Source: an uncultured Bacilli bacterium
Lineage (GTDB): Bacteria; Bacillota_I; Bacilli_A; RF39; UBA660
Direction: 5' to 3'
NCBI GenBank assembly: GCA_944327365.1
Contig: CALVHI010000006.1
Location: forward strand, 1 to 40,104
Length of the DNA stretch: 40,104 nt
Shown: positions 1 to 40,104 of the stretch, piece by piece
Layout: the number at the start of each line of letters is the position of its first letter
Position numbering within the stretch: position 1 is the first letter of the stretch
Notes under the pieces: generated by a model
What the model was told of the DNA's origin: nothing
Database searches by the model: none
Seen by the model: only the letters and a program-made list of their open reading frames with translations
Position numbers and translations under genes: made by a program

Positions 1-72
1 TATTTTTTTAATAATTAAATCAGGAGTACTCTTAAATTCTTCTTGTATTCTTTTAACAATCTTATTTTCCAT
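1..72 (-). CDS. Truncated N-terminus of an unrecognised protein
   Basis: Only the first 24 codons lie in the window; the gene runs off the left edge. The start is the ATG whose reverse complement ends at 72, with an AGGTGG ribosome-binding site 5 bases upstream on the minus strand (78-83). The visible residues are a lysine/glutamate-rich amphipathic stretch beginning MENKIVKRIQEEF. Function cannot be assigned. It is divergent from the RhuM-Doc gene. Confidence 0.55.
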   Translation of the reverse strand, partial: MENKIVKRIQEEFKSTPDLIIKKI

Positions 73-288
73 AGCATCCACCTAAAATTATTATTGGTAA
101 AATCAGTTATTCTATGCAAAAAAGTATTAGTTATAAATTAATAGAGAATAGATTTTTAAGATATAAAAAAGAATGATAAGGATTGTAAATATTATGTAAA
201 TAATTTGAAAATAAAAAAGGAAGTAAGAAATATGTGGGTAATAAATAATAGAGAGGAGTGTAACTTTTATTTGATGGGAGGTTTTATA

Positions 289-1242
289 TTGAAAAATGAA
301 ATTATAATATTTGAAAATCAAAATGTAAAACTAGAAGTAAACATGAAAGATGAAACAGTATGGTTATCACTAGATCAAATGGCTAAATTATTTGATAGGG
401 ATAAATCAGTAATTTCTAGACATATCAAAAATGTATTAGAAGAAGAATTAAAAGATGAAGTGGTTATTGCAAAATTTGCAACAACCACTAAACATGGGGC
501 TATAGAGGGAAAAACACAAACGAAGGAAGTAGAGTACTACAATTTAGATATGATTATATCAGTTGGTTACCGGGTTAAATCTAAAAATGGTGTAATATTT
601 AGAAAATGGGCAAATAAAATATTAAAAGATTACTTAATAAAAGGATATGCAGTAAATGAGAAAAGATTAGAATATTTAGAGAAAACTATAAAATTAATAG
701 ATATAGCAAGTCGTAATTTAGAAGGGCTAGATAATGTAGAAGCTAGTGATATCATCAAAGTATTACAAAGATACACAAAATCACTAGATTTATTAGATGA
801 TTATGATCATAAAAGCCTAACAAAACCAAAGGGAATCAAAAGTGAAGAAAAGATAACTTACAAAAATTGTATAGATATTATTAAAACATTAAAATTTAAT
901 GAGAAAAGCGAAATATTTGCCATAGAAAGAGATAAAGGATTAGAAAGTATAATAGGTAATATTTATCAAACTTTTGATGGTAAAGATGTGTATGAAAGTA
1001 TTGAAGAAAAAGCGGCTAATTTTTTGTATACTTGTGTGAAAAACCATGTATTTATTGATGGAAACAAAAGAATTGCTGCAACCCTTTTTATTTATTTCTT
1101 ACAATTTTATGACATTTTATATGTAAATGATAGTCCTATTATAGATAACAATACTCTAGCATCTCTAACTCTTTTAATCGCTGAATCGAATCCTAAAGAA
1201 AAGGAACTACTAATTGGATTAATTATGAATTTTTTAACTTGA
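289..1242 (+). CDS. RhuM-family protein fused to a Doc/Fic domain
   Basis: A 317-residue fusion. Residues about 1-125 match the RhuM ('virulence protein RhuM', COG3943) family, with a DNA-binding-like N-terminus (WLSLDQMAKLF, KSVISRHIKNVL) and YYNLDMIISVGYRVKS. The C-terminal third is a death-on-curing Fic domain with motif HVFIDGNKRIA, the Doc variant (GNKR rather than GNGR). Doc proteins phosphorylate and Fic proteins AMPylate targets; the target here is unknown. I chose the TTG at 289 because GGGAGG sits 7 bases before it and the RhuM homology begins there; TTG 205 and ATG 232 upstream are in frame but have poorer sites. No antitoxin-sized partner lies beside it. A strong terminator follows. 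Confidence 0.85.
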   Translation: MKNEIIIFENQNVKLEVNMKDETVWLSLDQMAKLFDRDKSVISRHIKNVLEEELKDEVVIAKFATTTKHGAIEGKTQTKEVEYYNLDMIISVGYRVKSKNGVIFRKWANKILKDYLIKGYAVNEKRLEYLEKTIKLIDIASRNLEGLDNVEASDIIKVLQRYTKSLDLLDDYDHKSLTKPKGIKSEEKITYKNCIDIIKTLKFNEKSEIFAIERDKGLESIIGNIYQTFDGKDVYESIEEKAANFLYTCVKNHVFIDGNKRIAATLFIYFLQFYDILYVNDSPIIDNNTLASLTLLIAESNPKEKELLIGLIMNFLT

Positions 1243-1303
1243 ATTGGAGATATTCTCGATTCATGTTTTCTAATTTACTCCATTTTGGACATTTTTACAA
1301 CAA

Positions 1304-1347
1304 AAAACTATCGATTTTTCTTTATTTTTTCGATAGTTTTATTTTTT
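1304..1347 (+). terminator. Rho-independent terminator after RhuM-Doc
   Basis: An 11-bp perfect inverted repeat (AAAACTATCGA, 1304-1314, with its complement at 1330-1340) is followed by a T-run. The A-run on its left side would let it also act on the reverse strand. Confidence 0.85.
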
Positions 1348-1426
1348 TCTAACTTACGAGTGTTTACTATTTTAATTAACATAAATATTTTAGTTTTGGC
1401 TGCCGCTTATTTTTTACAAAAAACAA

Positions 1427-1455
1427 TTGACTTCACAGGCATTTTAGTGTAATAT
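1427..1455 (+). promoter_or_regulatory. SigA-type promoter for tRNA-Ser
   Basis: TTGACT (1427-1432), 17-base spacer, TAATAT (1450-1455), about 20 bases before the tRNA. Confidence 0.75.
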
Positions 1456-1476
1456 TAAAGAGTACTTAATTTAAAT

Positions 1477-1569
1477 GGAGTAGTACTCAAGAGGCTGAAG
1501 AGGGGTCCCTGCTAAGGATCTAGGTCGGCGAATGCTGGCGCGGAGGTTCAAATCCTCTCTACTCCGCCA
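1477..1569 (+). tRNA. tRNA-Ser (GCT)
   Basis: The acceptor arms GGAGTAG (1477-1483) and CTACTCC (1559-1565) pair perfectly, followed by discriminator G and an encoded CCA (1567-1569). The anticodon stem 1504-1508/1516-1520 encloses loop CTGCTAA with anticodon GCT (1511-1513), reading AGC/AGU serine codons. The long variable arm (about 1521-1541) is the class II form expected of tRNA-Ser. The T loop is TTCAAAT. A promoter precedes it and a terminator follows. Confidence 0.95.
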
Positions 1570-1582
1570 TAAGAATTTGAAT

Positions 1583-1600
1583 GCCCTATTTGGGCTTTTT
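1583..1600 (+). terminator. Terminator after tRNA-Ser
   Basis: GCCC (1583-1586), a 5-base loop, GGGC (1592-1595) and TTTTT. The stem is short but sits directly behind the tRNA. Confidence 0.7.
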
Positions 1601-1632
1601 CTATTGATAAAGATAGTAAAACAGGTGAGTAT

Positions 1633-2055
1633 ATGAAAGAATCAGGCATCAATTTAATTAAAAAGTTTCATTTAGAAGAATTAAATATCGATTTTATGGG
1701 TTATGAATTAAAACCAAATGATATCTTTACATTTCACCATTTATTAATTCCAAGTTGTAAAAAAGGTCCTTATGTAGAATGTAATGGAGTGATTTTATGT
1801 TGTTCTACATCTCATCCGTATCTTCATGTAATTGAAAATACAGACTATGACATGTTTTTAAGTATTACTAGTGAGATGTTAGATGAATTAATAAAAGGCT
1901 ATGTAGATAAAGAAAACTTACTGCTTATCCATGATATACTGAATTCTTTTGAAAAAGAATATATTATAACTGGCCGTTGCCCATTGAAAGTAAAGCCAGA
2001 ATATTTTAAAAGATCGTGTTTAGAAGAAAAAATGGCAAGAAAAAGAGTATTATAA
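1633..2055 (+). CDS. Small HNH-like protein
   Basis: A 140-residue protein with no signal peptide or membrane segment. A central stretch resembles an HNH nuclease core: a His-His pair (residues 35-36, FTFHHLLIP), a glycine, Asn51 (NGVILC), then His61 and His65 (SHPYLHVIE). This spacing fits the beta-beta-alpha metal fold, although classical zinc-binding CxxC pairs are incomplete. The ATG at 1633 has AGGTGAG just upstream. It lies between tRNA-Ser and the reverse yidD gene, which ends 2 bases after it. HNH identity is my inference from the motif; it could be a non-catalytic relative. Confidence 0.6.
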   Translation: MKESGINLIKKFHLEELNIDFMGYELKPNDIFTFHHLLIPSCKKGPYVECNGVILCCSTSHPYLHVIENTDYDMFLSITSEMLDELIKGYVDKENLLLIHDILNSFEKEYIITGRCPLKVKPEYFKRSCLEEKMARKRVL

Positions 2056-2057
2056 AA

Positions 2058-2276
2058 TTATTTTTTCTTAGGAGGTACTAAATCAATTCCCCCCTTTGAA
2101 AAAGGATTGCATTTTAAAATTCTTTTGATTATAAGAAAGGTCCCTTTAAAAAAACCATGAACTTCTAATGCTTCAATAGCATAATTACTACAAGTAGGAT
2201 AGTACCGACAGTGGTTATGAATATCCCCGGGGATTGATTGATATAATCTAATTAACTTAATTAAAATCTTTTTCAT
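2058..2276 (-). CDS. yidD: Membrane protein insertion efficiency factor YidD
   Basis: A 72-residue protein with the YidD signature: an N-terminal amphipathic helix ([10 protein letters not shown]), then [19 protein letters not shown] with the conserved cysteines, and the [16 protein letters not shown] helix followed by a GGIDLVPP tail. The family helps the YidC pathway insert inner-membrane proteins. In many Firmicutes it lies beside rnpA/yidC, but here it stands alone between an HNH-like gene and an HTH gene. The start at 2276 has GAGTG upstream on the minus strand; two further ATG codons upstream in frame (2282, 2285) are possible. Length is normal for the family. Confidence 0.93.
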
Positions 2277-2330
2277 GTGCATCACTCTTATTTTAACACA
2301 AAGATTTTGTAAACTCTACTATAAGTCGAT

Positions 2331-2339
2331 TGCTATAAC
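2331..2339 (+). promoter_or_regulatory. Extended -10 element before the HTH membrane protein
   Basis: TGCTATAAC (2331-2339) has the TGn extension. A TTGTAA at 2307-2312 is 21 bases upstream, too far for a good -35 element. Confidence 0.4.
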
Positions 2340-2375
2340 ATAATTTTTATTTTACAATAAGGCTAGGTGAGAAGC

Positions 2376-3137
2376 ATGAACAATGAAAAATTTGGTAAAC
2401 TCATAAGTGAAGCGCGTAAAGAAAAAAGTTTAACACAAAAAAAACTGGCCAAAATACTAAATGTAACGGATAAAGCCATATCTAAATGGGAAAGGGGCAA
2501 ATCATATCCTGATATATCTTTATTAGAACCACTAAGTGAAGCTTTAAATATCAGTGTAGTAGAATTATTAAAAGGTGAAAAAACAGATAAAAGAGAAAAT
2601 GAAGATTTAATATTAAATGCAATGAATTTATATAAAGAAGAAACAAAGAAAAAAATGATAAAGAAGAGAAGAAATATTTTTATTGTAACTATTATTATTT
2701 TACTAATCGTTTTAGGGATAACATTTTTAATATGGCAGGCGAGCAAACCAAAATATAGTGAAGACCATGTTTTTGTGCAGTTTTATATTCCTAATACTGG
2801 AAATATTAAAGGAGAAGTGGATATTGATGAATTTATTTCCATAAGCCCTGACTTTGCTATCGGTGCGAATCAATATGGTTATGCAGTATTTATTAATCCT
2901 GATAAAGCATTTACAAGGCTATTAAAAGATTATAAGGCAGGAATTGATTTAATTAAAAAAGAATTTAAACTTGGAAAATTGACTAAAAATAATTTTGTGA
3001 TTTATGAAATTTATGGTGCTCAAGTAACAACAGGAACAGATAAAGAAAAAAAAGAAGCAGGATTTATAAGCAGAGTTTTAGATATTTATGAAAATAGTTT
3101 TAGTATCGATACAATTGATCAAATGATGTTCCATTAA
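2376..3137 (+). CDS. XRE-type HTH protein with a membrane anchor and outer domain
   Basis: A 253-residue protein. Residues about 5-60 form an XRE/HTH_3 DNA-binding domain (LISEARKEKSLTQKKLAKIL, then VTDKAISKWERGKSYPDISLL). A basic stretch (KKKMIKKRR) precedes one membrane helix at about 92-112 (NIFIVTIIILLIVLGITFLI), placing the last 140 residues outside the cell. That outer part matches no family I recognise. HTH-TM architecture is common in Firmicute membrane-tethered regulators whose outer domain senses something. ATG 2376 has AGGTGA upstream; a GTG 9 bases earlier is in frame but lacks a site. It is monocistronic. Confidence 0.8.
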   Translation: MNNEKFGKLISEARKEKSLTQKKLAKILNVTDKAISKWERGKSYPDISLLEPLSEALNISVVELLKGEKTDKRENEDLILNAMNLYKEETKKKMIKKRRNIFIVTIIILLIVLGITFLIWQASKPKYSEDHVFVQFYIPNTGNIKGEVDIDEFISISPDFAIGANQYGYAVFINPDKAFTRLLKDYKAGIDLIKKEFKLGKLTKNNFVIYEIYGAQVTTGTDKEKKEAGFISRVLDIYENSFSIDTIDQMMFH

Positions 3138-3235
3138 AAAATTACTCTTTAAGCATTATTTATATTATACTAGACTTATTTCAGGTTTTAAACTGTAAAC
3201 GTTTATTCAAATAAAATTCTTCAAAAAGCACGAAT

Positions 3236-3260
3236 CAAGTAAATATTTACTTGTTTTTTT
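3236..3260 (+). terminator. Palindromic terminator before rpsB
   Basis: The 18-base palindrome CAAGTAAATATTTACTTG (3236-3253) is followed by seven Ts. It ends the HTH gene's transcript. Its right half overlaps the -35 region of the rpsB promoter. Confidence 0.7.
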
Positions 3261-3279
3261 ATATAATATATAGTAAAAT
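3251..3279 (+). promoter_or_regulatory. Promoter for rpsB-tsf
   Basis: TTGTTT (3251-3256), 17-base spacer, TAAAAT (3274-3279). A TATAAT lies inside the spacer (3262-3267), so more than one start is possible. Confidence 0.55.
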
Positions 3280-3320
3280 ACTGATTGGCAAATAAATTGC
3301 AAATACACATTAATATTTAG

Positions 3321-3357
3321 TGATATGCCGAGTGTCACGAAGAGTGGTGGTGTATCA
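3321..3357 (+). promoter_or_regulatory. Structured leader upstream of rpsB
   Basis: TGATATGCC (3321-3329) pairs over nine positions (two G-U) with GGTGTATCA (3349-3357), enclosing a 19-base loop that can form an inner GTGTCAC/GTGGTG-type stem. It is transcribed from the promoter above and lies 45 bases before the rpsB start. It could be an autoregulatory S2-binding site; that role is inference. Confidence 0.45.
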
Positions 3358-3402
3358 TGTTTGAAAATGTTAAGAGGTAAAAACGAAAGGATGGTGCTAT
3401 TT

Positions 3403-4353
3403 ATGGCCGTTGTTTCTATGAGTTATTTATTAGAAGCAGGTGTTCATTTTGGACATCAAACAAAAAGATGGAATCCAAAGATGAAAGAATACATTTTTGG
3501 AGCAAGAGAAGATATTTATATTATCGATCTTGAAAAAACAACTACATTACTTGAGGAAGCATATGCTGAAATCAAGAAAATTGCTCTTAATGGTGGGACT
3601 TTCTTGTTTGTTGGAACGAAAAAACAAGCTGGAGAAGCAACAAAAGAAGAAGCGCAAAGAAGTAATTCTTATTATGTAACGGAAAGATGGTTAGGTGGTA
3701 CACTAACAAATTTTAGAACAATTAGAAGAAGAGTAAGAAGACTTGAAGAAATTGAAGAAATGGAAAAAACTGGTAAATTTGAAGTTTTACCTAAAAAAGA
3801 AGTAATTGGGCTTAAAAAAGAATATGATAAGTTAAATAAAATCTTATGTGGTATTAGAAACATGAGTAAACTTCCAAATGCTTTAATTATTGTTGATCCT
3901 AAAAAAGAGATTAATGCTATTAGAGAAGCTAGAAAACTAAGAATTCCAGTATTTGGTATTGTGGATACAAATTGTGATCCTGATGATGTTGATTTTGTTA
4001 TACCTGGTAATGATGATGCTGTAAGAAGCGTTAAAGTACTTTTAGGGGTATTAAGTAATGCTATTTGTGAGGCAAGAGGTCTTGAAATAGTTGATTATGT
4101 AACAGAAGAAGACAAAAAGTCAAATAAAGAAGTAAAAATGGATGACATTATGAAAGAAGAGGATTCTAAAAAAGCAGAAGAATCTAAAAATAGTGTAGTA
4201 ATAGAAGAAGTTAAAGAAGAAAAAGTAGAAGAAGCTCCTGAAAAAAGTTTAGAAGATATGACTTTAGCAGAATTGAAGAAAGTAGCTAAAGAAAAGGGAA
4301 TTAAAGGGTATTCTTCTATGAAAAAAGATGAGCTTATAAAAACATTAAAATAA
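3403..4353 (+). CDS. rpsB: 30S ribosomal protein S2 with an added C-terminal Rho_N/SAP-like tail
   Basis: A 316-residue S2. The canonical body begins [19 protein letters not shown] and contains [31 protein letters not shown] and the P[15 protein letters not shown] region, ending near residue 235. An acidic, lysine-rich linker of about 45 residues follows. Residues 284-316 then form a helix-extended-loop-helix unit ([20 protein letters not shown], then KDELI) like the Rho N-terminal/SAP fold. A nearly identical tail occurs on L20 in this window. ATG 3403 is chosen because S2 homology starts there, with an AGGATGGTG site upstream; ATG 3391 is in frame but abuts its own GG. tsf follows 12 bases downstream. 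Confidence 0.97.
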
Positions 4354-4365
4354 AGGAGGATATAT

Positions 4366-5244
4366 ATGGAAGTTACTGCTACAATGGTAAAAGAGCTTCG
4401 TGAAGTAACCGGAGCTGGCATGATGGATTGTAAAAAAGCTTTAGCAGAATGCAATGGAGATATGACTGCTAGCATTGAATGGCTAAGAGAAAAGGGAATA
4501 GCTAAAAGTGCCAAGAAAGAAGCTCGTATTGCTGCTGAAGGACTTGCTAGTATTTATATTAAAGATAATAAAGCCGTTATTCTAGAAGTAAATAGTGAAA
4601 CAGACTTTGTAAGTAAAAATGAAGAATTTACAGGTATGATTGATACAATTGGGTCATCTATTTTAAATAGTGATGCAAAGGATTTAGATAGTGCATTGAA
4701 AGTTAAGACAACTGATGGAACAATAGAGGAATTAATTATAGCTAAAACAGCAAAAATTGGTGAAAAGTTATCCCTTAGAAGACTTGAGGTAGTTGTTAAG
4801 AATGATGATGAAGTATTTGGCTCATATCTTCACATGGGAGGTAAAATAGTTTCTTTAGTTGTGATAAAAGGCGCTAATGAAAGTGTTGCTAAAGATGTTG
4901 CTATGCAAGCAGTTGCTATGCATCCAAGCTATGTATTTGTTAGTGACATTCCAAAAGAAGTTATTGCTTCAGAAAGAAAAGTTCAAAAAGAACTTGCTAT
5001 GTCTGAAGGAAAACCTGCCGATATTGCTGAAAAAATGGTTGAAGGAAGAATGAAGAAGTTTTACAAAGATGTATGTTTAGCTGAACAGCCATTTATTAAA
5101 GATGGAGACATTTCTGTTTTAGACTATGTAAAGAAAAATAACGGAGAAATAAAGAAAGTAATTCGTTATGAAGTAGGCGAAGGATTGGAAAAAAGAAGTG
5201 AAAACTTTGCTGAAGAAGTAATGAATCAAGTAAAAGGAAACTAA
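4366..5244 (+). CDS. tsf: Elongation factor Ts
   Basis: A 292-residue EF-Ts, the guanine nucleotide exchange factor for EF-Tu. The N-terminal UBA-like domain carries LREVTGAGMMDCKKAL, and EVNSETDFVSKNEEF is the conserved EF-Tu-contacting stretch. Two core subdomains follow (HMGGKIVSLVVIKG; VAMHPSYVF; AEQPFIKD). Length is typical. An AAGGAGG site sits 6 bases before the ATG. It is cotranscribed with rpsB, the standard pair, but the terminator overlapping its stop separates it from frr, and pyrH is missing from the usual next position. Confidence 0.98.
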   Translation: MEVTATMVKELREVTGAGMMDCKKALAECNGDMTASIEWLREKGIAKSAKKEARIAAEGLASIYIKDNKAVILEVNSETDFVSKNEEFTGMIDTIGSSILNSDAKDLDSALKVKTTDGTIEELIIAKTAKIGEKLSLRRLEVVVKNDDEVFGSYLHMGGKIVSLVVIKGANESVAKDVAMQAVAMHPSYVFVSDIPKEVIASERKVQKELAMSEGKPADIAEKMVEGRMKKFYKDVCLAEQPFIKDGDISVLDYVKKNNGEIKKVIRYEVGEGLEKRSENFAEEVMNQVKGN

Positions 5245-5257
5245 AAAGTTTCTTTTT
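5237..5257 (+). terminator. Terminator overlapping the tsf stop
   Basis: GAAACT (5237-5242), AAAA loop, AGTTTC (5247-5252) and TTTTT. The tsf stop codon lies at the top of the stem and in the loop. Confidence 0.75.
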
Positions 5258-5312
5258 CTATACACTAATTTAACATCATAAATAGATTTTTCTAAATTTT
5301 AATAAAAAGAAA

Positions 5313-5321
5313 TGCTATAAT
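5313..5321 (+). promoter_or_regulatory. Extended -10 promoter element
   Basis: TGCTATAAT (5313-5321), a perfect extended -10, 18 bases before the next start codon; no clear -35. Confidence 0.55.
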
Positions 5322-5339
5322 AAAGATGTGGTGAAGAAA

Positions 5340-5915
5340 ATGAATAAAAGGTTTAAAAACGGATTGCAAATAGGTCTTATTATTTTAATTATTATTGGTT
5401 TTATTTTTGTAGGAACTCGTGACTTTACAGAAGAAGTAGTCGTAGATAATTTAAGATTTGATCAAGAATATAGTAATGTTAGTTCCCAAAATGTTTTTAA
5501 ATATGCGACTGCTATAGAAGTCTATGCTGCTTTAAATAATGATGCTATTATTTTTATGGGGTATAATGAGAATATTTGGAGTGGTTATTATGCTGATTTA
5601 TTAAATGAAGCTGCTAAAGAAAGTGGGATTAAAGAAATTTTATATTATGATTTTTATGAAGACCGCGAAAATAAAAATGCAACCTATCAAAGTATTGTTT
5701 TAGCCTTAGGAAATTATTTATATACTTTAGACGATGGATCAAAAGAAATTTATGCTCCAACTCTTGTTATAGTAAAAGATGGTAAAATTATTGCTTTTGA
5801 TAGTACAACTTCAATTACTAAAGGAAATATAAATCCTGATGAATATTGGACAAATTATCGCAAGGGGATACAATATAATATTTTTTTAACGATGTTTAAG
5901 CAGTATTTATCGTGA
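5340..5915 (+). CDS. Membrane-anchored thioredoxin-fold protein without active-site cysteines
   Basis: A 191-residue protein. One N-terminal helix (residues about 9-27, LQIGLIILIIIGFIFVG) anchors it; the remainder faces outside. The layout is thioredoxin-like: a strand AIIFMGY, then NENIWSGYYADLLNEAAKES where a redox protein would carry CxxC, then ILYYDF, and IYAPTLVIVKDGKIIAF with the cis-proline region. The protein has no cysteine, so it cannot act as a thiol oxidoreductase; it may be structural or bind peptides. ATG 5340 has GGTGA 5 bases before it; GTG 5328 is in frame but has no good site. It occupies the pyrH position between tsf and frr. Confidence 0.65.
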   Translation: MNKRFKNGLQIGLIILIIIGFIFVGTRDFTEEVVVDNLRFDQEYSNVSSQNVFKYATAIEVYAALNNDAIIFMGYNENIWSGYYADLLNEAAKESGIKEILYYDFYEDRENKNATYQSIVLALGNYLYTLDDGSKEIYAPTLVIVKDGKIIAFDSTTSITKGNINPDEYWTNYRKGIQYNIFLTMFKQYLS

Positions 5916-5921
5916 AATTAA

Positions 5922-5950
5922 TTGTAAAAGTAAAGAACTTTAAGTATAAT
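5922..5950 (+). promoter_or_regulatory. Promoter for frr
   Basis: TTGTAA (5922-5927), 17-base spacer, TATAAT (5945-5950), 36 bases before the frr start. It gives frr transcription independent of rpsB-tsf. Confidence 0.75.
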
Positions 5951-5985
5951 AGTAGTATAAATAATTTTTTAGGAGGAATATTAAT

Positions 5986-6516
5986 ATGAATGAAGTAAAA
6001 ATAAAATTTGAAAAAACGATAGAAAGTTTAGATGCTAGGTTATTAAATATTCGGGCAGGAAGAGCGAATCCCGCTATGTTAAATGGAATTAGTGCTAGTT
6101 ATTATGGCACTTTAACCCCAATCCAATCTTTAGCTAATATTACTGTACCAGAAGCACGTACTTTAATGATCAAGCCATTTGATAAAAGCGCTTTAAAAGA
6201 AATAGAGCGAGCTATTAATGAAGCTAATATCGGAATTACTCCGGTAAATAATGGTGAAACAATCATTTTAACTATACCAGAACTTACTGAAGAGAAAAGA
6301 AGAGAATATGTTAAGATGGCGAAATCTGTTTGTGAAGAAGCAAAAATTGCTTTAAGAAATATTAGACAAGACGCAAATAATGAAATTAAAAAAATGGAAT
6401 TACCAGAAGACGAAGAAAAATTATATTTAGAAGATATACAGAATTTAGTAAATGAATATAATAAAAAGATAGAAGAAATATTTAAAGAAAAAGAAACAGA
6501 ATTAATGAGGGTATGA
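5986..6516 (+). CDS. frr: Ribosome recycling factor
   Basis: A 176-residue RRF, slightly shorter than the usual 185. It shows the family marks LLNIRAGRANPAMLNGI, YYGTLTPIQSLANITVPEAR, LMIKPFDKS, INEANIGITPVNNGE and KMAKSVCEEAKIALRNIRQD. With EF-G it splits post-termination ribosomes. AGGAGG sits 7 bases before the ATG and a consensus promoter lies just upstream. The end contains the ribosome-binding site for the membrane protein that follows after one base. Confidence 0.97.
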   Translation: MNEVKIKFEKTIESLDARLLNIRAGRANPAMLNGISASYYGTLTPIQSLANITVPEARTLMIKPFDKSALKEIERAINEANIGITPVNNGETIILTIPELTEEKRREYVKMAKSVCEEAKIALRNIRQDANNEIKKMELPEDEEKLYLEDIQNLVNEYNKKIEEIFKEKETELMRV

Positions 6517-6517
6517 T

Positions 6518-7684
6518 ATGAAGAAAAATATTAAGGAAGTTGATAGTAAGGAAGTAAATGAAGTCGTATCTTTAACAAAAAAAATATTAAAGTTACTTTA
6601 TATTGTCATGGTGGTAGCTATTGTTTTATGTGGTACAATCATTTTAAAAAATTTAAATATTTTAAATATTTTACTTACATTCCTTAAAGTATTATCTCCT
6701 TTATTTATTGGCTTTGTTATTGCTTGGCTATTTAATCCAATTGTAAAAAAACTATATCAAAAAGGTATTCCTAGAATTGTGGGAAGTATTTTAGTTTATG
6801 TTATCTTTTTAATATTTATCTATATATTTTTAAGGATTTTAGTTCCAACTTTATATTCACAAATCAATGAACTTATTGCTACTCTTCCTTCTATTTTAGA
6901 TAAGTTTAGCAATTTTGCAGATGATTTAATTAATCAAATTTCTATTAGTGGAATTGATTTAACCGGATTTAAGGAAAATTTATTTAATGGGGCAGGAAGT
7001 TATCTTGTTAACCTCACAAATTCTCTTCCTACTTCTTTAATCGGTATATTAGGAAGTTTAGCATCAGGTATCGGAACGGTTTTAATTAGTTTAGTTATTG
7101 GTTTATATATGCTCTTTGACTTTGATGCTATATCAAAACATTTTCTAAAATTAGTTCCAAATAAAAATAAATATGAAATAGAAGTATTAATAACAGACAT
7201 TGGCAGACAGGTAAGAAAAACAATTAGTGGAACTTTATTAGTAGCATTTATGGTTTTTGTCTGTGATACGATTGGCTTTGCAATAGTAGGGTTAAATGCT
7301 CCATTGTTATTTGGGCTATTTTGTGGTTTAACTGATTTAATTCCATATATTGGTCCATATATTGGTGGAGCTGCAGCAGTAATTGTTGGCTTTAGTCAAG
7401 GAACAATTACGGGAATAGCGGTATTAATTATTTGTATTGTCGTCCAACTTTTAGAAAATTATGTTTTACAACCTGTAGTGATGAGCAAAACGACTCATTT
7501 ACATCCTGTTACCATTATGATTGGTTTATTAATTTTTGCCCATTATTTTGGAATTATTGGTATGATTCTTGCTACTCCATGTATAGCTCTTTTAAAAGTA
7601 ATATTTAAATTTATTGTTAAAAAATATAATTTATTTAAAGATGATGAAGTATTATTAAAAGAAGTACTCAAAGATGATTATTAG
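6518..7684 (+). CDS. AI-2E family transporter
   Basis: A 388-residue multipass membrane protein of the AI-2E/PerM family (PF01594). It has a short basic cytoplasmic N-terminus, two early helix pairs (about 29-75 and 85-112), the long loop with QINELIATLPSIL, and a C-terminal membrane bundle including GLFCGLTDLIPYIGPYIGG and LQPVVMSKTTHLHPVTIMIG, the family's most conserved segment. Members include the TqsA AI-2 exporter and Na+/H+ antiporters, so the substrate is not fixed. Translation is probably coupled to frr: the GAGGG site is inside frr. Its last codons form one arm of a terminator and its stop overlaps that of the reverse-strand regulator. Confidence 0.9.
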   Translation: MKKNIKEVDSKEVNEVVSLTKKILKLLYIVMVVAIVLCGTIILKNLNILNILLTFLKVLSPLFIGFVIAWLFNPIVKKLYQKGIPRIVGSILVYVIFLIFIYIFLRILVPTLYSQINELIATLPSILDKFSNFADDLINQISISGIDLTGFKENLFNGAGSYLVNLTNSLPTSLIGILGSLASGIGTVLISLVIGLYMLFDFDAISKHFLKLVPNKNKYEIEVLITDIGRQVRKTISGTLLVAFMVFVCDTIGFAIVGLNAPLLFGLFCGLTDLIPYIGPYIGGAAAVIVGFSQGTITGIAVLIICIVVQLLENYVLQPVVMSKTTHLHPVTIMIGLLIFAHYFGIIGMILATPCIALLKVIFKFIVKKYNLFKDDEVLLKEVLKDDY

Positions 7685-7699
7685 AGTACTTCTTTTTTT
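7661..7699 (+). terminator. Terminator built into the ends of two convergent genes
   Basis: GAAGTACTC (7661-7669) and its exact complement GAGTACTTC (7684-7692) flank a 14-base loop and are followed by TTTTTTT. The left arm is coding in the AI-2E gene and the right arm is coding in the reverse regulator. On the minus strand the hairpin is followed only by TTTTAAT, so it works best for the plus strand. Confidence 0.85.
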
Positions 7700-8130
7700 A
7701 GTGTTTTTCCACAAATATAGTCTATTGATATATGGAATTTATTGGCAAATAAAAATAAATAATCAGCTTTTAATATATAGGGGTATTTTTCATAGCGAGC
7801 AATAGTTGGAGTAGATAAATGAAATTCTTTAGCTAATTCTTTTTGAGTGACTCGGTTAATTCTTCTAATATATTTTAAACTAAATCTAAGGTACTTATAG
7901 TCAATATCATAAGGGCCAAACTCTTTTAAATTATGACTTAATCCCAATAATGCGTTAAGAGAAATTTTAAAGTAATTACTAAGTTCATTCAATTCTTGAA
8001 TTTTCATTGGCCGGATGCCCGCTTCATAAAGTTTATAGACACTTAAAGTCACTTTTAAACGATGAGCTACTTCTAATTGCGTAAGATCTAATTTTGTTCT
8101 GATTTTAGCAATAAGCATTCCATCTTGCAT
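7681..8130 (-). CDS. Regulator with two tandem XRE-type HTH domains
   Basis: A 149-residue protein with two helix-turn-helix units. The first covers residues about 4-62 (IRTKLDLTQLEVAHRLKVTL, then YKLYEAGIRPM). The second covers about 82-145 (IRRINRVTQKELAKEFHLST, TIARYEKYPYILKADYLFLF). No sensor or membrane domain is visible. It diverges from the C39 exporter gene, so regulation of the bacteriocin locus is the natural inference. The start has AGGAGG 5 bases upstream, but that site lies in a small hairpin (8134-8148). Its stop codon overlaps that of the AI-2E transporter. Confidence 0.82.
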   Translation of the reverse strand: MQDGMLIAKIRTKLDLTQLEVAHRLKVTLSVYKLYEAGIRPMKIQELNELSNYFKISLNALLGLSHNLKEFGPYDIDYKYLRFSLKYIRRINRVTQKELAKEFHLSTPTIARYEKYPYILKADYLFLFANKFHISIDYICGKTLKKEVL

Positions 8131-8133
8131 ACA

Positions 8134-8148
8134 AAACCTCCTTTCGAG
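8134..8148 (-). promoter_or_regulatory. Hairpin over the regulator's ribosome-binding site
   Basis: On the minus strand ACCTC-GAAAG-GAGGT forms a 5-bp stem containing the regulator's AGGAGGT site. It could reduce its translation, or be a DNA dyad bound by the regulator. A TATAAT reads on the minus strand just upstream (about 8155-8160). Confidence 0.4.
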
Positions 8149-8280
8149 GTGTATATTATAATCAAAAAAATTGCAAAATATGTCGAATGGCGTCGCTCCT
8201 TTAAAAAATTGTGCCCATTAGTTTCTAAAATAAAGGAATTTCAGCAAATAATAGTAATAAATAGTAGTGAAGGGAGGAAG

Positions 8281-10338
8281 ATGATGCCTAAGATTGAAGT
8301 AGTAAAACAGCGTGATTTAAAAGACTGCGGAGCATGTTGTATTGAATCAATTTTAAAATACTATGGTGGCTACGTTCCACTTGAAAAAATCAGGGATGAC
8401 ACTTGTACAAATGTAAATGGAACAACAGCTTATCACATTGTAAAAGCATTAGGTACATATGGATTTGATGCGATGGGAGTAAAAGCTGAGACAATTTTGG
8501 ATGAAAACATTTATTTGCCAGCGATTGCTCATGTAGTACTAAAAAATGGTTTACAGCATTTTGTAGTTGTTTTTAAAATTAGTTCTAAATATATTCATTT
8601 AATGGATCCTGCCAAAGGAAAAGTAAAGATGCCTATATCTGAATTTGAAGAAATTTGGGATCAGATACTAATTCTTTCTAGTCCTGGAAGCAACATTTTA
8701 AGATATACCAAAGAACTATCTATTTCCGGCCTTTTTGGAAGACTTTTAGCTAAAAATAAAATTTTGTTTGTTAAAATTATGTTTGTAAATCTTTTACTTA
8801 TGATTTTAACTATTGCAGGAAGTTTTTATTTTCAAGTCAGTATATCGAGTCTACAATCAGGAGGAGAACTAAGATTTATCAAGTTTATAGTAATTCTCTT
8901 TTTTATTATACTTCTTTTCAAGATTATCATAAATTATACTAAAACCTATTACCTCAATTACCTAAATAAGAACCTTGATACGGAATTGTTTTCTCTTTTC
9001 TTAGAGCATATTTTTAAACTCCCTTTAAAATTTATTCAAAATCGTACAACTGGAGAGATTGTGACTAGAATTGATGAATTAAGTGATACGAAGAGCTTAT
9101 TTTCAGAAATATTTTCCACTTTTATCCTTAATATGATTTTGATATTTGGGGCGATAGTAACTCTCTTTTTAATAAATAGCAAGTTATTTTTTCTTCTTTG
9201 TTTAATAATTGTTATTTATATTATCATAGGAGTTATCTTTAGCAAAGGAATCTATCGTAAAATAAAGGATACCATTGATGCAACAACAGATTTTAATACT
9301 GCTTTGATTGAAAACGTAGACATGAATTATAGTATTAAAAATTTAAATTTAGTTCGTGAATTTATTTATCGAATAGAAAATAAACTTATTTTAATGCTAA
9401 AAAGTAATTTTTCGTTTGTAAGTGTATTAAATGTGATCGAATTTTTTAAAAACTTTATCTACGAGATTGGCTTATTTGCCATTACAACATTAGGACTTTA
9501 TTTAATATATCAAGAAGAGTTAGAAATTTTAAGTTTAGTCACCTTTAATAGTATTATCATCTATCTATTCAATCCTGCTAAAGAATTAGTTGATTTAATA
9601 CCAAAGTATAATTATTTAAAAGCCTCTTTTAATAAATTAAGCGAATTTTTAGCAACTGAAATTGAAAAAGAACAGGGGGGATTAAGCACGTTAAAGGATA
9701 GTGATATTAAAATAAAAGATTTAACGTATTCTTATGATTTATATAATAAGATCATTGATAAAGTAAGTTTCCATGTAAAAAGCAATGATAAAGTTTTACT
9801 TAGTGGTCCATCTGGAAGTGGTAAAAGTACTATTTGTAAACTCATTTATCGAAGTTTAGGCACTTATTCTGGAAATATTGAATTTAATAATACGAGTGAA
9901 TGTGATTATAGCTTAAAAGCGATCAGAGAAAATATTCTATATGTAGGCCAAAACGAAAAACTTTTTACAGGGACAATTCGTGAAAATATTATATGCTTTC
10001 GAAACATCAGTGATGAAGAGTTCATTCAAGTTTGTAAAATCTGTCAATTAGAAGAAATTGTATCCAAAAGGCCAAATCGCTATAATACAGTAATTAATGC
10101 ATCGCTAAATAATTTAAGTGGAGGAGAAAAACAAAGAATTATCCTAGCAAGAGCAATGCTTAAAAAGGCTAAAATAATTATTTTAGATGAAGCATTAAGT
10201 GAAGTAAATGTTGATTTGGAAAAAAGGATTTTAGATGATTTATTCATATATTATAAAAACAGCACATTAATTTATGTTACTCATAAAAATGTAGATGATA
10301 AATTTGAAAATATCATTCGTTTAGCTCCTTCATGTTAG
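8281..10338 (+). CDS. Peptidase-containing ABC transporter (C39, bacteriocin type)
   Basis: A 685-residue exporter that cleaves double-glycine leaders and exports the peptide. The N-terminal C39 peptidase carries Cys16 in KDCGACC, His93 in LQHFVVV and Asp109 in MDPAKGK. Six membrane helices span about residues 160-430. The nucleotide-binding domain has Walker A GPSGSGKST (about 509), signature LSGGEKQR (about 613), Walker B IIILDEA (about 632) and H-loop YVTHKN. ATG 8281 follows GGGAGG and is exactly where C39 homology begins; open frame extends upstream to 8125 without a site. The stop overlaps the next gene by 7 bases, implying coupling. Three GG-leader peptides lie downstream. Confidence 0.95.
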   Translation: MMPKIEVVKQRDLKDCGACCIESILKYYGGYVPLEKIRDDTCTNVNGTTAYHIVKALGTYGFDAMGVKAETILDENIYLPAIAHVVLKNGLQHFVVVFKISSKYIHLMDPAKGKVKMPISEFEEIWDQILILSSPGSNILRYTKELSISGLFGRLLAKNKILFVKIMFVNLLLMILTIAGSFYFQVSISSLQSGGELRFIKFIVILFFIILLFKIIINYTKTYYLNYLNKNLDTELFSLFLEHIFKLPLKFIQNRTTGEIVTRIDELSDTKSLFSEIFSTFILNMILIFGAIVTLFLINSKLFFLLCLIIVIYIIIGVIFSKGIYRKIKDTIDATTDFNTALIENVDMNYSIKNLNLVREFIYRIENKLILMLKSNFSFVSVLNVIEFFKNFIYEIGLFAITTLGLYLIYQEELEILSLVTFNSIIIYLFNPAKELVDLIPKYNYLKASFNKLSEFLATEIEKEQGGLSTLKDSDIKIKDLTYSYDLYNKIIDKVSFHVKSNDKVLLSGPSGSGKSTICKLIYRSLGTYSGNIEFNNTSECDYSLKAIRENILYVGQNEKLFTGTIRENIICFRNISDEEFIQVCKICQLEEIVSKRPNRYNTVINASLNNLSGGEKQRIILARAMLKKAKIIILDEALSEVNVDLEKRILDDLFIYYKNSTLIYVTHKNVDDKFENIIRLAPSC

Positions 10339-10742
10339 ATTTACTTAATAATAAACAGGCCTTTTTAAAAGAGAAGCCTAAAATTGGATTTATCGTTACT
10401 ATAGTGATGACAATAATATTATTGATGCTGTTAATATATATATGCCAAAGAGAAGTCTATGATAACTATCAAACCAAAGGGATAGTGAGTTGTAATGAAA
10501 AATGTACAATAACAACTGTCATACCTTCCAATTTGAATTTTGAGCAAGTAGTAGTAAATAATAAAAATATTCACTATGAAATTATTGGGAAAGAACTGAG
10601 AGTAGATGAAAAAAATTATCTTTCTTATTATGATTTAACTTTATCTACTTCTCTATCTTTTTCAAATAATGAAATTGTTGATTTAAATTTTTATTACAAT
10701 AAACAAAGAATTATAACGAAAATAAAAGACAAAATGTTTTAA
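10332..10742 (+). CDS. One-TM accessory protein of the bacteriocin locus
   Basis: A 136-residue protein with one membrane helix (about 19-37, TIVMTIILLMLLIYI) and an outer domain of about 95 residues, apparently beta-rich. It sits where an HlyD-like adaptor normally accompanies a C39 exporter; the outer start (YQTKGIVSCNEKCTITTVIP) vaguely recalls the first strand of such adaptors, but it is far too short to have their coiled coil and barrel. An immunity role is also possible. It overlaps the exporter stop (ATG 10332, TAG 10336-10338). Two cysteines (in SCNEKC) could form an outer disulfide. No close family recognised. Confidence 0.7.
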   Translation: MLDLLNNKQAFLKEKPKIGFIVTIVMTIILLMLLIYICQREVYDNYQTKGIVSCNEKCTITTVIPSNLNFEQVVVNNKNIHYEIIGKELRVDEKNYLSYYDLTLSTSLSFSNNEIVDLNFYYNKQRIITKIKDKMF

Positions 10743-10756
10743 AGGAGGAATAAAAT

Positions 10757-10888
10757 ATGCAAAGAATGGAAAGTGAAGAAATGTTAAAATGTAGCGGAGG
10801 CGGTTTGCTTGGTGTACTTGCTAATTTTTTTATTAGCGTTATATCATTGACCAAAGCTATATTATCATTAAAGAATTTGAGAGGTTAA
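10757..10888 (+). CDS. Double-glycine bacteriocin-like peptide 1
   Basis: A 43-codon gene. The leader MQRMESEEMLKCSGG ends in Gly-Gly and follows the double-glycine pattern, with hydrophobic residues at -12, -7 and -4. The predicted mature part is 28 residues (GLLGVLANFFISVISL, then TKAILSLKNLRG), strongly hydrophobic with a cationic C-terminus and no cysteine. AAAGGAGG precedes the ATG at the usual distance. It is the first of three such genes behind the C39 exporter, the enzyme class that cleaves such leaders. Antimicrobial or signalling activity is inference. Confidence 0.82.
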   Translation: MQRMESEEMLKCSGGGLLGVLANFFISVISLTKAILSLKNLRG

Positions 10889-10889
10889 A

Positions 10890-11027
10890 ATGAAGACATT
10901 AGACGATAGAACATTAACTGAAGTGAGTGGAGGTATATCAGCTACATCTATCATAGGTGGGATTGCAGTAGCAATTGCCTTCTTTGCTTCTGTTATTTAT
11001 GGATTCTTTTTTTCAAAGGAGGGATAA
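10890..11027 (+). CDS. Double-glycine bacteriocin-like peptide 2
   Basis: A 45-residue product starting one base after the first peptide's stop. The leader MKTLDDRTLTEVSGG has Leu at -12 and -7, Val at -4 and the Gly-Gly cleavage site. The predicted mature peptide is 30 residues (ISATSIIGGIAVAIAFFASV, then IYGFFFSKEG): one hydrophobic helix with small-residue faces (GGIAVAIA) and almost no charge. GAGAGG upstream is the ribosome-binding site. The hydrophobic, neutral character differs from peptides 1 and 3, hinting at different roles in a multi-component agent. Confidence 0.85.
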   Translation: MKTLDDRTLTEVSGGISATSIIGGIAVAIAFFASVIYGFFFSKEG

Positions 11028-11028
11028 T

Positions 11029-11175
11029 ATGAAATTAAATGATCATGAATTAATTTTAGTATCCGGTGGAGCGATTAGTGGGACTTTAATTAACGCTTTT
11101 GCAAGACTATTAGATGTAGTAATAGAAATTGGAAAAATGATTGGAGCATCAATTCGCCGTTGGATAAATAATTAA
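11029..11175 (+). CDS. Double-glycine bacteriocin-like peptide 3
   Basis: A 48-residue product. The leader MKLNDHELILVSGG is the best match of the three to the double-glycine consensus (Leu -12, Glu-Leu at -8/-7, Val -4). The mature part is 34 residues (AISGTLINAFARLLDVVIEI, then GKMIGASIRRWINN), an amphipathic cationic helix with a GxxxG motif (GKMIG), as in two-peptide class IIb bacteriocins, and a single Trp near the C-terminus. Its AAAGGAGG site lies inside the end of peptide 2. A terminator overlaps its stop, closing the operon. Confidence 0.87.
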   Translation: MKLNDHELILVSGGAISGTLINAFARLLDVVIEIGKMIGASIRRWINN

Positions 11176-11198
11176 AAAGAGTTGTAAAGCTCTTTTTA
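11174..11198 (+). terminator. Terminator of the bacteriocin operon
   Basis: AAAAAGAG (11174-11181), an 8-base loop, CTCTTTTT (11190-11197), starting within the peptide 3 stop codon. Confidence 0.8.
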
Positions 11199-11216
11199 AT
11201 TTTAAGAAAAGATCTC

Positions 11217-11245
11217 TTGCAATATCCATGTAATTAGTTTAAAAT
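11217..11245 (+). promoter_or_regulatory. Promoter for the small pilin-like gene
   Basis: TTGCAA (11217-11222), 17-base spacer, TAAAAT (11240-11245). Confidence 0.6.
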
Positions 11246-11266
11246 AAAGATAAGCTGGTGAAGAAA

Positions 11267-11482
11267 ATGAATAAAAAAGGTTTTGTTGCAATGTATATGG
11301 TATATTCTTTATTTTTAATTTTTATTTTAATGATGCTCACAGCTTTACTTGTCAATAATTATAAAAATAGTTTTTTAAATACTTTAAAAAATGATATAAA
11401 AGAAGAATTAAAAGATAAAAGTATTGAAGTAAAAGAAAATATTTCTCTTGAAAATAACGAAAATAATGAGTTTCATGCCTAA
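11267..11482 (+). CDS. Small single-helix membrane protein with pilin-like N-terminus
   Basis: A 71-residue protein. MNKKG is followed directly by a hydrophobic helix (FVAMYMVYSLFLIFILMMLT, to about residue 28), then a charged, probably helical tail rich in Lys, Glu and Asn. The KKG-F junction resembles the prepilin peptidase site of type IV pseudopilins, but Glu5 is absent (Tyr is there) and no globular domain follows, so this is only a resemblance. ATG 11267 has GGTGAAG upstream. It has its own promoter and lies just after the bacteriocin terminator; an immunity protein is another possibility. Not recognised. Confidence 0.55.
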   Translation: MNKKGFVAMYMVYSLFLIFILMMLTALLVNNYKNSFLNTLKNDIKEELKDKSIEVKENISLENNENNEFHA

Positions 11483-11487
11483 AAATC

Positions 11488-11516
11488 TTGCTTATCGTCA
11501 TTTTTGGTGTTATAAT
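11488..11516 (+). promoter_or_regulatory. Promoter for rpsU-yqeY
   Basis: TTGCTT (11488-11493), 17-base spacer, TATAAT (11511-11516); 33 bases to the rpsU ATG. Confidence 0.8.
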
Positions 11517-11548
11517 CATGTGTAGTAAATGAAGGGAGGGATTTGTAA

Positions 11549-11734
11549 ATGACAAAAGTAGTAGTTAAAAATGGAGATGTTGATGGTGCTTTGAGAAAAT
11601 TTAAAACCAAAGTAGCTCGTAGTGGTGTCCCTTCAGAATTAAAAAAAAGAAAGCATTATGAAAAACCAGGCGTTCGTAGAAGAAACGAAAAGAAAGAACA
11701 AATTAAAAATGCTAGAAAGCACAGAAATTATTAA
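11549..11734 (+). CDS. rpsU: 30S ribosomal protein S21
   Basis: A 61-residue, highly basic protein with the S21 signature: KVVVKNGDVDGALRKFKTKV, then RSGVPSELKKRKHYEKPGVR, then a Lys/Arg-rich helix. It sits on the 30S platform near the 3' end of 16S rRNA. GGGAGG lies 7 bases before the ATG. It is followed after 11 bases by yqeY, the standard Firmicute pairing. Confidence 0.97.
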   Translation: MTKVVVKNGDVDGALRKFKTKVARSGVPSELKKRKHYEKPGVRRRNEKKEQIKNARKHRNY

Positions 11735-11745
11735 GGTGATAATAT

Positions 11746-12180
11746 ATGAATAATAAAATAGCAGAAGATTTAAAATTAGCAATGAAAAATGGTGATAAAT
11801 TTAAATTATCTGTATTAAGAATGCTCAAAAGCGCTTTGCAATTAGATTCTATTAGTAAAAAACACGGACTAAGTGATGATGAAGTATTGATAGTTATTAA
11901 AAAACAAGTAAAAACTCGCAAAGATTCAATTGAAGAGTTTAAGAAATATGGAAAAGATGAAGAAGTAGCTAAATTAGGACAAGAAATAGAAATTTTAAAT
12001 GCTTATTTACCAGAAGAGATGAGTGAAGAAGAAATTAGTAAAGTAATTGATGATGTATTTAATGAATTAAAACCAACTAGCATGAAAGAGATGGGCATTG
12101 TAATGAAAAAATTAAACGAAAGAATTATAAATGCTGATATGTCTTTCGTAAGTAGACTTGTAAAGGAAAGACTAAGTTAG
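11746..12180 (+). CDS. yqeY: GatB/YqeY domain protein
   Basis: A 144-residue protein of the YqeY family, which shares the helical tail of GatB (the tRNA-dependent amidotransferase subunit). It contains the conserved LKLAMKNGDKFKLSVLRMLK, then KQVKTRKDSIEEFKKYGKDE, AYLPEEMSEEEI and KEMGIVMKKL. The family may bind tRNA, but its role is not established. It forms an operon with rpsU. Its stop codon lies inside the terminator hairpin at 12167-12190. Confidence 0.95.
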   Translation: MNNKIAEDLKLAMKNGDKFKLSVLRMLKSALQLDSISKKHGLSDDEVLIVIKKQVKTRKDSIEEFKKYGKDEEVAKLGQEIEILNAYLPEEMSEEEISKVIDDVFNELKPTSMKEMGIVMKKLNERIINADMSFVSRLVKERLS

Positions 12181-12190
12181 TCTTTTTTTT
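12167..12190 (+). terminator. Terminator containing the yqeY stop
   Basis: AAAGACT (12167-12173), AAGTT loop, AGTCTTT (12179-12185) and more Ts. The TAG stop (12178-12180) is at the loop/stem junction. Confidence 0.8.
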
Positions 12191-12219
12191 GCATACGTTA
12201 TATTTAAGAGGGTGAAAAA

Positions 12220-13089
12220 ATGAAAACAGTGATTACTACAGATAGTGGAATGGATCCAATTAATACAGAATATATGGTATCTGGCATGCTTATCAGAGAT
12301 GATGATAAAGAATTTAGAGATGTGCAAGAAATTGATAGTAAAGAAGTATTAAAGCAAATGCGGGATAACCATATGTTTAAAACTAGTGCACCTAAATTGA
12401 TGGATTATTATGAGTTATTTACAAGAGCTTTAAATAATGGAGATGAAGTTATTCATGTTTCAATGGGAAGCGGTATTAGTAGTGCAAGTATTACTTCATC
12501 TAATTTGATTGCAGAAGAAATTAATGCGGAAAAGATCACAGTGTTAGATTCACATAATGGAGCTACTGGAGGGACTTTAATTAATTTATATGCTAATTAT
12601 TTAGCTAATAAAAATTTAAATAAAAGAGAAATATTAGAACAACTAAAAGATTTTATCAAACGTCTAAAAACATCTTTTTTCGTTCCCAATCCAACAGGAT
12701 TTCAAAGAAGTGGCAGAAACAATTCTGAATTATGCTTGAAAGATAAAGCATTATTAATTGGTGGAACAGTTTTAACTTTAGCGGGAATGAAGTTTCGAGT
12801 TGATTTTAATCAAGAAGGAAATTTATATGTTAAAAAAACAATGCCAGGTAATTCTCGAGTAAAAGCTATGCAAATGATAAGAGAAATAGTAAATGATCAT
12901 ACTGTTGATGATTATGATCAGAATATCGCGGTAATTGGTACGGTTTTGGAAGATAAGGTAAATATGGAAGAGATTAAAAGCTATTTAAGTGGCTATTTTA
13001 AAAGGGTAATTCGCCAAGATATTAATGCGGTAGTAGCAGCGTATGGATCTCCCGACTTAATAGGAATCAGTTTGGTAAGAAAAAAGTGA
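12220..13089 (+). CDS. DegV-family fatty-acid-binding protein
   Basis: A 289-residue DegV/FakB-like protein. These bind a fatty acid and present it to the kinase FakA for phosphorylation and phospholipid synthesis. The N-terminal TTDSGMDP matches the family's TDSxxD start, FKTSAPKLMDYYE the TS-(Q/A)P-S motif, and HVSMGSGISSASITSSNL the ligand-contacting loop; VLDSHNGATGG and FFVPNPTGFQRSGR follow. GGTGAAA lies 6 bases before the ATG. No FakA kinase gene is near, and the fatty acid cannot be read from sequence. Confidence 0.9.
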   Translation: MKTVITTDSGMDPINTEYMVSGMLIRDDDKEFRDVQEIDSKEVLKQMRDNHMFKTSAPKLMDYYELFTRALNNGDEVIHVSMGSGISSASITSSNLIAEEINAEKITVLDSHNGATGGTLINLYANYLANKNLNKREILEQLKDFIKRLKTSFFVPNPTGFQRSGRNNSELCLKDKALLIGGTVLTLAGMKFRVDFNQEGNLYVKKTMPGNSRVKAMQMIREIVNDHTVDDYDQNIAVIGTVLEDKVNMEEIKSYLSGYFKRVIRQDINAVVAAYGSPDLIGISLVRKK

Positions 13090-13097
13090 TATTTTTC

Positions 13098-13126
13098 TTG
13101 ACAAAAGCATATAATATAGATATAAT
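13098..13126 (+). promoter_or_regulatory. Consensus promoter for infC-rpmI-rplT
   Basis: A perfect TTGACA (13098-13103), 17-base spacer and perfect TATAAT (13121-13126). Transcription would start near 13133, leaving a leader of about 145 bases. Confidence 0.9.
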
Positions 13127-13132
13127 ATTAAA

Positions 13133-13254
13133 GAAATTGGAAAAGGAAAGTGAATTTTATTCCACCTGATGAATAAGTGTTCATAGGTAAAAAGCCGTAA
13201 TAGTTTAAATATTAATGTGTTTTTTAAGGTGGAATATGATTATTCTACCTTTTT
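13133..13254 (+). promoter_or_regulatory. Attenuator leader of infC-rpmI-rplT (L20-leader type)
   Basis: TATTCCACC (13158-13166) can pair with GGTGGAATA (13228-13236) as an antiterminator. The same GGTGGAATA can instead pair, with one G-U, with TATTCTACC (13241-13249) to form a terminator followed by TTTTT. These are mutually exclusive structures. In Bacillus this operon is controlled by L20 binding such a leader; assigning the same ligand here is inference from position and architecture. Confidence 0.8.
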
Positions 13255-13277
13255 AGAATTTTTGGAGGTGCATTTAT

Positions 13278-13805
13278 ATAGCAAGTGTAAATAAAGAGTT
13301 ACCAATTAATGAGCAAATCAATGTAGAAGAATTAATGGTAATTGGTCCTAATGGAGAGCAAATGGGATTAAAAAAAATAGAAGATGCTTTAACTTTATCT
13401 AGATATGCTGGCTTAGATTTAGTTTTAATGAATGATAATGGTAAACTTGCTGTGGCTAAAATCATGGATTACAACAAATACCGTTATGAGCGTCAAAAGA
13501 AACTAAAAGAACAGCAAAAAAAGCAAAGAGAAACGAATAAAGAATTAAAAGAATATCGTTTATCAACAACAATTGATGTTCATGATTTTGATACTCGTGT
13601 TAGAAATGCTAAAGAGTATTTGTTAAAAGGGCATCGTATTAAAGCATTTATTCGTTTTAAAGGCCGTCAAATGGCTAGACCAGAACTAGGTGAAGAAGTA
13701 TTACTAAGATTTGCAGATAGTTTAAGCGAAGTTTCTATTATAGAAGCAAAGCCAAAACTTGATGGTAGACAAATGTTTATGCTATTAGCACCTAAAAATA
13801 AGTAG
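13278..13805 (+). CDS. infC: Translation initiation factor IF-3, AUA start
   Basis: A 175-residue IF-3. The N-domain contains ELPINEQINVEELMVIGPNG and ALTLSRYAGLDLVLM; the linker KKLKEQQKKQRETNKELKEY is long and basic; the C-domain carries IDVHDFDTRVRNAKEYLLKG and IRFKGRQMARPELGEEVL. No ATG, GTG or TTG occurs before codon 20 of this frame, and starting at ATG 13335 would remove conserved N-domain. The ATA at 13278 is 9 bases after GGAGG (13264-13268); ATT at 13272 is only 3 bases away. infC genes use rare AUU/AUC/AUA-type starts for autoregulation by IF-3, so ATA is my choice. Confidence 0.95.
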   Translation: MASVNKELPINEQINVEELMVIGPNGEQMGLKKIEDALTLSRYAGLDLVLMNDNGKLAVAKIMDYNKYRYERQKKLKEQQKKQRETNKELKEYRLSTTIDVHDFDTRVRNAKEYLLKGHRIKAFIRFKGRQMARPELGEEVLLRFADSLSEVSIIEAKPKLDGRQMFMLLAPKNK

Positions 13806-13815
13806 GAGGATTATT

Positions 13816-14010
13816 ATGGCAAAAGTAAAGCAAAAAACACATAAGGCAAGTAGTAAAGTGTTAACAAAGAAAAAGAATGGTACTTTAACTTACAAAAAAT
13901 CAAATGGAAATCATAAGACCAATAAAGATTCTGCAAAGCAAGTACGTCAAAGAAGAAATAAGGGAATACTCGGAAAAGGAGAAGCTAACAGATTAAAATC
14001 TGTTATTTAA
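13816..14010 (+). CDS. rpmI: 50S ribosomal protein L35
   Basis: A 64-residue, very basic protein: AKVKQKTHKASSKVLTKKKN, then RQRRNKGILGKGEANRL, matching L35 in length and in the C-terminal Lys/Arg-rich motif. TAGGAGG lies 6 bases before the ATG. It is the middle gene of the conserved infC-rpmI-rplT operon. Confidence 0.97.
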   Translation: MAKVKQKTHKASSKVLTKKKNGTLTYKKSNGNHKTNKDSAKQVRQRRNKGILGKGEANRLKSVI

Positions 14011-14022
14011 GGAGGTTAAAAA

Positions 14023-14550
14023 ATGACAAGAGTTAAAGGTGGAAGCGTTTCCAAAACAAGAAGAAGAAAAGTATTAAAAGAAGCTAAGGGATATTTTGGA
14101 AGCAAACATAGATTATATAAGACAGCTCAAGAACAAGTATTCCATAGTGGAGCTTATGCATTTAGAGATAGGCGCCAAAACAAACGTAATTTCAGGAAAT
14201 TATGGATTACAAGAATTAATGCGGCTTGTCGTGAAAATAACATCAGTTATTCCCAATTTATGAATGGACTTTCTAAAGCTGGAATCGAAATTAATCGTAA
14301 AATGTTAAGTGAAATGGCAATTGATAATCCAACTTTTTTTGCTCAATTAGTTAAAACAGCTCAAGACGCTTTAAATGGTAAAGTTACTGTAAATAAATCT
14401 GATACGAAAAGCAAGATAGTAGAAAAACAAGAAGAAGTAAAAGATTACAGTAAGATGACTTTAGCAGAACTTAAAGTTATAGCAAAAGAACAAGGCATTA
14501 AAGGCTATTCTTCAATGAGAAAAGATGAATTAATCTCATCTTTAAAATAG
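14023..14550 (+). CDS. rplT: 50S ribosomal protein L20 with an added Rho_N/SAP-like tail
   Basis: A 175-residue L20, against about 118 usually. The canonical part (1-118) contains [37 protein letters not shown], the [20 protein letters not shown] core and [10 protein letters not shown] short charged linker leads to residues 144-175, [20 protein letters not shown] then [11 protein letters not shown]. This unit is 25/31 identical to the S2 tail in this window. It looks like the small helix-extended-helix of Rho's N-terminus or SAP domains, which bind nucleic acid. GGAGG lies 7 bases before the ATG. L20 probably also binds the operon's leader RNA. Confidence 0.97.
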
Positions 14551-14572
14551 GAATCCTAAAAGGGTTCTTTTT
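14551..14572 (+). terminator. Terminator after rplT
   Basis: GAATCC (14551-14556), TAAAA, GGGTTC (14562-14567, one G-U) and TTTTT, directly after the stop codon. Confidence 0.75.
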
Positions 14573-14611
14573 ATATATAACGGATAAATACTTCTTTTTT
14601 TTGTAATTTAA

Positions 14612-14620
14612 TGATATAAT
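14612..14620 (+). promoter_or_regulatory. Extended -10 before the dNMP-kinase-like gene
   Basis: TGATATAAT (14612-14620); T-rich upstream sequence, no clear -35. Confidence 0.45.
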
Positions 14621-14642
14621 TATTTTAATGCGTGGTGATAAG

Positions 14643-15173
14643 ATGAAAATTTATTTAGTCGCTGGTAAATCCGGCTCAGGGAAAGGAAAGGTTGCAAAGA
14701 TAATTAAAGAATATTATTTATCATTAGGTAAAAAATCAATCATAACTCAATTTAGCAAATATTTAAAAAGCTATGCAAAAGAAATTTTAGATTGGGATGG
14801 AAGCGAACCTAAACCTCGAAAGTTTTTGCAAGACTTAGGCGTAACAATTCGCGAAAACATGGAGATGCCAAATATTTTTGTGAATCGGATGATAGAAGAT
14901 ATTAAAGTGTATCAGCTTTATTTTGATGTTATAATTATTGATGATGTAAGACTTCCTTTGGAAATTGAAGAAATAAAGAAGAACTTTCATGATAGTTATG
15001 CCATATATGTTATCAATCAGTTTGCTCCAAGTCCTTTGTCATTAGAAGAACAAATGCATGTTACTGAAACAGCTTTGGAAAATTATAACAATTTTGAAAT
15101 TACAATTGTAAATGATAATATTGAACAATTGGATAATCGAGTAATTGAATTTATTAAGGGGGTAGAAAAATGA
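14643..15173 (+). CDS. P-loop deoxynucleoside-monophosphate-kinase-like protein
   Basis: A 176-residue P-loop protein. Walker A is GKSGSGKGK near residue 8; FDVIIIDDVRLPLEIEEI provides the acidic Walker B region. The overall layout, including QFSKYLKSYAKEIL and PRKFLQDLGVTIRENM, recalls the phage-type dNMP kinases found in some Firmicute chromosomes. Substrate is not certain. ATG 14643 has GGTGATA upstream. The stop and the alaS start share ATGA (15170-15173), so translation of the synthetase is probably coupled. Confidence 0.7.
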   Translation: MKIYLVAGKSGSGKGKVAKIIKEYYLSLGKKSIITQFSKYLKSYAKEILDWDGSEPKPRKFLQDLGVTIRENMEMPNIFVNRMIEDIKVYQLYFDVIIIDDVRLPLEIEEIKKNFHDSYAIYVINQFAPSPLSLEEQMHVTETALENYNNFEITIVNDNIEQLDNRVIEFIKGVEK

Positions 15174-16921
15174 ATTTAAAAGAGGCGTTTATTCAATATT
15201 TTGTTGAACATGGACATGTTGAAATACCTAGTGCACCATTAATTCCTGAAAATGATCCAACAGTATTATTTAATACAGCAGGGATGCAACCATTAATTCC
15301 TTATTTATTAGGAGAACCTCATCCAAAAGGGAAAAGACTTTGTGATGCTCAAAAATGTGTTCGACTAACAGATTTAGAGAGTATAGGGGACAAAACTCAT
15401 CATACTTTTTTTGAAATGTTGGGTAATTGGAGTTTAGGAGATTATTTTAAGAAAGAAAGCATTCATTACAGTTTTCTATTTTTAACTCAAGTTTTAAATA
15501 TTCCTGTTGAGCGTCTAGCTGTTACGGTTTTTGAAGGTAATGATATAATTCCTAGGGATGAAGTATCAGCTCAAATTTGGCAAAGCTTAGGCATACCTAA
15601 AGAGAGAATTGCTTATTTAGGAGTAGAAGATAATTTTTGGATTGCCGGAGAATCAGGACCTTGTGGCGGAGATACGGAAATATTTTATTTTCGCAGTAAT
15701 GATAAAATTCCGAAAGAATTTGATCCTCAAGATGACCGCTGGGTTGAAATTTGGAATAATGTATTTATGGAATTTAACAAAGATGAAAACGGAAAGATTA
15801 CTGAATTATCGCAAAAGAATGTTGATACAGGCATGGGTTTAGAGCGAGTTGTTGCAATATTAGAAGGGGTAGATGACAATTATAAGTCTTCTATCTGGCA
15901 AGAAATTATTGCATCCATTGAGAAAATTAGTAATAAACCGTATACAGGAAATGAAATTAGTATGCGCATCATTGCTGATCACATTAGAACAAGCGTGTTT
16001 ATTAGCGCAGATCCAGCTGGAATAAAGCCAAGTAATACTGATCAAGGATATATTTTAAGAAGGTTAATTAGAAGAGCAATTCGTCATGCTAAGAAATTAG
16101 GTGTTGATACTAATTGTGATTGGATGGAACCAATTGCTAAAGAAGTGATTAAAAAATATGAAAATTATTATGAGGAAATAAAAAAGAATCAAGAGGTTGT
16201 ATTAGAAGTATTAAAAAATGAAAACGATAAATTTAATCGTACTTTAGAAAAAGGTTTAAAAGAATTTGATAAATTGCTTACTCATTTATCAGGGAATATT
16301 ATAGATAAAGATAGTGCTTTTAAGCTTTATGATACTTATGGGTTTCCTATTGAATTAACTGAAGAAATGGCTACAGAACATCATCTAAAAATTGATCTTG
16401 AAGGTTTTTATGAAAAGTTTAGAGCTCATCAAGAATTATCGAGAACTGCTAGTAAAGGAAAATTTAAGGGTGGGCTTATGGGACATAGTGAAATTGAAAT
16501 TAAATATCATACAGCGACTCATTTGTTAAATGCTGCTCTAAAAGTCGTGATTGGCCCAGATGTTCATCAAAAAGGTAGCAATATAAATGAGAGTAGAATG
16601 CGCTTTGATTTTTCATGCGATCATAAATTAAGTGATGAAGAAAAAAGTAAAGTAGAAGATTTGGTTAATCAATGGATTCAAGAAGATTTACCCGTATCGA
16701 TGAAAGTAATGAAAAAAGAAAACGCTATCAAAATTGGAGCAGAAGCTATGTTTATTGATAAGTATGCTGATGAAGTGAATGTTTATCAAATTGGCGATGT
16801 TTCTTTAGAAATATGTGGTGGTCCTCATGTAGAACATACTGCAGTGCTTGGTCATTTTAAAATTATTAAGGAAGAAGCTAGTAGTGCAGGGGTAAGAAGA
16901 ATAAAGGCTATATTAGAATAG
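15170..16921 (+). CDS. alaS: Alanyl-tRNA synthetase, short form
   Basis: A 583-residue AlaRS, against about 870 in most bacteria. The class II catalytic domain is present (VEIPSAPLIPENDPTVLFNT, AGMQPLIPYL; THHTFFEMLGNWSLGDYFKK), then the tRNA-recognition region with GYILRRLIRRAIRHAKKLG. The editing domain has its zinc-type residues in HTATHLL and CGGPHVEHT. The protein ends right after the editing domain (SAGVRRIKAILE), so the C-Ala dimerisation domain is missing; no frame continues it downstream. Short AlaRS forms are known from reduced lineages. GGGGG lies 5 bases upstream of the ATG. Confidence 0.95.
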   Translation: MNLKEAFIQYFVEHGHVEIPSAPLIPENDPTVLFNTAGMQPLIPYLLGEPHPKGKRLCDAQKCVRLTDLESIGDKTHHTFFEMLGNWSLGDYFKKESIHYSFLFLTQVLNIPVERLAVTVFEGNDIIPRDEVSAQIWQSLGIPKERIAYLGVEDNFWIAGESGPCGGDTEIFYFRSNDKIPKEFDPQDDRWVEIWNNVFMEFNKDENGKITELSQKNVDTGMGLERVVAILEGVDDNYKSSIWQEIIASIEKISNKPYTGNEISMRIIADHIRTSVFISADPAGIKPSNTDQGYILRRLIRRAIRHAKKLGVDTNCDWMEPIAKEVIKKYENYYEEIKKNQEVVLEVLKNENDKFNRTLEKGLKEFDKLLTHLSGNIIDKDSAFKLYDTYGFPIELTEEMATEHHLKIDLEGFYEKFRAHQELSRTASKGKFKGGLMGHSEIEIKYHTATHLLNAALKVVIGPDVHQKGSNINESRMRFDFSCDHKLSDEEKSKVEDLVNQWIQEDLPVSMKVMKKENAIKIGAEAMFIDKYADEVNVYQIGDVSLEICGGPHVEHTAVLGHFKIIKEEASSAGVRRIKAILE

Positions 16922-16943
16922 ACTTTATTTTTTTTTAAAAATA

Positions 16944-16952
16944 TGATATTAT
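16944..16952 (+). promoter_or_regulatory. Extended -10 before the PfkB gene
   Basis: TGATATTAT (16944-16952) after a T-run that may terminate alaS transcription. Confidence 0.35.
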
Positions 16953-16976
16953 TTAATAGTAGAAGAGGTGGATCAA

Positions 16977-18059
16977 ATGACGATATTAAGCATTGGCAGA
17001 ACGAGTTATGACATCACTTGCCCAGTAGAAGAATATCCTGTGGAAGGAACAAAATATCAATTAAATGAAAAGATCGAATCAGGAGGCGGGACAGCTTCTA
17101 ATGTTGCTTATTTATTAGGAAAATGGGGCGAGACTTCTTATTTTGCTGGAGTAGTAGGTAGTGATGACTATGGCATGCAAATTAGAAAAGAACTAGAACA
17201 AGCAACTGTAAGAACAGATTTGATGGAAAATACTTATGATATTGGAACGCCTGTTTCTGTAATTTTAGTCAACAAAAAAAATGGAACAAGAACTCGTTTT
17301 GATGTAGTAGGAGAAACTATACCTCAATTAAAAAAATATGAATACAATTTTACTCCTGATGTTATTTTTTCTGATGGCAAAGAATATAGCGCAACAATCA
17401 ATGCTTTAAATAAATTTCCTAAAGCAATTAGTATACTAGATGCTGGAAGAATAGATCGCAATTTATTAGAATTATGTAAATATGTACAATATATTGTATG
17501 TTCTAAGGGATTTGCCGAGGCGGTGAGTGGTATTAAAATAGACTATAACAACTCATTAACGCTTGTTCAAGTCTATAAAAAATTAAAAGATCATTATCCA
17601 AATAATCAAATTATTGTTACTTTAGAAGAAATGGGAGCAATGTATACTTATAATGGAGAAATTAAAGTTATGCCAGGAATTAAAACTAAAGTGATTGATC
17701 CAAGCTGTTCGGGAGATGTTTTTCATGGAGCTTTTGTCTATTGTCTTGCTAATCAGTTTGAGTTAGAAAAAGCCATAACTTATTCTAATATTGCAGCAGG
17801 GCTATCAGTTGGCAAAATGGGAGGAAGAACATCTTTTCCAAATTTAAAAGAAGTCATTAATTATTATAATCAAAAGTTTAATGTCATTGAGGCATTAGAG
17901 GAGGAGACAAAACCGGTAGTAAATATTCAAAGTACAGATCTATTGCCTGATATTCCTGATGCTTCCAAAATTGTTATTCCAACAAATTCAAATCTCGAAA
18001 ATAATTTTGTAATAGGATCATCGCCGATTAGTTCCCAAAATAATAATGGAAATGTTTAG
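16977..18059 (+). CDS. PfkB-family carbohydrate kinase
   Basis: A 360-residue ribokinase-fold kinase. Family marks are GGGTASNVAYLLGKWGE near residue 35 and the C-terminal anion-hole motif DPSCSGDVFHGAFVY, in which Asp of CSGD is the catalytic base (GAGD in most relatives). The substrate cannot be read; candidates are sugars, sugar phosphates or nucleosides. The last 45 residues are a low-complexity Asn/Ser/Pro tail that overlaps the next gene by 14 bases. ATG 16977 follows GAGGTGG; a GTG 9 bases earlier is part of that site. Confidence 0.9.
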   Translation: MTILSIGRTSYDITCPVEEYPVEGTKYQLNEKIESGGGTASNVAYLLGKWGETSYFAGVVGSDDYGMQIRKELEQATVRTDLMENTYDIGTPVSVILVNKKNGTRTRFDVVGETIPQLKKYEYNFTPDVIFSDGKEYSATINALNKFPKAISILDAGRIDRNLLELCKYVQYIVCSKGFAEAVSGIKIDYNNSLTLVQVYKKLKDHYPNNQIIVTLEEMGAMYTYNGEIKVMPGIKTKVIDPSCSGDVFHGAFVYCLANQFELEKAITYSNIAAGLSVGKMGGRTSFPNLKEVINYYNQKFNVIEALEEETKPVVNIQSTDLLPDIPDASKIVIPTNSNLENNFVIGSSPISSQNNNGNV

Positions 18060-18312
18060 CAGTTCTTCACCGGTTTTAAATGTTCATGGGGAAACCACAG
18101 ATACTGTAGTTTATTTTCTGAATGATTTTATTCAAGATAATGTAAAATTAGGAAATACTTATATTGGTATTATTCATGGAAGAAGCTCTAATATTCTTCG
18201 AAATAGAGTTCATGAACTATTAAAAAAGAATAAACATGTAGATTCTTTTCGTCTTGATTTATGGAATCCGGGAATGACAATTGTAAAATTAAAAATAGAC
18301 AAAAATCAATAG
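18046..18312 (+). CDS. Stand-alone Smr domain protein
   Basis: An 88-residue protein consisting of a single Smr domain: LNVHGETTDTVVYFLNDFIQ (family LDLHG), IGIIHGRSSNILRNRVHELL (family HGKGxGxLR) and a final MTIVKLKI strand. Smr domains cut or nick nucleic acid and usually sit at the C-terminus of MutS2; recent work ties them to ribosome-collision rescue. Here it is free and starts within the end of the PfkB gene. The IHGRSS loop departs from HGKG, so activity may be altered. Confidence 0.8.
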   Translation: MEMFSSSSPVLNVHGETTDTVVYFLNDFIQDNVKLGNTYIGIIHGRSSNILRNRVHELLKKNKHVDSFRLDLWNPGMTIVKLKIDKNQ

Positions 18313-18336
18313 CAAAAGCAAATTTTTTACATTAAT

Positions 18337-18365
18337 TTGACAAATATAGTAAAATATGCTATAAT
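18337..18365 (+). promoter_or_regulatory. Consensus promoter with extended -10
   Basis: TTGACA (18337-18342), 17-base spacer, TATAAT (18360-18365), plus TG one base before the -10. It equals or exceeds the infC promoter and drives the two unrecognised genes that follow. Confidence 0.9.
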
Positions 18366-18395
18366 TAGACTGTAATTGAAATAGGGGGTTAAAAA

Positions 18396-18815
18396 ATGAA
18401 AGGTTATGTTTTAGATTACATTAATGAAAATGAATTCAAAAAGTTAGAAAGAGCATTAAAAAAGTACAATATGCTAGCTTTTAAAAAGTTAAACTTTGAT
18501 TATTATCCAGCACTTAGAAATGGTGAATTTGTTGGAGAGTTAATTAGTACCAATAAAAAAGAACAAACAGCTAAATATGAATTAAAACTTCCAAGTGATA
18601 AAATGTTTGCTCAAGTCCATGGTGAAGTAAAACTTTTTTATACGGTATATTTAAAAGAAGGGATAATCATGCTTGATACAATTACACCAACAGAAATATT
18701 ATTAGAAGGTCATATGAGTGAACTTGCAACATATAAAGGGATAATGATATCAAAAGCTAACGCATCTAAAGATAAATTTAAAATAGATTTATTAAATATG
18801 TTACAAGAAAAGTAA
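18396..18815 (+). CDS. Unrecognised 139-residue cytoplasmic protein
   Basis: I do not recognise it. It has no membrane segment or signal peptide, and mixes helices (INENEFKKLERALKKYN) with strands (MFAQVHGEVKLFYTVYLKEG), ending in a helix. A strong GGGGG ribosome-binding site and a near-consensus promoter suggest abundant expression. The next gene begins 20 bases later behind GGTGAAG, so the two probably form an operon. Confidence 0.75.
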   Translation: MKGYVLDYINENEFKKLERALKKYNMLAFKKLNFDYYPALRNGEFVGELISTNKKEQTAKYELKLPSDKMFAQVHGEVKLFYTVYLKEGIIMLDTITPTEILLEGHMSELATYKGIMISKANASKDKFKIDLLNMLQEK

Positions 18816-18835
18816 CATATTTTTTTGGTGAAGTT

Positions 18836-19651
18836 ATGAATAAAAATTATACTTTTGAAAATAAAGAAGATGTGCCTTTTATTTATGATTGTAGAATTGA
18901 AAGACAAGTAAAAAATTATAAGAGCTCTTTACTAGCGGCAAGTTATTTTATTATGAATATATTAAATACGAATCAGTTTTATTTAAAATTAGTAAAAGAA
19001 GAGTATACAAAATTTGATTATTGCTTAAATTTTATGGCTCAAGCAACAAAAGAAGAAGTCTCATTAGTTATTAGTGAACAAAAAGTTATCATAAAATACA
19101 ATGAAAAAGAAATTCAATTTAAAGTAAATTGGGATGAGTATCATATTTATGTAGAAATAATCGCTTATCAAGAAACAACTAATCAATCAAAAATATCTGA
19201 ATGTCTTGAAAACCATCATCTTATATTAGAAATAGAAAATAATAAGCAAAAATATTGTTTAGAAATCCCTTACGATGTTAATTATTTTATTGATTTTCAA
19301 TACTTTAAGACGCAAAAAATAGAAAGCATTATTGACTTAAAAAGAGTTTATTTTAGTCGCTTTTTTCCTAATCAAACCAGCTATGAAAAAAGCATATCGA
19401 CCCATTTAACTTTATGGCAAAAAGATACGGATAGTGAGTTTGTTTTATCAGATGAACTAATAATTATAGATGGGTTTATTAATAAATATAAAATAAGTTC
19501 GTTAAAAAATGGGATATTAATGAGCATAGAAGGTAAGCCAAATGAAATTGGAGAAATAAAAATCATGAATTATCAAATGCAAGATAATGTTGATTTAAAT
19601 GGAGAGATATTAAAATTATATAAGAAAAGTCTAAAGATGAATTTTAATTAA
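18836..19651 (+). CDS. Unrecognised 271-residue protein
   Basis: I do not recognise it. There is no signal peptide or membrane helix. Charged N-terminus, then alternating strands (EVSLVISEQKVIIKY, KEIQFKVNWDEYHIYVEII) suggest a beta-rich fold, followed by YFIDFQYFKTQKIESII and another strand-rich end. ATG 18836 has GGTGAAG 5 bases upstream. It lies between its unrecognised partner and sufS and shares the strong promoter at 18337. Confidence 0.7.
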   Translation: MNKNYTFENKEDVPFIYDCRIERQVKNYKSSLLAASYFIMNILNTNQFYLKLVKEEYTKFDYCLNFMAQATKEEVSLVISEQKVIIKYNEKEIQFKVNWDEYHIYVEIIAYQETTNQSKISECLENHHLILEIENNKQKYCLEIPYDVNYFIDFQYFKTQKIESIIDLKRVYFSRFFPNQTSYEKSISTHLTLWQKDTDSEFVLSDELIIIDGFINKYKISSLKNGILMSIEGKPNEIGEIKIMNYQMQDNVDLNGEILKLYKKSLKMNFN

Positions 19652-19719
19652 AAAGGCTTTTAATATAGGAAAATAAAGAAATTAAGAATAAAATAAAGTA
19701 GTTAAATGGAGGTGAGAAA

Positions 19720-20916
19720 GTGAATCGAGATGATTTTCCGCTTTTAAAAGAAGATATCATATACTTTGATAACGGCGCTACAAGTTTGAAGCCAAAATGT
19801 GTAATTGATAAAATGAATGATTATTACACCAATTATCCTGCCAATACTCATCGAGGGGATTATGATTTATCGTTTAAAGTAGATCAAGAATATGAAGAAG
19901 CACGAGAATTAGTGCGTGATTTTATTCATGCTAAATATTTGGAAGAAATTGTATTTACAAGTGGGACAACAGAATCATTAAATATGATTGTAAATGGTTT
20001 TTTTGCTAATCTTTTAGAAGCAAATGATGAAGTTTTAATTACAAGTAGTGAACATGCATCGAATATATTACCATGGTTCCGTCTTGCCAGAAAAATGGGA
20101 ATTAAAATAAATTATATTCCTTTAGACAGTAATTATTATGTTACTTTAGATCATATAAAGAAAGCACTTACTGCAAATACAAAAGTAATTAGTATCGCGG
20201 GAATAACAAATGTGATTGGCGATATTAGACCGATAAAACAAATATGTAAATTAGCTCATGAAAATAATATTTTTGTTGTATTAGATGGGGCGCAAATGGT
20301 TCCACATCTTCCCATAGATGTTTTAAATCTTGACGTGGATTTTTTAGCTTTTTCTGCTCATAAAATGTGTGGCCCCACTGGGGTAGGGGTGTTATATGGC
20401 AAAAAAGAATTATTGGAGCACCTAGAACCTATTGTTTTAGGAGGAGGAATGAATGAATCATTTGATAATCCAAGTGAAGTTATTTTAAGTGAACTTCCAA
20501 CTAGACTTGAAGCAGGCACAAGAAATATTGCGGGTGTAATAGGCTTTGGTGAGGCAATTAAATATTTAAATAAAATAGGTATGGATAACATTTATAAATA
20601 TGAACTTGAGTTACGTAAATATTTAATTGATAAACTTTTGCCTTTAAAACACATTGATATTATCAATATTGAAAGCGATAGTGGGATAGTTACATTTAAT
20701 GTAGCAAATGTGTTTAGTCAAGACGTTGCTTATTACTTAAATAAATACAACATATGTGTTAGAGCTGGAAATCATTGTGCCAAAATATTAAAATCAAGTG
20801 TCGGCGTAAATAACACAGTAAGAGTGAGTTTATATTTTTACAACACATTTGAAGAAATTGATAGTTTAGTTGAATTATTGAGTGATTATGATAAAATAGT
20901 AAAAGAGATGATTTAA
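19720..20916 (+). CDS. sufS: Cysteine desulfurase SufS
   Basis: A 398-residue PLP enzyme that takes sulfur from cysteine. DDFPLLKEDIIYFDNGATSL is the typical start; the PLP lysine is in FSAHKMCGPTGVGVLYG (about residue 215) and the persulfide cysteine in RAGNHCAK (about residue 353). RLEAGTRNIAGVIGFG is also typical of group II enzymes. The start is a GTG with GGAGGTGA 5 bases upstream. sufU follows after one base. The sufB, sufC and sufD genes are not in the window. Confidence 0.95.
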   Translation: MNRDDFPLLKEDIIYFDNGATSLKPKCVIDKMNDYYTNYPANTHRGDYDLSFKVDQEYEEARELVRDFIHAKYLEEIVFTSGTTESLNMIVNGFFANLLEANDEVLITSSEHASNILPWFRLARKMGIKINYIPLDSNYYVTLDHIKKALTANTKVISIAGITNVIGDIRPIKQICKLAHENNIFVVLDGAQMVPHLPIDVLNLDVDFLAFSAHKMCGPTGVGVLYGKKELLEHLEPIVLGGGMNESFDNPSEVILSELPTRLEAGTRNIAGVIGFGEAIKYLNKIGMDNIYKYELELRKYLIDKLLPLKHIDIINIESDSGIVTFNVANVFSQDVAYYLNKYNICVRAGNHCAKILKSSVGVNNTVRVSLYFYNTFEEIDSLVELLSDYDKIVKEMI

Positions 20917-20917
20917 T

Positions 20918-21340
20918 ATGGATAAAGAACAATCAAGAGAAATTATTATGGAAAATTATCTTCATCCTCAAAATAGAGATTTGCCTCATGATGGTTATGA
21001 TGCCATAAATACGCGGAATGAATCTTGTATTGATAATATTAATTTATATATTAAATGGAATGAAGATATCCTAGAAGATATTGTTTTTGATGGGGAAGCA
21101 TGCGCTGTTTCTATATCTTCTACTTCCATTATGATAAAAAATTTAATTGGTAAGAAAGCGAAAGAAGCATTAGAATATATTAAAGAATTTTATCACATGA
21201 CAAATGGGGATGATTTTAATCAAGAATTATTAGGAGATGCCTGTTGCTATCTAGAAGTTAGTAAGCAAGGAAATCGCAAAGTTTGTGCTAATCTTCCTTT
21301 AAAAGGTATTGAAAAAGCTATTTTAGAAAAAATAAAATAG
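20918..21340 (+). CDS. sufU: SufU sulfur-transfer/scaffold protein
   Basis: A 140-residue SufU-type protein, which takes the persulfide from SufS and delivers sulfur to the SufBCD scaffold. The zinc/sulfur residues are Cys37 and Asp39 (NESCIDN), Cys62 (GEACAVS) and Cys123 (RKVCANL). The usual CGD is CID here, keeping the ligand Asp but replacing the glycine. The insertion before the last cysteine, typical of SufU over IscU, is present. The ATG begins one base after the sufS stop; the two are clearly coupled. Confidence 0.93.
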   Translation: MDKEQSREIIMENYLHPQNRDLPHDGYDAINTRNESCIDNINLYIKWNEDILEDIVFDGEACAVSISSTSIMIKNLIGKKAKEALEYIKEFYHMTNGDDFNQELLGDACCYLEVSKQGNRKVCANLPLKGIEKAILEKIK

Positions 21341-21347
21341 TTTTTTC

Positions 21348-21377
21348 TTGCTTTTTTGGTCGAATATCTCTTATAAT
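21348..21377 (+). promoter_or_regulatory. Promoter for the coiled protein
   Basis: TTGCTT (21348-21353), 18-base spacer, TATAAT (21372-21377). The T-run at 21341-21346 after sufU may help end the upstream transcript. Confidence 0.65.
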
Positions 21378-21396
21378 AGGACTACAGGTGGGAAAT

Positions 21397-21927
21397 ATGA
21401 TAGATATTTTTGAAGAAATTAACCTATTATGTAATGAGATAGAAGAAAAAACAGATACGTTAAATAATTTATTAAAATATACTTCGGAAATATTAGATGC
21501 AAGCTATGTACATGAAGTAGATTATCAAAATTTTGATTTATGTTTAGAATATATTAGTTATAAAGAGTATTCGAGTTTAATATCACAAAATTTAAGAAGA
21601 GCTTTCCAACAATTACAACAAGAAATTCATGAATATAAAAACTCAATAGAAATATTGAAAGTATCATTAAAAAGCTATCTTAAAAAAGTGGAAAATTTAT
21701 CAGTTTGTTCTTATGAAGATATAAAAACTTTATGGATGAATTTTAATCAACCATTTAATTTAGAGCAAAATTTTAAAGAAGTTCCTATCTTTTTAGCAAT
21801 GGAAGAAAAAGTTATCATAAATCCCATATTTTCAAAAATCCCGACCCTTGAAATGATTAGCTTTCTAAAAGATTATATTAATTGGTTGTATCAAATGGAG
21901 TTACAAGAAACAGAAATACAAAGATAA
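21397..21927 (+). CDS. Unrecognised, mainly helical protein
   Basis: A 176-residue protein without signal peptide or membrane helix. Residues about 1-35 and 70-110 have heptad-like leucine/isoleucine spacing (LLCNEIEEKTDTLNNLLKYT; AFQQLQQEIHEYKNSIEILK), suggesting coiled coils. I recognise no family. ATG 21397 has AGGTGGG 7 bases before it. It is bounded by its own promoter and a terminator, so it is monocistronic. Confidence 0.65.
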   Translation: MIDIFEEINLLCNEIEEKTDTLNNLLKYTSEILDASYVHEVDYQNFDLCLEYISYKEYSSLISQNLRRAFQQLQQEIHEYKNSIEILKVSLKSYLKKVENLSVCSYEDIKTLWMNFNQPFNLEQNFKEVPIFLAMEEKVIINPIFSKIPTLEMISFLKDYINWLYQMELQETEIQR

Positions 21928-21928
21928 G

Positions 21929-21957
21929 ACAAGTGGTTGTACAATGACTTGTTTTTT
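21929..21957 (+). terminator. Terminator after the coiled protein
   Basis: ACAAGT (21929-21934) and ACTTGT (21947-21952), with an inner TTGTACAA palindrome, followed by a T-run. Confidence 0.65.
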
Positions 21958-21980
21958 GATATGATATTATTGGTGAGTTT

Positions 21981-22679
21981 ATGAAATTAGAAGTTTTAAA
22001 TTTAAAGAAAAATTTTGGGAATAAAGAAGTACTAAAAAATATCAATTTTACTTTTGAATCAGGGAAGATTTATGGTTTATTAGGAAGAAATGGGGCTGGT
22101 AAAACAACATTTTTTAATTGCTTAAATGATGATATTAAACCGGATGAGGGATTGTTTAATATGATAGAAGAGAAAAGCGCTAGACCACTTACGATTGATG
22201 ATATTGGTTATGTTTTATCTACTCCGACTGTTCCAGAATTTTTAACCGGAAGAGAGTTTTTAAAATTCTTTTTAGAAATCAATGAAGGAAAAATAGAAAA
22301 TCTTAAAACAATAGATGAATATTTTGATTTTATGAAAATAGAGGTAGAAGACCGCGATAAATTGCTCAAAGATTATTCTCATGGAATGAAAAATAAAATG
22401 CAAATGTTAATCAATATTATTGCTAATCCCAAAATACTTTTATTAGACGAACCGCTTACTAGTTTAGATGTGGTTGTTGCAGAAGAAATGAAAGAAATGT
22501 TAAAGAGTATTAAAAAAGAACATATTTTAATTTTTTCTACTCATATTATGGATTTAGCTTTAAGTTTATGCGATGAAATTGTTGTATTAAAAAACGGAAC
22601 CTTAAGTTTAGTAGATAATAATTTAAAAGGGGAAAAGCTAAAAGAGAAAATTATTGAAATGTTAAGAGAGGAAGAATAA
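21981..22679 (+). CDS. ABC transporter ATP-binding protein
   Basis: A 232-residue ABC ATPase. Walker A is GRNGAGKTT (about 34-42), Walker B is ILLLDEP, and the H-loop is IFSTHIM. The signature is YSHGMKNKMQ rather than LSGGQ, as in DrrA/Nod-like export ATPases. An extended -10 (TGATATTAT, 21962-21970) is just upstream. It pairs with the permease that follows after one base; substrate unknown. Confidence 0.93.
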   Translation: MKLEVLNLKKNFGNKEVLKNINFTFESGKIYGLLGRNGAGKTTFFNCLNDDIKPDEGLFNMIEEKSARPLTIDDIGYVLSTPTVPEFLTGREFLKFFLEINEGKIENLKTIDEYFDFMKIEVEDRDKLLKDYSHGMKNKMQMLINIIANPKILLLDEPLTSLDVVVAEEMKEMLKSIKKEHILIFSTHIMDLALSLCDEIVVLKNGTLSLVDNNLKGEKLKEKIIEMLREEE

Positions 22680-22680
22680 A

Positions 22681-24252
22681 ATGCTGCAAACATTCTTGAT
22701 ATCATTTCGTCTGCGCAATACTTATAAAGTAAATACGATTATCTATGCTCTAAAAAGTATTCCAGGAATAAGAAAGATTTTACCTGATAAATTATATCAA
22801 AGTAAAGTTTTAAAAATTATAGGAAATATCATAAGTGTTCTACTTGAAATAGCTAATGTTTTTATTGGTAAATTTCTTTATGTATTTTTAATGATTTTTA
22901 GTATGATGTCTATTTATAAAACAAATAGTGCTAGTACTTTTTTACATATTTTGGTATTTTTAACGATTATTGGTGCTTTTATGAATACCTATATGTTTAA
23001 TCCAACTAAAGATAAATATTATGCGATGTTTATTATGCGTATGAATGCCAAAAATTATTCTTTAAGTAACTATTTTTATGCTATTATAAAAGTAATTATT
23101 GGTTTTTTACCATTTACAATTATTTTTGGTACATTATCACATGTAAATCTTGGGATTTGTCTTTTCATTCCTTTGTTTGTAGCATCTGCCAAAATGGTGG
23201 TTACTGCTCACAATCTTTCCTTATATGCTAAAAAAGAATGGATTATCAATGAAAACAATCCTGTCAAACATATTTGGCTTCTTATCTTATTATTTTTAGG
23301 TTTGGCTTATGGATTACCTGCGATAAATATAGTCATACCATCTTATATATTAGTTATTTTCATGATAATTACTGTATTTATAAGCATATGGGCAATAAGA
23401 TATATATTAAAATTTAATAAGTATCGCGAAATGTATAAGGCGGTTTTAACAAATACGAATATGAATGCTACTTCCAATGCTAGAGAAATTACTAAAGAAA
23501 ATGTTTTAAAGCAAATTAATATTGATAAAAGTTTAACAAGTAAGAAAAAGGGCTTTGCCTATTTTAATGATTTATTTGTAATGCGTCATAGTAAGCTACT
23601 ATTAAAAAGTGCGAAAAAAGTGGCATTTATAAGCGCTATTATAATTGGTATCGTTCTTTTAGTTGTAACAATAAATGATGGCTTAAAAAAAGGAATAAAT
23701 GATATGATAATGACTTATTTGCCATATTTTGTGTTCATTATGTATTTAATCAATCGCGGTGAATCAGTTACGAGAGCAATGTTTATGAATAGTGACCATT
23801 CGATGCTTACTTATGCCTTTTTTAGAAAGCCAAATTCTATTTTAAAATTATTTAGAGAAAGATTAAAAAGTATTATTTTAATTAATTTATTACCAGCTTC
23901 CATTATTGGAGTGGGTTTAGCTTTCATTTTGTTTGCTACCGGAGGTACCACTAACAATTTAAATTATCTTATTTTAATCATATCCATTATTGCCATGAGT
24001 ATTTTCTTCTCGGTTCATCATTTAGTTATTTATTATTTACTTCAACCTTATAATATTGATAGTGAAACAAAAAATACAACTTATACTATTGTCAATATTT
24101 TAACTTATGTTGTTTGTTACTGGATGATTGATTTAAGACTTCCTACATTCGGTTTTGGCCTTGCAACTATCATATTTGCCATTATTTATAGTTTTGTATC
24201 ATTGTATTTGGTATATAAATTTGCGCCAAAAACTTTTAAAATTCGTATTTAA
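22681..24252 (+). CDS. Multipass ABC transporter permease
   Basis: A 523-residue membrane protein with about ten hydrophobic segments, for example VFIGKFLYVFLMIFSMM, FLPFTIIFGTLSHVNLGICL, HIWLLILLFLGLAYGLP and FISAIIIGIVLLVVTI, and a charged cytoplasmic loop near residues 245-300. It is the natural partner of the ATPase just upstream. Such large permeases without a separate binding protein belong to efflux-type systems; substrate unknown. The stop is followed by the serS regulatory region. Confidence 0.85.
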   Translation: MLQTFLISFRLRNTYKVNTIIYALKSIPGIRKILPDKLYQSKVLKIIGNIISVLLEIANVFIGKFLYVFLMIFSMMSIYKTNSASTFLHILVFLTIIGAFMNTYMFNPTKDKYYAMFIMRMNAKNYSLSNYFYAIIKVIIGFLPFTIIFGTLSHVNLGICLFIPLFVASAKMVVTAHNLSLYAKKEWIINENNPVKHIWLLILLFLGLAYGLPAINIVIPSYILVIFMIITVFISIWAIRYILKFNKYREMYKAVLTNTNMNATSNAREITKENVLKQINIDKSLTSKKKGFAYFNDLFVMRHSKLLLKSAKKVAFISAIIIGIVLLVVTINDGLKKGINDMIMTYLPYFVFIMYLINRGESVTRAMFMNSDHSMLTYAFFRKPNSILKLFRERLKSIILINLLPASIIGVGLAFILFATGGTTNNLNYLILIISIIAMSIFFSVHHLVIYYLLQPYNIDSETKNTTYTIVNILTYVVCYWMIDLRLPTFGFGLATIIFAIIYSFVSLYLVYKFAPKTFKIRI

Positions 24253-24255
24253 TAA

Positions 24256-24284
24256 TTGTCATAATTAAAAAAATATGGTATATT
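24256..24284 (+). promoter_or_regulatory. Promoter for T-box-serS
   Basis: TTGTCA (24256-24261), 17-base spacer, TATATT (24279-24284) with TG one base before the -10. Confidence 0.75.
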
Positions 24285-24291
24285 ATAAAAG

Positions 24292-24481
24292 TAAAGCGCA
24301 AGAAAGATAAGTAATAGCATGAAATTAATAGAAAGCTTATGGTTGATGGAAATAAGTAATAGAGTGTTATGAAATCTCCTTTCTAGTGGGACCAATCATC
24401 CCCGGGTAAAACCGTTATCTTAAATTAAGCAAATAAAAGGATGGTACCGTCATGTTTGACTCCTTGCTACCATCCTTTTTA
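24292..24481 (+). promoter_or_regulatory. Serine T-box riboswitch
   Basis: A T-box leader with the conserved AGGATGGTACCGT (24439-24451). Stem I base GAAAG (24302-24306) pairs with CTTTC (24379-24383); ATAAGTA on the 5' side is the usual loop-E-like element; AATAGCAT above it pairs with TGTTAT (24365-24370). The loop opposite is GAAATCTC, giving serine specifier UCU (24375-24377; UCC in register +2 is also serine). The terminator arms AAAGGATGGTA and TACCATCCTTT (24468-24478) end in TTTTT. Uncharged tRNA-Ser would stabilise the antiterminator and switch on serS. Confidence 0.93.
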
Positions 24482-24503
24482 ATTTTAGAAAGAAGGAAGA
24501 AAA

Positions 24504-25796
24504 ATGATTGATATTAAATTAATAAGAGAACAAAGAGATTTAGTGCGTGAAAACATCAAAAAGAAGTTTCAAGACGAAAAATTACCGCTTGTAGACGAAA
24601 TCTATGATTTAGATGTACAATACCGCAATGCCAAGAAAGATGCAGATGATTTACGTAGTGAAAAAAACAAACTAAGTGATAAAATTGGTTCTTTCATGCG
24701 AGAAGGAAAAAAAGAAGATGCATTAAAAATAAAAGACGAAGTAGGGTCTATCTCATTTAAGATTGCTAATTTAGAAGCGGAAGAAGAAAAATTATCAAAA
24801 GAAATTAAAGAAAAAATGATGCAAATACCACAAATTATTGATGATTCAGTTCCAATTGGCAAAGATGATTCAGAAAACGTTGAGTTAGAACGTTTTGGTG
24901 AACCTATTGTACCTCAATATGAAATTCCATATCATGCTGATATATGTGAAAGTCTAAATGGCTTAGATAAAGAAGCAGCCGGAAGAACGAGTGGGAATGG
25001 ATTTTATTTCTTAACTGGTGATATTGCAAGACTTCATAGTGCGATGCTTGCTTATGCCCGTGATTTTATGATTGATAAAGGATTTACTTACTGTATTCCG
25101 CCATTTATGATTCGAAGTGATGTTGTAACTGGCGTTATGTCTTTTAAAGAAATGGATGCGATGATGTATAAAATAGAAGGGGAAGATTTATTCTTAATTG
25201 GAACAAGTGAACACTCTATGATTGGTAGATTTAAAGGAGAGATTGTGAGTGAAAGCGAACTTCCTATTACATTAACTTCTTACTCTCCATGTTTTAGAAA
25301 AGAAGTGGGAGCTCATGGGTTAGAAGAGCGAGGCTTATACCGTGTTCATCAATTTGAAAAAGAAGAAATGGTGGTACTATGTAAACCAGAAGATGCGATG
25401 GATTGGTATAATAAGATGTGGGAGTACACAGTAGAATTCTTTAGAAGCCTAGATATTCCTGTTAGAACTCTAGAATGCTGTTCTGGTGACTTAGCTGATT
25501 TAAAAGTTAAATCATGTGATGTAGAAGCATGGAGTCCAAGACAACAAAAATATTTTGAAGTAGGTTCATGTTCTACACTAGGTGAAGCTCAAGCAAGAAG
25601 ACTTGGTATACGGATGAAAACAAGTGAGGGAAACAAATATGTAGCAACCCTTAATAATACTGTTTTAGCAACCCCACGTGGCTTAATTGCTTTTTTAGAA
25701 AACAATTATCAGAGTGATGGAAGTATCAAAATTCCAAAAGTTTTACAGCCATATATGGGTGGGAAAGAATTTATTGTTCCGAACCATAAAGGATAA
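24504..25796 (+). CDS. serS: Seryl-tRNA synthetase
   Basis: A 430-residue class II synthetase of usual length. Residues about 28-105 form the long tRNA-binding coiled coil (LRSEKNKLSDKIGSFM). The catalytic core has LFLIGTSEHSMIG, motif 2 in SPCFRKEVGAHG, HQFEKEEMVVLC and motif 3 in TLNNTVLATPRGLIAFLENN. Serine contacts lie in the CSGDLADLKVKSCDVEAWSP segment. AAGAAGGAAG precedes the ATG. Expression is under the T-box at 24292-24481; a terminator overlaps the stop. Confidence 0.98.
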   Translation: MIDIKLIREQRDLVRENIKKKFQDEKLPLVDEIYDLDVQYRNAKKDADDLRSEKNKLSDKIGSFMREGKKEDALKIKDEVGSISFKIANLEAEEEKLSKEIKEKMMQIPQIIDDSVPIGKDDSENVELERFGEPIVPQYEIPYHADICESLNGLDKEAAGRTSGNGFYFLTGDIARLHSAMLAYARDFMIDKGFTYCIPPFMIRSDVVTGVMSFKEMDAMMYKIEGEDLFLIGTSEHSMIGRFKGEIVSESELPITLTSYSPCFRKEVGAHGLEERGLYRVHQFEKEEMVVLCKPEDAMDWYNKMWEYTVEFFRSLDIPVRTLECCSGDLADLKVKSCDVEAWSPRQQKYFEVGSCSTLGEAQARRLGIRMKTSEGNKYVATLNNTVLATPRGLIAFLENNYQSDGSIKIPKVLQPYMGGKEFIVPNHKG

Positions 25797-25821
25797 GTAG
25801 ATTCTAGGCAATCTACTTTTT
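25796..25821 (+). terminator. Terminator after serS
   Basis: AGTAGATT (25796-25803), CTAGGC, AATCTACT (25810-25817) and TTTT; begins on the last base of the stop codon. Confidence 0.85.
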
Positions 25822-25824
25822 CTA

Positions 25825-25833
25825 TGCTATAAT
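25825..25833 (+). promoter_or_regulatory. Extended -10 for the surface module
   Basis: TGCTATAAT (25825-25833), 25 bases before the start codon; the -35 falls in the serS terminator. Confidence 0.55.
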
Positions 25834-25858
25834 GAATATAATGAGTAGGAGTGATTTT

Positions 25859-27202
25859 ATGTCAAAATTAAAAAGTGTGTTAAAAAGCAGAAAGTTTTGG
25901 CTAATAATGATTGTTAGTATTTTTGTAATTCTAGCTTTTGCAATACTTATCTATAATATTTATAAGGATAGTAACGAGAAAGAGTATGTGGAAAAAGAAT
26001 ATGTAGTAAGTATTATTAATAATAGCAAATGGGAAGCTAACCTTTATTTAAAAGAAAATTATTATGAGTGCTGGCGCCCTTTCGAAAGATATGTATGTAG
26101 TGATAAAACACATGAAATTACAAGAATTGAATTTAAAGATAAAGATTTAGAAGGAATATATCAAGATATTGATTTTACAGGTCTAAGTTTAGAAGAAGCT
26201 TTAATACAATATTTTAATAAAGAAAACAAAGACAGAACAACAATTGATGCCAATATTTTTTCTACGTATAACCTAGATAAAGAGGCTGAGGAAAATATTC
26301 TAAATAGTATTGACAAAGAAGAAGTGAAAATTAAATTTTTCTATCAAGAGCTAATTCTAACTGCTAATGATAATACCAATTATTACACCATTACTTTCGA
26401 TACGGATGGCGGGTCCTCTATTGATAGTATAGTAGTAGCAAATAATGATACATTTGAAGAACCTGCCTCACCAACTAAAGAGGGATATACTTTTCTTTAT
26501 TGGGAGTTAGATGGCGAAGAATATGATTTTACAACCAAAGTAACTAGTGATATTACTTTAACTGCTGTGTGGAAAGAGAATAAGACATCTTCTAATAATG
26601 ATTCATCGAACAATACGACAAATAATCAAAATGATACTAATAATAATGTAATTACATCTTCTAAAATTAATTTAAATAATAATATCAGTATTACTGAATA
26701 TCATGTAAGTAGTGGTACCATTAACTGTTTTTATTACATGTTTGTTACCAATTTACAAGAAGTTTTTCCAACAGCTGAAATATCCAAAATAAATAATAAT
26801 CCTGCTACTGTAGATTTTTGGCATACCAGTGATAGACAAGATTATGAAGTAAGTACGGAAGAAATAAATGAATATGTAAAGAATGGCACTTTAAAAATTA
26901 ATACAGCCAAAGAAATTAGTTTTAAAAATACTTTAGATAAATATAAAAATGGAAGTTACAAAGGAATTGCTAATGTAAATTACACCGAAGATAATCATCG
27001 TTTTACTTTTACTTATGATTATATTTCTTTTAATGGTTTAAAGGTATCTTCAAATGGTGAGGCAGCAAACAAAGAAATACAAGGAATATTATCCAGTGCA
27101 ACAAAATTTGAAGGCCCTTGTGGGGGGTTTGATGGTTATGAAAACAAAATTTTAAATGAAGAATTATGTAGCAAATACAATTTAGATTGTGGCAGGTGGT
27201 AA
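25859..27202 (+). CDS. Membrane-anchored surface protein with a Listeria-Bacteroides repeat
   Basis: A 447-residue protein. A basic N-terminus and helix (about 13-34, FWLIMIVSIFVILAFAILIY) anchor it, with the rest outside. Residues about 176-240 form one InlB-type Listeria-Bacteroides repeat (ITFDTDGGSSIDSIVV, SPTKEGYTFLYWELDGEEYD, ITLTAVWKE). An Asn/Ser/Thr linker (about 242-262) leads to an unrecognised C-terminal domain with several cysteines. ATG 25859 has GGAGTG upstream. The CHAP amidase starts one base after its stop. Confidence 0.82.
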   Translation: MSKLKSVLKSRKFWLIMIVSIFVILAFAILIYNIYKDSNEKEYVEKEYVVSIINNSKWEANLYLKENYYECWRPFERYVCSDKTHEITRIEFKDKDLEGIYQDIDFTGLSLEEALIQYFNKENKDRTTIDANIFSTYNLDKEAEENILNSIDKEEVKIKFFYQELILTANDNTNYYTITFDTDGGSSIDSIVVANNDTFEEPASPTKEGYTFLYWELDGEEYDFTTKVTSDITLTAVWKENKTSSNNDSSNNTTNNQNDTNNNVITSSKINLNNNISITEYHVSSGTINCFYYMFVTNLQEVFPTAEISKINNNPATVDFWHTSDRQDYEVSTEEINEYVKNGTLKINTAKEISFKNTLDKYKNGSYKGIANVNYTEDNHRFTFTYDYISFNGLKVSSNGEAANKEIQGILSSATKFEGPCGGFDGYENKILNEELCSKYNLDCGRW

Positions 27203-27203
27203 A

Positions 27204-28145
27204 ATGAATTTGTTAAAGAAGCTTTTTCTTATCACTTTTATCACTTTTAGTTTTACAACTTTAGTAAATGCAGCATCAAATCCTTACGGCAAATATCAAT
27301 CATTATATGGTATTACAACCGTTAGATGTACTTGGTATGCGTGGCAAGAAGCTTATGAACATACGGGTGTTGCTTTACCTGGATGGGGTAATGCCCAAAC
27401 ATGGTATAATAGCGCTATCAATGATGGTTATAAAGTAGGAAGGGTTGCGAAACCTAATTCTATTGCAGTCTGGTCATCTAGTGATGGTTATGGACATGTT
27501 GGCTTTGTTGTGTCAGTTGAGGGCGAATATATGACTACCAATGAAGGTGGAATAGTAACGGAAGAAAATGGAGGTATTGTAAATGGTGCCCAAAGGAGTA
27601 TTACAGTAGATAATTTAATCGGTTTTATTTATTTAGAGGAAACACCTACGAAAAAACCATCAAGCAATACTAATAATAATACTAATAAAAATAATTCAGA
27701 TAATAATAAAAAATCAAGTAATACTAATCTAAGTAGTTTAACCATTGATATTGATAATTTTGAATTTAATCCGGAAATTACGGATTATACTCTAGAAGTA
27801 GATTATTTAACTGAAGTTATAAAGATAAATGCAACAGCAGAAGATGACAAATCAATTATAACAGGAGCAGGTGCTAAAGCTTTAAAGATAGGCGAAAATC
27901 ATTACTCTATTACTATTACAGCAGAAGATGGTACAACGAAAGAATATAAAATAACTATTATCAGAAATGAACCGCTTATGATAGACCATGTTGAGACAAA
28001 AATAGAAGATGAACCATCTATGAATTATTTAATTATAGGGGCTATAAGTGGTGGAATTATTCTTGTAATAATAGCAATATTTCTCATAATTAGAAAAATG
28101 CGAAAAATAAAAAAAAGAACTAATGGTATTGATAAAAATAATTAA
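27204..28145 (+). CDS. CHAP-domain cell-wall hydrolase with cadherin-like domain and C-terminal TM
   Basis: A 313-residue secreted, membrane-bound protein. A signal peptide (1-24, ending LVNAA) is followed by a CHAP domain (about 30-148) with catalytic Cys42 (VRCTWYAW) and His98 (GYGHVGFVVSV), typical of peptidoglycan amidases/endopeptidases. An Asn/Ser/Lys linker leads to a cadherin-like beta-sandwich (about 176-258; LSSLTIDIDNFEFNPEITDY), then a membrane helix (about 276-296) with a basic cytoplasmic tail. AGGTGG precedes the ATG. It is coexpressed with the upstream repeat protein. Confidence 0.88.
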   Translation: MNLLKKLFLITFITFSFTTLVNAASNPYGKYQSLYGITTVRCTWYAWQEAYEHTGVALPGWGNAQTWYNSAINDGYKVGRVAKPNSIAVWSSSDGYGHVGFVVSVEGEYMTTNEGGIVTEENGGIVNGAQRSITVDNLIGFIYLEETPTKKPSSNTNNNTNKNNSDNNKKSSNTNLSSLTIDIDNFEFNPEITDYTLEVDYLTEVIKINATAEDDKSIITGAGAKALKIGENHYSITITAEDGTTKEYKITIIRNEPLMIDHVETKIEDEPSMNYLIIGAISGGIILVIIAIFLIIRKMRKIKKRTNGIDKNN

Positions 28146-28219
28146 AGAATTCCAAAATATTTAGAAGAAATCGATGTTGATTAAATATTTTTTGCAAAGT
28201 AAAGTAAAAGAATAAATGA

Positions 28220-28249
28220 TTGACATGATGATGAGTGGTGTTTTATTAT
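28220..28249 (+). promoter_or_regulatory. Promoter for the fabG-like gene
   Basis: TTGACA (28220-28225), 18-base spacer, TATTAT (28244-28249), 21 bases before the ATG. Confidence 0.6.
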
Positions 28250-28269
28250 TAATGTAGGAGGATGATAAT

Positions 28270-29010
28270 ATGTTAGATGGAAAAGTAGCCATTGTAACTG
28301 GTGGTACAAGGGGAATTGGTTTTGAGGTTGTAAGAACATTTTTAAATAATGGGGCAAGTGTTGCTTTATTAGGTTCTAAAGAAGAAAGTGTTACTAAGGC
28401 AATTAACAAATTAAAGGAAGAAAATGGAAATTATCCAGTAATAGGGTTTTATCCTGATTTAGCAAGTGAAAAAGAAGTAAAAGAGGTATTTAATAAAGTT
28501 GCTAATGAATTTGGTCATATTGATATTTTAGTTAATAATGCTGGATTATCTTCTAGTACTAAAATAGAAGATTATACGATAGAGGAATATGATAAAATCG
28601 CAAATGTAAATATGAAAGGTGTATTTATTTGTTCTAAAGAAATAGTACCATATTTAAAAGAAACGAAAGGAAATATCATCAATATTTCATCTATGGTAAG
28701 TATTTATGGTCAATCAGCTGGTTGTGTATATCCAATGAGTAAATTCGCTGTTAATGGCCTAACAAAATCTTTATCAAGAGAGCTTGCTTCAGTAGGTATT
28801 AGGGTAAATGCTGTAGCTCCCGGTATAACTAAAACGGATATGGTAGCGTCTCTTCCTGATGAAGTCATTAAACCTTTAATTGCTACGATTCCAATTGGTC
28901 GAATTGGTGAGCCTAAAGATATTGCTAATGCTTGTTTATTCTTAGCAAGTGATATGGCAAGTTATGTTGCCGGTGAAATTATGCAAGTAGATGGAGGCGC
29001 TAGAGCCTAA
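28270..29010 (+). CDS. Short-chain dehydrogenase/reductase, FabG-like
   Basis: A 246-residue classical SDR. The NAD(P)-binding motif is TGGTRGIG (10-17), followed by NNAG; the catalytic set is Ser (NISSMVS), Tyr and Lys (YPMSK). The end EIMQVDGGARA is typical of 3-oxoacyl-ACP reductase-like members. No other fatty-acid genes are adjacent, so it might instead act on a sugar, sterol or bile acid; I do not commit. TAGGAGG lies 8 bases before the ATG, and a terminator follows at once. Confidence 0.88.
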   Translation: MLDGKVAIVTGGTRGIGFEVVRTFLNNGASVALLGSKEESVTKAINKLKEENGNYPVIGFYPDLASEKEVKEVFNKVANEFGHIDILVNNAGLSSSTKIEDYTIEEYDKIANVNMKGVFICSKEIVPYLKETKGNIINISSMVSIYGQSAGCVYPMSKFAVNGLTKSLSRELASVGIRVNAVAPGITKTDMVASLPDEVIKPLIATIPIGRIGEPKDIANACLFLASDMASYVAGEIMQVDGGARA

Positions 29011-29035
29011 GATTATCAAAATGATAATCTTTTTT
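29010..29035 (+). terminator. Terminator after the SDR gene
   Basis: AGATTATCA (29010-29018), AAA, TGATAATCT (29022-29030) and TTTTT: a 9-bp perfect stem. Confidence 0.85.
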
Positions 29036-29041
29036 AACAAG

Positions 29042-29401
29042 ATGAAAAAAATAGATGAAATATTATATTCTTTATCTAAATCAAAATTTAGAAGTAGTTT
29101 TCATTTAAAGGAAAAAGATAAAGAATATATAAAGCAAAAAGGAATTGAGAAAATAGAGTCTCATGCTTATGATTTTTTAAGAAAAAGGCTAGCACCGGCT
29201 TATATTCCTAATGATGGCAAACAAACGCCTATGAGAGGCCATCCTGTTTTTATAGCCGAACATGCAACAGCTACTTGTTGCAGGAATTGCTTATATAAAT
29301 GGTATCATATTCCTAAAGGAAGAGAATTAACCGAGGAAGAAATAGTATTTTTAGTTACAGTGATTATGGCTTGGATTAAAAAAGAGCTAGTAAGTCAATA
29401 A
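29042..29401 (+). CDS. DUF4186 family protein
   Basis: A 119-residue protein matching DUF4186: FRSSFHLKEKDKEYIKQKG, RLAPAYIPNDGKQTPMRGHP, VFIAEHATATCCRNCLYKW and a helical end with VIMAWIKKEL. The clustered Cys-Cys-x-x-Cys and nearby His residues could bind a metal; no function is established for the family. ATG 29042 has a poor ribosome-binding site and lies just after the upstream terminator, so expression may depend on readthrough. It precedes a DUF488-like gene; in other genomes DUF4186 also keeps company with small uncharacterised genes. Confidence 0.85.
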   Translation: MKKIDEILYSLSKSKFRSSFHLKEKDKEYIKQKGIEKIESHAYDFLRKRLAPAYIPNDGKQTPMRGHPVFIAEHATATCCRNCLYKWYHIPKGRELTEEEIVFLVTVIMAWIKKELVSQ

Positions 29402-29407
29402 ATTATA

Positions 29408-29416
29408 TGCTATAAT
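29408..29416 (+). promoter_or_regulatory. Extended -10 before the DUF488-like gene
   Basis: TGCTATAAT (29408-29416), 44 bases before the ATG. Confidence 0.5.
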
Positions 29417-29459
29417 GTCTTTATAAAAGCGATAAAAAGGGATAAAATAGGAGGAAAAA

Positions 29460-30092
29460 ATGATTTGTACAAGTAATTATAGGAACTTTCATTCTGATCG
29501 ATTTGCACCTGTTGCTATATCTAAACATCTTGGATTAGATAATCCCGATTATCATGGTGAGTATTATTCTAAGCTAGTACCAGAACCTTACATTTGGCAC
29601 GTTTGGCATAATAATAGAGGAAAAATCTCGGAAGAGGCCAATAATCGTTATTATGTTCAGGAATACTGGAATCAAGTTTTATCAAAGTTAAATCCACAAG
29701 AAGTTTATAATGAATTAAATAATCGTATTTTGTTAAGTTATGAGGCAAACACTGATTTTTGTCATAGACATATTGTTGCAGCATGGTTTGAAATATTGCT
29801 TGGAGAAACCGTTCCGGAAGTGAAAGTAAAAGATTATCAAATAGAAGAAGTTGATAGACCAGAATATATTAAAGAGTATTTAGAAGATGCAATGAGATTT
29901 AATAGAAATATGCGTGGCTTTCATTCTTTAAGAGCTTTGTATTTATTTGAAAAGGGAGAAAAATTAGAATTACTAGCAGATGAGTTAGAAAGTAAAACAG
30001 GAGAATGTCATGATGATTATAGACAACTTGCTTGTTTTTTGAGATGTGATGCTGATATGGCTGAAGAAGAATATAACAAACGATACAGATAA
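29460..30092 (+). CDS. DUF488-like protein
   Basis: A 210-residue cytoplasmic protein. The stretch RILLSYEANTDFCHRHIVAA matches the hallmark of DUF488-type proteins (LLxYE....CHRxxVA), and the N-terminus (TSNYRNFHSDRFAPVAIS) fits their start. The last 60 residues are helical and acidic and may be an addition. Function of DUF488 is unknown. AGGAGG lies 7 bases before the ATG. It is monocistronic, between an extended -10 and a terminator. Confidence 0.65.
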   Translation: MICTSNYRNFHSDRFAPVAISKHLGLDNPDYHGEYYSKLVPEPYIWHVWHNNRGKISEEANNRYYVQEYWNQVLSKLNPQEVYNELNNRILLSYEANTDFCHRHIVAAWFEILLGETVPEVKVKDYQIEEVDRPEYIKEYLEDAMRFNRNMRGFHSLRALYLFEKGEKLELLADELESKTGECHDDYRQLACFLRCDADMAEEEYNKRYR

Positions 30093-30103
30093 AAACAAAA
30101 TAG

Positions 30104-30130
30104 AAACTCGTTAAATGGACACGGGTTTTT
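30104..30130 (+). terminator. Terminator after the DUF488-like gene
   Basis: AAACTCG (30104-30110), 11-base loop, CGGGTTT (30122-30128, one G-U) and Ts. Confidence 0.7.
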
Positions 30131-30133
30131 TAA

Positions 30134-30156
30134 TTTAACTTAAAAAATAAGTTAAA
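30134..30156. repeat. 9-bp inverted repeat before the NatAB-like operon
   Basis: TTTAACTTA (30134-30142), five As, TAAGTTAAA (30148-30156), a perfect dyad about 30 bases upstream of a TATAAT (30185-30190). There is no T-run after it, so an operator is more likely than a terminator. The binding protein is unknown. Confidence 0.6.
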
Positions 30157-30208
30157 AATGATGGTATTTATTAGTTTAATCCTGTATAATGGTAATTGAG
30201 GTGCAAAT

Positions 30209-30967
30209 ATGTTAAAAGCAGAAAATATTAAAAAGAAATTTGTAAAATTAACAAAGAAAAAAGAACGTATTGAATTTTATGCCAATAATGGTATTAGTGT
30301 GGAAGCTCATGATGGCGAAATTATCGGCATTTTAGGACCTAATGGGGCTGGAAAAACAACTTTTTTACGTATTATCGCCGGTATTTTAGAACCAACTAGT
30401 GGTACTGTTACTTTTGACGAGCTAAACTATCATGATAATGAAACAGAAATTAAAAAGAATATTGCTTATTTATCTGGAAATACCAAAATATACAATACTT
30501 TAAGCTGTTATGAATTACTGCATATGTGTGCGGATATTTATGGTGTTGAAAAAAAGGATGCTGAAGCAAGAATTTTAGAAATATCTAAAACTCTAGATAT
30601 GGATACTTTCCTTTATAATCGGATTGGTTCATTATCAACTGGGCAAACCCAAAGAGTAAATATTGCCCGTTGTCTAATTCATAATCCTAAATATTATATT
30701 TTAGATGAAGCTACAAGTGGCCTAGATATCATTTCCAGTCAAATTATTTTAAACTTTATCAAAAATGAAAAGAAAAAAGGCAAAACCATTCTTTATTCTA
30801 CACACTATATGGAAGAAGCAGAAAATATATGTGATAAAGTAATTATGATAAATAAAGGTGTGATTATTGATGAGGGTACACCAGAAAAAATAAAAAAAGA
30901 TACAAAAACCACCAATCTAAGAGATGCATTTTTCAAATTAATAGAGGGGGATAATTATGAAGAATAA
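30209..30967 (+). CDS. ABC transporter ATP-binding protein, NatA-like
   Basis: A 252-residue ABC ATPase. Walker A is GPNGAGKTT (about 43-51), the signature is LSTGQTQRV, Walker B is YYILDEAT and the H-loop is YSTHYME. The N-terminus before Walker A (KKKERIEFYANNGISVEAHD) and the signature resemble NatA/CcmA-type ATPases, which work with a single ABC-2 permease. The next gene overlaps it by 11 bases and is such a permease. Confidence 0.92.
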   Translation: MLKAENIKKKFVKLTKKKERIEFYANNGISVEAHDGEIIGILGPNGAGKTTFLRIIAGILEPTSGTVTFDELNYHDNETEIKKNIAYLSGNTKIYNTLSCYELLHMCADIYGVEKKDAEARILEISKTLDMDTFLYNRIGSLSTGQTQRVNIARCLIHNPKYYILDEATSGLDIISSQIILNFIKNEKKKGKTILYSTHYMEEAENICDKVIMINKGVIIDEGTPEKIKKDTKTTNLRDAFFKLIEGDNYEE

Positions 30968-32102
30968 TATGTTTAATATCTTAAAAAAAGAATTAAGAGA
31001 AATGTTCCGTGATAAAAAATCGTTATCTATGATGCTTATTATACCTATATTTATTCCTCTACTTGTAATTGGTATGTCAGCTTTATTTGAAAGCGAAATA
31101 AACATGCCCGTAACAGATTATAATACGATTGGTTTTGATTATGAACTTACTGATGTCGAAAAAAATATTATCGAAGAACTAGAAATTAATGCAGTAATTG
31201 ATACTGTTGAAAATTTAGGGGAGCAATTGGAAAGTGGTGAAATTGATTTATATGTAACGAAAGAGAATAACGTTTATACGATAAATGGTGATGATAGTGA
31301 TACTACGACTTATGCATCTAATTTAGCTGAAAGTTATTTTAATGCCTATAAAAATTATTTACAAAGAGAATATCTAGTCAGTCATAATGTATTATCTGAT
31401 GAAGTGCTAAATATTATTGTTTTAGAAGAAAATATTACTGTTGAAGAGAACTATTTTGCAAGTTATATCATAAGTTATGCCTTCTTCTTTATCATTATGG
31501 CTATCACAGTATCAGCTACTTATCCGGCTACCGATGCAACTGCAGGTGAAAAAGAAAGAGGAACATTAGAAACTTTACTTACTTTCCCAATTAAAAGCAA
31601 AGATATTATTATAGGTAAATTTTTAAGTGTTAGCTTCTCTTCGATGATAACCGGATTATTAAGTTTAATTTTAACAGTTATCTCTTTAAAGATAGCAAAT
31701 CATATGTTTACTATATATGAGGGAATAAATTTAATGTTATCTTTATCAAGTCTTATTTTTGCAGTCATTGTAATTATTGCTTATTCCTTCTTAATTAGTG
31801 GTTTATGTATCGCTATTGCCAGTAAATCTAAATCATTTAAAGAAGCGCAAAGTGCTTTAACACCACTTACATTTATCTCTTTCTTTCCAAGTATGATTAT
31901 ATTTATGATGGGAATTACGACAACGAATCTTTATGCACTGATTCCTTTTATCAATTATACTTTAATATTTACAGATATTACGAGTGGTATCATAAATTAT
32001 ACGCATATTCTTTTGATGCTATCATCAACCATTATTATTATCGCTGTAGTCTTAAAAATAATTATCAAAGAATATAAAAGTGAGAAAGTGTTATTTGGCT
32101 GA
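30957..32102 (+). CDS. ABC-2 family permease, NatB-like
   Basis: A 381-residue permease. One N-terminal helix (about 23-42, LSMMLIIPIFIPLLVIGMSA) is followed by an outer domain of about 130 residues, then five helices with the conserved TAGEKERGTLETLLTFPIKS loop between them, the hallmark of NatB/YhfE-like ABC-2 permeases. NatB exports Na+ in Bacillus, but relatives export drugs or peptides, so the substrate is open. AGGGGG before the ATG lies inside the ATPase gene. The stop overlaps the following start. Confidence 0.9.
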   Translation: MKNNMFNILKKELREMFRDKKSLSMMLIIPIFIPLLVIGMSALFESEINMPVTDYNTIGFDYELTDVEKNIIEELEINAVIDTVENLGEQLESGEIDLYVTKENNVYTINGDDSDTTTYASNLAESYFNAYKNYLQREYLVSHNVLSDEVLNIIVLEENITVEENYFASYIISYAFFFIIMAITVSATYPATDATAGEKERGTLETLLTFPIKSKDIIIGKFLSVSFSSMITGLLSLILTVISLKIANHMFTIYEGINLMLSLSSLIFAVIVIIAYSFLISGLCIAIASKSKSFKEAQSALTPLTFISFFPSMIIFMMGITTTNLYALIPFINYTLIFTDITSGIINYTHILLMLSSTIIIIAVVLKIIIKEYKSEKVLFG

Positions 32103-32746
32103 TGGAAGAAGTACAAATTACTTTAAATAATGAATTAATAAACGTTAAGATTATTCACAAAAATAACAAGAATATATATTTTCGTTTCAATGATCAAAAC
32201 GAATTAGTAATAACAGTTCATCCCAGAATAAGTACAAAAAAAGTTTTAAAGCTGATCAAAGAAAATGAAAAATCTTTAACGAAAATGTATCTGCGAAGTA
32301 AAAGTAAACATGACAAGGAAGATGAAATAAGAATTTTAGGGTTAAAATATGATGTAAAAATAAATGAAAATTACCCTGATGTTGCTTTTGATGAGGGAAC
32401 TATTTATGTAAATAGTCGAAATACTTTAGATAAATACATCAGCAATTTAACGAAAAAAATATTTAGAGAAGAAATTAATAAAATATTAGCCATAATGCCT
32501 AATATTCCCGAATTTACTTTAAGAATTAGAAAAATGAAATCGAGATGGGGTGTCTGTAATTATGTAAAAAAAACAGTCACTTTAAATTCGAAACTAATAA
32601 AATATGAAAGAAGTATTATTGATTATGTTATCGTTCATGAATTCTGCCATTTTACTTACCATGACCATAGTTCTTCTTTTTGGACTTTAGTGAGTAAGTA
32701 TTATCCTGATTATAAAATAGCAAGAAAGGAGTTAAGAGAACATTGA
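32102..32746 (+). CDS. YgjP-like zinc metallopeptidase (DUF45)
   Basis: A 214-residue protein with the YgjP/SprT-like signature VIVHEFCHFTYHDHSSSFW: HExxH plus the third His, after KSRWGVCNYVKKTVTLNSKL. The family is predicted to be M48-like zinc proteases; the substrate is unknown. It has no signal peptide, so it acts in the cytoplasm. The ATG overlaps the permease stop (32102) and the end overlaps the TrmH-type gene (TTGA), so it is embedded in an operon. Confidence 0.9.
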   Translation: MEEVQITLNNELINVKIIHKNNKNIYFRFNDQNELVITVHPRISTKKVLKLIKENEKSLTKMYLRSKSKHDKEDEIRILGLKYDVKINENYPDVAFDEGTIYVNSRNTLDKYISNLTKKIFREEINKILAIMPNIPEFTLRIRKMKSRWGVCNYVKKTVTLNSKLIKYERSIIDYVIVHEFCHFTYHDHSSSFWTLVSKYYPDYKIARKELREH

Positions 32747-33468
32747 AAATAGAATCATTAAATAATAGCAAAGTGAAAAACTGGGCCAAATTAAAAGAAA
32801 AGAAATATCGTGATGAGACAAATTTGTTTCTTATCGAAGGGGACCATTTATTAAATAATGCGATGGTAAATGGCAGTTTAATAGAGATTATATCAACCGA
32901 CGAAGCCATGGAAATACCAGGTATTCCTTTTTATTTAGTAACGGATAGCATTATGAGGAAATTATCCAGCCAAGTAAGTAGTACGAAAGTAATGGGTGTT
33001 TGTAAAAAAATGGAAAAGCAAGAAATTACCGGCAACGTATGTTTGTTGGATAACATTCAAGATCCAGGGAATCTTGGCACCATTATTAGAAGTGCAGTTG
33101 CTTTTAACATTAATACATTAATACTTAGTAATGATACAGTAGATTTATATAATGAAAAAGTAATTCGAGCTAGTGAAGGAATGTTATTTCATTTAAATAT
33201 TATTCGCACTGATTTAATCTCTATCGTGAAAGATTTAAAAGCAAAAGATTATGAAATATATGGAACTGATGTAAAAGATGGAATTAATTTGCCAGAAATA
33301 AATTTTTCTTCAAAAATAGCAATTATTATAGGTAATGAAGGAAATGGTATGAGTGAATATTTAAAGAATTTATGTGATAAACTGATTCATATTAATATTA
33401 GATGTGAAAGCTTAAATGCTGGTGTAGCAGCGAGTATTATATTTTATGAATTAAATAAAAATAAATAG
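32743..33468 (+). CDS. SpoU/TrmH-family RNA methyltransferase
   Basis: A 241-residue SPOUT 2'-O-methyltransferase. Residues 1-95 form the substrate-binding N-domain (VKNWAKLKEKKYRDETNLFL), and the knotted domain carries LLDNIQDPGNLGTIIRSAVA (motif 1), IAIIIGNEGNGMS (motif 2) and IRCESLNAGVAASIIFYEL (motif 3). It probably methylates rRNA or tRNA; the target nucleotide cannot be read. The start is the TTG at 32743, whose last bases are shared with the preceding TGA; AGGAG is 12 bases upstream. rimM and trmD follow. Confidence 0.93.
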   Translation: MKIESLNNSKVKNWAKLKEKKYRDETNLFLIEGDHLLNNAMVNGSLIEIISTDEAMEIPGIPFYLVTDSIMRKLSSQVSSTKVMGVCKKMEKQEITGNVCLLDNIQDPGNLGTIIRSAVAFNINTLILSNDTVDLYNEKVIRASEGMLFHLNIIRTDLISIVKDLKAKDYEIYGTDVKDGINLPEINFSSKIAIIIGNEGNGMSEYLKNLCDKLIHINIRCESLNAGVAASIIFYELNKNK

Positions 33469-33478
33469 GAGTTGAAAA

Positions 33479-33970
33479 ATGGAATTAATTAATATTGGTA
33501 AAATTGTAAATACTCATGGGATTAAAGGAGAAGTGAAATTATTAAGTACTTTTTATGAAAAAGAATTAGTATTTAAAAAGGGAAATAAAGTTTATATTGG
33601 CGAAGAAAAAATAGAAAAAACAATTCATACATATCGGCATCATAAACAGTTTGATATGCTTACCTTTGATGGAATTAATAATATTAATGATGTATTAAAA
33701 TATAAAGGGGAAAAAATATATATCAATAGAGATGATTTAAATTTAAATGAAAAGGAATATTTATTAGAAGATTTAATTGGCATGAAAATAATTTGTGGTA
33801 ATGAAAAATTAGGTATAGTTAATAATATATATGATAATAATGCGGGAATTTTATTATATATAACATTTGCAAAAAATTACTATATCCCTTATAATAATAA
33901 TTATATAAAACAAGTTGATGTATCTAAAAAAGAGATTCATGCTGAAAATATTAAGGATTTGATTTTATGA
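33479..33970 (+). CDS. rimM: 16S rRNA processing protein RimM
   Basis: A 163-residue RimM, the 30S maturation factor that binds S19. The N-terminal start INIGKIVNTHGIKGEVKLLS is highly characteristic; the PRC-barrel half begins about residue 95 (LLEDLIGMKIICGNEKLG) and ends DVSKKEIHAENIKDLIL. AGGAG lies 8 bases before the ATG. It overlaps trmD by four bases (ATGA). The usual upstream rpsP is not here. Confidence 0.95.
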   Translation: MELINIGKIVNTHGIKGEVKLLSTFYEKELVFKKGNKVYIGEEKIEKTIHTYRHHKQFDMLTFDGINNINDVLKYKGEKIYINRDDLNLNEKEYLLEDLIGMKIICGNEKLGIVNNIYDNNAGILLYITFAKNYYIPYNNNYIKQVDVSKKEIHAENIKDLIL

Positions 33971-34632
33971 AAATTGATATTTTAACTCTTTTTCCAAACA
34001 TGTTTGAAGGATTTATTCATGAAAGTATTATAAAAAGAGCAATTGATAAAGGTCTAGTAGACATTAATTTAATTAATATAAGAGATTTTACTCTTTTAAA
34101 AAATGGCCAAGTAGATGATACCCCTTATGGTGGTGGAAGTGGTATGGTTCTCATGTGTGAACCCGTAGTAAGAGCGATTGAATCGGTAAAAACTGATGAT
34201 GCTTTAGTATATTTGATGTCACCACAGGGGAGGACTTTTAATGACAATTTAGCAGAAATTATTTATAAAAGCACCAAGCATTTAATTTTAGTATGTGGTC
34301 ATTATGAAGGCTTTGATGAACGAATTAAAAATTTTGTTGATGGAGAAATTAGCATTGGAGATTATGTTTTAACTGGAGGGGAAATTCCTGCGATGGCTAT
34401 CGCTGATTGTCTTACTAGATTTATTCCAGGAGTAATTGATCAGGAATCTTTTCAAAACGAATCATTTAAAGATAACTTATTAGATTATCCAGTATATACA
34501 AAACCAAGAGAATTTAGAGGGTTAAAAGTTCCAGAAGTATTACTTAGTGGTGATCACAAAAAAATAGATGAATATCGCAAAAGTGAACAAATACGCATAA
34601 CAAAAGAAAAAAGGCCAGATTTAATGAAGTAG
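33967..34632 (+). CDS. trmD: tRNA (guanine-N1)-methyltransferase TrmD
   Basis: A 221-residue TrmD, somewhat short of the usual 240-250. MKIDILTLFPNMFEGFIHES is the standard start; the S-adenosylmethionine knot carries LMSPQGRTFND, LVCGHYEGFDERI and EISIGDYVLTGGEIPAMAI, and DDTPYGGGSGMVL contacts the tRNA. It makes m1G37, preventing +1 frameshifting. It is coupled to rimM by an ATGA overlap. The usual rplS downstream is absent; an unrecognised gene follows. Confidence 0.96.
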   Translation: MKIDILTLFPNMFEGFIHESIIKRAIDKGLVDINLINIRDFTLLKNGQVDDTPYGGGSGMVLMCEPVVRAIESVKTDDALVYLMSPQGRTFNDNLAEIIYKSTKHLILVCGHYEGFDERIKNFVDGEISIGDYVLTGGEIPAMAIADCLTRFIPGVIDQESFQNESFKDNLLDYPVYTKPREFRGLKVPEVLLSGDHKKIDEYRKSEQIRITKEKRPDLMK

Positions 34633-34642
34633 GTGGTGTGTA

Positions 34643-35101
34643 ATGAAGGGATTTACAATCAAAAAAATAGATGGAGTTTATGAATTAGAACAATTTGATT
34701 ATCATATCAAAGGCTTTCACTATCCCATCAAAAAAAATAAAGAAAGTAATTTAAAGATAAAAGAATTAATTATTGTAAGCCCAGATATTATTAATACTTT
34801 AATAAGTCATAATTTTAATAAAAAATATCAACATGTAGTTGAAAGCTTTTTTAAAGTTTGTGATTTTGATGATGATGAAGCTGGAACGAATCTTTTAATG
34901 GCTCTAGATGAAGTAGCGCGCCTTCGAACAATTATTATTAATAAATATAAACGTTTCTTAAAAAAAGAAAAGGAAGAAGAGTTTTTAAGGAAATTAAAGA
35001 TGCTTGAAAATGAGCTTAGAATTAAATTAATTGATTTTAAACTTATAAAAGAGCAAAGTTTAGTTCATAATAATGTAGAAGAGAAAAGTAAAAGTAGGTA
35101 A
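34643..35101 (+). CDS. Unrecognised 152-residue protein downstream of trmD
   Basis: No family recognised. There is no signal peptide or membrane helix. The N-terminal half mixes strands and helices (YELEQFDYHIKGFHYPIKK, IKELIIVSPDIINTLI), and the C-terminal half is a charged, probably coiled-coil helix (LDEVARLRTIIINKYKRFLK, then KKEKEEEF). AGGTGGTG lies upstream of the ATG, 10 bases after trmD, so it is the last gene of that operon. The tRNA-Arg promoter begins directly after it. Confidence 0.7.
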   Translation: MKGFTIKKIDGVYELEQFDYHIKGFHYPIKKNKESNLKIKELIIVSPDIINTLISHNFNKKYQHVVESFFKVCDFDDDEAGTNLLMALDEVARLRTIIINKYKRFLKKEKEEEFLRKLKMLENELRIKLIDFKLIKEQSLVHNNVEEKSKSR

Positions 35102-35108
35102 TTTGCTC

Positions 35109-35137
35109 TTGAAAAAAACTTTAAAATACGTTATAAT
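35109..35137 (+). promoter_or_regulatory. Promoter for tRNA-Arg
   Basis: TTGAAA (35109-35114), 17-base spacer, TATAAT (35132-35137). Confidence 0.85.
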
Positions 35138-35157
35138 CATATACAGCTGGTAGTTAT

Positions 35158-35234
35158 GACTCCGTAGCTCAGCTGGATAGAGCAATCGCCTTCTAAGCGA
35201 TCGGTCGAGTGTTCGAATCACTCCGGAGTCACCA
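35158..35234 (+). tRNA. tRNA-Arg (TCT)
   Basis: The acceptor arms GACTCCG (35158-35164) and CGGAGTC (35224-35230) pair exactly, followed by A and an encoded CCA (35232-35234). The D arm is TAGCTCAGCTGGATAGAGCA; the anticodon stem ATCGC/GCGAT encloses CTTCTAA with anticodon TCT, which reads AGA (and AGG) arginine codons; the T arm is GAGTG-TTCGAAT-CACTC. AGA dominates arginine use in the genes here, so this is a major tRNA. Confidence 0.96.
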
Positions 35235-35247
35235 TTTAGTTTATAAG

Positions 35248-35268
35248 CTCGTATTTACGAGTTTTTTT
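35248..35268 (+). terminator. Terminator after tRNA-Arg
   Basis: CTCGT (35248-35252), ATTT, ACGAG (35257-35261) and a run of seven Ts. Confidence 0.75.
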
Positions 35269-35289
35269 CATGTTTAAGAGGGAAGAGTA

Positions 35290-35318
35290 TTGACGAACAA
35301 AAGTATTTGTAGTATAAT
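35290..35318 (+). promoter_or_regulatory. Promoter for rarA
   Basis: TTGACG (35290-35295), 17-base spacer, TATAAT (35313-35318), 29 bases before the chosen ATG. Confidence 0.8.
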
Positions 35319-35346
35319 TTCTGTAAATAGGAAAAGAGGAATGAAT

Positions 35347-36675
35347 ATGGAACAAACTTCCCTTTTTGATATGTCTATAAATGAACCATTAGCAAGTCGT
35401 ATGCGCCCAAGATATTTAAGTGAATTTGTAGGCCAAACACATTTAATTGGGGATAATAAATTGCTTAAGAAAATGATTTTATCCGATCATATTTCTTCCA
35501 TGATCTTTTGGGGACCACCTGGAGTTGGCAAAACAACCTTAGCGCGTATTATCGCTCATGAAACAAAATCAAAGTTTATAACTTTTTCAGCAGTTACTTC
35601 AGGGATTAAAGAAATTAAAATGGTGATGGAAGAAGCAGATCAAAATAAAAAATTAGGCATTAAAACAATTGTATTTGTTGATGAAATACATCGTTTTAAT
35701 AAGGCTCAACAAGATGCTTTTTTACCATTTGTTGAAAAAGGAAGCATTGATTTAATTGGCGCTACAACCGAAAATCCTTCATTTGAAATTAATAGTGCTT
35801 TACTTTCTAGATGCAAAGTATTTGTTTTAAAGGAATTATCAAGTGATGATATTTTATCATTATTAAAGAAGGCAATAAGTGATGAAAGAGGATTCGGGAA
35901 AATAAAAGTGAATATTTCTTTAGAAGATTTAAAAGTGATTGCTAATTTTGCAAATGGAGATGCCCGCTCAGCACTTACTACTTTAGATATGATTGTAACA
36001 AATGCAGATGAATTAGATGGCGTAATTACAGTTACGAAAGATAATATTGAAGAGTGTTTAACTAAGAAGACACTTTTATATGATAAAAATGGCGAAGAGC
36101 ACTATAATATTATTTCAGCCTTACATAAATCGATGCGTAATAGCGATCCTGATGCTGCAGTATACTGGTTAGCGCGCATGTTAGAAGCAGGAGAAGACCC
36201 TCTTTATGTTGCTAGGCGTATTATTCGTTTTGCTTCTGAAGATATAGGCCTTGCTGATACCAATGCTTTAAATGTATCTATAAACGTATTTCAAGCCTGT
36301 CATTTTTTAGGTATGCCAGAGTGTTATGTTCATCTATCTGAAGCCGTTATTTACATGTCTTTAGCTCCCAAATCTAATGCATGTGATGTTGCTTATATGT
36401 TAGCCAAGAAAGATGCTTTGACTACAATTAGTGAACCAGTTCCTTTAATTATACGCAATGCTCCAACTAAATTGATGAAAGAATTAAATTATGGAAAAGG
36501 ATATCAATATGCGCACAATACTAAAGAAAAACTTACAGCAATGGAATGTTTGCCACCATCTTTAATTGACAGGTCTTATTATCAACCAGGAATTAAAGGG
36601 AATGAAATTTATTTAAAAAAACGTTTAGAGCAGATTAAAGAATGGAAAAAAAAGAAGGGAAAACAAAATGAATGA
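35347..36675 (+). CDS. rarA: Replication-associated recombination protein RarA (MgsA)
   Basis: A 442-residue AAA+ ATPase of the RarA/MgsA/WRNIP1 family, which acts at stalled replication forks. After LASRMRPRYLSEFVGQTHLI come Walker A GPPGVGKTT, Walker B IVFVDEIHRFNKAQQD, sensor 1 GATTENPSFE, LLSRCKVFVL, and the C-terminal tetramerisation domain with SDPDAAVYWLARMLEAGEDP and RRIIRFASEDIGLADTNAL. ATG 35347 follows AGAGGA by 6 bases; ATG 35341 abuts that site. The end overlaps the LarC-like gene by 8 bases. Confidence 0.96.
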   Translation: MEQTSLFDMSINEPLASRMRPRYLSEFVGQTHLIGDNKLLKKMILSDHISSMIFWGPPGVGKTTLARIIAHETKSKFITFSAVTSGIKEIKMVMEEADQNKKLGIKTIVFVDEIHRFNKAQQDAFLPFVEKGSIDLIGATTENPSFEINSALLSRCKVFVLKELSSDDILSLLKKAISDERGFGKIKVNISLEDLKVIANFANGDARSALTTLDMIVTNADELDGVITVTKDNIEECLTKKTLLYDKNGEEHYNIISALHKSMRNSDPDAAVYWLARMLEAGEDPLYVARRIIRFASEDIGLADTNALNVSINVFQACHFLGMPECYVHLSEAVIYMSLAPKSNACDVAYMLAKKDALTTISEPVPLIIRNAPTKLMKELNYGKGYQYAHNTKEKLTAMECLPPSLIDRSYYQPGIKGNEIYLKKRLEQIKEWKKKKGKQNE

Positions 36676-37390
36676 TTTATATTTAGAATGTTATTATGGA
36701 ATAAGTGGGGATATGACTGTAGCGGCATTACTTGATTTAGGAGTAGATCAAGATAAATTGAAGGCAACTTTGCAAAAGTTAGCTATAGAAGAGGAATATC
36801 AAATTAAAATATCTAAAGTGAATAAAGCTGGAATAGAAGCTAATGACTTTAATGTTATATTAAAAGGAAATCATGAAAAACGAAATTTAGTGGAGATCAA
36901 CAAAATATTAGATCGTCTTCATGACGAAAAAGTAAAAAAATTAGCAAAGCGTATTTTTGAAGTTGTAGCGATTACCGAAGCTAGAGTACATGGAGTATCA
37001 ATTGATGAAGTCACTTTTCATGAAGTTGGCGCAACTGATTCTATCATTGATATTGTTTCTACGGCATTTTGTATTGTAAACTTAAAAATAGCTCGTGTTT
37101 ATGTATCTACCCTTTATGAAGGGGAAGGATTAATTAAATGTAAAAATAAAGAAATTCCCATACCAGCTCCTGCAGTTTTAAATATTATTTCTACTTATCA
37201 TTTACCATTAAGAATAATAAAACAGGAAGGAGAAATGATTACTCCAACAGGAGCAGCTATTGTTGCAACATTAAAAAGTGAGGAAAATTTACCTCAAAGA
37301 TTTACGATAAAAAAAATAGGTTTAGGTGCTGGTAAAAAATATCCAGATCGTCCAAGTATACTAAGAGCAATGATAATTGAAAATTTATAA
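36668..37390 (+). CDS. LarC N-terminal half (LarC1-like)
   Basis: A 240-residue protein matching the first part of LarC, which inserts nickel into the pincer cofactor of lactate racemase. It shows LECYYGISGDMTVAALLDLG, EVTFHEVGATDSIIDIVSTA, IPIPAPAVLNI and EGEMITPTGAAIVATL, ending DRPSILRAMIIENL. Full LarC is about 400 residues; in Lactobacillus the two parts are joined by a programmed frameshift. Here no frame continues into a LarC2-like domain, because gerM begins on the other strand 4 bases later. No larA, larB or larE is visible, so its present role is doubtful. Confidence 0.82.
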   Translation: MNDLYLECYYGISGDMTVAALLDLGVDQDKLKATLQKLAIEEEYQIKISKVNKAGIEANDFNVILKGNHEKRNLVEINKILDRLHDEKVKKLAKRIFEVVAITEARVHGVSIDEVTFHEVGATDSIIDIVSTAFCIVNLKIARVYVSTLYEGEGLIKCKNKEIPIPAPAVLNIISTYHLPLRIIKQEGEMITPTGAAIVATLKSEENLPQRFTIKKIGLGAGKKYPDRPSILRAMIIENL

Positions 37391-37394
37391 TTTA

Positions 37395-38339
37395 TTAAGT
37401 TTCTTTAAATGTTTCGATGATTTTATCATTTACTTTAAAAATAACTTCTTTTATATTTAAAGTATCTTCAATAGATAGAGAAATAGAATACTTAACTTCT
37501 TCTAAAATATTTTGCTCAGTAAAATCATCAAATATAGCATTATTAAAACTTAATATTATTTGATTTTCTAATTCTTCATAGCTTTCTAGTTCAACACTAC
37601 TCGCCAAATAACTCATTAAATTTGTTTCATAGATTGGACTAGATTTTAATTCATCAATAATAATTTCTATTTTATGATCCCCCTGATCATTTGTTATTTT
37701 AGTGACAGGGATATAATATATGAAATCATTAATTTGACCAATATAATAAACAGTTGTCTTCGTAAGATCTTTTAAACTGGCAATATCATAGACTTTATTA
37801 ATCCCATAGCTACGATCTAAAGTATTAGGAAGTTTTATTTTAGATTGAGGTAACATATCTAATTTGGTTCCTTCTACAAAAATCATTATTTGTTCAATAT
37901 CAGGGATATTCGTAAGTGTATAAACTAATGATTCAATAATTTTTTCTTCCATGTTAGCAGATGTATTTAAAAACTCTTGAGAGAAATTAACTTTTAAAAG
38001 TCCTTGTTCTAAAGAAATATCTAAAATTTTAGTATTTTTAGGAATAACTTGTTTAAATTCGCTTAAAATAAATTCTTTTCTATTACTTTCTATAGTTAGA
38101 GCATCAATCATTTCTTTGGCAAGATTAATTGAGTTTGTCGCTTTCGTAGCAATGGTAGTTCTAATGACATATTCATCTGGGCCTAGTAAGTAAATTGGTG
38201 TTTCATCTAAACTAACATAAGAAACATTTTGCTTTAAAAGCAAATTTTCTTCTTGGCTAGGGAAAAAATAAAGAATTGTTGCAATCACAAGAGCTAGACT
38301 AGAAGCCATAATTCTTCTTAAAGCAGATTTTTTGAGCAT
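37395..38339 (-). CDS. gerM: GerM-like protein with two GerMN domains
   Basis: A 314-residue protein. An N-terminal helix (about 11-27, MASSLALVIATILYFFP) anchors it, and two GerMN domains follow (about 45-165 with ILDISLEQGLLKVNFSQEFL, and about 190-305 with NQIILSFNNAIFDD). In Bacillus GerM is needed for sporulation and germination, as an outer partner of the SpoIIQ-SpoIIIA engulfment complex. The Bacillus protein is a lipoprotein, but no lipobox is seen here. GGTGATAAT precedes the ATG on the minus strand. A terminator separates it from gerE. Confidence 0.85.
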   Translation of the reverse strand: MLKKSALRRIMASSLALVIATILYFFPSQEENLLLKQNVSYVSLDETPIYLLGPDEYVIRTTIATKATNSINLAKEMIDALTIESNRKEFILSEFKQVIPKNTKILDISLEQGLLKVNFSQEFLNTSANMEEKIIESLVYTLTNIPDIEQIMIFVEGTKLDMLPQSKIKLPNTLDRSYGINKVYDIASLKDLTKTTVYYIGQINDFIYYIPVTKITNDQGDHKIEIIIDELKSSPIYETNLMSYLASSVELESYEELENQIILSFNNAIFDDFTEQNILEEVKYSISLSIEDTLNIKEVIFKVNDKIIETFKET

Positions 38340-38385
38340 ATTATCACCATTAAATATATACGTTTCAATACTTAGTTTAAGTACT

Positions 38386-38407
38386 AAAAAAATCTCCCGA
38401 AGGAGAT
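38386..38407 (-). terminator. Terminator of gerE with UUCG tetraloop
   Basis: Read on the minus strand, ATCTCC-TTCG-GGAGAT is followed by seven Ts: a 6-bp stem with the very stable UUCG loop, directly after the gerE stop. Confidence 0.9.
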
Positions 38408-38411
38408 ATAA

Positions 38412-38633
38412 TTATATTGTTATTTCACCTATACGCACTAATTCAACTACTGCTCCAGCTCTTCCTTTAACTCCTAGCTTTTGAATTGTATTAGAAATAT
38501 GATTTCGAACAGTTTTCTCGCTAATCTTTAATATATCTGCTATTTCTTTTGTCGTTTTATTCATCACTAATAAATCAAATACTTCTTTTTCTCGCGTTGT
38601 TAGGATACTTCTTTTCATGGAATAATCACTCAT
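38412..38633 (-). CDS. gerE: GerE, late-sporulation LuxR-type regulator
   Basis: A 73-residue protein that is a single LuxR-type HTH with no receiver, as in GerE of Bacillus (74 residues). LTTREKEVFDLLVMNKTTKE, IADILKISEKTVRNHI and QKLGVKGRAGAVVELVRIGE match the family closely from memory. GerE acts in the mother cell as the last regulator of coat genes. The first ATG (38633) gives the family length but has no clear site; ATG 38618, 15 bases later, has GAGTGAT upstream and may be the real start. A sigma-K-like promoter lies just before it. Confidence 0.93.
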   Translation of the reverse strand: MSDYSMKRSILTTREKEVFDLLVMNKTTKEIADILKISEKTVRNHISNTIQKLGVKGRAGAVVELVRIGEITI

Positions 38634-38649
38634 TTCTATTAATCTAGTG

Positions 38650-38677
38650 TATTTTATGAGTATAATTCCAATTTGGT
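38650..38677 (-). promoter_or_regulatory. Sigma-K-like promoter for gerE
   Basis: On the minus strand ACC (38677-38675), 16-base spacer, then CATAAAATA (38658-38650), an exact match to the sigma-K -10 pattern CATAnnnTA. gerE is sigma-K-dependent in Bacillus. Confidence 0.7.
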
Positions 38678-38693
38678 TAAATAGAAAGCCTAA

Positions 38694-39188
38694 TTAACTA
38701 AACTTAACTGTAATATATTTATCCGTTTCATACATAGATTGAACCATACGAATAATGTTATTGGCTAAAGTTGCATCATGGGTTGTACTGGCAATCGTAA
38801 TGGTTATGTTATTGCCATTGATTTGAACAACACAATCAAGAGCGTATTCATCTTGAATTAATTTAACAATTGCTTCTTTTTCACTTTCATTTTGATTTAA
38901 ACTTTGCAGTTGCTCATAAGCATCATTTTTCTCTTGTAATGTTGCCACATCACTTAATAAAATATTTTGCAATTCTTCCATTTGAGCAAGCAATTCTTCT
39001 TCATCAGCCACTTTTAAAGCTACTAAAGTATCATTTTCTTCACTTATCACCACTTCTGCTTTATCATCGATATTTTTACTTACATTTAAAGTAGAAAGTG
39101 TATCATCAGACATTGTAAGATAATAAATGCTTAATACCATAATTAAAGAAAATAAAGTTAAAAACCATAAATTTTGTTTATTAATCAT
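38694..39188 (-). CDS. spoIIIAH: SpoIIIAH-like stage III sporulation protein
   Basis: A 164-residue protein, shorter than the Bacillus one. INKQNLWFLTLFSLIMVLSI then YYL is the characteristic start and single membrane helix; an acidic linker and helix (about 60-105) lead to the ring-building domain (about 110-164; LDCVVQINGNNITITIAS, TTHDATLANNIIRMVQ) related to YscJ/FliF. SpoIIIAH of the mother cell meets SpoIIQ of the forespore across the septum. It is normally the last gene of the spoIIIAA-AH operon, but here it stands alone. AGGAGG lies 6 bases before the ATG. Confidence 0.9.
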   Translation of the reverse strand: MINKQNLWFLTLFSLIMVLSIYYLTMSDDTLSTLNVSKNIDDKAEVVISEENDTLVALKVADEEELLAQMEELQNILLSDVATLQEKNDAYEQLQSLNQNESEKEAIVKLIQDEYALDCVVQINGNNITITIASTTHDATLANNIIRMVQSMYETDKYITVKFS

Positions 39189-39211
39189 TTTATTCCTCCT
39201 AAACTTACTAG

Positions 39212-39240
39212 ATTATATGAATATTCCTTCTTTTTATGAA
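39212..39240 (-). promoter_or_regulatory. Sigma-E-like promoter for spoIIIAH
   Basis: On the minus strand TTCATAAA (39240-39233) and CATATAAT (39219-39212), 15 bases between ATA and the -10, close to the sigma-E pattern (ATA ... CATACAnT). spoIIIA genes are sigma-E-controlled in Bacillus. Confidence 0.5.
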
Positions 39241-39258
39241 CAAAAATAGGTAGGGATG

Positions 39259-39267
39259 TGATATAAT
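39259..39267 (+). promoter_or_regulatory. Extended -10 before the CmpB-like gene
   Basis: TGATATAAT (39259-39267). Transcription would begin only about 10 bases before the start codon's ribosome-binding region. Confidence 0.4.
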
Positions 39268-39283
39268 GGTAAAGAGGGATGGT

Positions 39284-40018
39284 ATGAAAGAAATAATAGT
39301 ATATGGTAGCTTAATTTTTTATCTATGTTCCTTTATTGGCTATTTACTAGAAGTTCTTTGGTGTTATTTAGCTTCTAAAAAGATTGTAAATAGAGGGTTT
39401 TTGTGTGGACCAGTCATACCGATTTATGGGTTTGGAGCGGTTTTGATTTTGTTTTGCTTATTAAGATATTATGAAGATCCCGTTGTTGTTTTTGTATTTG
39501 GAATGATTATAACAAGTGCTCTTGAATATTTTACATCTTTTTTACTTGAAAAAATATTTCATAATAAATGGTGGGATTATAGTAATCGAAAATATAATAT
39601 TAATGGTCGAGTTTGTTTAAAAAATTCTTTTGCCTTTGGAATATTATCTTTATTAATAATATATGTAATAACACCAGGATTTTATTTTTTATTTAGTTTA
39701 TTTTCTTTTAAAGTTTTAACGATTCTAGCTATTATAATTACGATCCTATTTGTTTTAGACGTTATTTATTCTGTTATCATTGCTTATAATCTTAGAAATA
39801 GAATTATTATTGTTGAAGAATTAAAGAATGAAAAGATAGCCATGATACCAGTTATTTTTGAAAAAAGATTAAAGGAAAGTATTGAAGGATTTAAAGCTTT
39901 TCCATCAAGGCTTTTAAAAGCATTTCCTAACTTAAATAATAATATTTTTGATATGATGAAAAAATATCGAGAAGAAGCTAAGAAAAAGAAAAAGGAATTA
40001 AAGGAAAGAAAAAGATAA
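39284..40018 (+). CDS. CmpB-type (DUF/'ABC transporter type IV') membrane protein
   Basis: A 244-residue protein of the ABC_trans_CmpB family (PF06541), despite its name not a proven transporter. SFIGYLLEVLWCYLASKKIV, NRGFLCGPVIPIYGFGAVL and SALEYFTSFLLEKIFHNKWW, then DYSNRKYNINGRVCLKNSF, are the family motifs. It has about five membrane helices; the last 60 residues are basic and cytoplasmic. ATG 39284 has GAGGG upstream. It diverges from spoIIIAH. Confidence 0.85.
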   Translation: MKEIIVYGSLIFYLCSFIGYLLEVLWCYLASKKIVNRGFLCGPVIPIYGFGAVLILFCLLRYYEDPVVVFVFGMIITSALEYFTSFLLEKIFHNKWWDYSNRKYNINGRVCLKNSFAFGILSLLIIYVITPGFYFLFSLFSFKVLTILAIIITILFVLDVIYSVIIAYNLRNRIIIVEELKNEKIAMIPVIFEKRLKESIEGFKAFPSRLLKAFPNLNNNIFDMMKKYREEAKKKKKELKERKR

Positions 40019-40104
40019 TTAGAGTGATCGCAAGATTTTAGAGTAAATTCAGTTTTTAAATGAATTAACGAGATTATAAGACTTATTTCTGGAAAAAACA
40101 ATAG

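Follow-up and report, generated by a model that had tools for sequence, protein, structure and literature searches.

The window (the whole stretch of DNA that was analysed, 40,104 nucleotides from an uncultured Bacilli bacterium) carries a compact export locus that probably encodes an exported, membrane-active bacteriocin of the two-peptide class IIb type, made of a hydrophobic peptide A and a cationic peptide B and joined by a third peptide, pep1, at the level of the genus. GxxxG motifs, matches to class IIb profiles and an exporter that resembles bacteriocin-PCAT and ComA transporters are found together, and a two-peptide bacteriocin is therefore the reading favoured here from sequence comparison. 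The genes and their motifs, their conservation and co-occurrence across a large family, and the coupled loss of two cysteines can be read directly from the genomes. The ancestral, family-wide unit is the pair A+B (pep2 and pep3 in the window), and pep1 is a genus-level addition, similar additions having been made in a few other lineages.

A sequence-only reading of this DNA had placed at 7681-11198 a regulator, an exporter, an accessory protein with one transmembrane (TM) helix and three small genes with double-glycine (GG) leaders, and all of these are present there (Table 1). The exporter domains and the three GG ORFs support the reading of a C39 export locus that is dedicated to three peptides. 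The proposed mature lengths of 28, 30 and 34 residues and the shared leader pattern fit all three ORFs, positions -4, -7 and -12 of each leader being hydrophobic if Cys is counted as hydrophobic. The closing terminator was also recovered, by eye, as a hairpin with a T-run; it is missing from the list given by a consensus terminator scan, its G-C pairs being too few.

Table 1. Features of the locus in the window.
Feature	Position	Strand	Description	Basis
Divergent transcriptional regulator	7681..8130	-	149 aa, two Cro/C1-type HTH	two HTH_3 matches (Pfam)
C39-peptidase ABC exporter	8281..10338; start ATG 8281 or 8284	+	C39 + TM + NBD; GG-leader processing	Pfam
Accessory protein	10332..10742	+	136 aa, one TM helix + outer domain	AF2; NF045999 matches of relatives
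pep1	10757..10888	+	GG precursor 43 aa; mature GLLGVLANFFISVISLTKAILSLKNLRG, 28 aa, +3	
pep2 (peptide A)	10890..11027	+	GG precursor 45 aa; mature 30 aa, hydrophobic, SxxxG motif	
pep3 (peptide B)	11029..11175	+	GG precursor 48 aa; mature 34 aa, cationic, GxxxG	
Probable terminator	~11174..11203	+	A/T-rich hairpin + T-run	by eye, 3' of pep3

The three peptide genes are the only top-scoring GG ORFs in the 40-kb window, and no ORF of this kind arose in 40 Markov shuffles. The locus was looked for in related genomes, where all three peptides are conserved. Against the locus G218, from a species of the window's genus whose exporter is 80% identical to the window's, dN/dS is 0.32 for pep1, 0.20 for pep2 and 0.25 for pep3, with 0.11 for the exporter and 0.17 for the accessory protein. 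To judge from these ratios, purifying selection acts on the conserved pep1, pep2 and pep3; the idea that they are random frames is ruled out by the conservation in relatives together with dN/dS.

The exporter contains the Pfam domains Peptidase_C39, ABC_membrane and ABC_tran, and its C39 residues Gln9, Cys15, His92 and Asp108 are invariant in an alignment of 20 sequences. In a profile search, the nearest solved structures are the bacteriocin transporter PCAT1 (4ry2, E 5e-180) and then ComA (8hf4, E 7e-162), both of which share the domain order of the window exporter over its full length. The peptide profiles, when run against the PDB, pick up nothing more than the leader of the substrate peptide CtA, at weak scores (E 0.2-0.4); the remaining matches are due to chance. 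A homologue of the exporter (E<=1e-40) occurs in 268 of 291 genomes of the window's family, which comprises small-genome Bacilli from gut and rumen.

Local scans, locus by locus, found the C39 exporter with both A and B in 233 of 252 family genomes (A in 240, B in 241), and in several of those lacking the full pair the locus stops at a contig edge. Usually A lies directly upstream of B, as adjacent co-oriented genes. From genus to genus the mature sequences stay conserved, with consensuses of roughly ...FxIGxIDGxxRPLKC for A and ...ISAxxxNAxxR...LGRxxGxAIRRxxxxxxC for B, and with a mean mature charge of +0.9 for A and +2.9 for B. When the B profile was searched against a sample of the whole class, it hit 51 of the 54 family genomes in it; outside the family, this sample yielded no B apart from three leader-only matches in one genus. 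The B-like match in f4 g153 (such genus and family codes are labels of the search tool) was rejected, its similarity being confined to the leader and the first mature residues of a 130-aa protein; an exporter of this type was also missing from the stretch fetched. Three ~800-kb genomes of another family encode a protein of ~130 aa with the GG-type leader MQKLKDNELKDIKGG/AASGALLNGIG... (L302:8039-8431, minus strand; L303:1470-1862, plus strand; L304:8114-8506, minus strand), and no C39 exporter adjoins its gene in the stretches fetched.

A class IIb bacteriocin is built from two dissimilar peptides that bear GxxxG or a motif like it (PMC6382864, PMC8538875), and motifs of the GxxxG type are present in all class IIb bacteriocins that have been characterised (PMC6382864). 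A strict GxxxG is found in 235/240 A and 235/241 B peptides; the window has the GxxxG-like motif SVIYG in pep2 and the GxxxG motif GKMIG in pep3. Profile models agree best for A: among 49 A peptides there are 41 with a match to TIGR03949 (lactobin A/cerein 7B, class IIb) and 31 with one to the lactococcin G-beta family. When scored singly, four of seven A peptides pass the curated cut-off of TIGR03949 (21.9-29.5 bits against 21.5), the window's pep2 falling just under it with 19.3 bits. The B peptides give weak matches to class IIb models, and for the window's pep3 NCBIfam yields nothing at E<=0.1.

The sequence-only reading had taken the locus to be a three-component system. This is borne out in the window's genus, where a third GG peptide occupies the first position in 14/14 loci (in one of which B lies beyond the contig end), but not for the ancestral unit, which has two peptides. 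Since pep1 is in all loci of the genus that were examined and A+B are family-wide, three peptides are a stable trait of this genus on a two-peptide base. In other lineages, third peptides lie between A and B (G290 and G074/G203), and two loci, G045 (L008) and L162, have two A/B pairs, hence four GG peptides, in one operon. The regulator, read earlier as a double-HTH protein facing the other way, has a counterpart in 13/13 genus loci with upstream sequence; when the neighbours of 130 family loci were clustered, it turned up in 3. Among the neighbour clusters it is seen in the window's genus only, and its membership in the ancestral system was rejected.

In the proposed mechanism, each precursor would be cleaved by the C39 domain behind its Gly-Gly, and the mature peptides would then leave through the ABC exporter; the one-TM accessory protein may aid export (or self-protection), while being dispensable in some lineages. 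The hydrophobic A and the cationic B would become helical in a target membrane, where they would pack against each other by way of GxxxG. For most family members, a disulfide would also join the C-terminal Cys of A to that of B, both residues having been lost in the window's clade. Control of the operon would fall to the divergent double-HTH protein.

The disulfide is suggested by a regularity in the cysteines. Most members of the family have one Cys near the C-terminus of A and one near that of B, and in 234 A/B pairs both are present in 230, neither in 4 and one alone in none (Fisher 8e-9, a statistic that ignores relatedness). One judgement in this count was made by hand: in the A of G179 and the second-pair A of G045, the sole Cys falls within the GxxxG region (FCG), and it was not taken for a C-terminal one. 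With the addition of ten genus loci (4 with neither, 6 with both), L162 (two pairs, neither) and L163 (both), the count becomes 237 both, 10 neither and 0 discordant in 247 pairs. On a FastTree tree of the family exporters the trait changes three times, in the window's clade, in genus g46 and in G152, all Cys-less and each with relatives that have both residues. A smaller tree gives four changes, with the Cys-bearing G218 placed inside the window's clade, although a single loss in this clade is not rejected there (p-AU 0.18). A further coupled change separates pair 1 of L162, where both pairs are without the C-terminal Cys, from pair 1 of G045. At least three independent coupled losses, the one in pep2 and pep3 of the window's clade included, are thus indicated by these trees; three such events are too few for a sign test to be significant.

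Because the Cys of A and that of B are kept or lost together, a disulfide between A and B is the simplest reading and is the one that the pattern suggests. Packing through GxxxG would place the two C-termini near each other, provided that the helices run parallel; for plantaricin S there is an antiparallel model (PMC6382864). The failure to find VKOR or DsbA-like families in the genus speaks against the bond. The peptides had been expected to be unmodified, and this stands as regards enzymes, since no lanthionine, radical-SAM or other modification enzyme is found at the locus or among its clustered neighbours; it does not extend to most relatives, in which the C-terminal Cys make a disulfide likely.

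Another possibility, which we regard as rather unlikely, is that these Cys serve in homodimers or some other Cys-dependent modification, and that they disappear together through some common cause, for example the loss of a modifier. One exporter is common to all the peptides and one modifier could be too, the independent losses number only three, and neither the VKOR nor the DsbA-like (Thioredoxin_4) oxidase family was found in 13 genomes of the genus. However, no gene for a modifying enzyme stands out among the neighbours, and the retention of Cys goes by pair rather than by locus: in the operon of G045, one pair retains its two C-terminal Cys while the second pair is without them, so a modifier lost from the whole genome does not explain the coupling.

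A bond between A and B is also part of a wider and tentative proposal, to which we give a distinctly minor share of belief: that the family possesses its own near-universal, disulfide-stapled two-peptide pore-former, a core trait of these small-genome gut Bacilli that perhaps opens neighbouring cells for nutrients which the producers cannot make, and that it was converted to three peptides in the window's genus and became disulfide-free in the window's clade. The distribution of the locus counts against the bacteriocin reading. Bacteriocin loci are usually patchy, and near-universal presence with frequent synteny is unlike them. Here rpsU and yqeY come after the locus in ~50 of the 130 family loci compared, and near-universal presence, being unusual for a bacteriocin, makes a role in signalling or in the core biology of the cell possible.

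As for the surroundings in the window itself, rpsU- and yqeY-like genes lie directly 3' of the locus at 11549-12180, the context common to those ~50 loci. Far from the exporter are, by eye, a SpoIIIAH-like gene (38694-39188) and a gene for a multi-pass membrane protein (39266-40018), whose relatives adjoin the exporter on its upstream side in 27 and ~14 other loci, respectively. An ORF at 205-1242 resembles, by eye, a RhuM/Fic-type fusion (FIDGNKRIAA near its C-terminus).

It is in our view unlikely that A+B is a core membrane factor instead of a classical competitive bacteriocin, whether as a permeabiliser of neighbours that gains nutrients or as a surface complex. The near-universal presence, often in one genomic context, the missing immunity gene and the mature sequences kept across genera would all be in keeping with it. 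RF39 organisms lack the biosynthesis of fatty acids and several further pathways of this kind (PMC6784871), and these gaps would favour it as well, if the family belongs to RF39 as it appears to. Yet the peptides still match class IIb bacteriocin profiles, and some lineages have duplicated pairs or third peptides (G045, L162, G290, G074/G203), as is also seen in bacteriocin loci.

The accessory protein bears on the question of immunity. It has a TM helix at residues 17-39, and its AF2 model (pLDDT 93) consists of this one helix, a six-strand outer domain and a C-terminal helix. A Foldseek search of the PDB gave no match at E<=1e-3; membrane-fusion proteins appear at E 0.07-0.13 among unrelated matches, and the assignment of a solved fold was dropped, the matches being mixed and weak. 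The protein appears to be a remote relative of the mycoplasma MAG1140 family, a homology supported by the 23 of 48 accessory relatives that match NF045999 (best E 8.8e-6); the window's own protein scores 14.2 bits over nearly the full length, below the curated cut-off of 35. The window exporter, similarly, scores 319.7 bits against the Mbov_0121 family, NF045998, below the curated cut-off of 500.

In mycoplasmas, Mbov_0121 and MAG1140 are adjacent, as are the related exporter and accessory genes in the window, even if the window proteins stay below both cut-offs. In 14 mycoplasma-like loci (family f15, L272-L285), the exporter and the MAG1140-type accessory gene are followed by ybeY-, cdd- and era-like genes (named by eye), with no GG peptide within ~1.5 kb of the exporter, whereas GG peptides follow in the window. 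Adjoining GG peptides, expected for the exporter's homologues in the sequence-only reading, are accordingly found within the family and not next to these more distant relatives. The mycoplasma relatives of the two genes raise the question of what those transporters carry.

That the accessory protein is an immunity protein and not a helper in export seems doubtful. It is the sole other gene of the operon, and the proteins that confer immunity in class IIb systems sit in the membrane by one TM segment or more (PMC8538875). This role is countered by the relatives found beside the related exporter in mycoplasma-like genomes, where GG peptides are missing within 1.5 kb, by the outer domain of six strands with its weak likeness to membrane-fusion proteins, and by the ~20 loci that have the exporter, A and B but no detectable accessory gene.

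Finally, the peptides might be secreted signals (pheromones) like ComC/BlpC, which would leave the cell through a ComA-like transporter and be perceived by the population that makes them, but this we consider improbable. GG leaders and a ComA-like exporter would serve such signals, a few A and B members weakly match ComC/BlpC/EntF models, the window's genus has a dedicated upstream regulator, and the locus is single and near-universal. Against this, no pair of histidine kinase and response regulator is found among the conserved neighbours, and the double-HTH regulator, with no obvious sensor domain, is seen in the window's genus only. Pheromones are short, whereas the mature peptides here come in pairs, contain GxxxG and are both long and very hydrophobic; a paired Cys would be unexpected in a pheromone.

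Searches of the literature (mostly non-subscription journals) on RF39 bacteriocins, intermolecular disulfides in two-peptide systems, class II disulfide heterodimers and the mycoplasma gene names gave no description of this system, nor, in the literature searched, of any covalent two-peptide bacteriocin. If the locus is bacteriocin-like, it is near-universal in one large uncultured family of Bacilli rather than scattered among strains, so its role is directly testable. The coupled presence and loss of Cys is what a covalent two-peptide bacteriocin would predict, in a form that is simple to check, and the genus with three conserved peptides provides a natural comparison between Cys-bearing and Cys-free versions.

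The only unmodified three-peptide bacteriocin met in the literature searched is garvicin KS, which is leaderless (PMC6412029). Its three peptides come from consecutive genes, as in the window, but a leaderless multipeptide bacteriocin of this type fails as a model, all three window precursors carrying GG leaders beside a C39 exporter. The likeness is closer to the class IIb systems (lactococcin G, plantaricins EF/JK/S, lactobin A/cerein 7B), with which the locus shares an adjacent pair of GG peptides of ~30-40 mature residues, GxxxG in both peptides and a C39 ABC exporter. Unlike them, it has no dedicated conserved immunity gene among its clustered neighbours, the accessory gene being the sole candidate; it is near-universal in one family, with a third peptide in the window's genus; and each partner bears one conserved C-terminal Cys, the two being jointly kept or lost.
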